A model generated the notes under the pieces. That model searched no databases. It saw only the letters and a program-made list of their open reading frames with translations, and was not told where the DNA came from. From contig CM035321.1 of the NCBI GenBank assembly GCA_000497125.2, forward strand, positions 1,206,001 to 1,270,000: a stretch of 64,000 nt of DNA, in the 5' to 3' direction. Origin of the DNA: Spironucleus salmonicida (taxonomy: Eukaryota; Fornicata; Diplomonadida; Hexamitidae). Both the position numbers and the translations under genes were made by a program. Shown here piece after piece: positions 1-64,000 of the stretch. Numbering within the stretch: position 1 is the first letter of the stretch; each line of letters begins with the position of its first letter.

Positions 1-1
1 T

Positions 2-1102
2 AAATAGATTAAAGAACAGTTATAATAAGAACTTTAGCAGACAAATCAAGAAAATAAGGAGAACGTAGATTAGCATCTTAATATAAAAATTGCTAATATA
101 ACACCAACATAAAATGGAATTGAAACTTAATTTCAGATTGAATTTGAAAGTTCTTTAAATGTTACAAATCTTACAATTTAATTATCTGCTTTTAATTAAA
201 ATTTTACAACCAGTTTTGATAATAAGGGCTCAATATTTTAAATTGATGAAGTACGTTCTTTTAAAAAGATAAATACAATATGTACTATTACATTCCCGTT
301 AAATTTCTTTGTCTCTTATCAAGAAATTGGATTTTTAGCCTGCTCAGAGTATAATTTTTAGAGTTTAAGAACTTCAGTTTTTGTTCCATTATCATTATTA
401 TCATATAATGTCTTTGGACCTATTCCAACACAATAGTTTGCATATAAAATAGATTTATAATTTGAAATTCCATTCTAATCACTAAAGCACTTTTTAGCTC
501 AAAAATCATTCCCTGAGGAAATATTAAACGAATTGGAAACTAAAAGCTTAGGTATAAAGAATTTAGATGGATCAATTGCTTAAATATCACAATTAAACAA
601 TTCTACTCTCCAAGTATCTTCAAACAATATAGAGTAAATATTTCCAGGACTTGATTTTCTTCTTAGTTATGAATTAAATTATTTGTTTAACTTCGATAAA
701 TCTATAATAATTACAGCTATAAGTAATTTGAAAAACTAATCTAAAACATAAAATGTAGTTAAAATTGAAGATGTTTTAGCTTAAATATTATAAAAATTTG
801 GAGCAGAAAATGAAAAAGTTTCTACAAATTTGAATGGAGTATATAGCGAAAGGGAAAACTTTGGTGAAAATATTGAAGTTATAACCGATTATATAGAAGG
901 TCTATGTAGTAGAATTACTAGTGGAGATAATTCTGGAAAAATAGAAATAGAAAGACTGCGTGGCGTGGCATGTTTATTATGTTGTCTAAAGTATAAATAG
1001 GTTGATGTAATTAGCTAGGAGCGAAAAATTAAAACTGGATTTGGGGATAAAGAAGGCTTTGAAGGTATTTTTGGAACTAAACTTGAAAATTTTTTAGACT
1101 GA
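2..1102 (+). CDS. C-terminal part of an unknown protein (5' end outside window)
   Basis: The frame is open from the first bases of the window to a TGA at 1100, about 366 codons, provided TAA and TAG are read as Gln; that length without TGA in AT-rich DNA supports a real gene. No start is visible, so the gene begins upstream. The first half alternates short hydrophobic and polar stretches, as in a beta-rich appendage or adaptor domain, and the second half is more acidic and helical. I do not recognise the family; a vesicle-coat or adaptor appendage is only a guess. No membrane segment is seen. Confidence 0.75.
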
Positions 1103-1207
1103 TTGGAAATTTTCATAATTTACATATTAATATAACAGTAAGTAAAAGTCTAATATATGAAATTATATATATGAGCCATTTTTATATGATTACTGAAAAA
1201 TTTAATT

Positions 1208-1621
1208 TCACTTAATAAAAATTCTTGCTAATGGAGATTAGTTGGGCTAACTTTAAGAATTTTCATTTCTTATAACAAAGTCATTTTAGTTTAAAAAATC
1301 ATTTATTTTAAGTACGGTAGGTTCAAATGTAGGAGTATTTGTAGAATTCTTTTGAGATATTGCCTCTTCACAATAGGAGAACGAGCAATCTATATCACTT
1401 AGTATAGGTTTAAATTTTGTAGTATATGTATTTTCATTTATCGAAAAATTACTAGTGTTCTAAAATAAATTTGACTTAACTTTTTATTCCATTATCACTA
1501 AATGAAATGAATAAGTAGAGAGAAATTTAGTGTATATATCATCATTTTTTAATAATATCTATAAATTATGCTTAATGGCTGCTATTGGCAGTAAATCTGC
1601 TGCTTTAATGTAATGATTCAT
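1208..1621 (-). CDS. Small hypothetical protein, 137 aa
   Basis: Starts at an ATG in an A-rich context and ends at AAG-TGA, giving an AGTGA stop context. It converges with the partial gene to its left, 105 bp away. The N-terminal 45 residues look helical, the rest is polar and rich in Asn, Ser and Gln. Several in-frame TAG/TAA codons occur. No family was recognised, and no signal peptide or membrane helix is seen. Confidence 0.6.
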
Positions 1622-2011
1622 TTTATAATAATATTTGTAAAACTCTAATCTATTTTTATATGTATTTATAAAGAACTAATTATTTCTATTTTTAACATTT
1701 TAATTCCTTTATAATTATTTCTATAAATAATAAAGTTATATGATTTGTCATTTTATACACAAGTTCTCTAATATTTTCATAAATATGTACTACATGAAAT
1801 TTTTATGAGAATGGTTTGGTTAGTAAATAAAAATAGGAGTGAATAGTAGGATTAAATTTTTCTGTTTTTGGATAACAAGTTAAAATTAAATATCTATTTT
1901 AATCGATAGAACAAACTTTCTAAAGTAAAACTTATTTTTGAGAGTGGGTAAGTAAATATAAATACTATACTTTGCCTATACAGTCCCCAAAATTTTACAA
2001 AGCTACTTATT
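1622..2011. other. Intergenic, AT-rich
   Basis: I see no coding pattern here. AT-rich sequence runs up to position 2011 and then changes abruptly to the GC-rich inverted arm. Confidence 0.5.
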
Positions 2012-2166
2012 AGTACAATTCCGGAGATGTTCATACTCTGAGCGCAGGTCCGGGAGTTTTGCAGGTGTTGGGCGGCGGTGTTACTATTTTGCGCCCAATA
2101 TATACTTTCGCGAATACCGCCGTATATACCTCTGTATGCGGTATTCCACTTCCCTAATTATTCAAA

Positions 2167-2553
2167 ATGCAGTCGGCCCAGTTCGTCGCATACTAGGCCC
2201 GGCCCCAAAACCAAGTGCAGTGCAACTGCAACGTCTTCTACCTCTGCGACACCAGCGGTGCATGCGTGCTCAGGCGCGACCTGGCACTGGGCCTGGCCGC
2301 CGGCGGTGCTGTGCTGGTCCTGGGCGTGGGCGCGTGCTGCGTCGTCTTCTGCCTGAACCGCAGGCACCGCGCGCCGAAGCAGCCCGAGCACGTCCCCCAG
2401 GAGCGGGTGCTCCAGGCGCAGTCCGGTATCGTCCGCCTGGGCCGGTCCCTCCCCGCAGCGCCCCGAGCCGGCCACGCTCCCAGCCTCACGGGGTCCGCGA
2501 GCGTGGAGGTGTTCGGACAGAGCCTGCCGCGGGGCAAGGTATTCATAATCTGA
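2167..2553 (+). CDS. Small single-pass membrane protein resembling the anchor end of a cysteine-rich surface protein (arm copy 1)
   Basis: 128 residues from ATG at 2167 to TGA at 2551; codon 10 is TAG, so the alternative code applies here too. The short N-terminal part carries a small cysteine cluster (CNC, then two more Cys), followed by a hydrophobic helix at about residues 40-64 rich in Gly, Ala, Leu and Val, a basic NRRHR stop-transfer and a cytoplasmic tail of about 60 residues. The order Cys cluster, helix, basic residues, tail is that of the C-terminus of high-cysteine membrane proteins such as the one at 62236. There is no signal peptide or ectodomain, so it may be a truncated derivative or an independent small gene. 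The next gene starts 20 bp downstream. A copy lies at 14751-15137. Confidence 0.65.
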
Positions 2554-2573
2554 GGCGGCACCACTCCACCGCA

Positions 2574-2867
2574 ATGCGCGACCAGTTCTCCACGGCCAAG
2601 TCCTACGCCTGCAACACCGCCATCTCCCGCCACTACCGCAGGCGCCCCCTGCCGCCGCCCGAGGTGCAGGCCTTCAGCGGCCACCGCCCCGCGCCCTCCT
2701 TCGACCGCCAGACGGACCGCTCCTTCCACGTGTGCTTCGTCCCGCACCGCGGCATGGGGCGCCAGCTGCAGTGCGCCTGGGGCCAGACGGAGCCCTTCCG
2801 GCCCTTCACGCAGGACGCGCGTCACCGCGGCGGCTTCCTGGGCGAGGGCTTCGAGTTTGTCGAGTGA
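2574..2867 (+). CDS. Hypothetical protein, 97 aa (arm copy 1)
   Basis: ATG at 2574 to TGA at 2865, only 20 bp after the preceding stop and in the same direction. The protein is basic, rich in Arg, His and Phe, with no membrane helix. The last codons are GAG-TGA followed by G, the same ending as three other genes of the arm. A longer frame is open upstream of the ATG, but it overlaps the preceding gene and is taken as a GC-rich shadow. The copy in the other arm differs by a Ser/Gly change in a FSGH motif. Family unknown. Confidence 0.55.
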   Translation: MRDQFSTAKSYACNTAISRHYRRRPLPPPEVQAFSGHRPAPSFDRQTDRSFHVCFVPHRGMGRQLQCAWGQTEPFRPFTQDARHRGGFLGEGFEFVE

Positions 2868-2925
2868 GGTTGACTGTGTCGCGTAAATACCCCGCGTGGT
2901 ACTCCGAGTGAGCCAAGAACGTCCC

Positions 2926-3885
2926 TCACTCGCACGCGCGGTCCAGCTCGGGGCCGCCCCACTCCTGCCGCACGCGCAGCACGCGCCCCGCGTTCCTGGC
3001 GTAGAAGCCCTCCACCTCGAGGCCCCGGGCGCGCAGCTCGGCGCAGTTGGCCTCCAGGCGGGCGCGGTCGCGCACCAGGTCCAGCAGCACCTGCACGAGG
3101 GCGGGCGGGGCGCTGGCGCTGAAGCAGTACCCGAGGCCGCCGTAGCGCTGGTTCTCCACCAGCAGGCGGCTGCCGCACACGAAGCCGCACGAGACCCCGT
3201 ACGCCGCGTGGAAGCAGCCCGCCACGAGGTCGAAGTTCCCCAGCTCCGGCTGCAGCGGCGCCATCAGGTTGTTCAGCAGCACGCGCACCCCCAGCGCCGC
3301 CCCCACGCGCTTCGCGAGCAGCAGGTCCGCGGGCACCGGGAAGCCCGCCTCGAAGCGGTGCGAGTCCACCGCCAGGAAGGGGCGCGCGCCGGCCAGCTTG
3401 CAGCGCAGGGCCGCCATCTCCGCGGCGAAGGCCTCCGGCGCGAGCGCCCCGAGCCCGGACAGGTCCAGGCCCACCGCGCGCTGGGTCTCGGCGCAGCGGG
3501 CGAGGTTGGGGGAGCTGCCGGGCTGCAGCAGCACGGTGTCGCAGCCGCACGCCCCGAGCGCGCTCTGCACGGCGGTGCTGGAGCAGCTGTAGAGCACGCA
3601 GGGCAGCCCGTGGAGCCGCTCCAGCGCCATCTCGAGCTGCACGTGCGCGGCGAAGGTGCCCAGGAAGCCGCGCGGCCCGCAGGACCCGAGCGAGTAGTGG
3701 CGCAGGTAGCACGCGAGGCGGTCCAGGGTCTGCTGGCGGAGGCCCGCGGGTTCCAGGAACGCGTCCGGGGCGGCGCTCTCGGGGGGCTGCACGGGGTCCG
3801 CGGAGTCGGGCTGGCGCAGCTGGCGGCGCACGGACTGCGATACCGCGAGGAGCGCGAGCGAGGCGATGGCGAGGGGCCTGAGCAT
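2926..3885 (-). CDS. LCB1: LCB1-like serine palmitoyltransferase subunit, short form (arm copy 1)
   Basis: 319 residues. Serine palmitoyltransferase condenses serine with palmitoyl-CoA, the first step of sphingolipid synthesis at the ER; LCB1 is the non-catalytic subunit paired with LCB2. An N-terminal hydrophobic stretch (residues 4-16) fits an ER anchor. Residues 68-78 (SCGPRGFLGTF) and 252-261 (GYCFSASAPP) match hallmark LCB1 motifs, and the region between them follows the alpha-oxoamine synthase fold. No PLP lysine motif is seen, as expected for LCB1. The protein is much shorter than the usual ~470 residues: most of the C-terminal domain is missing, although the ORF ends cleanly at GAG-TGA. 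The 73-residue gene ends 30 bp upstream. The other copy is at 13419-14378 and differs at residues 2 and 143. I am fairly sure of the family, less of activity. Confidence 0.85.
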   Translation of the reverse strand: MLRPLAIASLALLAVSQSVRRQLRQPDSADPVQPPESAAPDAFLEPAGLRQQTLDRLACYLRHYSLGSCGPRGFLGTFAAHVQLEMALERLHGLPCVLYSCSSTAVQSALGACGCDTVLLQPGSSPNLARCAETQRAVGLDLSGLGALAPEAFAAEMAALRCKLAGARPFLAVDSHRFEAGFPVPADLLLAKRVGAALGVRVLLNNLMAPLQPELGNFDLVAGCFHAAYGVSCGFVCGSRLLVENQRYGGLGYCFSASAPPALVQVLLDLVRDRARLEANCAELRARGLEVEGFYARNAGRVLRVRQEWGGPELDRACE

Positions 3886-3915
3886 TTGTGGCCGCGTAGG
3901 GTGTAGGGCAACCGC

Positions 3916-4137
3916 TCACTCGCTCCCGGACAGCGCCGCCTCGCGCCCGCGCAGCACCTGCTGGTAGCGCGTGGCCAGCGCCACCTCCGCCCGCGCCGCC
4001 GTCGCGTTGAAGGCCGCCACGAGCTGGTCCTGGCGGCGCGCGAGGTCCGGGGGCAGCAGCACCGGCACGGGGGCGCCCAGGGCGAGGTGTGCCAGCTGCT
4101 GCCTAGCCTCCAGAAGCGACTGCTGCAGGACGTTCAT
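3916..4137 (-). CDS. Short helical protein, 73 aa (arm copy 1)
   Basis: Sits between the coiled-coil gene (stop 15 bp upstream) and the LCB1-like gene (start 30 bp downstream), all on the minus strand. Alternating Gln/Leu/Ala/Arg heptads suggest two helices around a proline-rich turn (VPVLLPPDL). It ends in GSE-stop with the GAGTGAG context. No family was recognised. The tight packing suggests a real gene or possibly a cotranscribed unit with its neighbours. Confidence 0.55.
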   Translation of the reverse strand: MNVLQQSLLEARQQLAHLALGAPVPVLLPPDLARRQDQLVAAFNATAARAEVALATRYQQVLRGREAALSGSE

Positions 4138-4152
4138 TGTGGAGCGGAAACC

Positions 4153-7100
4153 TCACTCGACCAGCAGGTCATACAGGAACTCGACGAACGGCTGGCGGGA
4201 CCCGCGGAGGCGCACGTTCGCGCCGTCGAGCTCCACCTCGACGCGCTGCAGGTTCACCTCGAAGACGAAGCCGCCCAGCTTGATGATTTTCAGACCCGGC
4301 ACCGCGCAGTCGCGCTTCCCGAGCTCTTTCAGCAGCGAGCTCGCCTCCCGCCGGACCGCCTGGTCCACGTGCTGGAACTCGTCGAAATTCACGAATGCAA
4401 GGCGCCTGACGTCCCCGGACAGGCTCAGCGGCTCCTCCTGCTGCGTGAACAGGCGCTTCAGCTGGGCCGCGATTTCGGAGTGCAGCTCCGCCATACCGTC
4501 GCGGAGCTGCTATTGTTCGGCGGATACGGTTTCGTAGTTCGCCTGCAGCCCCTCCCGCTCCTTTTCGAGGCTCACAATCGCCTGCGAAATCGCAGTTTCC
4601 AGCCGGTTAGAGCTCTTCGAAATCTCACTCCGGAAGCCGCCCGTGATCGTAATGGCCGTGTCCGCGGTTTGCTGAATCGCGTCCACCTGGCTTCCGATTT
4701 CGGAGATCTAGCCCTTAAATTTGGCGTAGATCTGCTCGTTCGCTTCGCGCTGCTGCTCCGTTCTCCTGATAAAGTCATAGATTTGGTCCGCCAGCTGGAG
4801 CTTCATAACGCCGAAATCGTCCATAATTTGGCTAAATCCAGAGCCATAGCCACTCATAATGGCAGTGAAATGCTGCAAATTGGCGCCGTTGATAGCCTTC
4901 ACCTCCTTGCGGACGTCCTCATTGAATTTTAGGACTTCAGTGCTCACGGTTTCAAAATTGTTGTCTATTTCACTGCGGAAACGGGCCAATTCCCCCTATT
5001 GGAGCTCATTCAGAGTACTGCTCTGGCGCATAAAAGTGTCCATTTATTATTCGATTTTAATGTTGTTTTCAGTGTTAAATTCTTCGAACTTTTGCAGAAG
5101 GAATTCTGCTGAATCACGTTGATTTTGTACTGATTTATGGTATTGAGTAATAAGTTGCGTATTTGCATCAGTTTTCAATGTTAACTGGCTCATATGAGAT
5201 TGGAATTTATTTGACATCAATTGCTTTTGTTCTAATAGCTGTTAGTTGAATAAATTTTGAACTGACTCAAACTAGGTGTTTAAATCAGCTCTAAATCTGC
5301 TAATAAGCTCTGAGTAAGTTTCAAATACACTCAATGCATCTTATTTTAACTGGAATTAAAGTTTTTCGTTAGTTTAGGCTTTCGCTTCACAAGATCCTTT
5401 CATAACTGAAAGTTGATGTTCTAAGCTTGAAGTTTGACTGAATACTACAGATACTCGCTATTCAAATTTCTAATCTAACTCTATTGCTTATAACGTATTA
5501 TTATTATGAACTTATGTGAATTAGTGTCCAAACTCTTAGAATTTATCTTGGACGTGACCAGTTAATACATCTAATTTGCCATTAAATTCTACAACATTGT
5601 CAAACGCATATTTCATTGTCTAACTTAATTACTCTGCATTTTATTGTTAAATTGATTTAACTGCATCAGACAATAAGCTTGCCACTAAATGCCTTTTTAG
5701 ATGTTCGGTATCAGCTCTTATTGTAGCTAGTGGATTTTATATCACAGACACTGTGAAGTCTGTTTAAACATAGGTTTTAAAATCGCCAAACTAAGTTCCA
5801 AGTAGATCAATCTTAGTTTATGATGATCTTAATGATTATTAAAATTTTTATATTTGCTATTATATAGAATAGTTGGAATGACTTTCTTCATATTGTTAAA
5901 CTAATGATGCAAACTAAATTTGTTGATCTAAAGAATTTTATTTTTGAAGTTAGAACTATTGTTCTGCATCTTTAAACATTCGTGTTATTCGTTCAAAGGA
6001 TTTATCTGATGTTCTTAATACTAAACTAATTTCGTTTTAGAATGTATCTATGAAAGATTATTATTATTACAACTTTTCTGCTAACGGTGAAATTGTCGAT
6101 ATCTGTATATTGTTATGCTCTATCTTTGAGTCAATAAGCTTTGTAAATGTTTTTTCGATGATATCTGGAACAGATCTTTTGAAAGCTTTCACAGATGAAA
6201 TTTAATCCTAAATAATAGTATCAAGCTTATTAATATGGTTATCAATAGTATTGAATTATTTATTATTTTCAATTATAATTTATGATATGCTATCGGGTAT
6301 CTATTCGAATTCTTCTTATTTAACATAACATACTTTAGAGGATAATTAGTTTAATTAAGCATAAATAGAATCTAGAAGGGTATCTTTAACTAGCCGTTCG
6401 CTTACTGACTCCTTTGCCACAATCATCAATTAAGAAAACTCATGCTTCTGATTATGATGTGACTCTACTATATTATGATAGAAAGTTTCATTCTCAGTAC
6501 GTGTCATATTTGCAGATGATTCAATTTTATCTAAAATCTAACTCTACATATCCGGTAATATTTACTTAACCATTTACATATTCTTTTTTATTAATTACTA
6601 AAGTATTTTCATTATTGCATCAGTCGACTCATCTACTGATGTCTCTATTTCTTATGCATAAGTAGCATATTGTAATTTTGATTATTGTTATGCCTTATCA
6701 AAAAGTTTAAATAACTCTTTCCTTTATCTACTGCATTCCTCTACTACATCAATATATGGTTACAAATGTTAATTTTCTGGTACTAAAAACTTTTGAAATT
6801 AATTATAAAGCATAGAAACCTACTACTAAAGGTTACCTAAATCTTTCTCAACTACATCATCTACTCCAATTTAAGGTCTTGTACTGCTAATTAATTAACG
6901 ATTTATTTCCGAATAATTTTTAGACATATGTAAATTTACACTTTCAACTTAGCATTAACAGGCTTGCAACGCTGCTTTATATTTTGCAAATTCTGATTAA
7001 ATTAAGCCTTATGAATTTTAAAGAATTAGCTTTGTCGAGTTGTTATCTGATATTATACTTTCGTAACTATCTCGTAATTGTATAAATTATTGCCCTATTG

Positions 7101-9027
7101 TAGAGACTTCATGCAGTGTACTTTCTTAATAAATCTTCTGCTTCAAACTCAATTGTTCTATTTAATCCTAAAAAACGCTAATTTGATTATCGTAGATGTC
7201 AGAAAGCGATTTAATGACCTCGCTGCTGCACTAAACCTTAAAATCATCAAAAAGCAGCTAATCGTCCATCTTCACTTTATTCACGCTAGTTTTCGCCCGC
7301 TCTTCCTCCAACAAGTCAATCATGTCAATTTTCAAGCTCTTAGCTTGACTATGCAGCTAATTGAGAATGTTGATTTTTGTAGTGTTTATATCACTTACTT
7401 ATTTAGACAATTAATCGTCCACTGTCGCCCTCTAATCCTTCAAATCAAGCGAAACCTACTGCATCTGCTGACTCAAATTGCGTAATTATTCTTCTACTTT
7501 GATCTGGTACTCATTGAGAATCTGCTTGCCTTTAAACTCGCTATTCTGCGAATCCAGGTCGTACTTTTAGCTCATTTTTGCGGTCTGGACTTGGATTTGC
7601 TCTACGATTTTGCTGTTCTCGGAGACCAAATTCTGGAGCTCCTGCTGCCTGATTTGCTAGAACTGGAACTGCTGCTGAATCTACGATTTCACCTCTGCCT
7701 CGTTGTGCTCCTAGTTTTGCACTAGCTGCGCTACAAACTGCGATTTGACGCTATTCAGCCCGTTCAGTTGCCCTACTTAGATCTCCTTCAGTTTCTGTTC
7801 GTTTTGGAGCACAAAAGCGTTGAAATTGTCGATTTTGGTCGAAAACTGGCCCGTAATTTCCGCGCTCTTCTCCTCTGCTTTTGCGATGAATTTTTCGAAT
7901 TCCTGACCGATCAGGCTCGATTTGAAGAATGTGACGTCGTTAAAAGCAGAATTTACGTTTAATTGGACCATCTCATCAATATCGCTGATCTGGGCCTTAA
8001 ATTGGCTGATCTGTGGCTCGTTCACGTTCTGCCAGCTGAGTACCTCCTGCAACTTGCCCAAAATCTCCAAATTCTGGGCTTCGAGGCTCGCAATTCGCGC
8101 ACTTTAGCTGTCGCCGACGACAGAAACGCGGCCGTGCAGCTCCTCTAGCTTCGCACTGAGGCCCAAAACGGGCTCGCGTACGCTGTCGAAGCGCAGATTC
8201 AGGTTCTGGAAATCGCGCCGCATCTCGATTTGGGCCTGGCTGAAGCCGTTCAAACTAGCGTTTTGGTTAGTGATTTGGTCGTTGATTTTCGCTTAATTCT
8301 CCTTGATCAGGACCTGTGCGTTTTCGACAATTTTGTCTAGCTTCGCGAACTGCTGGTGCACGGTGAGTTCGTTGACCTGGATCTTCTGGTTCTGGGAGAG
8401 CAGAATGTCGCCCGTTTTGCTTGCGTTGCTGTCGATTTTTTGCTGTATTTGAGCCTAGAAAAGGGTATTTTCTAGCTAGTGATTTTAAACGATTTTGTAT
8501 TGTGTTTAGAGCTCAGTAAACTAGGTTTATACTTATGAAGATTCGTTTTAAATTATATTTTTTACTTCTTTTAGAGTTTGTTTCAAAGTATCTTTTGAGT
8601 CGATTAATTGGAGAAGCTTATCGTTAAAAATGCTAATTTACTATTCAATGTAATTTTGGATTATATCTTGTTGGTTCTAGTTGTTTAGTTCGAACTGAAT
8701 GTCTATTCTGTCTTGAGTTTCGTCTTTAAACTAGGTAAATGCTTAAAAGGACTATGATAGCTACTATTTTCCAGTTTAGATTTCAGTTTAAAGCAAATTA
8801 TTTTATTTTAGCTATTCTTATCTTAAATGTGTAATGTTTTGGGTGAATTCATCAGATTTGTTCGTGAGTAATTCAATTTTTTTATTTAGTTTCTACTCTG
8901 ACAGCTAAATTTATGACAAGGTCATATTATGGTCAGAAATTGGTACCTATACCATGTCCTTAAATTCTTATAAAGCTGAGTAAAACTCTTGCTAAAGTGA
9001 CAAAACCATTGTTTCTAAGGTAGTCAT
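4153..9027 (-). CDS. Giant coiled-coil protein, 1,624 aa
   Basis: A single frame from ATG (9025-9027) to TGA (4153-4155), open only if TAA/TAG are Gln; spot checks of many lines found no in-frame TGA. Nearly the whole protein is long helix with heptad patterns, rich in Gln, Leu, Glu, Phe and Asp, with no signal peptide and no membrane segment. The last ~110 residues form a more compact basic/acidic domain ending FLYDLLVE. A cytoskeletal or basal-body role would fit such proteins but is inference. Composition is patchy: roughly 4153-5000 and 7250-8450 are GC-rich with CAG/CAA for Gln, while 5050-7200 and 8460-9027 are AT-rich with many TAA/TAG. Its last 29 bases lie inside the left repeat arm and reappear at 13123-13151. 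Confidence 0.85.
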
Positions 9028-9849
9028 TATTGGAGCGGTAATTAGAATTTATTATTTAGGGTAACCATAATATAATAAAATATTTTTCACATTGTTAAAG
9101 TCGGTAATAATTATATATAACTCTGATCTAAATAATTCACTGAAAATTTTCATGTCGCTATAAAAATATGTCATAAATTTGCATAAATTGCTCTGCAACA
9201 ATGTAATTGATATTAAAGTAACCTAAGTGTTGTTCAATATTCCTTAACAAACCAGCAATGTCTGTATTATTGCTAACAAAATTTTATAAAGTAGCACTGT
9301 TAAGAAAATAAACAGAATGACTTTTTTTAAGACTTTTTTATGCGCGTTTTACAGATTTTGGGGTGAACTAAATTATTGGTATAACTATTAGTGACGCATT
9401 ATCTGGAATCGATGTACCAATACGTTTTCGTGAGTACGGAATATCTTTTCCATTTGCAAGAACTCTAATTTACTAAGATTCGAGTTTTATTTATAGCGAA
9501 AGTTATTTAAATAGTGCAGCTATTGTTGTTTTCTTCTCAAATTAAAGAGTTTAATCTTTATAATGTAAGTTAATCATTTATGAAGTGAGCTGTATTATAT
9601 AATTATTATATATAATAATAAAATTTAGTTTGTTTGTTTATCTTATTATTCAAATAATATAATTATTAAACCTGAATATATTCAAACTCTACTTGATCAT
9701 AATTTCAAACAATCAATAAATATATGATAATAACCTTGAATCTTATCTTTCCAGCTGTATTAAACAAAGTTTACTCTTTTATGCAAATTTTATATTTTAT
9801 TAGATAAATATTATTATATAGAATTAATAATAAGCACGTACATAAATCA
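9028..9849. other. Divergent intergenic region, AT-rich
   Basis: It separates the starts of the coiled-coil gene (minus) and the 680-residue gene (plus), so it should hold both promoters. I see runs of TATA-like sequence (around 9595-9625) but no defined motif and no coding frame. Confidence 0.5.
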
Positions 9850-11892
9850 ATGGAGTCAATTTAATTCTTTTCGACGCCTACAGATGATAAATTTTTTATT
9901 TTAACCCTGCGTGGTATGGTGTATCTAGTATTTTTAGATAGTCTTTATTAGCTACCTTATTATTATATTTAATTTGATACTTTATAAGAGTCGTTATTGT
10001 TTTGTGTTACGCTCTAATCAATTATAGTTACTTAGGCAAATTTTTTACTTGGGGTAGAAAGACAAAACTCTTAGTCTTCGTATCTCCTTGCTACATGCAA
10101 ACAAGTTAATTCTGTATTTTAAGTAACAGATATCTTCAAGCTATCTTTTAAGACTAAACGACCACATCAAGTATTTTCAGAAGAATTAGTTAACATTTTG
10201 TTAATAAAGCCTGAATTCTATATCATTCAGGATAACCTATTTCCATTAGAATTTGAGGTAAATAATTTTTTAAAGCAACCATTTGATTAAATAGATATTA
10301 ACTTATATAGTCTTTACTTAGGTAAGCTTACAAATTGCATCACTATAAAAAATTAAAGATAAGAACTATTTATGGAACGCAAACTTGACTTCAATTTCAA
10401 TTTATTAGAGATTTCTACAAATATGAAAATTTGTTAAGATAAGTAGCTTATTTTACTCAATAATTAAATACAGTTACCAAATTCTGGTCCCTTTAAATTA
10501 TTATAAAGACTCTCAAATATATTAAAATTAGACACTAATATCTTTACAAATGATATTTTCTCAGCAGAATTGGCTGGTTTTATTTGCTCTAAAGTGGCAC
10601 AGTTAAAAGTACTTTTTGAGTAACAGTCTTAATTAGATATATAATATCAGTTTTATTATGTTCCAATTTCATCTGAAATACCAATATTAATAAAAGAAAT
10701 AAACTAGCTAAAAGTTTCATTTAAAAATTTTGAGAGACGTGTTTTCATGACTCCTTAGCTATGTAAAATTAATCAATTAATTATCTAGAATAATGATAAT
10801 ATAGGAAAAATCAGTATTTATTTCGGAGTTTAAATATCCGATCTATAATTAGTTTTCTCTGGTAACTTAAATAGCAGTTATATTCAGAATTTTAATATTA
10901 CAATTAATGACAAGGTTACTAACTTCTTGATTATTGATAGTAATTCATCTAATTATGATATTTTGGGGATTGGAGAAACTATACAACGCAGATTTGGGTT
11001 TACAGAAGTTTAAAAATCTTTAGAAATTAGTACTATAGATATGAAAAATACTACTATTATTGATACTAATTTACCTAAATTAGAATCTCCATAAACTCCT
11101 GTTAGCATCAATTCATTAAATAAATCAGTTTTTTATACAGGAGATTTAGAATTAAAAATCAATTGTAAATAATGTATATAATAAGAAATTTTATGTATTA
11201 ATGCATAGAAGAATATAGAAAATAGTCTTTATGATTCTAAATTATTACATATTTTCGGATTTAACTTGATATCAGGAGGTGCTTCGATACTAAATAATCT
11301 CCTATGTAGTGAAGGTTTTGAGGTAAAAACTAACTCTCCTCTGACTTTTTAAATAGCATCAATATATGATATTTTTGATGCTGAAATTTTGACTTCAAAT
11401 AAAGTATTCATGAATGGTTAAGAAAGTAATAAATTAGACTAAATTAACTAGTTATTAACTGTTGAGGTATGGCCCGAAAATGATGTTATTAAAATTTCAA
11501 ACATGATTTTTTCGAAGTGTTAAAGTAATGTTTTATAAACTATAATTAAAAATAAATAAAAATCTGTTCCAGTGTTAATTCAACATCAAGGAATAGAAAA
11601 AAATGGAAAGATACAAATCCGGTTAAAGCGATACTCTATCGTGACTGTCCTAGATTTTAAAATATAATAATAATAGAAAGTCTAAATTGAATTTCTGAAA
11701 GATTCTGAAGGCCGTGGATTCAGTTTTTTAGAACATGGTCCAAGCGGGAACGAAAAATTTGAAATTTCATAAGTGCACGAAATAACTGTGTTAACAAGCG
11801 GTAAGTATGAGTTACGACCGCCTGTACGTAGTCGAAGATTTAATATAATTGGTGCTTCTTAGGTGCAAATTTTCGGCTGTGAAGAGAAATGA
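9850..11892 (+). CDS. Hypothetical protein, 680 aa
   Basis: ATG at 9850 to TGA at 11890. I read all codons in frame: dozens of TAA/TAG and no TGA, strong evidence of coding. A second in-frame ATG at 9916 is a possible later start. There is no signal peptide or membrane helix. The middle is rich in Asn, Ile and Ser with alternating beta-like segments; the last ~150 residues look like an Ig-like beta domain with a more basic end. Trafficking-complex subunits (TRAPP II or adaptor type) have this general look, but I cannot assign one. It sits in the interval flanked by the inverted arms. Confidence 0.8.
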
Positions 11893-11975
11893 TGTCAATT
11901 AGATTTATGCACAGTAGTGTATTCAAGATTTTATATAACATCCTAGATATCATTAAAGTATATAGTTTTAACAAT

Positions 11976-12734
11976 TCAAGGCTTGTTAAACATATATTCA
12001 TTCTATAATTATTTAGATATTTGTAAAAAAAATTATTTGCATTTAAAAATAATCATAATTCCAACACAAATAATAATAAATATAGTTATACATGGACCGC
12101 AATAAAAAATAGTATTAAGTTTTGTTTCCTCAGCTGATTACTAAAAATTCTCAGCCCATTTTATACAAAATTATTCATATTTGAAACCTCAGTTAGCACT
12201 TATTATGGATTATTTTCCTATTTTTCTAAAGTACTTCAGATATATACTACAACTATCTGTTTTCTTATCATAAGTTGAACAGTTGTCCTACTGACAAAAC
12301 TTGCACTAACGTAATTATCCAATATATCAAGATTTTATTTCGCTATATATGTAAACTTATCCTTAATCACTATAAGAGGAACGCTAGCATTAGCATTATC
12401 CATTTCTATCAAGTTAAAAACCACCATAAGACGTCTCACAGTATTATTTAGATTCACAATATTAACAAGTCTTTAAACATTTCGTACATCTATTATGTTC
12501 TAAATCACAATAAAAGTATGGATATTTACAATCATCACTAATATTAGAAGCGGTTGGGATATAAAATTATCTGTTACTCTCAAAACCTTCATCACATATG
12601 ATCCATCTATTCATATTACACTATAAGCAATTACTTAAGTGTTTGATATATCTATTATTTTTAATATATTAACCAGTATGAAATTTTGACCTTTTTTAAT
12701 TACTGCACATCTAACATCCATAATAGGTAACCAT
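11976..12734 (-). pseudogene. Decayed high-cysteine membrane protein gene
   Basis: One minus-strand frame encodes cysteine pairs typical of diplomonad surface proteins (CLQC, CTKC, CQYC, CKFC), then a hydrophobic helix (ITIFIIIICVGIMIIF) with a KCK stop-transfer and a short tail ending at TGA 11976. The frame is broken by TGA at 12327 and at 12189, and two more TGAs lie just upstream (12756, 12762). The first 135 codons (ATG at 12734) form an open stretch by themselves. Read as a type I surface protein gene that lost its signal-peptide end and gained stops. Selenocysteine reading of the TGAs is unlikely because several occur, including upstream. Confidence 0.7.
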
Positions 12735-13122
12735 GGCGTGCGGTTACAAAATTATTCAGGTTCAGATTAATCTGATCATTTTGTACATGATTATTGTTTA
12801 TTTATGTGGTCTTCTATATTGTAAAATCTTTATGCATGTCATAAATAAATGCCAAGTGAGCATATAGTCGTCATTTTACAAAAAAGTTTCTGTAATAGAT
12901 ATCTTATATATACTAAATATTTTAGTTTTGAACTAGTTAATTATTTAGTAAATTAGATGAGATTAGCAATAAATTAGAATTACATAAATTGGTTATTAGA
13001 ATAAATCCTACCCATGTTGAAACAATAATTTTGAATTAAGTATGTTGATCCCAATCTGGTTTTGTTTTTATACACATAAAATTAATCAATGTTAATGATA
13101 ATGTCTATTTTTTGTTTATTTA
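12735..13122. other. AT-rich spacer next to the right arm
   Basis: It may include further degraded 5' sequence of the cysteine-rich pseudogene; I find no continuous frame. It ends abruptly at the GC-rich arm at 13123. Confidence 0.45.
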
Positions 13123-13151
13123 AGTTCCTGTATGACCTGCTGGTCGAGTGA
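13123..13151 (+). pseudogene. 3'-terminal scrap of the coiled-coil gene
   Basis: It is identical to the last codons of the gene at 4153-9027, including its TGA (13149-13151), but the sequence before 13123 is unrelated AT-rich DNA. It marks the breakpoint of the duplication. Confidence 0.85.
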
Positions 13152-13166
13152 GGTTTCCGCTCCACA

Positions 13167-13388
13167 ATGAACGTCCTGCAGCAGTCGCTTCTGGAGGCTA
13201 GGCAGCAGCTGGCACACCTCGCCCTGGGCGCCCCCGTGCCGGTGCTGCTGCCCCCGGACCTCGCGCGCCGCCAGGACCAGCTCGTGGCGGCCTTCAACGC
13301 GACGGCGGCGCGGGCGGAGGTGGCGCTGGCCACGCGCTACCAGCAGGTGCTGCGCGGGCGCGAGGCGGCGCTGTCCGGGAGCGAGTGA
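13167..13388 (+). CDS. Short helical protein, 73 aa (arm copy 2)
   Basis: Inverted copy of 3916-4137 with the same predicted protein. Here the gene upstream is only the 29-base scrap, so if it depends on read-through from the coiled-coil gene it would lack that promoter; its own upstream AT-rich sequence may serve instead. Family unknown. Confidence 0.5.
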   Translation: MNVLQQSLLEARQQLAHLALGAPVPVLLPPDLARRQDQLVAAFNATAARAEVALATRYQQVLRGREAALSGSE

Positions 13389-13418
13389 GCGGTTGCCCTA
13401 CACCCTACGCGGCCACAA

Positions 13419-14378
13419 ATGTTCAGGCCCCTCGCCATCGCCTCGCTCGCGCTCCTCGCGGTATCGCAGTCCGTGCGCCGCCAGCTGCGCCAGCCCGACT
13501 CCGCGGACCCCGTGCAGCCCCCCGAGAGCGCCGCCCCGGACGCGTTCCTGGAACCCGCGGGCCTCCGCCAGCAGACCCTGGACCGCCTCGCGTGCTACCT
13601 GCGCCACTACTCGCTCGGGTCCTGCGGGCCGCGCGGCTTCCTGGGCACCTTCGCCGCGCACGTGCAGCTCGAGATGGCGCTGGAGCGGCTCCACGGGCTG
13701 CCCTGCGTGCTCTACAGCTGCTCCAGCACCGCCGTGCAGAGCGCGCTCGGGGCGTGCGGCTGCGACACCGTGCTACTGCAGCCCGGCAGCTCCCCCAACC
13801 TCGCCCGCTGCGCCGAGACCCAGCGCGCGGTGGGCCTGGACCTGGCCGGGCTCGGGGCGCTCGCGCCGGAGGCCTTCGCCGCGGAGATGGCGGCCCTGCG
13901 CTGCAAGCTGGCCGGCGCGCGCCCCTTCCTGGCGGTGGACTCGCACCGCTTCGAGGCGGGCTTCCCGGTGCCCGCGGACCTGCTGCTCGCGAAGCGCGTG
14001 GGGGCGGCGCTGGGGGTGCGCGTGCTGCTGAACAACCTGATGGCGCCGCTGCAGCCGGAGCTGGGGAACTTCGACCTCGTGGCGGGCTGCTTCCACGCGG
14101 CGTACGGGGTCTCGTGCGGCTTCGTATGCGGCAGCCGCCTGCTGGTGGAGAACCAGCGCTACGGCGGCCTCGGGTACTGCTTCAGCGCCAGCGCCCCGCC
14201 CGCCCTCGTGCAGGTGCTGCTGGACCTGGTGCGCGACCGCGCCCGCCTGGAGGCCAACTGCGCCGAGCTGCGCGCCCGGGGCCTCGAGGTGGAGGGCTTC
14301 TACGCCAGGAACGCGGGGCGCGTGCTGCGCGTGCGGCAGGAGTGGGGCGGCCCCGAGCTGGACCGCGCGTGCGAGTGA
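13419..14378 (+). CDS. LCB1: LCB1-like serine palmitoyltransferase subunit, short form (arm copy 2)
   Basis: 319 residues, copy of 2926-3885. It differs by Phe for Leu at residue 2 and Ala for Ser at residue 143, with several silent changes, so the frame has been kept in both copies. The SCGPRGFLGTF and GYCFSASAPP motifs are intact. It starts 30 bp after the 73-residue gene and ends at GAG-TGA. As in copy 1, the C-terminal domain of full-length LCB1 is absent. Two intact copies fit a dosage effect or simply a recent duplication. Confidence 0.85.
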   Translation: MFRPLAIASLALLAVSQSVRRQLRQPDSADPVQPPESAAPDAFLEPAGLRQQTLDRLACYLRHYSLGSCGPRGFLGTFAAHVQLEMALERLHGLPCVLYSCSSTAVQSALGACGCDTVLLQPGSSPNLARCAETQRAVGLDLAGLGALAPEAFAAEMAALRCKLAGARPFLAVDSHRFEAGFPVPADLLLAKRVGAALGVRVLLNNLMAPLQPELGNFDLVAGCFHAAYGVSCGFVCGSRLLVENQRYGGLGYCFSASAPPALVQVLLDLVRDRARLEANCAELRARGLEVEGFYARNAGRVLRVRQEWGGPELDRACE

Positions 14379-14436
14379 GGGACGTTCTTGGCTCACTCGG
14401 AGTACCACGCGGGGTATTTACGCGACACAGTCAACC

Positions 14437-14730
14437 TCACTCGACAAACTCGAAGCCCTCGCCCAGGAAGCCGCCGCGGTGACGCGCGTCCTGCGTGAAG
14501 GGCCGGAAGGGCTCCGTCTGGCCCCAGGCGCACTGCAGCTGGCGTCCCATGCCGCGGTGCGGGACGAAGCACACGTGGAAGGAGCGGTCCGTCTGGCGGT
14601 CGAAGGAGGGCGCGGGGCGGTGGCCGCCGAAGGCCTGCACCTCGGGCGGCGGCAGGGGGCGCCTGCGGTAGTGGCGGGAGATGGCGGTGTTGCAGGCGTA
14701 GGACTTGGCCGTGGAGAACTGGTCGCGCAT
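14437..14730 (-). CDS. Hypothetical protein, 97 aa (arm copy 2)
   Basis: Copy of 2574-2867 with at least one amino-acid change (Gly for Ser) and a silent change. It converges on the LCB1-like gene with a 58-bp gap. Family unknown; Arg/His-rich and soluble. Confidence 0.5.
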   Translation of the reverse strand: MRDQFSTAKSYACNTAISRHYRRRPLPPPEVQAFGGHRPAPSFDRQTDRSFHVCFVPHRGMGRQLQCAWGQTEPFRPFTQDARHRGGFLGEGFEFVE

Positions 14731-14750
14731 TGCGGTGGAGTGGTGCCGCC

Positions 14751-15137
14751 TCAGATTATGAATACCTTGCCCCGCGGCAGGCTCTGTCCGAACACCTCCA
14801 CGCTCGCGGACCCCGTGAGGCTGGGAGCGTGGCCGGCTCGGGGCGCTGCGGGGAGGGACCGGCCCAGGCGGACGATACCGGACTGCGCCTGGAGCACCCG
14901 CTCCTGGGGGACGTGCTCGGGCTGCTTCGGCGCGCGGTGCCTGCGGTTCAGGCAGAAGACGACGCAGCACGCGCCCACGCCCAGGACCAGCACAGCACCG
15001 CCGGCGGCCAGGCCCAGTGCCAGGTCGCGCCTGAGCACGCATGCACCGCTGGTGTCGCAGAGGTAGAAGACGTTGCAGTTGCACTGCACTTGGTTTTGGG
15101 GCCGGGCCTAGTATGCGACGAACTGGGCCGACTGCAT
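14751..15137 (-). CDS. Small single-pass membrane protein (arm copy 2)
   Basis: Copy of 2167-2553, 128 residues, with the same in-frame TAG at codon 10, the same hydrophobic helix and the NRRHR stop-transfer. No protein change was noticed between copies. It lies 155 bp inside the outer end of the arm, so the promoter is probably duplicated too. Confidence 0.6.
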
Positions 15138-15292
15138 TTTGAATAATTAGGGAAGTGGAATACCGCATACAGAGGTATATACGGCGGTATTCGCGAAAGT
15201 ATATATTGGGCGCAAAATAGTAACACCGCCGCCCAACACCTGCAAAGCTCCCGGACCTGCGCTCAGAGTATGAACATCTCCGGAATTGTACT

Positions 15293-15930
15293 CGTCTGTA
15301 TTACCGTTATGTTCCCCGCTCTACCTTTCCATAGCGCTGCAGAGTTTTTGCGCTACTAGACTTTCTGCTAATTTTTAAATTGTTAAGGTAAATCTTAATG
15401 AAAATATGGTGGTCTAAAACAAAATGTACAAGTAGCGGCTCCTAAAAAGATGAGAACTAGAGTTATAGAAATTGCTACAATTATAGTAAGCTATGTATTC
15501 AGTTAACATTTATTATTTTAACACATTTGAAACACTGTACATGTTATTATGCAAGACATTATTTAAATTTTTATAGGCATTATATTATAATTACATAATA
15601 TATTGATAATGCTAAGTATCTATAGTATTAATATATAATATAATACAAACGATAATGTCACTTTACTAAGAGTAATATTCTATTAGTTTTAAATTTTAAG
15701 TATTTTACTATGTATATATACTATATATGCGTATATATAAATTGATAGAAGGAAACACTCATATTTTAAAATTATTAAATTATTAACTATAGAAACAATT
15801 AAACCTACCAATATACTAAAATTTGTCTAGGTCTTTAGCTCTAAACTTAATCCATATCATTATTAAATTAATAATATTCTATTGATTCTGCTAATAAACT
15901 TACAAACTAGAAATTATGTATTTTAAAAAA
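15293..15930. other. Intergenic, AT-rich
   Basis: I see no coding pattern. The composition returns to AT-rich soon after the end of the right arm. Confidence 0.5.
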
Positions 15931-17601
15931 TCAGACAATCATCTTCATCTTTCTCTTAGCCTTTTATTATGCCATTACTTTTACTTTCTTTGTAACCATA
16001 ATATACTTACATGGGTATTTACAACCATATAATAGACTAAAGCTTGCAACGAAAATTGCAATAACAGTCAAAGTGAAAATCCACCAATGCTGACTAACCC
16101 AAGTTTTATAGTTATAGTTCCTAGTTTCAAAAGCAGCTTGTTAAGCTTGCTCTAATTATAATTCATCGCTAGAAATATACTAAAATGGAATGTATTATTT
16201 TTAATCAGCTACTACATTACGTTTAAATGAATATTTTGGTGATAATTTACTAGTAATATCTCCAGAACCTTCATATTCGACACCTAAAAACATATCAAAA
16301 GTATCCGCTGAACCAGTGTTTTTATAATTTTGCCAAGTAGTTGCATAACCACTTACTTCGCTTGCAGATGGGTCACAGAATTGTTTTGAAATGGCTATTA
16401 CTTTATTACCTCTTTTCATCACTAGATCAGCTGTAAATAAGCAATTTGCTAGCAATTTTGGTGTGATAAAAAGCACATTTTAAGAATTTCCAGTAAACTT
16501 CAACTAAACTTAATCTAATAGGTCATACTTTAAAAATTAAGAATTAAAATCAAAAATGAGCTGATTTTATCTGGATTTAATATAGACAAATGGAAGATTT
16601 GGCAAAGCTATGAAAACTCCTATAAACGGTATACATAATGCAGTTGCTGTCTCAATAGGAGCAACGTAGCCAGTAATATTATAATATGGCTTCTCAACGT
16701 ATAATTATGAAATCGTCTGATTACAATAAGGGAAATTTCGTTGTATTTAATCTAATGTTATTATAAACAAATCCTCTTGTGCGGAAATAAATGTAGTTGG
16801 ACTTACGACTGTCATAGAAATCTATAAAGTATTAGCTGTACCTGTATTAATTGCAAACTAATAATAAATATGTTCAATACTTGAAAAACGCAACGACAAA
16901 GCTGAGCCAGCTGCTTATATTGGTACATTACAATAACAATCAACTAATGCTGTGGGCCTTATATATAAATATGCATCAGTTTTAGTTAGTTCATATGATT
17001 TAATGCATGGTTGAGCACTTGTAATTTCAGTGAGATTATATTTCCGGCCTAAAAATTATAAGTATGCATATCTAATATTTTATGTAGTAGTTGTAGCTGG
17101 ATCAATAGAAATATTGAAATTAAGCTCAAATTATGTTGCTCTTGTTGTAATAATCAAATCATCTCCATTTATACCTAATCTTCTAATGAATACTCTATAA
17201 GAAATATCAGTGAAATTATACGGCTTGCAATCATAGTGTCTTGGAAACACTAAAAACTAATACAGTTTATCACCTACTAATCTTCTAGTCATTGCGTACG
17301 TACATTCAGGTGAATATTGAATTCCAACAATTTGAGTTTTACCATTAAGTGTCATATTCCCATAGATATGCGCTGATTTTATTTTAGTAAAATCTACCAT
17401 CCTAGTAAAATCAAATGATGTTAACTCAGTAGTAATAGTCATATTTTTAGAAACAAATTTCTATTCTTGTCCAGCATTTGTCACAAATATTATAGAAAGT
17501 TCTCCACGACTAGTAGTAGGGCAGTTTGTTACAAATGGTATAGGATTTGGACCAATAAACTCAACTACTGAAGGAAGAGTGCATTAAAAAACTAGAAACA
17601 T
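15931..17601 (-). CDS. Type I membrane protein, 556 aa
   Basis: ATG at 17601, TGA at 15931. A short N-terminal hydrophobic stretch may be a signal peptide. The ectodomain of about 480 residues is beta-rich with many Thr, Asn and aromatic residues and few, scattered cysteines, so it is not a typical high-cysteine protein. A strong helix lies near residues 510-530 (WWIFTLTVIAIFVASFSLLYG), followed by a very basic Lys-rich tail (KKVKVMAQQKAKRKMKMIV). I do not recognise the domain. A surface or secretory-pathway receptor is a reasonable inference from the topology. Confidence 0.75.
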
Positions 17602-18016
17602 TTTATTTAAAAGTTTGATGATATTTTATATTTAATAAAATTATACTATTTTTTAGTTTTTGATTATCTTAATTTATACTTAATACATAATTATTATCAT
17701 ATAGGTTTACCATTTATTATATATATTTATGTTACTTTAGAGTATTATAAAAACGCGCCAATTGTTCAACCAAATAAATTTATTATATAACATATCGCTA
17801 GCTGTAATCGGACAGATTACAATTACGATAATTGCCCTGGTTACTTCATCTATCTAAATTAACTACAATTTAAAATTTGCAGCTAATAATTTATTTCACG
17901 TATTATTAACGCTGTAAACCAGCTCTCACGATTTTCATAGATAATAAAGCACAATCAAGCTAAGATTTAAAAACTAATATCTCTTTTTACGCGCCGTAAA
18001 TTCTAAACCGCATTTT
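17602..18016. other. Intergenic, AT-rich
   Basis: It lies between the start of the membrane protein gene and the 3' end of the methyltransferase gene. I see nothing coding in it. Confidence 0.5.
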
Positions 18017-19540
18017 TCAAAGCTCACTCTCGTCAACAATACGCTCTAACTAAACAACCGTCTCAACATGCTCACATCCTGGAAACGCGTTAAACGCCTT
18101 AACACTACACACCCTAAATGGCATTGTTTCTTTCACTTTGCCACCGCTCAAAGCGCATAATTAGAACAGATCTTTTCCCAAACTCTTAGGATTGCAGCTA
18201 ACATACAAAATCTATTTCAGCGATCCGCCTCTCAGGCTTTTCAGCACTTTAGGATGAATACCGCTTCTAGGAGGGTCAATTACCACAAAATCAACATCCA
18301 GCAGCTCCAAATTGTCTTCAATGGCCCCGCACACGTACTTGATATGCTTAAAGTTTCTTGCTGCTGCAATCGATTCCTCGCAAATATCAATTCCAGTGAC
18401 CTCTATTTCTGGCCGCATTTGCTTAATTACAGCTCCAATCACACCGCTGCCGCAGCAGCAATCGAGCAAAGTTTTGGCGGAGCCCGAAATCTATTTTTAG
18501 ATATACTCGAAAATCTGCACCGCCGACGCAATATTCGACTGGAAAAACGAGTTTTCGTAAATCGTAAATTTCATGCCGAAAAGTTCTTGCTAAATTGAAG
18601 CTTGAAATGGATGAGTTTTTACGTCCAATCCGCAATTCAGTATTAACGATTTTAGCGCTGGGAACTTGGCCTACAATTCGTCGAGCGAAATCTCCTCATC
18701 TACGTCGATTTTAAGCAAAATCTCCTTGACTACAAATTCGTCTCCTACAACTTCGCCAGCACATCTGAAAACGATGTTTCCGCTGGCTGTTTCGCTCATT
18801 TTCCCTTCTAAATACTCACAAATGTCACTTACTTACTTTGCATGAATGCGCGTTTTTCGTGTCTCAGCTGCTGAAAATATGAACTTATCTTCGTTTTTCC
18901 TGCAGATTGCTCCAATTTTCTGCCCTTAAATCGCAAATTCTGACTTTGTGCGATAATTATAAAGAACGGGAGAATTGATGATTTCTGGCATTTGATAAAT
19001 AATTGACTTGTGATTATGATCTTGGAGATACTCTGGAGACTGTTTAAAATCTTACTGTTTTGCTGTGTTCGGCATCTTGTGAGTTGTCAGAGTTTGACCT
19101 TTTATGATGCGGACAAATTACGACTTTATCTGGTTGCGAATTTGGCGCTATTTTTGTAGAAGTTCGTCTTTATCATTTTCAGGACTGTAATATGGAGCAC
19201 AGAAAAACGCGGAAGATGGCGGAAATTGAACAGATTCTTCACTAGACTCGGTATCTTGCTATTTTGGCTGTTTTCTAGGTCTAATTATTTTTTCTGTTGG
19301 AACAAAATCTTCAAAAAGATTTGTCCTATATGGTTCGTTTTTGTAGTTCATTATGGTTTCTAATTTGGATTTGGCTTATTATGCAGATTCAAAATCTGCA
19401 AAAATAAGCTCGATGAACGCATTTTATGTAATATTGAATTAAATCTAAGAAGGATTTATTTCCTGTAATTGAAGTAACTACTTGAATTTGGAAGGTTTGA
19501 TAAATTTTCCAGGATTCAGAATGTGGAGTCCCGAAACCAT
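18017..19540 (-). CDS. TRM2: TRM2-type tRNA (uracil-5-)-methyltransferase with N-terminal RRM-like domain
   Basis: 507 residues. The family uses SAM to make 5-methyluridine, at position 54 of tRNA in Trm2/TRMT2A. The SAM-binding motif reads LDCCCGSGVIG, motif IV reads DPPRSG, and the catalytic motif VSCNPKSLGKDL carries the nucleophilic Cys. The first ~70 residues look like an RNA-recognition motif, as in human TRMT2A, followed by a low-complexity linker and the OB/RNA-binding part. Only the C-terminal domain lacks TAA/TAG and is richer in GC. AGTGA lies six bases before the TGA. The MORN gene starts divergently 72 bp away. Confidence 0.9.
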
Positions 19541-19612
19541 TATATTATAGAAGTGAAAATTAATTTTAAACTGAAAATTATATCCTAATATTGATTATTA
19601 TTTTCCGCAAAA

Positions 19613-20719
19613 ATGGCATAGATTGATCCTGAATTTGGAGCAATCCGCGCCATATACTCTCCCGATGGTTCTGCTTATAAAGGTACATGGTTAAAAGCTC
19701 TTAGGCACGGTCGTGGTACGCATGTATATCCTTAAGGAGATGTTTACTCTGGAGAATGGAGATCAAATTAGCCATGTGGCTGGGGATGTCTGTATACAAG
19801 GATAGAACCTATTTTACCTGCAGATAAAAAATAAATTCCTGAATTTCCTGATGATGACACTACTCTTATTTTAACATATGCAGGAAATTGGGATAAAGGT
19901 CAAAGATAGGGATTTGGTCGGTATTTTTATAGCGAAAAGCAATTCTATGTTGGTTATTGGCATAAACGATTGAGGGAGGGTGCTGGATGCATGTTCTACG
20001 CTCCAGAAGTGGATAGAGAATCAATTTTGTATCAAGACTAAACTTGCACGTAAACTGTAGTACGTATAACATAAAAATCAAAAATTGAGCATTTTACAAC
20101 TGATCTAGGTTCTCTTTACATCGGAGCCTTTTCAAGAGATTTTAGAGAGGGTCCTGGTAGAGTTATTTTTGGGAATGGTGATATTTTTGTAGGTGAATTT
20201 CTAGACGGTGCAGCATAAGGTCCTGGAATAACATATTATGTTTAAAAGCATATTAAGTCTTAAGGTTTCTATGATTAAGGCCATTGTACCAGCTCATAGT
20301 CTTCTCAAGAATGGATAACAGAAGATTATAATTTAATTTGTCAAACATGGGCTCATCCATGTGGTGGTTATGCTAATTTGTCTATTTCCTGTTTTAAGTT
20401 CTTGTAAAAGTACTTCTAAACAGAAACAGCAAATTATAATGAATATTTTGTAGATGAAAGATTCTATAATGATGAGACAAAATACCCTTATAGTTTACGA
20501 CCTGATAGAGATTTTTCGGCATAGTCTATACCATAATTAGAAGGAATAGAAGATGTAGTTTAGCTTGCCTAATATCTTCCCATAAAAATGCAGGAATAAA
20601 TATCGGAAATAGCATCACTATTAAATTTGCCATTATAAGATAATGGTAGGACACTACCAAAAAACATGCTTATTGATCCTATTAGTGTGATGGTTGGTGA
20701 TGTTGGGAGCAAATAATGA
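19613..20719 (+). CDS. MORN-repeat protein, 368 aa
   Basis: ATG at 19613, TAA (Gln)-TGA end at 20717. MORN repeats of the YxGxWxxGxxxGxG type are visible in the N-terminal half (YKGTWLKALRHGRGT, YSGEWRSNQPCGWG, YAGNWDKGQRQGFGR, YVGYWHKRLREGAG) and in the middle (YIGAFSRDFREGPGR, FVGEFLDGAAQGPG). The last ~140 residues are acidic and not repeated. MORN proteins bind membranes or scaffold cytoskeletal structures in protists; the particular role cannot be told. It shares a short divergent promoter with the TRM2 gene. Confidence 0.9.
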
Positions 20720-20801
20720 GTTGATTCAAATTATTATCTTTAATTAAGTTTTATTAAATTCAAATTTAGATATATTTATATAATATTTAGTATCTTTGTA
20801 A

Positions 20802-22484
20802 ATGAACATAATATCACAATTATTGAAAAATTAGCTAGAAAAATAATTTACATTATCCAACTTACAAATTGATATGAAATAAAAAATTTCTATTCTATAT
20901 CCAGCATATTTGGCAACTTATATCTCACAGCCATCGCATATTATTCTTTATCCTTAAAATACAATAAAATAAGCATTTCTTCTAAAGCATCCTTCTATTA
21001 TCAATATTTAGTAATTTAAATAGGTAGATATTGATGGAATGAAGAGCTAGGCTGCATTAGTTCCATTTATTTCTGATATCAATTTATAAGGTCCATCTCT
21101 TTTAATTGGTTTAAAATCTTTATTAGAAGCAGTTACATTTATATATTAAAATAATATGCAATTATCACAGTTTTCACTACATACTTTAAAACTTTAGCAA
21201 AATAAAATTGTATTTATTGCATTAGATACTATAACCTAAAATGGTCTTTCAGAATAATAACTATGTGACATAATAAAAACAGAGTTCTAAACATTGAAAT
21301 AATTGAAGATTATTTTCAATAGCACATTTGAAAAAACTTTGAATTAGCAATAACTGAAAACTGATTTATTTGAAATTATTAGTAATTTTTAAACTCCAGA
21401 TATTATTTAAAAAATATCATTTTTAAATTAATTAAATTTACTTTCTAAAACTTAATCTAATGAAGTTTTAGAGCAATTTATTTTAATACCGTTTTTTAAT
21501 GCTTTAAAATAAATGAAATAACCAACAGTTGACATGTTTACTACGTTTGCAAATTTAATTAATGCATCATTACCTAACTTGTAAGTCTAAATATTGGAAT
21601 ATTATTTTTAATAACTAATAAATTCACCTTCTCTATTGCAGTCAATAGCATCAATCAAAAATATTGAGAACTTTAATGATAATCATAAAAAGCCATTGCA
21701 GCATCTGTTAACCTGGGCATTTTCCAAAACAAATAATACATCATAAATATTAGAATTATAACTGCTGTGCAGTTAAATTTTTTCAAAAAATTGTGAGTAT
21801 TTAATAGAAAAGCATAATCAAAAATAGTTTTTTAATTCTATTTAAGCACTTTTATTAAGAACACAAAAATTATAAAATTACCACATTTCCTGGAATATTT
21901 GGATAGGCTTAATCAATTTAATAAAACTTTACGATAATTTGAGGTCTAAAAGTACGAATTTTGAAGAGATTCAATAGAATAACTTTACTGGATTATCAGA
22001 ATAAGTATTTATTGATTATTTTAAAACTGCATGCTTATAAAGTTTAAATGCATATGATTGTCCGGTTGCAGCTGTTTGTATGTGTAATAAGGAAACTATC
22101 AGTTTACTTAATTTACAAGATTTATTTTTATTTACTAATGCTCTTCATTAATAGTATAGCTTAGAAAATCTAGTGTATAGTGTCGATGAGAAAAGACGAG
22201 AATTAGGACAAAAGTTTGTTTCTATGCTTGATTTCAGAATTAAATAATTAGTTTAAGTAAAAGATAGTTAAGTTGTATTACAAGTTTAAAACTAAAATGA
22301 AAAGTTACTAGAGAATGTTATCATATAAAATTAGTATAAAGAGTTATAGTAAGTTGAGAAAACAACAGCATAAAATATCATTCTAAAAAATAATTAAGAC
22401 AAATGGGATGATACAGAAAGTGAATAGGAAGAAATAGTTATTAAATCGAAAAATAATATTTAGTGGGATGATTCAAGTGATTGA
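20802..22484 (+). CDS. SCYL1/Cex1-like HEAT pseudokinase, 560 aa
   Basis: ATG at 20802, TGA at 22482. Residues ~50-135 follow the SCYL1 kinase-lobe pattern: a LLKHPSIINIQQF stretch, a hydrophobic hinge-like ALVPFISDI, and a helix GPSLLIGLKSLLEAVTFIY, but with no glycine loop, catalytic HRD or DFG. The middle is all-helical with hydrophobic pairs like HEAT repeats. The C-terminus has two acidic tryptophan motifs, KWDDTESE and QWDDSSD. SCYL1-type proteins act in COPI retrograde traffic, and acidic Trp motifs are known ligands of the delta-COP mu-homology domain (Dsl1, ArfGAP1), so a coatomer link is an inference. Family assignment rests on pattern rather than alignment. Confidence 0.6.
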
Positions 22485-22776
22485 TAAAATGATATATCAG
22501 GATTCTAAATATCTTCTGCAATTTTATATTGATATCGTTTCTAAGCTTTAATACGATTTGAAGCAAATATTTTATTCAACCCATTCTTAGAGCTACTTTG
22601 CACACATAATTTATTTATGTTGCTTAGATGTAATTTATCATAATAAAATTACTACTTAATGTAATATTTCGATTTACTCCTTTTAGAGCTAAACATTCTG
22701 TATCAAGTAAAATAAACCATATTTTTCTATATTTTCTTAATATACATAATATATGATTATAGTAAATTAATGATAA

Positions 22777-23151
22777 ATGAACCCAATGGCTAAATCTTCA
22801 TAATTTGATATTTCTGTTGATGATTTATATACAAAATCATCTTTCAATACTCTAAGATCAGTATTCTAACCAGCAAACAATAATCAATAATTATTAGACA
22901 GAGGTATGTCAGACTGGCAGCCATGTTTTTCTGTTAATACGCCTCTTAAAATCAAGCATTCTAACTTTGAGAAATTTGATATTTTCTCACTAATTTGGAT
23001 TGCTTAACAGGGATTAGATGTGTTTGAACGTTACTAAGCACTTTCTTAGTTATAGAAAAGAGGCTGGATTTATTAAGAACAATTTGATTGGATTAACATT
23101 TAATAAAATATGGCATTAGATAGTTCAACTTGGTAATTGAAGAAAAAATGA
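22777..23151 (+). CDS. NOT2/3/5-family protein (CCR4-NOT complex), 124 aa
   Basis: Short protein from ATG 22777 to TGA 23149. The C-terminal ~70 residues match the NOT box: FDIFSLIWIAQQGLDVFERYQALSQLQKRGWIY followed by a tryptophan-containing segment and STWQLKKK, parallel to LDPDTLFYIFYYQQG...AAKALKKQSWRF...ESTWMNRRK of Not3/Not5. CNOT2/3 bind CNOT1 and each other in the deadenylase complex. It is far shorter than usual: the N-terminal coiled coil and the end of the NOT box are missing. Soluble; no signal peptide. Confidence 0.7.
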
Positions 23152-23272
23152 TATATTCTTATTATTTTATGGTTATTTAATTCTAACAGTTACATTATTT
23201 TGAACCTACTCAATTTTTCCACTTTTTTATTTATATTGGCTTATAAAGTCAGTATATAAATCAACTTATAAT

Positions 23273-25678
23273 TCACTCAAGACCCTAAAACTCCAATTTT
23301 ACATCCTCTTCATCTTCTTCTTTTACCTCTCCGTAACTTAACTAAAGTTGATTTTATTCAGTACTATCTTCAAATTACTACTTCTAGAAGTCCTTTACAT
23401 TTAACATTTCTACTTATAGTTCATCACTTTTACCAACATCAGATACCTCACGAAGCTGGATTTCATCATCTAATTTCATTGTATTAAGAATTTCATCATC
23501 TTAAACACAATCCAAAAATTATTTTTAGTTTTCTAAATCGGATATTTTTTATTAAATTTTCATTGATAAATCTTATGAATTAATGAGATCTTGTTCTTTT
23601 TATGAAACTTCGTAATTTGGAATTGGAATTTCCAGTTTGAAAACTCGTCCAAAGCGATCTTTTTATTAGAACTACTCGTTCCTAGCATCAATTTTAAACT
23701 AAATATCATTCCAAGTTTTACCTTTCTCCGTACGCATTTCTGTTAAAAAATTACTTTAAGGCACAGCTGGTACTTTTATTTACTATTATGCTTTTGCATT
23801 GTCAGATAAAGTTTACATTAATTCATTATCATGTGCTTGATTTTAGAAATTTATCTCTTTTTCACACTAATCTATTTATTATTTAAGATCTTCTTTTATA
23901 GATTCTACATCAAGACTAGATAATTTTGTGAATATAGCTAATTATGGAAACTTTTATACAGCAAATTAAGCAGTTTCTAATTGCAAACGTTAATTTTTAA
24001 TCCAGCGAACATTTTCTGGTGTAATTGGACGAGGTTTAATGAGAGAAAGCTTATATAACCTATCTGCCTCAATTTATTCATGAGTTTAAAGTTTGTCAAA
24101 AGGCTTTGATAAAGGATTCAAGGCTTACCACTTTTATACAAGATTATTTTTAGTATTCTAAGATGTAATTAACGCCGAAAAAGATATTTCATCAGGTATA
24201 ACTTCAGCTATGGGCTAGAGTATCGTTTCTGGTTATTCTATTTGTCCTAGTTCATCACATAGATCAAAAAATTCAGATGGTAGTGGTGCATTTCCAGGAA
24301 TCAGCATTTATTTCTAAATTAAATGTAATTTTTTTAAATATTCTATCTAGTCTTACACTGGTGCATCTTAATCAAATTCTAAAATCGGAGGTGGTCTAAA
24401 CCCATTTTTCTCAATATCTTAGATTTCATTATTAGTATCCAAATCTTTGTTAGTAAGCTTTTCGATTGGTAACTCGATTATCTATTCCGGTTCTACTGAT
24501 CTATTTGTTTTTACTGAAGCAGCTCTAGCGTTTTCAATTACTTTATTTTACAATTTTATTTTAAATTGATCTAAAACATTAAACCCAGTTGATTTAGCCC
24601 GTTCTACCTATGGTTTTTCACACTCTTTACCATCTACACCAATTTAGTTCAGTCCTTTATAAATAGGTTCTCTATACATATTTTTTAGTTACGAAATCCT
24701 AAATTATTTCCAATTTTCTGGGCCATCTTCATTTCTTTTCATACCACAACTCTTAGATCTTTCATATTCACGACCAATACCTGTAAATTCTGGAATTACG
24801 TCTATTTTTGCTTCACTTTCTAACTTAACACTCTATAATTTAGATTTAAACATACGTTATCTGAAACCCCTTTGGCCTTCTTTTATTAATTTTTATTTTT
24901 CCATTATAGCATTCATATTTACATTTTAATTCCACTCTTAACCTTTATATTTTCGTAAAACTGTCCAAGTCTTATCGAGTTCACATATAGCTTTATCATT
25001 TCCATTTACTAGGTATGGATCCTAACCAGCTTATACTAAAACTTAATCTAATTTTGTATCTTTCATTATTTCGTATTTACTTACTTACACAATTTCTCGC
25101 CAAAATTACTTATGTTACCTTGCCTCATACCTTTCTTTGAGTGATTACTGTTTCATATTTTAAGGAATAATCTACATATCAGTAACCGCATTGTTTATAT
25201 TTTACATTTTGAAATTTTAGAATAATATTGAACTAGGAACAGCCTGACTTCTCAATTTAGGATTTTAGTATAAATCGGCTCTACCAAGTATCTATGATTC
25301 TGTATTCAAAGAAGTTTCAGCTTATGCTATTTGAGTAATTAACTAACTAGAATTAATTGCATCTAAGTCGATTTATGCTCCTTTTGCTTCCGAATAGTCG
25401 CGACATGGTACACGAAATCCTGCAACTTTTCCGCGAAATTTTGCTTTTTATTGATTATTAATTCCTGGCGAATTAAGGTATGCCTTGTTTAGCAAATGTG
25501 TTGTAGAAAGTAATGGAACTGCTGGTTAATTACCAACTGATTTTGACCTTTTTACGAAATTTGGAGAAATATCGAAATTTCTACGTACTTTAAGTGCTAA
25601 ATCTGAATATTTTGCAGCTGCCATAAGTTCATTCGCAATACGAGTTTGATGAGTAAGATAACCATCTGCCTTTTGCAT
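23273..25678 (-). CDS. Coiled-coil protein, 801 aa
   Basis: ATG at 25678, TGA at 23273 with a GAG-TGA ending. Highly charged, mostly helical, rich in Gln, Lys, Glu and Asn, with dozens of TAA/TAG codons. Proline-containing linkers separate helical blocks; the last 60 residues are strongly acidic (KEEDEEDVKLEF). No membrane helix or catalytic motif. A cytoskeleton or flagellum-associated function is possible but unsupported. It converges on the NOT-box gene, 121 bp away. Confidence 0.8.
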
Positions 25679-25795
25679 CTATGTAGGTATAGATTACATA
25701 ATATGGAAAAATAAAATAATAATAACATTATATTATATTAGTATATTAACTTTTTAATAAATTTGTTGAAATAACATGTTAACATTATACATCAT

Positions 25796-27692
25796 TCAGA
25801 ATATGAATCGATTACATTTTGCAATTTCACTTTCAACTTCAAACTAAACTGTATTGATTTACTATATCATCGCTTATATGTCGAGTAATATTTTAAATCG
25901 AATATTCCGATAACGAGTGTTAGACCTATAATGATCTTCAAACCAAAATGGAATAAAATTATTTGTAAATGCAATGTCACTACTAATATTTTCTATAATA
26001 AATGGCCATTTCTACTGTTGCAAATTGATATTTATTACACTTTCGTGTATTTCTAATTTCTACATATTAGCAGGTAGAAATCCTTTAAATAATGATATTT
26101 ATGATGCAGTAATAGTCAGATCAGTCAAACTATTGAACTAAGTCAAATTTAATTGACTAATTACATTATCACCAATATTTAAATATTTAACACAATATGG
26201 TATGTAATCATTTACTAGTTATATTTATTATTTTTATATTAAAATAAAAGTTTTAAGTTGGGAACAATTTCTGAGGTCTAAATTTTATACATTACAATGA
26301 ATTAATTACAGGGAAAACACAAAAGTTGGAATAAAAGAATTGGAAAACCTTAAATTATCAGAATTTCTACATTTTAACACTTATAAAGACTCTGCTATAG
26401 TAAGATCGAGATGTTTAATATTTGAATTAGAGAAATCAGCCTATATTAACGTATCTGGCAAAAGGGCACTTGTTAATAATATATTTGTGCCTGGTACATT
26501 AAGACTAGTTAGTTTAGTGTTTGTAGGGTTAAAATAAATTGGCTCTTATTTGTATTATTAACAGTTTGTTAAATATAACTTTTCTAACAATAAAGAATTA
26601 GCAATATTTACACCAGTAATATTACTATTTTATGCCGAAAAATAAAGCAAATTTGGTGGTAAGCCATCAATTTTAATTTCAGATGATTGATCTAAATGAA
26701 TTTCTTCTAATTTAATACAATTTTTAACACATAGTTTCAAATTTTAAATTTTATTAGCTTATAAAATTCGTAGCTGAGATGGTATAATACCATTTTATAT
26801 TTTTAATTCTTCACAACAATCAATATTAATAATTTATAGCACCTTACAATATTAAAGATTAATATTAATGTACTTACAAGTTCTAAGGAATAATTTTTCC
26901 AAATAATTTGGTATAAAATCGTTCTTAAAAACCATACCACTGCAATCATCATAATGAATATCTTTAAGGTTTACTGAAATACTCAAATCTAATGTAACTA
27001 TACTTGACTATTATGCAGTTACTGTTAAAATAGATGGTAATTATTAAGTAAAATCGATTAAACGCGATTACTGTAAATGTATTTATTTCAGCAACACGAA
27101 CTATGAAGAAATATTAATATTATCTGAATTAATAATTGAGAATGCTATAATATTAGATGGGCAGTTACACTATATATTATCACATCGTTCAAGGATAAGA
27201 GTTTATAAATTCTTATTTAAATTAATTGCTGATCGTTCACTGTGGATTAACACTAGTTATTATAACTAATCTGGTGTCTTTATTGCCAAGTCTTTGCTGA
27301 ATAGTTAGCTTTACTAAATTTACCAACGTTATATATCTTTAAAATACACTAAATGATAATATGTCGAATACTGTCAGTTCCTTCAAGCTTATTGGAAACG
27401 TACTTACTAATGAAAGACTGACATTATGACATAATTTTAAATATTCTAATTAAGATCCTTCAAAATTTATTAGTTCAATAGTACATCTCGTTATACTTAA
27501 GTCTTTTAAATTTTCTGTAACTGTAAATTCTTACAATATACATTAAGATAATTAAACTTTTTAAAGATTTTAATAAAAATCAGATTTAAAACATATTATA
27601 TTACAGTTAATTAAATCAATATTACTTCCTTAAAATTTATATTACGCTTAGTTAAAGTCTTCGCTAGTCAAGCTTAGTAAATCATCTTCCAT
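25796..27692 (-). pseudogene. Leucine-rich-repeat protein gene with one frameshift
   Basis: An ATG at 27692 opens an LRR frame that runs to a TGA at 27237. A second frame, free of TGA from 27373 down to a stop at 25796, continues with regular LRRs (LNLxxCxxLxxLxLxxN type, many Asn and Cys). The two frames overlap between 27374 and 27237, and switching between them there gives one LRR protein of about 630 residues. Explanations are a one-base error, an inactivating frameshift or programmed frameshifting. The second frame has no early ATG of its own, so it is unlikely to be a separate gene. Confidence 0.7.
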
Positions 27693-27755
27693 ATAATATT
27701 ATATAAATTATACTATAATATATATTGTCATTTTTATTTTTCCTTCCTAGATTAA

Positions 27756-29318
27756 ATGTCTAGCAAATAAAATTGGTCTAAATCATACAAAAAACCTTAA
27801 TAAGAAGACAAATATATCTAAAGGCTTCCATTTTTCTTCCGTCATTTGCCTGAATCTGAAATATAAAATTTAAAGTTACCACCACATGCTCCATACTCAG
27901 TGTCATCTTTTGATGACGCGTTTTAAAATGCATATTTTCTTTCAAAGGTGCTAAAAACTACCAAACTAGTAGTAGATCTTACTGCATGTTCAGGAGTTGA
28001 CTCCATTTGTATGGCAATGGTTTTCTAAAATCTTATTAGTTATGAAATAGATACTCCTGCTTTTGAGTCACTCTAAAATCATTTTTAGATTGCGAAAATG
28101 CAAGGTTACAATATTGGTAAGTATGAACTCAAAAACGAATCTGGTGCAGCTGAAATAAGTATTTCTCGTTAGAACACATTGTATTTTTTGGACCCTCCTT
28201 GGGGTGGTCCTGACTATAGAAACAAGTAAAATATTAGGTTAGATTATGGTGAGTATATAGTTGATGAACTAGCGAAAAAACTTAGTACAGATAAAACTAA
28301 TTCTGTATTTTTAAAGTTACCTAAAAACTACGATATGTCTTAGTTTGACTTACAAAATAGCATTATTTTTAAAGAACGGAATCAGATATTTGTGTTAATA
28401 TCTGATTAAGCTAATATTGCGGTTGCTAAGCAAATTAAGGAATCTGTTTATGATAACTCTGGGAGAAAAAAAATATAATCGTTAACCAGCTTAATTTAAT
28501 AAAATATTGGGGATCGTAAAGGTTTAACTGAAGCATTTAAGGATAATATGTTAGCACAGTAAGCTTAGCTAATGAATTAAAAATTAAATAAATATCGTAA
28601 ATTTAACGATTTTGGTTTTTTCCATTCTAAGTAGGTTAGTTTCGGGGTTATAACTGGTTTTGTAATTCCAGAAGCATAAAAAGGAGAAACTGATGGTCCT
28701 TCTGGAGCTATTAGACTTGCTATCATGCTTGCATTGAACTATAATGTAAAAATAACCATTTTTACTGAAAATATTCTTATTACACCCATATAAGAAATGC
28801 TTAAATACGTATATGGAATATTTCCATTCCTACCTTAATTTGAACTTATTTCTCCATCTAATCCTGAGATTAATTCTATATTTAAGCGATAAAATGTACT
28901 TTTTTATGTAGAAAAAGTAGGTCCTACTGTGTCTGGAAAACCACTATCAATGCGTGGAATTGATTGTTCTGAATTTGTTTCTGAATTATTTTCATCTATT
29001 GATGTACTCAGTTTTGGAATCGGTGATGGTGGAAATGAAATTGGTTGTGGTTGTGTAAATCCCGATATAAATTGTGTAATAAAGACAGATTTTGTTGTTT
29101 TATCTGATATAAGCAATTATGGTGCCGGATGGCTTTCAAGAATTATAAATTAACGCTGTTTTGCTAGATTTTTGATGTTAAACTTAGATGAACGTGAACT
29201 AGTATAAAGTGGAGTTAAACATGGGCTTATAGATGGTGTGACTTGTAAAAATGAAATTAGCGTTGATGGTGTTGACTTTGACATGTATTAATAAACGATG
29301 AAATAATTATATGAGTGA
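27756..29318 (+). CDS. Fusion of TGS1-like cap methyltransferase and D-glutamate cyclase domain, 520 aa
   Basis: ATG at 27756, GAG-TGA end at 29316, no TGA between. The N-terminal half is a class I SAM methyltransferase of the TGS1 family: motif I VVDLTACSGVDS (residues ~72-83) and the diagnostic DPPWGGPDY (146-154). TGS1 hypermethylates m7G caps of snRNA/snoRNA. The C-terminal half matches D-glutamate cyclase (PF14336, DGLUCY): GETDGPSGA from residue 310, VEKVGPTVSG, and GDGGNEIGCG from residue 423, then DFVVLSDISNYGAG. That enzyme converts D-glutamate to 5-oxoproline in mitochondria of animals. The two halves are joined by a Gln/Lys-rich helical linker. No targeting signal is obvious. I know of no such fusion, but could not search. 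Confidence 0.85.
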
Positions 29319-29342
29319 AATATATACTTAATAATATATAAA

Positions 29343-30473
29343 ATGAAAGAGAATGAGATTATTTTATATAAAAATTGTGAGATAACAATATCTGAAAATA
29401 ACGCAGTTAAACTTTAAATTAAATAATAAAATAATATATATATTGATGAGTTATTAGATTTACCCAAACTATAAGGAATAAGTGTTTAACTAAAAAATAT
29501 TTCGTAATAGTGCTAGTCAACTTTAGATTTACAGAAGTCGCTTCAGTAAAACAAGCTGCGTATTATTATCGTTAATAGTAGTTTTATATGTAACTAACTT
29601 TATGGATTTATGTTTCTTTATTTTTTAGAAATTAATGATTGTTTAGATAGAGATCATTCATTCTTAGATCTTCCTATCTCTTTAGTTTAATTAAAGATTG
29701 GTACACCTACTATTAAATAATTAAATACGTATTAACTTATCAACCTTGAAAAGCTACATATTAATACATTTGAGATTTCTATTTTGAATAATAATAAATT
29801 AATAAAGAATTAATAGGTTATTTCTTTTGAGTCTAGTTCAATAAAATAACTTGTTTTGAGCCTTTCCTCAGAAAATAAGATAGCTTATAAATTTATTTTC
29901 CCGTAATAATTATAAGAAATTACTTTTAACACTCATTCAAAAATATTGTTTCCTTTTATTCCAGCCGCAATAGAAATTGCAATATTTTAAAATGCAAACA
30001 TATCGACTATATAATTTAAGTAAAATAATAAGTTAAGACTATTATAATGCTAAAGCTGTACAATAAGTTGTTTAAATCTTTCTAATAAACAAAATTAAAC
30101 ATAATTTAACTTTGATTAAACATTTGTTTAAAAAGTTATATCAAAGTAATAAATAATTGATATTAGTCAATTTTAGGTTTAGAAACTGCTTATTTTAAAC
30201 TAATATTAATGCTAGCTTATAATTAAAAAATATAAATAGTTATAAAATTTAAGTATTTAAAATTACTATTTACCTTCTAATTTTTAAATTAAAATATGTC
30301 CTTCATTAAACCTATATACACTAAATAATATTTAAAATAGGAAATTATCAATATTGTGCCCACATATGTTCTAATTTAATAGATTAATTCAGTTAAATTA
30401 GTAGATTTATTAGATTTATGTATTAATCAAATAATATTAGTAAATTTTAAAAGATTTAACATATTTTTATTGA
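29343..30473 (+). CDS. Leucine-rich-repeat protein, 376 aa
   Basis: Begins 24 bp after the fusion gene and ends at TGA 30471, five bases before the convergent neighbour's stop. Irregular LRRs of about 21-23 residues with conserved Leu/Ile, Asn and Cys run through the whole length. No signal peptide or membrane helix. Intracellular LRR proteins of this kind are abundant in diplomonads; the binding partner is unknown. Confidence 0.7.
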
Positions 30474-30478
30474 AAATA

Positions 30479-31423
30479 TCATTCATTTGTAGATAAAAGC
30501 ATTGACATAACATTCATGAATTAATATCTAACTACAAGTTATTATAAACTTATTTTTTATCCACCAAAATTAATATTCTTTTCGCCTCCACAAAATTAGT
30601 CAATTATATGATAATATTCATGTTCAAATATATGGAAATATTCAAATGCCATTAATAACAAAGAATCTCGATGAATCTACATTTCAAAATCAAAATCTAT
30701 ATACACTTTAAGTTTATTCAACAGAAAATTAGCCAAATTACTATATACTTTTATGTCTTTATTAAATAGTATTTCGAATTTATCATAATATATTTCACCA
30801 CCTTTCTTTTAAACTAATTCTTCAAATTACTTAAGATCATAAAAATCAAAAATTTTACATTTTATTGACTATCTGTTAAAAAATAACGGTGATATTTGAG
30901 TGTAGTTCTAAATAGGTTTTTAAGATATTTTTTCTACCTAGTTTTAGGAATTTTGTATTCTACTACGACTTTAACTAACCAATTATTGCGATATTTCTAC
31001 TTATTTAGCTTATTCAAGTTACGAGCCGACTTTTTCTAAATCACTAATATTATTATCAATAAGTGTGTCATCTTTTTCTATAAATATGATATCTTTTTTT
31101 TCAGCAATAGGACTAAATTAGGTTACATTTTAAAATTTATTATGTTCATGATTTAGATGCGTCATTTTTTAAATAATTACTTGTTTTTGTTCTCTTTTGG
31201 TATGTTAAATCATTCTAATTTCATTCTTACATAATCTATTAATATTTTTAAGTAGTATTGGATTCTTCATTACATTGATCTTGTCAAATTTTGCAGCTTT
31301 AAGTGGTTTTCCATCTAGCATCCTCAAATCCGATAAATGAATAGATTTTTAATTTTTACATTCTGCAAACGATCCTGATGACCAGTATGAACGATAAGAC
31401 AATACTGACTGATATTCGTCCAT
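30479..31423 (-). CDS. Hypothetical protein, 314 aa
   Basis: ATG at 31423, GAA-TGA at 30479. N-terminal third basic and rich in Lys and Asn; the middle low-complexity with Gln/Ser; the last 130 residues a compact domain with many aromatic residues (FEYFHIFEHEYYHIIDQF). That His/Glu-rich helix could be a metal or cofactor site, but the family is unknown. It ends tail to tail with the LRR gene. Confidence 0.65.
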
Positions 31424-31589
31424 TATTTAAAATTTGAAATCATATATTAAATAATTTATAATAGTTATATATAATAAAGTAAGGTTGTAATCAATATTAT
31501 ATTATAATATCAAGACTTTACAACAATTGTAAATACTATATCATTTATTATATAAAGTTTAATCTAAGATTATCAAAAATTTACAAAAT

Positions 31590-32906
31590 ATGGAAACTAT
31601 CAATTAGGAAAAACCTCCCAACCCATATATTTCTAAACGATACTAAATACCAGATGAACCTATTTTAGTACAATAAATATTAGAAACACCTGCAAATAAC
31701 CTTGCAAACACATAATACCATAAAATTCTTAATAAGGAATCACCATCACGCAGCAAAACCATTATCACGTTATCATCTCCACGACTCATAAAAATATTTA
31801 ATAAATAAATACTTCTAACTTTTGATATTCCAATTCCAACTATTATCCTCGCCTTGATAACAGTTTTACTATTAATACTATAAATAGTTCTAGTTATGCT
31901 AGCAGAACGACACCGTCCTTCATTTTCTCTATTTTAAGTTAAAAATATGATCGTTAAAAACTAATTTATAGTATCCAAAACGATATAAAAATCAGATATT
32001 TTAGTAATCCCCCCAATGACTTCAATAGGTTCACGTGCAGTACCTTCTATTGTTGCCAAGAATATTTCATCAAATAACATTCAAGTATAAGTATTAAATA
32101 GAAACTAAGCACTCACCAATGTGCTGGCAACTACTGCCTCAATTATTTACAGCAATCGATTAAATGTTGATAATCTAATTGCGAAAACTGCTTTTTTGAA
32201 AGGCCAAAATACGAATATTAACTCAATTCATTTTTCTAATTCTCATTTGATGGATTTCAAAAATGATTTTAATTTTACTGGTAATGAGAATCTCAAAGAG
32301 TTAGTTTGTGATAATTTAGTAGTCTAAAATTGCTAAATTAATGCACTTAAAGGAAATGGTAAAATAAATTCATTAAGAATTCCTGAAATTCAAGTATAAT
32401 CATTAAATGCAGAGAATTTGACTGTCTCGAAGTTCGCTCTTGAGTCACTGAACTTGGCGTCTATTATTGTAACTTAATCCGCAGAATTCAACACCATTGA
32501 TATTAGTACTTTAAAAAATCTAACAGTTGACTTATTGACTGTTAATGGAAATATGGAATTAGGTTAAAATGTATATAATAACAATAAGTTTGAAATATCT
32601 GGTTAACATATCGATTTTACAGGTAACATTAATGTAAGTTCTATTGTAACAGATGACCTGAATGTCAATGCTGTAACAACTTCAAAATTTAATGTTAATT
32701 AGTCGGTGGTGGAAACATTGTTTGCAGATGTAAAGGTTGTAGCAGATTCACTTAATGCAGCAAACTGTGATATATAGACTATGAAAATCGAAAATTAGGA
32801 TTTAAGTAATATTAACTTTATATAGGTTAAAAACTTAAACTTAGTAAACACAACAGCAGTATAAGCTGGTGATACAATAAGTTATAAGACATTAAATTTA
32901 AGGTGA
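31590..32906 (+). CDS. Membrane protein with repeated beta ectodomain, 438 aa
   Basis: ATG at 31590, TGA at 32904. About 80 polar residues precede one strong hydrophobic helix (IPTIILALITVLLLILQIVLVML), giving a likely type II orientation with the long C-terminal part outside. That part consists of short repeated beta units (LNVDNLIAKTA, INSLRIPEIQ, LNAENLTVSKF, LTVDLLTVNGN) like a right-handed beta-helix or adhesin stalk, rich in Asn, Val, Thr and Ser. No family was recognised. Confidence 0.65.
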
Positions 32907-33326
32907 CTTTGTATTCATTTCTGCACGTATTATTGTTAAATTTGTATAAAAATTCTATTCAAAATGAAAGCTTAAAATTTCACATCCTTAATCTTTATAT
33001 GACTAAACCAAATTCACGAGTGAAATATCAGTATCCACTCATTTTTTTAATTTAGTCTATTCCCTAATCCAATTTATTCCTTTTTGATATTCATTAAGTT
33101 TGAAGTTATTGTATCACAAATTTATAAAAACTTTCTTTTCAACCCCTTCTGTACTAATATTTTATAAAATATTCATCTATTTTAACTAATGAAGAAATGA
33201 AGGTTAACACTATATTTATCTTTTTCAATAATTTTGAACACACGCTTATTGGTGCATCCATATTATCATAATACCATAAACAACTCTAAAGTGCAACAAT
33301 AAAAATTACAAATATCTCTCCCTTCT
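32907..33326. other. Intergenic, AT-rich
   Basis: Convergent 3' region between the beta-repeat gene and the GC-richer cyclin cluster. I see no coding frame. Confidence 0.5.
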
Positions 33327-33743
33327 TCAACCATCCAGTACGTCAGCCACATCTTCGTCTCCGGAAACTATAGTAGTTCCCTAGTAATTCACGTCCCGTG
33401 ACCGCTCAGCCAGCCTCCAGATTTGCCCCCAGTAGCGCGAGAATACCCTAACCGGTACATCTCGCCTCATCGCATTCTGGGCAATTTTAAAGGCCTCAGT
33501 TTTGTCAAAAACAGATAAGATTGCCTTTGCACATCTTCCCCGCTCTGCGGCAGTGAGGCCTGGCACGCACTTTTGCTGCAGATTCAGGTAGGTCTGCACC
33601 GTGCGCCGGTCGAACACGGCCTTGATTTCCGGCTCCAGGTCGTGAGACCGCACCAGCTTCATCAGCAAGCGCGGCGTTATGAGCTCGAATTTGATGTTGA
33701 GCCTCCTAGACACGTAGAATCTGAGGCGCTCAATCGACGGCAT
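33327..33743 (-). CDS. Hypothetical protein, 138 aa
   Basis: Third gene of a compact minus-strand cluster, starting 27 bp after the previous stop. Basic, helical, Arg/Leu-rich globular protein with an acidic C-terminal extension (SGDEDVADVLDG). Moderate GC and only one TAR codon. No motif recognised; the basic helical body would suit nucleic-acid or protein binding, which is inference. Confidence 0.65.
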
Positions 33744-33770
33744 TTGGACGGTTCGTAGGCTAAAAAACAG

Positions 33771-34067
33771 TCACTTCGCGTTCGTATCCTCCGTCCCCAT
33801 CCAGAAGCGCTCGAGCTCCCACGCGTCGCTGGACTCGCTCATGTACCGCTCTGCTAAGTCATCGTCGACCTCCCAGACCTGGTCCTTGAACAGCAGTTTC
33901 ACGGTCCTGGGGCCCACAATCTTCTCCTTGGCCTGGAAATCGAATGCTAGGCGATCCTCATGTACCTCGTGCGTTTGCGACCCGAAATGGTCGCCGAATG
34001 CTTGTGCGAGCTAGAAGTCGCTGAAGCTGTTGTAGAAGCGCATTTTCTGATTGAAATTTAGCTTCAT
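33771..34067 (-). CDS. Hypothetical protein, 98 aa
   Basis: Starts 18 bp after the cyclin stop and ends in AAG-TGA. One TAG codon, otherwise GC-rich codon use. Contains a beta-like FDFQAKEKIVGPRTVKLLFK stretch and an acidic, Trp-containing end (WELERFWMG). The distance to both neighbours is under 30 bp, arguing for a real small gene. Family unknown. Confidence 0.6.
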
Positions 34068-34085
34068 TCCGAGCGTTCGCACCGC

Positions 34086-34910
34086 TCAGCAGCTCAGTTC
34101 CTCGTCGATTAGCATGTTCTGCTGAGCGACCTTGCTCACCTGGCATACCTGCTGGTAACTTACGTCATACTCGCTGCACTTGTCGCGAACGAAGCCCGAG
34201 ATACGCTCCCCACGCGATTTCGCGGCTGCCAGTAGTGCAGCCAGTCCCTATTCGAACGCTGTAACACCGATAAGCTTCTCGTCCTTAACCAGCGAGTGTA
34301 GCGTCCTGCTAGCACGGCCCAGCAGGTATACCAGCCGTGAATGGTCGTTCGGGCCGTCCAGAGGCGTCTCGGGGCGTGAGTTTCCCAGCATTGATTCGTC
34401 TAGCTGATTAGCTAGTACCTCTATTACGTTCAGCGGCCCCGGCCGGCACACCTGAAAATCTAGGGTTTCTAGGACCAAAGTTTCCGTGTTTAGGAGCTAT
34501 TTTGCGGTGATATTGAAGGATTTCAAGATTGATCGCGCGATTCCTGTAGAGGCCTCTGTTTTCGCTGCAATATCGTAGACTATGGCGGCTGCGAATGTAT
34601 AATTGTCAGATTTTGGAACTTCGAATGCTGGATGCTTGTAGATTGAAGTTAACTTCGAGAGTAATGAGTCAAATAGTGAGATTGCACGTAAATCCACTGA
34701 GGGGGAGAAGTTTTTTTAGATAGTCACCTGGTGAAACCAGTCGATTAATTGGACACGTAACTACGGCTTAAAATGATCAGTTTATGTTGTTTTAAAATAG
34801 TTTGGATGCGCTGTCTAAATCTATGCCTATTTAAGTATATAAATAGCCTGTTCTTTTTCGTAAGGGTTAAATACAGACGACGAAAACCCCAACTCATATT
34901 ATTCCTGCAT
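34086..34910 (-). CDS. Cyclin (A/B-like cyclin box), 274 aa
   Basis: ATG at 34910, the only one between the upstream stop and the conserved domain. The cyclin box is seen in order: a helix of the NPYEKEQAIYIL type, then RVQLIDWFHQV (the MRxxLxDWLxEV signature), SVDLRAISLFDSLLS, AAAIVYDIAAKTEA (where cyclins have the Lys-Glu pair contacting CDK), and a second, more diverged repeat up to the C-terminus. It would activate a cyclin-dependent kinase. The protein is short with no obvious destruction box in the brief N-terminus. Transcribed with two small genes downstream and the phospholipase gene 57 bp upstream. Confidence 0.8.
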
Positions 34911-34967
34911 TCGAAAGGAAGTAAAATATTAGAAATTATATGGTACAAATATATAAAATTATCGATT

Positions 34968-36935
34968 TCACTCTACATCAGCCTTTTTATCGCTGACTTC
35001 TGCGTCATCATCCATTAAAAGAGCTTTCTCTTCATCAGATTTCTAAGTTTTCTTTTAGCTGCAAACAACACCAAACCAGACTATGAAACCAAGGATAAGA
35101 GTCGCAGATGGGATTCCAATAGCCATACCAATGTATAAATCATTTCCACTCCAAACACATTATCTCCCAATTAATTTAAAACCATTAGAACATTTTGTGC
35201 ATGTTTTGTCGAAATTATCAGGACATATATCGCAATAAATACCTGCAAAGAAATCTTCGCATATACAGCTTCCACTTTAGCAGGATCCATGATTACATGC
35301 CATATCGTTCTCTAAGCATCCATAACTAAGCGTTTCTGCCCAAATATTAGGGAAAATATTGTAATAACCTTCCGGTTATTTTTTAGCCTACGTAGAAAAA
35401 TCAAAAGGAGGAATTTCCGACTTTCCACCTTATATCGCACCAACAACAAAGTCAAATACTAAAGCATGTGCTTACAGTAAGTTAACAGTCTTAGAATCCG
35501 TGGCACCCATCAAAGAACTTTCACGATGAGTTACCTCAAAATCACGTAAATCATAGCGAGAAGAGATAGATTATCCAGGATCTTAATTAGAACATGAATC
35601 ATGCTTATAATCATTATAGCGCATAAAACTCTTAAATTCTTCGTAGTTATATACTTTATGTAATTATTTAAATGCAATACAATATCTTGAAGAACGGTTG
35701 TAGCTCCAATAGTCTTCATTTTTAGCATTATAGCCTGCTAATTCAAGAAGGTCCTCATTTGTAGGAACATTAATTGATATATAAAATTTTTATTCTAATA
35801 GAGTGTCAGTGGCATCCCAGAACATTGGACTCGTAGGAACTACTTCTAATGTATAAAGGAGAGATAAATCATGTGATTTAACATAATTAAACCGGTCGCG
35901 CTAATTAGTAGCAGAATCTTTCATTTCCTAAATTGCTAAATAGTCTAAGAACAAATAGTTATTATTATAAGTATATGATGGCTCCGTATTAAATGATTAG
36001 TTCCATTATTATGGTGTCATTGACTGTAAATTGCTTAACTAACATCTAAGCCAAGTAAGGGCAGACTAGTTACCAAATTTATCCATAGAAGAGAATAATT
36101 CCTCATTGAATGTATGATATGTAGTTTCAAGAACTGCTATATTGTTTGAGGCTGTCTCATTAGTGTTTTTAATGACATAAAAATCATCAATAGAAAAGAA
36201 CACACCAGGCATTGAGCTAAAAGTAATGTTCTACTGTTAAGTATATTATAATTTCCAGTTAAAATTGTAAGTTTTAGCTATTCTGACAAAACCTGAGTAG
36301 AAAGAAGTCCATGTATCATGACTGAACCATGCATCGTCAAGTTCAGGAGAAAGTACAATAGCAGCAGAACAATGGTGTTATTAACCTTTTTCAATTTTCC
36401 ACTTAAACTGATCATAAGTTTCTGGATATAAGCCTTCAATATCTTCTAGATCCCCTTAAGCGTTCATCATAAAAATATCAACCATGGTTATTTAAGGATA
36501 TTTTTACTAAACACCCTTTGTGATTCCTTCTAACCAATCATTAATGATAAGGCTAACACCTTACCACCATAAATTATCTGGATTCATAACGGATTTTTCT
36601 TGTAAATACTTTATATTAGTATTTGCATAGTCTATATAAATCTAGTTCCAGTTGGCATTTTTATCATCATATTAATCATTTTTAATATTAAACAAATGGG
36701 CTTATATTAAATCAGCTGTTGCATAACCCTCAGCATATCCTCCGAAATAAGCCTAGTCTTTAGATGTAAACTATTTTCTAGTTTAAACCAAAAGTTCCCA
36801 ACGAGCAGATGTTTCGTTCAAATCATTCAATACGACAGATGCAATACTATCCTAGTTATAAATATTGGAAATAATAACGTTATCTCTGGCACCACTGAAA
36901 GAATACTACATAGCTTTAGCTAGTACCACTAACAT
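34968..36935 (-). CDS. Phospholipase B-like hydrolase, membrane-anchored, 655 aa
   Basis: The family (PF04916, lysosomal PLBD proteins) are amidases/lipases that self-cleave to expose a catalytic Cys. Visible hallmarks: FGGYAEGYATADLI, HHCSAAI (nucleophile Cys), HDTWTSF, SIDDFYVI...LETT, NDYKHDSCSNQDPGQSISSRYDLR and GATDSK. A short hydrophobic N-terminus fits a signal peptide. Unlike soluble PLBD proteins, it adds an EGF-like cysteine cluster (GSCQSGSCICEDFFAG...C), a membrane helix (IGMAIGIPSATLILGFIVWFG) and an acidic tail ending in ADVE. It ends GAG-TGA. Probably an extracellular or vacuolar lipid hydrolase held at the membrane. Confidence 0.85.
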
Positions 36936-37086
36936 TATCAAAGATTTAGTCTCTCCTATTACTATTTTATATTATAAATAAATATATCAAAATTCATTAT
37001 AAATATTATATTATATATAATATAATATTCATAATTTTATTTTGATTTATCCAAAAGTTATTAGTAGTTTCTCGCAGATAAAACAG

Positions 37087-38223
37087 TCATTTCCTCCACG
37101 CCCTCTTAGTTGCATACCTAGTCCTACCAATAGCCCAATTTAACAATACCATTCCTTCCCATACACATTGATATCTTGGCAGCCTCCATTTTTCATTACC
37201 ACGTCCCCTTTACTACAAAATTTCTTAATAAAATACTGTGTTAGGGCCACTAGTTGCAAGAGGCAATTTTTTTCGTAAAAACTATCTTACAGCACCTCTA
37301 TCGCTCAGTCTGACCACCTTATCTGCCCCTGGCAAGCAAAATAATCTCCCAAATCCAACCAAGTTGCACTATTTTAAATCTAGAGCATTCTAGCCCTCCT
37401 AGATGCTATAAAACCCACCTGTTGCACAAACAAGACATTATAGTTTCTTTTCCATCAAAGCCTCTGAGAATTCAGCAGAATATCGCTTCTTATGATTCTC
37501 TATAAGTTTCAGTGGTTCTGAGTAACTACCAGCACTCATCTCAACAAAATCAACGTCGTTTTGAATTTTTTCTATGAATGGAACAGAGAATGCATTTGAA
37601 TTCAATTTCACACTAAATATTTTATTCTTTGGAACGTTTTCTCTACAGCTTTAGAATATTTTATCAGCGAATTCCGGACAGTTTTCAACACAATCAGCAC
37701 CCAAATATCCATGAGCGAAGTGAAGTTATACTCCATCAAACCCGCATTTCAACGCGATCTGGCATGCCTCCGAGAACTGCTCAATTACATAATTTCTAGG
37801 CGGTTCTAGGGTGCTTGGGAACATGAACATACCATTTTTAACAGGTTTGAATCCATAAACATGGCTAGGAAACAGAATTTTTGGTGTTTAAGAACCAGAA
37901 TGTGAGATTTAAGCGATAATCGGTGTCGTGGTCGACGCTTTATATTATTTTATCATTCTTTTAAGGTTTCTGATTGTTAGGGTTGAATGCGTTTTGTCAC
38001 GAGATGAAAAATAAATTTGGTTATGTTCAGCCCGGCCATCTCTAGAGACTGCTATATGACCACTAATTAAAAGTCCTATTTATCTGTTTTGAGCAATTTT
38101 CTTATATAGTGTAGAGTACTCCTCATGAGGAGCTCCTGCACTATCAGCTAATCGTTCAGATGTCGCAGATTTAATGTATGGTTTTTAAATAACTATTTTA
38201 GAAACTGGGAGAGTGATTGTCAT
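37087..38223 (-). CDS. NADH:flavin oxidoreductase, Old Yellow Enzyme family, 378 aa
   Basis: FMN-dependent TIM-barrel reductase acting on activated C=C bonds or xenobiotics. Seen: an N-terminal strand followed by IKSATSERLAD, LLISGHIAVSRDGRAEHNQ, PIIAQISHSGSQ, the catalytic-region motif FDGVQLHFAHGYLGADCVENC (family form GVQLHxAHGYL), and a late strand NLVGFGRLFCLPGAD. The C-terminal part diverges from typical members. It has no targeting signal and is likely cytosolic. Such enzymes are common in anaerobic protists and often acquired from bacteria; transfer is possible, but codon use with TAA/TAG shows it is now native. Gap to the phospholipase gene about 150 bp. Confidence 0.85.
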
Positions 38224-38350
38224 TGCAAGGCGGAGTAGAATAAAAGATAAAAACGATTATAATATATATAAACTTGGGTTAGTGAAAGTGAGAATAATAA
38301 TAGTTCATATAATTATATTATGCTAGAATAAAATAATAATTTATTGCAAA

Positions 38351-40561
38351 TCATGAGATTTCAAATTTAAAATATTAACCAATTTACACGTATTTTACTT
38401 TATTAATTCCCCTTATATTCTTAATTTCTTCTTTAGCATTTCCTTTAGCTAGGTATTTGCCAATTTTGATACCCCCTTTGAAAATACTACAGTCTTCTAC
38501 CTCAATAGTAAACTTATACATTATCTTTGATATATTTTAAATGGTTACAGCCGATATAACTTTATGGATATCAAATGAGATTTCACATAACATCTCTTGT
38601 ATAAGTATTGATATATTTGGTATTTATTTATCGAAAATCAATTGAATATATTCATTATTCAGTTATTTTAAAATAATTTATTTAACTACACTTAAATCTT
38701 TACAAAAGTATCCCATTTTTTGATAGTAATACTCCTTAAACTAATTACAATCAGGCAAATTAAATTCATTGTCCCTAACATGGTCATGTAGTAAAATATC
38801 TGGAGCATTTAAATAAAGGTTTGTTTACGATGTCAAGTTCCAAGTAAAGTCTATATTATAGTAGTTCTTATTTATTTCTTAAATAATCCATGAATGAGGC
38901 CTCGATCCTCCAAACCCTATCACCTATATAGTTTTTAAGCCTAATATATCACATAGAAATTTATAGGCACATGCAATGCCTTAACAAACGCATTTTCTAT
39001 CTATTAAACAACCAATAACTGAATGTTCATATAATAATTAACTTGATCTCTCAATGTTACGTTCGTTATATTACACATTTTTATGAATAAAGTTTTAAAA
39101 AAATTCTGAAAATTAAAATTTTTGTTACTTAAACTGTTAGATTAAAGTATCTGCAATACTAAATAAATGTTTTTGAGTCTATTCTATGTTTGAGTTTTAA
39201 TTCTTGATAATTTCTATGCTAGTAATACAGTTATTTTAAATTTCAAATTTACTTATATATATATAAAATAGCTCCGGATAGTCTAATTAGATAACTTTTT
39301 ATAATATTTTTAGATCATTTTCAACTACTTTTAAGTTTAAAGGAATTTTAATTTATGGAGTTATTGTTATAGCTGAAGAAATAATTAAATTAAGAATATT
39401 TACTTGATTTTTGCTTAAAAATTATGTGTAATATCTAAACCCATTAGTAATTCTGCAAGTACCTTTACTAATAATTTTATTTATAGTCACATTAAAAACA
39501 AAATAAAACCCTGAATCTTGCCATTTCAATGCCGAATTTGTTTAATATTTAGCATCATAATTTTATAATTGTTGCATAATAATATTCTTTGCCGTATGAT
39601 TTTCTGAGACAATAGGCCGTTAGCTATTAAAATCGATATTAATATTATTCGCATCAAAAAATTATACACTTTGCTAAACAAAAACTAATTATAAATAATA
39701 ATTTTTAACTGAATATGACTATAACTCAAACAACTGATCTTATTTTTTGTATTATTAATACGCAGCGTACTGTATATCTTTTATTATCTACTTGATTTAG
39801 TCTCTTATTTTAGGAAATATCAAAAGTGTTGTATTGCATTAATAATTTATTTTATAAACATCTTCATTTTGTATAAGTAATTAATTTGTTACTATTGGAG
39901 AATTATACCCAATAAACTAACTTACTTAGAACTAGTCTGATTTCCATTAAAACATATTTTAATGAATGAATTGTTAGAGTAAATTCTAAACCATAAAGAA
40001 TCCTTACTATTGCTAGCTATTAATTTATATTGAATCTAAATATGGTATTGATAATTAATATTAACGATTTATAATCGAAACTACGGCAAAAATATCAATA
40101 TTTTAATATCCAATAGTCACAACAGTTGCAGGGATATTTTTCTGATGTAAACCATATGTAAATGCTTAAGCAGAATTTAAAGCATTTCCTTAAAAGCTAA
40201 GCAATGTGCTAATATCTAGACTGGAGGAAAACTATTTTACCTAACCCGTGATATATTCATATAAACTCTAAGGAGAAAGGTTTGATAAAATACTTAGTAT
40301 TTCTTTATGCCGTTTTTCATCTAAACATCTAAAACTGACTTATGTCTCTTTATTGGATTGTCTAATTTATTAAGGAATGAATAAAGAATGCTCTGGAAAA
40401 TCAGAAAAATATTCATTAAATATCTCTTTAACCTAAAGCTCAGTTATTTTCTGGTTGAAAGAGAAATATACAGGCCGGTCCTATTCGACAAAATATTCAT
40501 TCAACTATCTCAAATATTCTTTGTTCTGTGAGCCCTAATACGTAAGTCTCAAATTCATCAT
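38351..40561 (-). CDS. Transglutaminase-like (papain-fold) protein, 736 aa
   Basis: Starts at the first of two adjacent ATGs (40561) and ends at TGA 38351. The conserved part lies around residues 520-590: VCQGIACAYKFLCDILG with the candidate catalytic Cys, GSRPHSWIIQEI with His, and YYNIDFTWN with Asp, the Cys-His-Asp order of the transglutaminase-like superfamily. The long N-terminal region is Gln/Asn-rich and of unknown fold; the C-terminus is Lys-rich. Members are transglutaminases, peptidases or inactive scaffolds. No signal peptide is seen. It shares a 57-bp divergent promoter with eEFSec. Confidence 0.7.
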
Positions 40562-40618
40562 TTTTTCGGTCAAATGTTTGGTTATTATATAATATGTACA
40601 AATATAAGTATCCTCTAT

Positions 40619-42061
40619 ATGAACGTATCAATCGGCTTATTGGGCCACGTCGATTCGGGAAAAACAGCACTAGCCCGTGCCCTTTCAACGACGCTATCCA
40701 CTGCTGCACTTGACAAGCATCCAGAATCGCAGCGGCGTGGTATTACGCTCGACATCGGAATCTCACAATTCGATATGGAGGATTTCCACATAACGGTAGT
40801 AGACTGCCCTGGGCACGCATCTTTCCTAAAAACTGTTTTAGCTGGAGCGTCGATCATACAGGCCCTCCTGCTGCTTGTGGACCTCTCAAAAGGGCCTTAA
40901 ATCCAGACGGTCGAGGCGCTCATCATCGCAGAAGCGCTGGGTCTACCTGTTCTGGCAGTGCTAAACAAGGCGGACCTACACGCAGATAACGCCTAGAAAA
41001 CGCAGCAGAGCATCGAGGCGCTGGCAGCGAAGATAGGGCTCAAAAATATCGCCTTTTGCACAGCAGCAGCTGCCAAAAGCGAAGTTTCCGAAGTTAAAAT
41101 CGCACTGCTCGAGCTGCTGAATGGCATGAAAGACAGCGTCCTAGCACTCTACGCGCAGCTGAAGACACGCCCGCTGTTATTAAACTTCGACCACACGTTC
41201 CCACAGAAAGCAGGCACCATCCTCACGGGGACGCTCATCTAGGGCGTCCTGTCACCTGGAACGCTGGTACAGATCTCCCCGGGTTCCACGATCCACAATG
41301 GCGTTTTCACTTCTTTTCCAATCAAATCTATCCAGAAATTCAAAAAAGGAGTAGAAACCGCCTTTCCGGGCGACCGCGTGGGGGTTCAGATTGCAGGTGT
41401 GCAGGTACCGTCTGAGCGCGGGATTTTGTGCCAGAGCATGACCAAAATTCGCACCGTTTATGCGACCATCCGCATGCTCAAAAGCTACAAAAACGGAGTT
41501 TCAATGGGGCAGATTTTCAGCGTGAACCTGGGGGCTCTGCAGGTCAAGGCGCGTTTATTCGTGGCCGGGGTCGTTAAAAAGAAGATGATGAATAAAATGC
41601 TGGATAACGCATATAAGCCGAAGTAAGAATTCGACGGAATTATCATTTTTGAAGAAGAAATTGACTTTGTAGATTCTGGGAAAATTCTTGGTGTTCGCAC
41701 GGATTTCTGCGCTAAAACCAACCAGAGCACCAGTAGGATCGCGTTTGTGGGGTAAATTTGCAGTGTCAGCGCCTAGATTGTGAGTTCGATTTAATACGAG
41801 TAGGATAGAAAGTACACTTGTGTTATTGACAAAGTGGTTGGGGGGAAGCTTGTTATTAAGAAAATTGATGGAATTGGTGAGAAAACTGCGGTTGGAATGA
41901 CTGTGTATTAGGGGTCCAAAGAGGTAGGTGTAGTTGAGAGGGAGTTTGGGCAAGGGAAGTGGAAAGCTGATATCACAGAAGAGTATAATAGTGTTATTTA
42001 GGAAGAAATATGGATTGGAGAGAGTGTTTTGGCCGAATGGAAAACAGGGTTTGAGCAATGA
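40619..42061 (+). CDS. EEFSEC: Selenocysteine-specific elongation factor (eEFSec/SelB)
   Basis: 480 residues. It delivers selenocysteinyl-tRNA to ribosomes at recoded UGA. GTPase motifs: GHVDSGKT (residues 9-16), DCPGH (G3), NKAD (G4). After the G domain come the EF-Tu-like domain II (TGTLIQGVLSPG) and the GDRVGVQIAGV stretch typical of eEFSec. The ATG at 40619 is preferred because the family starts MNVxxGxLGHVDSGKT; an in-frame ATG at 40574 would add 15 unusual residues. It is shorter than animal eEFSec (~590), mainly in the C-terminal domain IV. GC-rich in the G domain with few TAA/TAG. Its presence implies this organism uses TGA both as stop and as selenocysteine. Confidence 0.93.
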
Positions 42062-42357
42062 TGGGTTTATGTTGCTATTTAAATTGTGAAAACGAATTTA
42101 AAATAAATTTTAGAATGGTATTCTGTGCTAAAAACGAATTTAATTTCAATTCTCCCAATTATATAGAAAACTAATGTTTTTCCATAAACAATTTAATTTA
42201 TATTATGAATTATTTAAGCTGTCAGCCGATTAGGTAAATTTTCCATTTATGTTTATAAATAAATAGATCAATCTATACTATCTTTATTATTCTTTCTATT
42301 TCACAATAAAATAAAATAATACTAGTAGTATAAGTATAAAATTACTTAGTCTGTAGA

Positions 42358-42798
42358 ATGATCAAGTCAAAGTATTAATAGCTAGCTCGAGTGAAAGGAG
42401 CTATGCACCATCAGTAACAAGCTAATCAGACCAAACTATCAACAGACTGGAAAGCATTCTAATTAAACGATGATGGTTAAGAATCCTAAGATTCATAAAG
42501 TATTAAGGTTGTAATTTCGATTGACTATACAAATGAACATGCTAGCTTAAAAAATAATATAGAAAATATGAGTAACTCTTTTGAAGTAAGCTGCGAATTT
42601 GGTAGATTAGCATGCCTATCAGGGAAAGTTAAATAGTAAACATAAATTGCAAAAGATCTTAGACGAAAAGTCAATAGTCTGTAATTAAAATAACAACGAC
42701 TATAAGAATCTATTATATCCAATCATCAAAGTTAAAAGATTATTTATGAGGAATTTGGGTTTCTACGGAAGTTTTTATCATAATCAGTAGATTTCTGA
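42358..42798 (+). CDS. Small coiled-coil protein, 146 aa
   Basis: ATG 42358 to TGA 42796. A polar N-terminus is followed by a helical stretch of about 90 residues with heptads (LKNNIENMSNSF..., KDLRRKVNSLQLKQQRLQ). Many TAA/TAG codons. No family recognised. Confidence 0.6.
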
Positions 42799-42860
42799 GA
42801 TTTAGTTTTGATATTCTTATAACATATTTGCAAAATTCAATTTTACTATCTCATTCATTA

Positions 42861-43100
42861 TCATTTACTCCCATGATATTATTCCATGAACTCTTTTATT
42901 ATCATTTCGTTTAATTCCTAGTCATTATAAATATTTTATTTGTAATAGCTATCTTCATCGTCTAAATCACTATTTAAAATATTCTGAATATACTATTTTT
43001 AGAAGTATTTAGGATTAATAGAGTATTTTATATCAAATAACTTCTTAAGGAGATCATAATTTTTGACTGTTCGTCCAAACACATCAATTATATCGGTCAT
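42861..43100 (-). CDS. Small hypothetical protein, 79 aa
   Basis: ATG at 43100, AAA-TGA at 42861. Acidic, rich in Asp, Tyr, Asn and Ile, predicted helical. It converges with the preceding coiled-coil gene 62 bp away. No family recognised; the size makes it less certain. Confidence 0.5.
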
Positions 43101-43222
43101 TTTACTAAGATTTGTATACAATGCTAATCAGTAATAATATTATTATACGTATATATAAGATAGTAATTTAGATAAAAATATTAATACACAGTATATATAT
43201 CATAAAACAAATAATATAGTTC

Positions 43223-44677
43223 TCATAATTCATCTTAAACAAGTCCAATATCAACCTCAGGATCAGCCAAATTCTTATCTAATATACCCTCATCGCTCAT
43301 CAAAAGTTCACCCAAAACAACTACAATCTAACTGAAAACGACATCACGATGTCCAAAACTCGCTTTCTTAAACACCAAATCAATGTCTAAATTGCTGTTA
43401 AATTCTGTTAAAAATTCACAAAAATGATCATAATTAAGTTTTTACAGATTCAAAGAGTCGTATTTCTTAAATTGCTAAGTGAACTTAGAAAGTTTCTAAA
43501 TATGTTAATTAAGTTTCTTTAACGTAAGAACATTGAAAAAATCCTACAAAGAGCAACTCTGTTATTCTTTAAAAATAATATTTAAACTATCTAATTCGTC
43601 GAAGTCTCTGGTAATTAGCATATTTAAAAGTTCATTTTTAGTATACTTGCCGTCATTTTTAACTGGTTTCACACCATTCACTTATTTTATGCCAGTTTCT
43701 TCATATTTACTAATCATGAACTTGAAAAATTCATCAATTTCCGTTCCCAATTCAGCTTTGAAAATCCTGCAGATTGCGTTATTTTATGAATAAAACCCAA
43801 CACTCGCAGCAAATTTTTAAGGCTAATTTGATGTTCTTATACCAATTTTTCCAAATTTCTAAGTAAAAAAATCAGCAAGAAACTATCTTGCTGTTCCAAT
43901 TTATCTTCCCTAATTTTTTGCCACTACATCTTATTTTGCCTTCGCTGCCCATATTTCATTGATTTGAGCAATGGTTTGTTTTAGTGTTAAAACGGTATAA
44001 TTCGATTTTTTTGGCACAACTTTTGTCTAAGTCAACGTTAAATTGGCAGTATTTCGTTAGTTGAACTATCGCGTGAGGCCATCACAAATGGTGCACTAAT
44101 CTATCAGGATTTTATCAAAAACGTTTAGTTTGAGATCGAAATTCAGGCTGTTTTCAGTTGATTTTTATGAGTTTTCTTAAGTTTTTTTATGTAGATCTTG
44201 AAAGAAATCTTAGAAGATTTAGGTTGTTGATTGGTAGTATGTTAGATATAAGTCGAATGGGGAGGAGGGTATTAAAGAATTATGCTATTGCGATGAAAAA
44301 TTCTGTTATGATTATTAAGAATTTTAATTCTCAGCTGATGTGGGTGTTTCTGGAAGGATTTAAGATATTTGATCCATTAAAAATTGCCATATTTAAGCCG
44401 AAAAACCCGTACGCAGTGCTTTTACATGTGATAATGAGTCAATTTTGGTGAACTCTATTTGTAGAAAATCTGGATGTGGGATTGATGCATCCAACATATC
44501 TGAAAGTTGTAGAATGAACAGCTCAGTTGTCTGATTAACAAATTCCTGTATTTCCTCAGTTATTCTTATTCTGTTTAAATTAGTTGGGGGTAATTAAGAT
44601 AGAATCTCACCTGCAAAGTCAAATATCTCATCAGTTTCCTGTTTAAAAAGTGTTATTTCAGAATCGATGTCAGACAT
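43223..44677 (-). CDS. Hypothetical protein, 484 aa
   Basis: ATG at 44677 (MSDIDSEI), TGA at 43223; all codons read, many TAA/TAG, no TGA. The first ~170 residues are helical and Gln/Ser-rich. A middle segment begins CTICDGLTRQFN and runs through LTLKQTIAQINEIW and an aromatic helix ARQFLADFFTQKFG, a pattern I associate loosely with flagellar or basal-body coiled-coil proteins. The last part is helical and acidic. The Cys pair CTIC is isolated, so zinc binding is doubtful. Function unknown. Confidence 0.7.
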
Positions 44678-44942
44678 TTTTCGATTGAAAAGATTACAAA
44701 CTAATGATACATTATATAATAATTATAAATAGTTCAAAATAGTTATAGAATTATTTTTATGTGAGAAAGAACTAAGCAGAATACTGAGAACACATAAACT
44801 TATATAATTTGCTATAGTATATATCAAGTTATCCCATTTTGTTAAAAATATAATTATTATACTAATGATCATAATAATAAAAAACTAGTTTTTAATTTCA
44901 AATATTAACTAGTATTTAGGAATAATTTACTAAATTTATAAA

Positions 44943-45602
44943 ATGTTTAGTATCATTAAAAATAAGGGCTTGTTATTTCCGGCATAGAACAATATTAAAA
45001 ATAGTAAGAAAAGCAAAAATATACTAAAATAGATAAATATAGTACAGACATCAGTTCAAACAAGTGCATGTCAGTCTGTATTAAATTTTTAGATTTAATA
45101 ATTAATTGATATTGATAAGGAGATAGTTTAACTGGAGAATACTACACTCCATTTATTAGAAGATCCTATACAAAAATAAAAACTGACATCTTTAAAATAA
45201 AGTTTATTTGTTCCATAATAGTAGATGAATTTATTGTAACAAAAGTAACCATTCGTCTCATCAAAAGATATGACCATTAATATTAAAGATATAATCATAT
45301 CAATGTATTTACCTCCTATTGAATAAAAATCTAATATAATAGACGAATATGAAGAATTAAATAGAACAGGAAAATATTGCTAAGCCAAAAAGTTATCAAT
45401 CTCTATACTACAAGATTTTATTATAAAAAACTTCTAAATATAAAAGTATTAAATCAAAACACACACATAAGCAGATAAATTATTCAAACCTATAAAACAT
45501 AAACAGAATTCAATTCTAATGTCAGTAGACCAAATTACTACAAATGTAGAAACTGAGCTATTTAAAGATAAGATGAGAAAAATAATACGCACCTAATACT
45601 GA
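44943..45602 (+). CDS. Paralogous family member A, 219 aa
   Basis: Shares the N-terminal MFSIIKN and the central motif (T/D)IN(I)KDIIISMYLPPIE followed by an acidic EYEELNRTGKY helix, and the late segments ADKLFKPIKHKQNSILM and VETELFKDKMRK, with the two genes at 51365-52081 and 52737-53453. The protein is basic and low in complexity, with no membrane helix. Function unknown. It stands 6 kb from the other two copies and in the opposite orientation. Confidence 0.7.
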
Positions 45603-45851
45603 CTAAATCTGAAATACTATATTAAATATGTGCCTTACTTATTTCCAGTTTTATCACCTAAACATTTAAAGTCTTGTAAAAGTATCTTTTAATAAACATA
45701 TCTGTATAATGCTGTATTCACAATTATTTTAATTACTTATAAATGTAAATTTCTTCAGTAAATTCTATTATGAGTAGATATCCAGTAGTATTTATTTCTG
45801 ATCTACGTTTTTTCGTCACAAACCGACCCAATAGCATCAATAAATAAACCC

Positions 45852-46802
45852 TCACTTTGTAATCTTCACAATACCTAAAACCACCAATAGAAGCACTGCG
45901 AATCCAGCTATACCCAAAATTATCATACAACAAATGCATCCCTTGCTTGCTTTTCCAAGTTTATTTGCCTTTATCAGATTCTGCACTCCCGTTTACACGC
46001 ACTCACGCGATAGTGAAACACTATTTTCTATACTGGTAAGCTTCTCGCTTTATGCTTCAACTAGTGCTGAAAATTGCATTGTAAGTTCTAAAAGTTCAGC
46101 TGTTCCTTTTGCGAAGTCAACAGTCTGCTAGTGCTTCACCTACGCATCCTTTAAAATTTGTACAGCCTCTTGGTGTGTTGAAATCATGACGCTTTTGAGT
46201 CCATTCTCACCCTATGATACAGCTAGGTCGATATCATCGTCCGTAAGATCTGGTGAGAGGTACCTACACATTCTGCGTATTTTAGCCTCTAGTGCTTATT
46301 TTTGAGCAGCAGATGCATCTGAAAATTTTCTAGTCGCTGAAAGATATGTCTTTTGAGATGATTATAATAAAGCTTATTTCTATAAGAATGTCTGTGAAAA
46401 TTTCTAGTCACCTGACTAATTCGCATCTTCTAGTTCTTCTTAACGCTCAACTTAAATGATGTCGTTGAGCTCATCCAATATACGCCTAGCCTAGTCTAAA
46501 GATTGCATGCCTATGTTGTAAGCTTCCTACCGCTTTTCGTTCGTTTTTGAGTTTTCTTAATTGATTTCTAACGATAGCTACTGTCTAAATGAGTTTAATT
46601 CTGTGACTGAGTGATTTATTTTAGCTATGAGTTTCTTAAAATGATCAATTCTCTTTACAAACTCAATTAATGACTTTTTCTGTTCCTATGTCTAGGTCTA
46701 CATCTCTTCATCTGATGATTATGACTCTTCCTTTAACTCTAAATCCGGTGGTTTCCATTCGTCTAGTTATTTTATTTTGTTTACTGTTTTAAGTAGGTTC
46801 AT
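45852..46802 (-). CDS. Syntaxin-like Qa-SNARE, 316 aa
   Basis: N-terminal Habc-like helices, a SNARE motif at about residues 205-275 including QFSALVEAQSEKLTSIENSV with a Gln at the expected zero layer, a small cysteine patch (GCICC) and a C-terminal membrane helix (MIILGIAGFAVLLLVVLGIV) ending KITK. Qa-SNAREs pair with Qb, Qc and R-SNAREs in membrane fusion; the compartment cannot be told. The Cys patch before the helix may be palmitoylated. It ends AAG-TGA-GGG. Many Gln codons are TAG, a good test of the code. Confidence 0.9.
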
Positions 46803-46906
46803 TAACTAAACTAAAGATGGATAATATTTATATAAAATATAAGATATTTATATTCAATTTAGATTATATGTTAATATATCAATATACTAAATACTGGTTT
46901 TAATAA

Positions 46907-47035
46907 ATGAATTATGAAAATTAAGTTAAGCAAGAACTTATTAAACGTCTTGATTTAGCACAGAAAGAAAGATACACACTTATACTTGAAGAATAAACAC
47001 TGATGTAAGAAATAGATAACTATAAAAAATAGTGA
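46907..47035 (+). CDS. Possible small helical protein, 42 aa
   Basis: ATG 46907 to TAG(Gln)-TGA 47033 with AGTGA context. The whole peptide is one amphipathic helix of Lys, Glu, Gln and Leu heptads. It starts divergently 104 bp from the syntaxin gene. Too short to assign; kept because the composition is coding-like and the stop context matches its neighbours. Confidence 0.4.
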
Positions 47036-47332
47036 AATATTAGTTTTTTACTTTTTATTTAATGATAAGTTAGCATTTATAAACTAATTGACTTTAAAAT
47101 ATTAATTTTTAAAACAACAATAATATAAAATTTTTTGTTGAAAGTTAAAGATTACACTAGTGAGATAAAGTTATCTTGTATAATATTAATTTACACTAGT
47201 TGCTATATTATATATTAATACCTTTAGTATACTAAAATCAAATCGACAATGACTTAAGTATATTCCACGTTATCTCATAAGTAAGTCCCCGTTTTTCTTT
47301 AATCGCCATGCAATTAAATACCAGGAACAATT

Positions 47333-48811
47333 ATGATAAGTGGTAATCAAGCTATTTTTGCACCATTGGACGAAAAATTAATCACACAAACTATATTATT
47401 GGATTCAATTTCTAAAATTGCTATTAAAAAACTAGATAATGCTCTTCATCTAGTAGATATTCTTACAAATTTTACAAAAGAACCAGATGCAATATAGTAA
47501 GAGTAGTATTTTACGTTAAACTCGGGACCAAAATTAATATAATAACTGTCTCATGAAAAATTATCAGCTTTTAGTCAAATTGAGTATAAAAAATGTTTTT
47601 TAGAACTTATAAATGATCCGCAGTTAATAATAATAGCTACCTATAGTCACGAAGAAATCCAATTTTTTGGAAGCTCTTAAAATATATAAACTATGTTTTC
47701 CGAGCTAGCCATGTATACAATGAAAGCACCTATTGATTCAATCGAACATTATACAGAAAAAGTTGATTCTGGTGAAAATTTTCACTTTATTGTATTCCAA
47801 CCTTCATTTGATGTTGAATAGACTATTATGTAGACTATTAAAAATTAGTAATCTGAAAATAGTCTTTTTATTAGAAGAGCTGTTTGTTTTGAGCCGGTGA
47901 AAAAAGGAGAGATTTTCAATAGTTAACTTCTAAACTAGCGAAAATTTGATAAAAATATTAATATATAATGGGCAACCTAATTTCCAATTAATAATGAATT
48001 TAAATATCACAAAAATTTTGTAAAATAATACCCTAAAATGATACCCGTTAAAATTATTTTCCCTGTTAAGAAATATCCTTCAGATGTGTGGCGCCTAGAT
48101 TCGGATATGATAAAATTTGCAAGAAAAAATAATTAAAATTCACTAGAGACATTAAACGAAGCTATTTTAGATTTATTAGAGTTATCAGAACCACAAGATT
48201 TAATTATCCATACTACAGAGGAATCTAATTTTCCAGGCAGATATTCTAAAATTCTTAACACTTCTTAATTTAAAGATATACTCACAACTTTGCATCTTTC
48301 TTGTCACTAGCAATTGTATCTATAATATTGTTCTGCTCTTGATGGGAGATTTTTAGGAAATTTGTATTCATCATTTGACAAACATAGAAACGGAATATTA
48401 TAAATTATTGATAAAACCATTAAATCTGACGAAAAGTAGGATGTTCATAACTCTGGATAATAATTTTTAATGCTTATTAAAACTGAAAGCTAAAAGGTTA
48501 TTGGAGTGTATCTAACTGATAAGCCATCCGTTCAGGTTCACAGTAACAGCAATTCAATACTTTTTATATTTGAAAATGGTGAATACCGACACTGGATTAC
48601 GACCGGTAAAAATTAAGTTTATGCAATCGCATAAATAGGTAATTATTCTGTTGGAGCAAATAGGCCAGCTATTATTTTGAATTAAACTCTCTTGGAGGTT
48701 AGTTCCAATGCATGTTAGACATTTGGAAGCCCTTGCTTGATTGATGGTAAATATCTGCCTATAGGATAGACAGAAGGTGTATCGGTTGTAGAGATAGTAA
48801 GATTCCTATGA
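47333..48811 (+). CDS. TLDc-domain protein, 492 aa
   Basis: The C-terminal ~190 residues fit the TLDc fold of OXR1, NCOA7 and TBC1D24: LGNLYSSFDKHRNG, FLMLIKTESQKVIGVYLTD, SILFIFENGEYRHWITTGKNQ, IGNYSVGANRPAIILNQTLLEVSSNACQTFGSPCL, and a final VVEIVRFL. TLDc proteins bind the V-ATPase or protect against oxidative stress. The N-terminal ~290 residues are of unknown fold, without signal or membrane helix. Confidence 0.8.
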
Positions 48812-48897
48812 AAATTTATATTTCATTTTCTGATCGAGTCTAATTTGTTTTATCTCTAAAGATTTAATTATTGTATATTGTGTTATTAATTAAATAA

Positions 48898-49215
48898 ATG
48901 CAAAAACTTAATGATTTTATACAGCCACCTTCTCCTATAAAGAAACACCGTTAAAATTAGTTAATAGAAAGTTTACAGTAAAATCATTTAGGAGCTTCAC
49001 AATATTCATATAGTTTAACTTAAAACTCAGTTGACTTACTTGAAAAAATACGTATAGACAGTCTTTATTATATTCACTTCTAAAGATTAGAGAAAATAGA
49101 GGAATAAAATTAGATATACAAGGCAGGACTTTAAAAATTAAGGTAAGAATTTGAGCAGCTGAAATAAATTCATTTAAGTAACTAATTTGATATCAATGAT
49201 ATCATAGGAATCTGA
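48898..49215 (+). CDS. Small coiled-coil protein, 105 aa
   Basis: ATG 48898, TGA 49213, followed at once by GTGA so that an AGTGA lies next to the stop. Proline-rich start (QPPSPIKKHR), then a helical stretch with heptads. Convergent with the next gene, 89 bp away. Unknown family. Confidence 0.55.
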
Positions 49216-49304
49216 GTGAAGTGCGAATATTTATTACTGTACCTTGACTTTACAAATTATTAATACTGTAAAATTTGATATATTCATAAACTATGAGAAA
49301 TTAT

Positions 49305-50735
49305 TCATTATTCAGCCCTCAAACATTTCCAAGGTGCAATTCCTCTTTTATCCGGTTCGTCAAGTTTGCATACATTGGCCCACTCACTTATTGAAAACAC
49401 ATAGTACTTCTAATTTTTAATGATACTAATTTCGTTAGGATTTTCTGCTTTAAATTTATGTATTCCTATTGCTACACCAATCGAATCCGAAGGTATTTGT
49501 TCCTCCTTAACTTTGAAAACTTCTCTATCATGTTTGATAACTGGGGAATAAAGCTCTGGAATTTCTGCAAAGTTACATATATGGTACAAATTAACATATA
49601 TATCTGGTAATATTATATTCAATCCTTGCATAACTGTTCTGAACTTCTTAAAGACTACGAATTCTTGCTAAGAGAATTAAGAACAAAACTATTCAAACTC
49701 AGCATAAACCATTGAATATTCTGATACTTTTTCATTTAATAAAATTTATTTTTTCTCATTATTAGCCTTTGGGGTCAGTTTCATAATATCCTAAGCTAGA
49801 AACTCAATATTTTCTTATTTAGACTTCAATTCGTCTAACATACCTAAATAAGTAGAGTTAAGTTCCAAAATACTATTTGTAATATTATCAGATTCTTTCC
49901 TGAAGCTCAAGAAATCTTTTTCTTTCAAAATAGCACTATTTGCCAAACTCTAACAAATATCTTCAATCCCGATACTAGAACTCAAATTAAGTGTTTTCTA
50001 TGATTCTTTCAAATACTGATATTCACGCTTATTTACTTCATTTTTTAAGACTGAAATAACTCCCCCTGAACACCATATAGGTACATTTTAATAATTTCCA
50101 AATGAGCATGTCTTAACTACAGATAACTAATTCAAAGTTTTATCCCCAAAAATTTTTTTAAAGATATTCTAAGGCAATGAAATCTCTAGATTTATGGGTC
50201 TAAAAACTGCATCTTATTCAATTTTTCTCACAATTAACCCCGGTCTAAATGCATCTTAAGATAACTGGTATTATAAAGTCTCAAAAATGAGATTTTTAGG
50301 CTCTTCAATCTCAAGCCTAAAGGTGCTAACAAGTTATTAATTTGATAACACCTTATAAGCAACTGCGAACGTGATTTAATCATTCTATATTTAACTCTCG
50401 GTGGTTTATTAATGGGAAATAAGCTAGGTTAAAAGATTTTATTTTTATTTTATAAGATCTTCTGAAATTTATGCATAAGTGGACTCGATTTCTTAGATAG
50501 CTAAATTAGTATTTAATTATAATGTATTTAATAGTTAAGTCTTTGGATTCACCCCCAATTCGTTTGGTAATTTTCTAGAAGATTATAAATCTGAGAATGA
50601 GAGTATGTTTAATGTTTCTGGGGAATCTTACAATTGTATTGACTTGCTTACATAAGATGCTGCAGGAAATAATACTGTATTTGGTTTATTTGACGAAGAA
50701 ACTAATGATACAGTACCTTGCTGGTTCTAATCCAT
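49305..50735 (-). CDS. Hypothetical protein, 476 aa
   Basis: The frame was followed back from the C-terminus to the ATG at 50735 without meeting TGA; it uses many TAA/TAG. Order: a polar N-terminal 90 residues, a helical Gln-rich stretch, a beta-like domain (LEIEEPKNLIFETLQYQL, AFRPGLIVRKIEQD), a long coiled coil (residues ~240-350), and a compact C-terminal domain ending in a Trp/Cys-containing segment (EWANVCKL...APWKCLRAE). No family recognised. Confidence 0.75.
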
Positions 50736-51364
50736 TTTAGTCTCTAAATATATATTATATTATATTTAATTAATTAAAATATATAGAATTATATATAAGT
50801 TGTTAATATTTTCCCCTCTATGTATAAATAATAATATGTACTTATCAAATTTTAAATTAATGTGATTCCTAAATAGAATTATATAACTGTAAACTAATTA
50901 CTATTAATTCATAAGGTTTCTTTTACTAAAACTATTTTTGTAAGTTTAGTTTATTAATAATGTTATTTATATTAATAGATATCAATTACTTTATAATTAT
51001 TTGAGGTGTTATCGTATACTGACGTTCTAAAAGTTACAGTTACACTTAACCGTAACAGTAAATTTATAGTATATTTATTCCATTTTATTTTATATTCAAA
51101 CTTTCTTTTATTAAAAATTAAATTTCTATAATAGAAATTAATCTTAGTAAAAAATTATTTGGAATTAAAACTTGCAAATTCTAGATCACGAATGCATATA
51201 TTCAATTATTATTATAAACTTAAATAAGATTTATGTCGTAATCTCAGCACAAACACAATAAACTGCCTAAAAATTTTAAAACATTATCAAAAATATAAAG
51301 AATTAACATAAAAAGAATAAATTAATATGAATTTTACGTCCATTTATATATAAAATACATCAAT
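50736..51364. other. Intergenic, very AT-rich
   Basis: Homopolymer-like A/T tracts. I see no coding frame or RNA gene. Confidence 0.5.
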
Positions 51365-52081
51365 TCACTAAATATTAACCTACAATTTTATCATTCTTTC
51401 TATAAATAGTTAAGATTCAATTTTGGCTGACATAGGATTCTAAGGAATCAAATTGGAAAATAAAGTCTGTTATTCATTAGATAAAATTATATCTGAGTTT
51501 TTATTGAGTGAACTTTATAACTTTTGGAACTCAAAACTATCCAATATTTTAGTTTTTATAGACAATGATGATATTCTTTTTTATCTAGATATCATACCAA
51601 CTTTTTACAAATCTTCAATATCTTCTGCTTTTTTAAACAAAGGTTCAATCGTAGGTAAACACATTCTTATTATGATATCACGAATATTGATTGGTTCCCA
51701 AGAATTGCTTGATTTGAATGGTGTTTTTGATGGAGAAGTTTCCCTATAATCTTGAGGGATAAAGAATTTTTTCTTTTTAATAACTATTAATTTTTGAAAA
51801 TTATGTTATGTATCATCGTCTAGAAGTTCATGAAAAGATGGTGATACTTAGATTATTGACGAATTATCAGAAGTAAATACTTGCTATTGATATGTTATTT
51901 ATAATTTTTCTTGATATGTTTATAAACGTAGTTCCGATGTTTCAAGAGAAGACTACTGGGAGTTTTCCAATAATTAAAGATCAGATGAAAGATTTCTCTT
52001 TATTCCAGCTGCAGTTTAAAATGCTGTAATGCTTTTTAATAATTAGTTTGATGAACAACTATTCCGTATCATATTAAACAT
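51365..52081 (-). CDS. Paralogous family member B, 238 aa
   Basis: Same length as member C (52737-53453) and the same layout: MFNMIRNSCSSN start, a Ser/Thr-rich middle, SWEPINIRDIIIRMCLPTIEP, FKKAEDIEDL, then a Lys-rich tail. A DNA stretch of about 50 bases around 51605-51660 is identical to one in C. It ends TAG(Gln)-TGA. Function unknown. Confidence 0.75.
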
Positions 52082-52736
52082 TTTAACAAATTATTGCTAA
52101 TATATCCAGTTAATACTATTTTTTCATTAAATATATATATTTTTTCTTTGGTTTAACTAAACAGGTGTAATATTTTAATACTCGATTAAGCAGTTTTTAA
52201 TTTATAAATAATTAATATCTATACTATTATTTTTCTAAAAACCTAAAATATTCATTAGGAATAATAACTTATATTAATATATTTTAAAATATTAGACAAA
52301 AAGACCTAAATACAAAATTATTAGTGTCTCTATTGATACCTTTAGCTATCTTATACTAACTTAGTACTAATACCATGATTTGGTACAGAATTATATAGTA
52401 AATTTAGGGAGCTTTATGATTATTTTTTTAAACTAAGATAAGAGTTTATTTTTATTCTGTTGAATAAGTAACGTATCTCTCAAAAAAGCCAAAATAGACA
52501 TAGTTAAAAATATTTTACTATAATATGTATAAATAATGCGAATATTTTGATTGTACATTCTACAAATCAATATTTATATACTAAATTAAGTTATGCTTTA
52601 TAGTATCGAGGTTATATTCAATAGTATTTTGATTAACATGAAATTTGTTTAAAATTGCAATGAATTTATACTTATTATAACTAAACCTTAGTAATCTTAA
52701 TTTAGTAAATCCAATATATATCAAAAATTATAAAAC
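52082..52736. other. Intergenic between family members B and C
   Basis: AT-rich and not similar to the spacer beside B as far as I can see, so the duplication seems limited to the genes. No coding frame seen. Confidence 0.45.
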
Positions 52737-53453
52737 TCAATGCATATCCATTTATAGTTTTCGCATTTTGTCCATAAATAATTAAGTTTCAACTTTAGCT
52801 GAAACTACTTCTGTTGGTAACAATATAGAATTTTACTTCTTAAATCCTCCTTTAAATAGCTTGTCAGCTTTTGTATTTGATTAAATTTGTTATTTTTAAA
52901 ATGCGAATATATCCATAATCGATTTTTTAATTGTTACTACTGTCATTCTTTTTAATTTTGATTTCATGCCTATCTTAAGCAAATCTTCAATATCTTCTGC
53001 TTTTTTAAACAAAGGTTCAATCGTAGGTAAATACATCCTTATTATAATATCACGAATATCGATTGGTTCCCAAGAAGTAGGTGACTTTGTTTAAAACTTT
53101 AAAGCAGACGATTAACGTTCGTCTTCTGGAGTAAAGAAAATTTTTTTATTGTATGCAATAAGTTTTTCGAAATCATCTTATTTATCATCCTCAAGAATCG
53201 CTTAAAAAGAAGGTTAAAACTAATGTTTAGATACATTGTACTATATGTCAAAAGATTTTTCCTTTGATATTATAGGCTTATTTTCATTAAGTGAAAGGTT
53301 TAGTATTGATCTATTCCTCCGCGGAGATGGCGCTGTTTGAAGTAATTTAAGATTAGAGGAAGGATTTCTTTTTATTCCTGGAGATGTCTGAAATGCAGTA
53401 ATATTTTTTAACAGTGAATTCGATGAGCAATTATTTTTAATGATGCTAAACAT
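52737..53453 (-). CDS. Paralogous family member C, 238 aa
   Basis: MFSIIKNNCSSNSLL start, Ser/Pro/Arg-rich region (TAPSPRRNRS) with possible phosphorylation sites, then SWEPIDIRDIIIRMYLPTIEP, FKKAEDIEDL and KADKLFKGGFKKQNSIL with VETQLFMDKMRKL near the end. Closest to B in the core, but to A at both termini. Soluble, basic. Function unknown. Confidence 0.75.
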
Positions 53454-53805
53454 TATTAACGTGTGAATACTTACTAATATATATTATAATATAATTATAA
53501 TGATTTTATTAGTTTCGCGTTTCTACAATTATTAATTTTTAACTTAATAATATAATTCATGGTCAGATGAATCGCATCATCCTACAATAGTAGTATACAT
53601 AACATATAAATTTAGTATTAAGTAATTATTAAGAATATTGAGCAATCTATCATATTATTTATTTAATATCATATTTAACAAGTTAAATAAGGAAAAATCA
53701 TATTTTAAATTCCTTAAATTTTTATTTAATAAAATATAAAAACAAAACTATAAAATTATTATTATATTTATATTTATTACAAATTCGTAAGTAGGGGTTT
53801 CTGAA
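53454..53805. other. Divergent intergenic region, AT-rich
   Basis: It separates the starts of family member C and the 148-residue gene. No motif beyond A/T runs. Confidence 0.45.
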
Positions 53806-54252
53806 ATGAAAAATTCCGTTATTCCCAAACTTCCAATAAACACAATAACTTACAAGAGAATGCAAAAGACATCTAATGAATATACTTGTTAATCAGCTAA
53901 ATTATTGTCTACAAAATTACAACAAAGGTCAAAAGAATTTGCTTTTTCTCCACGAAAAATCATTACAATGAAAGCAGAGACTCACCGGCCTCAGAAGTAG
54001 TAAAATATGTTATAAATTAATGAAATACACGCTAATATGGATTTACAGAAAATGTTCGACGTGGATTTTGTTGTAAACAATACTCTTGAGGAAGAGTTGA
54101 TTAAGAAACTGTAAGTACAAAAGTTATAGATTATGCATATGTAGATATAGGTAGATAAACTTTTGTAGGGATATTTCTTTTGTTTGAAGGAAATTAAAAA
54201 AGTTGGACTTAAAACATCCGAGTTATATGCTTAATATATAGCATAATTATGA
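53806..54252 (+). CDS. Coiled-coil protein, 148 aa
   Basis: ATG 53806 to TGA 54250. Basic N-terminus, then a helical segment (NNTLEEELIKKLQVQKLQIMHMQIQVDKLL) and a hydrophobic stretch (GYFFCLKEIKKVG). The same frame stays open for 242 further codons after this TGA (see next entry). Family unknown. Confidence 0.6.
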
Positions 54253-54978
54253 TTAGTATCTAAATTCACTCTATATTGTCAACTAAACATATCTTAGGCT
54301 TTTTCAAATGATAAACTTACTAAAGATTGTATTACCTCCTCGTCATAGTAACTATATTTTTGGTTGTACTAAAATTAATTATATAACGTTTTAGTTAATA
54401 TTTATAAAGATTATAATATTCCCAAAATTTCATATATTCTTCTAGAATCTTTATTACCTAAATAATCTATTATTTCTTTAGGCTTACTCTCTTGTAACAT
54501 AATTAATTATAGTATTTTACCAGTTAAAGTGTACTAAGTTACTAAAGGATATATGAAATCTGAATTTATTTTATAAACTTTTGAACATCTATGGACTAGT
54601 CCAATTTCTTCCATTACAATTAATGAATCATACAATCTTCTTCGATTAACATTTAATACTTATGATATCTATTTAGTTGTTATTCCTTTAGAAGAATGTT
54701 GTCTTAATAGTTATATTAAAGATTAAGTAATCTCGTAGGCTTTGTTTTATTTCATTATTACAGTAAAGAGAAATAGGTAATATTATTTGTAAGCTACTAT
54801 ATAAATATAAAATAATGTAGGAAAGTATATACTTAGTTTGAAAATTCAACAAATAAATTTATTTTATTATTAATTCCAACAATTTTAGTAATTGCTAATC
54901 TGTAAAATATTATTTTCAATAGTTTTAAAGGATGTATATCTCCACTCCTTAAATGGACCAGTTTTAAAATATAACTGA
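54253..54978 (+). other. Open frame of 241 codons in phase with the preceding gene, no clear start
   Basis: Directly continues the frame of 53806-54252 past its TGA and ends at TGA 54976. The first in-frame ATG is about 90 codons in. The translation has hydrophobic, globular segments (YLVVIPLEECCLNSYI, ALFYFIITVKRN), unlike random AT-rich sequence. Options: a separate gene with an unusual start or a short frameshift near 54309, a disrupted gene, or read-through/selenocysteine at the TGA. I cannot decide from the sequence. Confidence 0.4.
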
Positions 54979-55042
54979 TTTTGTACAGGCATATAATTAG
55001 TAAGCTATTAAATAATAAAAGTCGATCATTAGTATAACAAAT

Positions 55043-56221
55043 ATGATAAAATTATTGAAAATATCAATAGAGTTACTATCAAAACTACCAAATGTTATTG
55101 ACTATAATTCTGATAATTTTATTGCAATTGGAGATTTGCATGGTACATATATTTCTCTATTAGAAATCTTACCTGGAACTATAAATAAAGATGATAAATT
55201 TATATTTCTTGGTGACTATGTTGATAGAGGTTTTTTCTCAGTTGAAATACTATACGTTTTGTTAAGCTTACTTATCTAGTATCCAAATAATATTATTCTT
55301 TTACGAGGAAATCATGAGACGGAGAGTATGTCTTCGCAGAATGGGTTCTTTTTAGAATTGTTTATTAAATTCGTTAATTAGTAGTATTCGAATTGTAAAG
55401 AATTTTTGGAGTTATATTCGCTGTTTTTGTAACTATTCAATTCGCTTCCAATAGTTTGTACTACGCCCAATTATACCTTGCTGCATGCTGGTCCCGCTCA
55501 AATTCCACTTGAATAGATAAACTTATTGAACCGTTTTAAGGACCCTGAAAGTGATACCACAGATTATACATAGAATGACCCAATTTCAGATATTATCTGG
55601 TCAGATTTTGAAGGATAGTAGAAGTTCCCTTATGGAGAAAATTTAGCGCGAGGGGTATCAATAACTTATAACAGTTAGGCCATCAAAATATTTACTGGAG
55701 ATAAATTACTGATACGGTCTCATACGTGTGTTTCAGATCCAATTATTGAATAAAATTTTATCAATATCTTCTCTGTAGCTATGTATGATGGTAGTAATAA
55801 GGCTAGTTTTTTCAATAAAAACCCTGTATTATTTACAGTAGACAATAAATGGAATATGGATAATTCTGCTATTTTTAATGAGTTTGACACCGATAATAAC
55901 TTTAATGCTGTTTTTAGTATTCTTAATGGAACTACTGAACTTGAATTCAACGACAAATTTAATAACTTAATATGCTCAGATGGTATTTTTGAAATTATCG
56001 ACTAGTAAATTACAATTATTGAATGCATTGGGGAATATTTTTTAGATGAAGGATTTTAGAGCTTATAGTTTATATCGATGCTTGAATTTCCTGAAGTAGT
56101 TTGTGAAATTTATGGGGAAAGTTTCCAGTCAAAAGGTTGGAAATTTCCAAGAATTTTTAATAAAAAGTTAAGTTTGGCAAAAGTTTAATAACTAATAGAT
56201 ACATGGGTAGTCAATGAATGA
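55043..56221 (+). CDS. PPP-family Ser/Thr phosphatase, diverged, 392 aa
   Basis: Metal-binding motifs GDLHG (residues ~32-36), GDYVDRG and RGNHE are intact. The later histidine motifs are altered: LLHAGPA where HGG is usual, and LIRSHTCVSD where RSHE is usual. It lacks the ordinary N-terminal helices and has a longer, unrelated C-terminal ~130 residues. Activity is plausible since all metal ligands seem present, but substrate specificity is unknown. Confidence 0.85.
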
Positions 56222-56711
56222 ATTATCGATTGCCGTGAACTAACTGGCATTCTAGTATCAATCTTATTAGTTTTATCAGGTTAATTATAATCTAATTCAT
56301 TTGTAAGTAATGTTATCATATAGTTAGTGTGTAACAAATTAATTATTATTATCTAATAGTCATTAGAATATCTTCCAAACAAGGTTAGCAAATTGTAGTG
56401 AAGAAAATTATTATAATTTAGAATTAACAGCCTAAAAACTCTTTAAATAATATTTCACTATCTTTATCATACTTCTAATACTTCATTAGTTCCACTATTT
56501 CTATTAATTCTAGTTATAAACTTTACTAGGACTTCTAAAATACACTCTCATTATATACAACAACATTATATATTATTATTACCCTTTAGCTTAGCTATAA
56601 TATGCATCGAGCCATCAAAATCCTATCTAAAGCAGCCTTTACTTGCAACCTCAAATTTTTATTTTATATTAATATATCTTTATATATCCAATATCTCCAC
56701 TCCACTTCAAA
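56222..56711. other. Intergenic, AT-rich
   Basis: No coding frame seen. AT-rich up to the kinase start. Confidence 0.45.
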
Positions 56712-57884
56712 ATGCAGCAAGGCACTGTTATTATTTCACCTGTGACATAAAATTAGTACCAGATCCTTGAGACAATTGGAACGGGCACCTACGCCACTTG
56801 CTACGCCGCTATTAACCTCAAAACAAACCTGCCTCTATGTCTCAAACAAATTCACTATTCGAGTCTGGAACCTGCCAACCAGCAGCTTTCAGCGCGCGAA
56901 GCATAACTACACGCCACATTAGTCCACCCATCAATCGTAACCTTCCAAGAGGCATTTTTCATCACACACAACGAAGAAACCTCGCTGCTTATTCTCATCG
57001 AACTCTGCGCGTGCTCACTAGAAGAACACATTCAGCTTCGAAAATGCCACTCCAATTTGACTTTTCCGATATTAACATTATTATACATATTCTAGGATAT
57101 TATTTCTTCACTTTCCTATTTGCACTCGAAAAAAATCATACATCGCGACGTGGCGAGCAAGAACCTGTTGTGTATTTTCGCGGAGAACGATGTCTATGGC
57201 GAGTAGATTGAAAAGGTCAAACTCTGTGATTTTGGTGTCTCGAATCAGGGAAATTAGCTCCTGAAAACATAAATTGGGACGCCGCAGACAATGGCCCCTG
57301 AAATTTTCGATAATTTGTCGTACAGCAACAAATGTGATATTTGGAGCTGCGGGTGTGTTTTTTACGAAATTTTGACTCTGAAACCGCTGTTCGAAAATAT
57401 GAACATGGTTTAAATCATATAATAATTAGATAATTTCAAATTAACTTTTGACCCGATTCTCGAGAGTTAGTATCAAAATTTTGAGTTTCTTAGCTTTGTT
57501 TTTGAGCTTGTTACGTCAATGCTCTAGTTAGATTAAAATTTGCGGCCTGAAGCAAAAGAAGTGGAAATTCAAATTCTCAACGCAATTTAGCGATTTAGTA
57601 AAGTAGAAAAAAGTGTTGAAAAAGTATATTTGGACTTCGACGGCGACAAATTTTTTAAAACAGAGGAACCGACTTTCTCCCCTCAAATCAAGCCTGTCGA
57701 GATGAAAAATAAGAGTCCTATTTTGACAGAAAAAATTCCTTCTAAATTAGGCAAGCTTGACAGTAAAACGATGAGTTTGTAGCAGATAAAGCAAAAATGG
57801 AAATCAGAAGGCCAAAAGGGTGGATAGGTGGAGATTTTAAGTGGTCTTACGCCTGAATTGGAAGAGTAAATGAATCGATAGTGA
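56712..57884 (+). CDS. Protein kinase, NEK-like or unclassified, 390 aa
   Basis: Glycine loop GTGTYATCYA (residues ~23-32), the lysine in LCLKQI, catalytic loop IIHRDVASKNLL, CDFGVSN, GTPQTMAPEIF and the DIWSCGCVFYEIL helix are all present, so the kinase is probably active. The catalytic loop has Ala after RDV where Lys is normal in Ser/Thr kinases (RDxKxxN), which is odd. A basic C-terminal tail of ~90 residues follows. NEK kinases are greatly expanded in diplomonads, but the assignment is tentative. Moderately GC-rich in the kinase domain. Confidence 0.85.
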
Positions 57885-58548
57885 GGAAGATTTTGGATGT
57901 AATTGTAAATTACTTATTTTGCTTGCTTAATAAAAAGCTGTGGGAATGTTATGAGTTTGAAATAGGAACAACTTATAATAGATTGATAAGTATAGAGAAT
58001 CATCATAAAACCTAAAAATATTGCAGTATTCTTTCATCTTACGTGATTTAATTATAAATTTTATATTTAAAGTATATACAGATTTATTGATAACCATATG
58101 TGTTTTGTAAAAAATAATAATACTCTTATAGTTCTAATAATATGAACTTAAAGCTACTAAGTACTTAATTTGAAAAAATAGGGGTTCTTTATTGTATAAT
58201 TTTTTAGATTTAGAGTTTAGCATTATTATTACGTTACAAAAAATACATTCTTAAATTAGTGATAATTCACTAACATTTCGATAATTTAATGTAATAATAA
58301 TAATGATTAAAAATCTGTTTTCTAGTAATTGAGTAAAAACCAGATATTATTACAGTTTATTAAAATTCAATATTATTGAAATATAATTAACTTATTCAAT
58401 AATTAAACATTATCATTTTCCTAATTTTATGGTTGTATTATAGATAATCCATAACGTATAAACCGTTATACTTATTTTTAAAGGGTTAATAACTTAGTTT
58501 ATCTAGATATATTATCTGTCTTCATTTAAAAACTCTAGTTATTTAAAA
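57885..58548. other. Intergenic, AT-rich
   Basis: No coding frame or RNA gene recognised. Confidence 0.45.
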
Positions 58549-59769
58549 ATGAAGAATCATAATTCATAACAAAACGTCACGACTCTTGAATTTTCACCTG
58601 TTCATGAATATTAAACTCTCAAGAATAGGCCAACCCGCAAAAATAAAATTATTATCATATGTATAATTTCCCTTATAGTTACTGTCTGCATAATTACTGC
58701 TATCGTTTTATGGGTTATTTTATCTAAACCTAGGCCAAGTAACCTTAAAAAAGTTATAGTTATAGCTAGGCATGGAGCAAGAACATCATTTTATTCTATT
58801 CCTGTAGAGATTGTACCGGATTGGAAGTGTGATTTACCATAAAAAATATCTTATGAAATGTAGTTAATGTTACTAAATACAACATCACCCACACCATGTC
58901 CCCCAGGGGAACTCGTTAAAAATGGATATCTATAACATAAAGAACTATCACAAAGGCTTAAAAGATAGTATATCAACACCAAGTTTGTGGCAGCAGATTA
59001 TGATAATTCATAGATCAGACTGCGTAGCACGAATACAACTCGAACTCGTGCATCTCTATTGGGTTAGCTATCTATTCTGTTCCCAAATTAAGACTAATTT
59101 GATGTTGAAATGGCCGATAACCTAAATGATGGCTATCATCCACCATTCCCCTGCGCCTGGTAATCTGCATTTTAAGATTAAATCTATAAAACTCATGCTT
59201 CTAAATTTCCTATGAAGTAAGAACTTGATAAAGTAAATTCGGCATTAAAAACCAATAACTTAGACTGGAATAAAATTTGGGATGCACTGCGAGCTATAAC
59301 TGGACGTGGTGACTAATTGCCTATATAAATTTCATAAGATACTTATTAATAAGTTGAAATAGCGAATAATATGTTTTGGCGATAATGGTTTTGTAATGAA
59401 AATACTATAAATTCCACTAAAATAGTACAAATTAATATCGGACCCATATTCAATGATATTATTCAAAAAATGACTCAAGATGCTCATAAGCTGAATATTA
59501 TAACTGCTCATGATACTGTTGTAGCTCCGCTAATGACGGTATTAACCAACAGCAATTGGGACTGTAATTAGCCTAAGTTTGCAGCAGATATAGCAATAGA
59601 GCTAGACCAATAAGATTAAATCAGCATAAAATATAATGGATAGAAGGTGACTACACTTAACTGCGCATCTAAAACTTCATGTACATTATAAGAATTTATA
59701 GAACTTTTAACCCCATATGCAGTTTCTGGTTAGGCTAGAATAGATTTATGTAATGTTAAATTTAACTGA
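58549..59769 (+). CDS. Histidine acid phosphatase, type II membrane form, 406 aa
   Basis: A polar cytoplasmic N-terminus is followed by a membrane helix (residues ~33-58), then the catalytic domain: VIARHGARTS (residues 71-80; phosphoacceptor His75) and the proton-donor motif ITAHDTVVAPL near residue 310. Cys pairs in the domain fit a secretory location. The family hydrolyses phosphomonoesters at low pH in lysosome-like organelles or outside the cell. A signal anchor instead of a cleaved signal gives it a type II topology. TAA/TAG are frequent. Confidence 0.88.
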
Positions 59770-60156
59770 TTTAAAATTAATATATATATATATTAAGATT
59801 ATTATATCATAATTTAAAAATACTAAAGCACTTATTTTAAAAATCTAATTCTCTAAATTAAAAATTAATCATCTATTTTCATGTTTTGATACTTAATAAT
59901 TTTACATCTCTTATAATTAAATGACTTCTATAAGAATATAGAAAATAAATATCAGAGTTTTTCTTAAATATAAAAAAATTAATTGCATTTAATTCTCATA
60001 AGACAAGTATTATAACACAAATAATAGCTATAAGATAACAGAATTTAATCAAATTTACTATTTAGAAATAATATTTTATGAAAAAAATATATATACAAAT
60101 AATTGATGAGTATTAAAAATTATTCAGGATAATAAATATAGAGATTTTAATTTTCA
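59770..60156. other. Intergenic, AT-rich
   Basis: Convergent 3' region, no coding frame seen. Confidence 0.45.
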
Positions 60157-61137
60157 TCACTAAGAAATAGTATTTTTTCGTCTGACTATAACAAAACCGA
60201 TGATACAACCAGCCCCAATACTAACAATAACAATTGAAGCTATCAAACCTACTATTGCTGCGACACTAAGCCCAGTTTTTAAAGCGGGGTCATCTTTATC
60301 TCCTGATACATTATAGGGCGGGTGTAAAACTAAATCTTAGCCATAATAAAATGAATCTTCTAACCCACAGTCGTATCCCTGGATAATTTAGACCCAATGC
60401 GCACCCATCGGAGTTTGCACAACGTAACCTGCACCAACAGAAGTATACCATGCAGTGGATAACATGATGGACTTGAACACATAGTAGTCTATCCAATAAT
60501 CAAACGCTTCTTGTGGCGTAAACTGTGCATCATTTATTACCCAGAGCATGTCAATCCTAGAAACAGGTGTCGCAAAGGCACCAGTCAGTGCAGATAGATC
60601 GCCGTAAATAGGAGATTCTTTACTTTCATAATCATTCGCCGCCATATCTATAGCTTTCAACCGAGACATTTGATTAAGTTTTTTCGAGGCTAACCATGGT
60701 TGTAACCCATTTGTAGCGCGATATTCGATCGTTAATCTGACACTCTCCTTTTCCCATGCTACTTAATTAGCATTATCAAGGCGATAATAAATGAGCACAT
60801 TAAAAGCTGGGGATGGTAGACTATTCAGCTTAGATTTGATTGAGGAGCCGAAATACTGAATTTGGTGTACATCAGTCCCATTTTTAAAGGATAATCTAAT
60901 TAAATTCCCAACAGTATCGATTTTAATAGGGACGCCACGGCTTGGATGTGCAAGAAATTCTTCTGGGAGACCGCCAACAATAGGAATATTAAATACTAGC
61001 TGATAAACAGTATAGTTAGATATATCATCATATTTAATGTTGAAGATAGGCTAGAAGTCGAGAAGTACGGGTGCTTTCGTATGGTCATACTCAGTAGGCA
61101 GGTTATCTTTGATGGATTACAGAAGTAATATTAGCAT
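60157..61137 (-). CDS. Type I membrane protein, 326 aa
   Basis: Short hydrophobic N-terminus (MLILLLQS), an ectodomain of ~270 residues with few Cys and many aromatic residues, then a Gly/Ala/Ile-rich helix (VAAIVGLIASIVIVSIGAG...GFVIV) and a short RRKNTISQ tail. The TAG-TGA-TGA ending gives AGTGA. Topology is like the 556-residue protein at 15931, though I see no sequence match. Domain unknown; surface or endomembrane location is inferred. Confidence 0.75.
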
Positions 61138-62235
61138 TTGTAAAATAGATAGTTTATCTTTAAAGTGTATAATATAATATTAGTTTTTGAATTATAAAAA
61201 AATATTTATATAACTAAATAAAATTAGTATATTTAAGTTTTTATTTCGGTAAAATTTGCATAATTTAATAATATACCAACGAAATGTTCGAATTTAAGTG
61301 ATATTTAATGTGAAATATTCAAACTTTTATTCTAATAACATATTAAAATTATACTTATTATGTATTTTTACTCTGTTTTATCTGTCATCTTTTTATTAGG
61401 ATCAGTACTAAATAATAATCATAACTAACTAACGATTTTTATTTACTAATTTTGTTATACTAATTTATTATAATAACGTAAGTTTGTGCCTATATTTTTA
61501 TAATTATCAGCTTGTTCTATTAAATTATTTAAAATCACAATTAAAAATACATTTATACTTCAATTGGTACTACTTAAAAATATATATTATATTATAACAA
61601 TATATTATTATCAGTTATATTTGCAAAATATAAATATATAGACAGGCATTTTATACTTTACCTATATAGTTAATGAGTAGTTAACTTGCATAGCTATCAT
61701 TATAAAACCTGTTTAATAAATGCCGAAATTTTTAAATAAAAATTAAATTTATTGGTTATCCTTCATAAATTAGCATATCTTTTATCGTTATCGACTTTCT
61801 AAACCATCGTTTACAATGATACTCATACCTACTTGCTACTTTAAACTATATCTATAATTTTTGCTCGTAAAAATTTAACCATATTAAATGAAATATTCAT
61901 TTTGCTTATTATCTTAAAAATTTAGCTAATTTTCCGGTGACTCTTCCAATACTGTGTGTTTAACTAATTTCGATCATTCATTAACTTAGATATTCAGATT
62001 TAGATGCCACTTCTTGAAATGATAATCCTATTACCACATCTGTGACCAAATATTTAATATCAACCTGTCCTGTGATTCCTTTTCCATCTAAAAATAGAAC
62101 TTTGTGACTATCATAATTGACGAAAACACAAATAACACCTATTTTGTACACTCACTCCCAAAGTTCCAAATATCTGATACTATATCTCCCCATCTAGTCT
62201 ATTTTCTGTCTTCTACCCTAATTTTAATAAAACCC
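61138..62235. other. Intergenic, AT-rich, with a possible coding remnant
   Basis: Mostly AT tracts. On the minus strand a frame of ~56 codons ends at TGA 61978-61980 and reads as a plausible beta-rich segment (KVLFLDGKGITGQVDIKYL, VIGLSFQEVASKSEYL), but it has no ATG and a TGA just upstream; it may be a scrap of an old gene. Confidence 0.4.
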
Positions 62236-64000
62236 TCACTTAGCATACAGCTGGGTTTCATTAATTAAACCTGCCGAACTATTGCCCTTAATCTGCGGCA
62301 TTCCTACCTCCCTGCTAGGCATCACAATTGAGTTCCTCCTAGGAATTTAGCTGCGCTTTTTGAAATAGAAGTAAATGCCAAATGCTGCTAAACCCAACAC
62401 AATTAACACCATGACGACGATGCCTACGATCAAACCGGTCGAGTTGCCTTTCTGGTTTTGCTCGATTGGTTCACAACCCAGAATCGATGGGTTAAAAACC
62501 TCGCCTTTGGGGCAGTTCACGTCTATGCATTATCCGTGTACTATCTCATATCCAGCCTTACATATGGTGCACAATTCGTTGATCAGTGCATTTTCGGACT
62601 TGCAGGCGCTGCACTTTTTTCTGTCATCCAGAAGGTTTGTCTGGCAGACGCATTGCTCACCATCGCACGTGCCGTTGCGGTCACATTCCGTGCCATTGTA
62701 GACACAATTTTGGTGCACGCAGTTATTATTTATGAGCTAGAATGCTGGTAGGCAGTTAGAGCAACCAGTATTCGGATCTGAATGTTGATCGATACATTTA
62801 CATATTCCAGTGTTCAGGCATGTGCCATGACCGCTGCATAGTGAGTCTCCGGTGATGCATTTTTCTGGGCGGCAATCGCGGTTATCGATGTGACCATAAT
62901 ATGTAGATCCTGACTTACACTCATAGCAGCCTTTGCGGGGATCATTGTAGATATAGTCACCGCAGTCTCCACAAACTAGCTAAACTCCTTCAATTATGCA
63001 GGTACCACGATGATAGCAGCTTCCAATCGGTGATTTACAGAGGTCTAAACCGCAGTTAAAGTCGTTATAATATAATTCGGAGTATCCTTCTTTGCATTAG
63101 CAAACCTTTCCGCTGGTTCCATTTTCGCATTGGCATTTATACCCTGAAGATTCCCCGCAGTATCCATTGTCGCTGCATATTTTATCACCTCTTACACAGT
63201 CAGGACTCACACATTCTGTGTTATTGTTAGCGAAAACTAAGCCATCTGCGCATAATTCACACGAAGATCCAGAAAATCCTGGGACACATCTACATTCAAA
63301 AGTGGTATAATCACAATTTCCGCGATTATTACACTCAGTATCACCTGTTTTGCAAATATTATGGATACACTTCCCATTATGAAGTGTAAAATCAGTAATG
63401 CATGTTGTACAGACGGAAGTTGGGTCAAAATTTCCTTCGCAAGTACATTTACCTTCACTATTACATTTACCTTTATTGTTGCATTCAATACCTCCGATAA
63501 TGCAAGCGGTATCCACACAAATACGGTCAGATTATGGATTTACAAAAGCTGCTCCAGTAATACATTCTCTACACGCTTAACGTGGATCGTTTTTAGTATA
63601 AATACCACATCCATTACAAACGAATTCTTGTGCCTGTACATTCAATATACAATTAGAACGACCATAACATTCACCTTTGTTGGATTTGCATAAATCTACT
63701 GCACATTATTAACTATTGGGTATCAAACGTGTCCCAGTTGCACATTGGCAATAATATTCTGTAAATCCGGTGTTACAGCGGCATATATTTTTATTAACAC
63801 CACCGCAAATCCCATTTCCAGAACAAATTGTATCATTTATAACACAATTTTAGTTTACACATTCAGTATTATTATTGACAGGGATCAAACCGGCTGAGCA
63901 TTCATTGCATTTAAGGCCTGTAAAGTTAACGGCACACCTACATGACTAACTATCATTCTGACACTCTCCGTGACTACTGCAAATTATATTACCGATGAGA
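62236..64000 (-). CDS. High-cysteine membrane protein with EGF-like repeats (5' end outside window)
   Basis: 588 codons from TGA (62236-62238) to the window edge with no TGA. Repeats follow a CxxxxxECNNxGxCxxxxxxCxCxxGFxGxxCxxC plan (for example ECNNRGNCDYTTFECRCVPGFSGSSCELC is spread over one repeat), then a Gly/Val/Leu membrane helix (GLIVGIVVMVLIVLGLAAFGIYF), a KKRS stop-transfer, and a ~50-residue cytoplasmic tail ending QLYAK. This is the layout of diplomonad HCMP/VSP-like surface proteins, which face the outside and may take part in environmental contact or antigenic change. It ends AAG-TGA-GGG. The 3' third is richer in GC than the rest. Confidence 0.9.

What the first reader, a model, noticed from the sequence alone, without database searches (positions are those of the whole stretch)
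27756..29318. Fusion of a TGS1-type cap methyltransferase with a D-glutamate cyclase domain
One uninterrupted frame joins the DPPWGG cap-hypermethylation enzyme to a PF14336 domain with GETDGPSGA and GDGGNEIGCG. The two activities belong to unrelated processes (snRNA/snoRNA cap maturation and D-glutamate clearance). I know of no such pairing. It might mean that the cyclase-fold domain has been reused for nucleotide or cap binding, or that the two genes were simply fused.
Basis: partly seen in the sequence, partly recalled or inferred. Interest (0 to 1): 0.85.

Follow-up and report, generated by a model that had tools for sequence, protein, structure and literature searches.

The report
Cap methyltransferase fused to metalloenzyme domain
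A single gene in what looks like a fish-parasite diplomonad encodes one protein that joins an RNA-cap methylating enzyme to a metal-binding enzyme domain known from amino-acid metabolism, a pairing found in no other listed protein here and with both active sites largely intact, so it poses a testable question about what the two halves do together.

Summary
The fusion is real at sequence level. Under genetic code 6, window 27756-29318(+) is one 520-aa frame: a TGS1-type RNA cap guanine-N2 methyltransferase (PF09445, aa 70-215) followed by a full-length PF14336 domain (aa 244-518). Separately predicted models match human TGS1 and archaeal TON_0340 best. About four residues part the helices of the two halves, with no start codon between them. 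All six metal ligands of PF14336 are kept. The methyltransferase keeps DPPWGG and both cap-stacking residues, but two SAM-loop glycines are changed. Hexamita inflata has the PF14336 half as a separate protein; no other fused protein was listed. 'D-glutamate cyclase' is an over-call: PF07286, a frequent neighbour of PF14336 in prokaryotes, and three related pathway families were not found in this genome, and in the papers seen the isolated domain was assayed only as a weak Mn2+ phosphatase. Most likely it is a lineage-specific fusion of two working enzymes. Transcript, activities and coupling are untested. The domain architecture appears new.

The parts
27756..29318 (+). whole fused gene, 520 aa, table 6, stop TGA at 29316-29318
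27963..28400 (+). TGS1-type RNA cap guanine-N2 methyltransferase domain (PF09445, aa 70-215); well-predicted part of the model runs to about aa 231
27897..27899 (+). Ser48, aligned with human TGS1 Ser671 that stacks on m7G
   Evidence: role of Ser671 and Trp766 from a figure legend in PMC3278928
27975..28001 (+). SAM-binding loop aa 74-82 (DLTACSGVD); human TGS1 DAFCGVGGN; Gly to Cys at 78 and Gly to Val at 81
28191..28208 (+). catalytic motif DPPWGG aa 146-151; Trp149 aligned with human Trp766
28449..28460 (+). junction, aa 232-235, between the last helix of the methyltransferase model (218-231) and the first helix of the PF14336 model (236-247)
   Evidence: two separate models; in-frame Met before and after the junction: 194 and 265
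28485..29309 (+). PF14336 domain (GLUCM-like_C / DUF4392 / TON_0340 family), aa 244-518
28686..28700 (+). ETDGP aa 311-315; metal ligands Glu311 and Asp313
   Evidence: ligand list from PMC5132392
28911..28913 (+). metal ligand Glu386
29022..29051 (+). GDGGNEIGCG aa 423-432; metal ligands Asp424 and Glu428; Cys431 where 118 of 119 listed relatives have Met, the exception being Hexamita P0002
29265..29267 (+). metal ligand Asp504 (SVDG)

Best explanation
It is a genuine gene fusion giving one two-enzyme protein. The N-terminal half is a divergent second TGS1-family enzyme: it would hold a 7-methylguanosine-like base between Ser48 and Trp149 and move a methyl from SAM to the guanine N2, using DPPWGG. 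The C-terminal half is a PF14336 metalloenzyme: six carboxylates (E311, D313, E386, D424, E428, D504) would hold two Mn2+ or Mg2+ ions and do hydrolytic or cyclising chemistry on a small substrate. A linker of only about four residues, helix to helix, holds the two together. Most likely the PF14336 gene was already present in the ancestor shared with Hexamita and was later joined to the methyltransferase in this lineage, and the two sites work independently, the fusion giving shared expression and location. Shown: frame, domains, predicted folds, residues, kinship of the C-terminal half with Hexamita. Inferred: both activities, the substrates, a single transcript, the order of events.
Against: The SAM loop has lost two glycines: position 81 is Gly in 120 of 120 listed relatives and Val here, position 78 is Gly in 117 of 120 and Cys here, so SAM binding may be weak or lost. 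(The unfused paralog has Ala at the aligned position 81; three of the 120 relatives have Cys at 78, P0225 among them.) No transcript, protein or activity data were read. The methyltransferase half is on a long branch. No close fused relative was found to show that selection keeps the fusion. The two halves were folded apart, so the four-residue linker rests on two separate models.
Confidence: 0.55

Rival explanations
1. The methyltransferase half is a pseudo-enzyme: it still grips m7G or RNA but no longer binds SAM, and only targets the C-terminal metalloenzyme to capped RNA or to a compartment.
For: Changed SAM loop (G78C, G81V) with the rest of the site kept; Ser/Trp pair that stacks on m7G kept; a second TGS1-type gene could carry the normal job.
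Against: Asp146 and all of DPPWGG, Asp74, Gly80, Glu97 and Asp99 are kept, more than expected of a decayed enzyme; Cys at 78 occurs in 3 of 120 relatives and the paralog has Ala at 81.
Confidence: 0.2
2. The C-terminal half was recruited for nucleotide or cap chemistry, acting on the substrate or product of the methyltransferase, for example as a Mn2+ phosphoesterase.
Against: No sequence link to DHH: hhalign probability 0.6%, score 19.9, against 19.3, 17.2 and 14.2 for three column-shuffled controls, 15.3 for the reversed one and 13.6 for the methyltransferase alignment; PF01368 is not among the Pfam hits of the protein. In prokaryotes the family keeps company with D-glutamate and 5-oxoproline genes: 18 of 67 co-directional neighbours carry PF07286. 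The metal ligands are unchanged from those relatives.
Confidence: 0.13
3. Separate genes: two neighbouring genes look joined because of an assembly error, or because a missed transcript boundary lies inside one open frame.
For: No transcript data read here; Hexamita has the PF14336 half alone.
Against: No drop in coding signal at the junction, about four residues between the domain helices, no in-frame Met between aa 194 and 265; the junction lies inside a 1.67 Mb contig. If this is the S. salmonicida assembly, it was polished with Illumina reads and annotated with RNA-seq as a guide (PMC9509377 passages). Hexamita P0002 bears the name 'RNA cap guanine-N2 methyltransferase' although it has no PF09445 match, as expected if the name was copied by similarity from a fused diplomonad protein (method in PMC11787283 section 14).
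Confidence: 0.08
4. The methyltransferase half came from a giant virus (Mimiviridae type) and was fused after transfer.
For: KLPKNYD and the Asp of DPPWGG are shared with them and not with human TGS1.
Against: The human TGS1 fragment scores nearly as well on the profile of those rows (79.7 against 88.2 bits); in a tree of 69 rows (66 of the 120 virus-type rows) the fused row lies outside the two large supported virus-type clades on a branch of 3.45, among other long branches; the viral-contig scan confirmed no relative; Giardia, Trichomonas and other protist TGS sequences could not be compared; searches after one search were seeded with virus-type rows.
Confidence: 0.04

Closest known systems
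TGS1 / Tgs1-Tgs2 RNA cap guanine-N2 methyltransferases (PF09445; human 3gdh, 3egi; Giardia Tgs1 and Tgs2)
   Same: Pfam family, predicted fold, PPWGG, Ser/Trp that stack on m7G. Giardia also has two such enzymes, of 300 and 258 aa (PMC3278928 passage).
   Different: DPPW in place of human SPPW, two SAM-loop glycines changed, and a PF14336 domain attached.
TON_0340 (PF14336 / DUF4392; PDB 4fc5, 4dwz, 5gkx, 5gl2, 5gl3)
   Different: TON_0340 is a single-domain, Mn2+-dependent weak phosphatase that forms homodimers; here the domain is the C-terminal half of a fusion; Cys431 and Tyr455 replace the Met and Trp common in the family.
DGLUCY / C14orf159 / mouse 9030617O03Rik D-glutamate cyclase (PF07286+PF14336)
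   Same: Also a fusion with PF14336 at the C-terminus.
   Different: The partner is PF07286, not a methyltransferase; PF07286 is not found in this genome.
Hexamita inflata P0002 (320 aa)
   Same: Sister of the C-terminal half, 37% identity (106 of 283 aligned columns), shares EIGCG.
   Different: No PF09445 match; its first 62 residues align to the methyltransferase half no better than shuffles (score 30, 885 of 2000 shuffles as high).
Giant-virus putative RNA methylases (Catovirus CTV1 P0132 and kin)
   Same: Closest listed relatives of the methyltransferase half, roughly 24 to 36% identity; KLPKNYD and DPPWGG.
   Different: No second domain listed; SAM-loop glycines 80 and 81 present in 120 of 120.

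Membership tests
TGS1-type cap guanine-N2 methyltransferase (PF09445) | Pfam match over the curated cut-off | tested here: met
   44.3 bits against 22
TGS1-type cap guanine-N2 methyltransferase (PF09445) | catalytic (S/D)PPWGG | tested here: met
   DPPWGG aa 146-151, invariant in 120 of 120 listed relatives
TGS1-type cap guanine-N2 methyltransferase (PF09445) | Ser and Trp that sandwich m7G (human Ser671, Trp766) | tested here: met
   Ser48 and Trp149 in the alignment; by alignment only; the virus-type rows shown there have Tyr at the Ser position or differ
TGS1-type cap guanine-N2 methyltransferase (PF09445) | SAM loop D-x-x-x-G-x-G-G | tested here: inconclusive
   Asp74 and Gly80 kept, Gly to Cys at 78 and Gly to Val at 81
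TGS1-type cap guanine-N2 methyltransferase (PF09445) | nearest solved fold is TGS1 | tested here: met
   [not shown]
TGS1-type cap guanine-N2 methyltransferase (PF09445) | methylates N2 of m7G caps with SAM | not testable with these tools
   needs an assay
PF14336 / TON_0340 metalloenzyme | whole-domain profile match | tested here: met
   118.7 bits against 27.9, profile 2-290 of 291
PF14336 / TON_0340 metalloenzyme | six invariant Asp/Glu metal ligands | tested here: met
   E311 D313 E386 D424 E428 D504, each 119 of 119 in listed relatives, matched to Glu59 Asp61 Glu115 Asp157 Glu161 Asp246 by the alignment
PF14336 / TON_0340 metalloenzyme | Mn2+-dependent phosphatase activity | not testable with these tools
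   needs an assay
D-glutamate cyclase of the DGLUCY type | PF07286 partner, fused or in the genome | tested here: not met
   not in the protein, no match in the genome (the same search found it in 1 of 14 control genomes)
D-glutamate cyclase of the DGLUCY type | D-glutamate to 5-oxo-D-proline activity | not testable with these tools
   needs an assay
DHH phosphoesterase superfamily (PF01368) | sequence profile match with DHH motif | tested here: not met
   no PF01368 hit for the protein; hhalign probability 0.6%, at the level of shuffled controls
DHH phosphoesterase superfamily (PF01368) | shared fold | tested here: inconclusive
   [not shown]

The most novel reading that the evidence does not exclude
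A PF14336 metalloenzyme has been recruited into RNA-cap biology: the protein is a bifunctional cap enzyme in which the N-terminal half methylates (or merely grips) the cap guanine and the C-terminal Mn2+ site, perhaps of DHH-like descent, acts on the cap phosphates or on a released nucleotide.
Probability: 0.12. Interest if true: 0.85.

Novelty: new variant of a known kind. Interest (0 to 1): 0.52.

Why it matters
The pairing is a domain architecture that I found in no other listed protein, joining an RNA-cap enzyme to a widespread metalloenzyme whose physiological substrate is unsettled in the papers seen. If the halves are coupled, the fusion would point to a substrate for PF14336, which the human protein C14orf159/DGLUCY also carries. 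If not, it is a lineage-specific fusion whose C-terminal half can be traced to a separate Hexamita protein, and it explains a gene name that appears to have been copied onto that protein wrongly.

Tried and rejected
Separate start for the second half: rejected on the lack of an in-frame Met between aa 194 and 265 and on the helix-to-helix junction. Hexamita P0002 as a decayed fusion whose N-terminus is a methyltransferase remnant: its first 62 residues against aa 1-243 score 30, 885 of 2000 shuffles as high; its first 80 against aa 150-260 score 45, 32 of 2000; its first 95 against aa 216-290 score 61, 0 of 2000. The signal grows only as the start of PF14336 is included, so no remnant is claimed. 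Giant-virus origin of the methyltransferase half: attractive, not shown. PF14336 as a DHH-family member: fold hint only, sequence test at control level. The viral-contig scans with the methyltransferase alignment and with the PF14336 alignment matched 79 and 57 stretches, none confirmed; tblastn of the methyltransferase half against phages gave no match. Alignment A2 (both halves together, 102 rows) put the methyltransferases on the wrong half and was discarded; the two halves were folded apart, with 52 rows (A3) and 51 rows (A4) out of 121 and 120 at hand, so no model of the interface exists. A PF01368 search of the window's genome gave one match below the family's cut-off, elsewhere on contig C1. 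Literature, full-text searches of the held library: Spironucleus salmonicida + genome (115 papers, 25 listed), D-glutamate cyclase (26, 25 listed), trimethylguanosine synthase + Giardia (13), TON_0340 (2), DUF4392 (2), Spironucleus + giant virus (2), mimivirus + trimethylguanosine (4), human TGS1 structure terms (3), Tgs1 + Tgs2 + Giardia lamblia (3) and three of six terms on diplomonads, TGS1 and glutamate cyclase (3). No title or abstract opening shown there describes this fusion, and 'methyltransferase' occurs 0 times in the main texts of PMC9509377, PMC11787283 and PMC3916229 (the last as a whole word only). Papers were seen as passages (PMC9509377, PMC11787283, PMC5339696, PMC2904801, PMC11427974, PMC3278928, PMC3916229), plus section 14 of PMC11787283 and the abstract and outline of PMC5132392; the rest as search listings.

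Full report
What is there. Read with genetic code 6, window 27756-29318 (+) is one frame of 520 codons. Pfam finds two families at E up to 1: PF09445 (RNA cap guanine-N2 methyltransferase) at aa 70-215 and PF14336 (GLUCM-like_C) at aa 244-518, the latter over its whole profile. In-frame codon usage does not drop at the junction, though the measure is weak and a few windows inside the gene are slightly negative; a TGA-free run of this length has a chance of about 1.5e-5 at this composition. A same-frame ATG at 27426 extends the open frame to 630 codons, but that stretch scores negative throughout.

Genome. The window lies in G000, 14.47 Mb in 37 contigs, on a 1.67 Mb contig. Size and code fit Spironucleus salmonicida (passages of PMC9509377); no record name was available. 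The genome search finds one PF14336 match, the one in this gene, and two PF09445 matches, this one and an unfused one on contig C3. The unfused paralog reads as a 347-aa frame, scores 50.2 bits on PF09445, and matches human TGS1 better by sequence (40.1 bits) than the fused protein does (21.8).

Active sites. The PF14336 half keeps all six acidic residues that bind metal in TON_0340 (residues from PMC5132392; alignment), and each is invariant in the 119 listed relatives. The methyltransferase half keeps Asp74, Gly80, Glu97, DPPWGG, Tyr154, Lys187 and Pro189, all invariant in 120 listed relatives, but has Val at 81 where 120 of 120 have Gly, and Cys at 78 where 117 have Gly. Residues aligned with human Ser671 and Trp766, which stack on m7G (figure legend in PMC3278928), are kept as Ser48 and Trp149. 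The cap pocket therefore looks intact and the SAM pocket is in doubt.

Relatives. A search of 5.77 billion proteins with the whole protein scored 7997 candidates, 2792 of them significant, of which 120 were listed. Among those 120 only the window's own protein carries both families. The best other hit is Hexamita inflata P0002, 320 aa, PF14336 only, yet named 'RNA cap guanine-N2 methyltransferase' by its source. That genome was annotated first by similarity to known diplomonads including S. salmonicida (PMC11787283 section 14), so the name was probably copied from the fused protein. P0002 is the sister of the C-terminal half with 100% SH-aLRT in a tree of 81 of the 120 rows, and shares Cys431, Met in the other 118. 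A search with the methyltransferase half alone returned three unnamed proteins from 265 candidates. A profile built with them returned 1514, 120 listed, whose only organism-named rows are five viruses, one of them placed in Mimiviridae by the taxonomy look-up and the others giant viruses by recall. On a profile of those 120 the fused half scores 88 bits, the human TGS1 fragment 80 and the unfused paralog 48, and a tree of 69 rows leaves the fused row on a long branch outside the two large supported virus-type clades, so its origin stays open.

What the second half does. In 71 prokaryote loci where the gene was located (of 80 held), 67 co-directional neighbours lie within 150 bases; 18 carry PF07286, and a few carry families that I recall as 5-oxoprolinase-type (Hydantoinase_B 2, CT_A_B 3, LamB_YcsF 1). 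This supports a metabolic role of the family near D-glutamate and 5-oxoproline. In the window's genome PF07286, PF02538, PF03746 and PF01177 give no match, while the same searches find them in 1, 6, 5 and 10 of 14 control genomes; CT_A_B was not searched there. TON_0340, the isolated PF14336 protein assayed in the papers seen, is a weak Mn2+ phosphatase, best on AMP, and D-glutamate cyclase activity was measured for the two-domain mouse protein. A second look at the fold ranks enzymes that I recall as DHH phosphoesterases just after TON_0340, but profile comparison gives no sequence support. I therefore use the name PF14336 metalloenzyme, not D-glutamate cyclase.

Verdict. A real and apparently new domain architecture, most likely two working or partly working enzymes in one chain, seen so far in this genome alone. 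A single transcript, both activities and any coupling are untested.

Noticed in passing
P0002 (Hexamita inflata, 320 aa): Named RNA cap guanine-N2 methyltransferase by its source but carries only PF14336 among families over their cut-offs; probably a name copied from the fused diplomonad protein.
   Followed up: yes
L002:1291-2334 (-), G000 contig C3: Second, unfused TGS1-type gene in the same genome, with APPWGG.
   Followed up: partly
[not shown]
   Followed up: partly
prokaryote loci L004-L083: PF14336 genes lie beside PF07286 (18 of 67 neighbours), and beside CHASE2 and guanylate-cyclase domains (5 of 67 each).
   Followed up: no
window 34968-36935 (-): Phospholipase B family protein of 655 aa, E 2.1e-84.
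   Followed up: no
window 34086-34910 (-): Cyclin_N protein of 274 aa, E 1.6e-9.
   Followed up: no
window 25796-26935 (-) and 29343-30473 (+): Frames on both sides of the fusion have no Pfam hit at E 0.01; to the eye they look like leucine-rich repeat proteins (the LRR reading is by eye).
   Followed up: no
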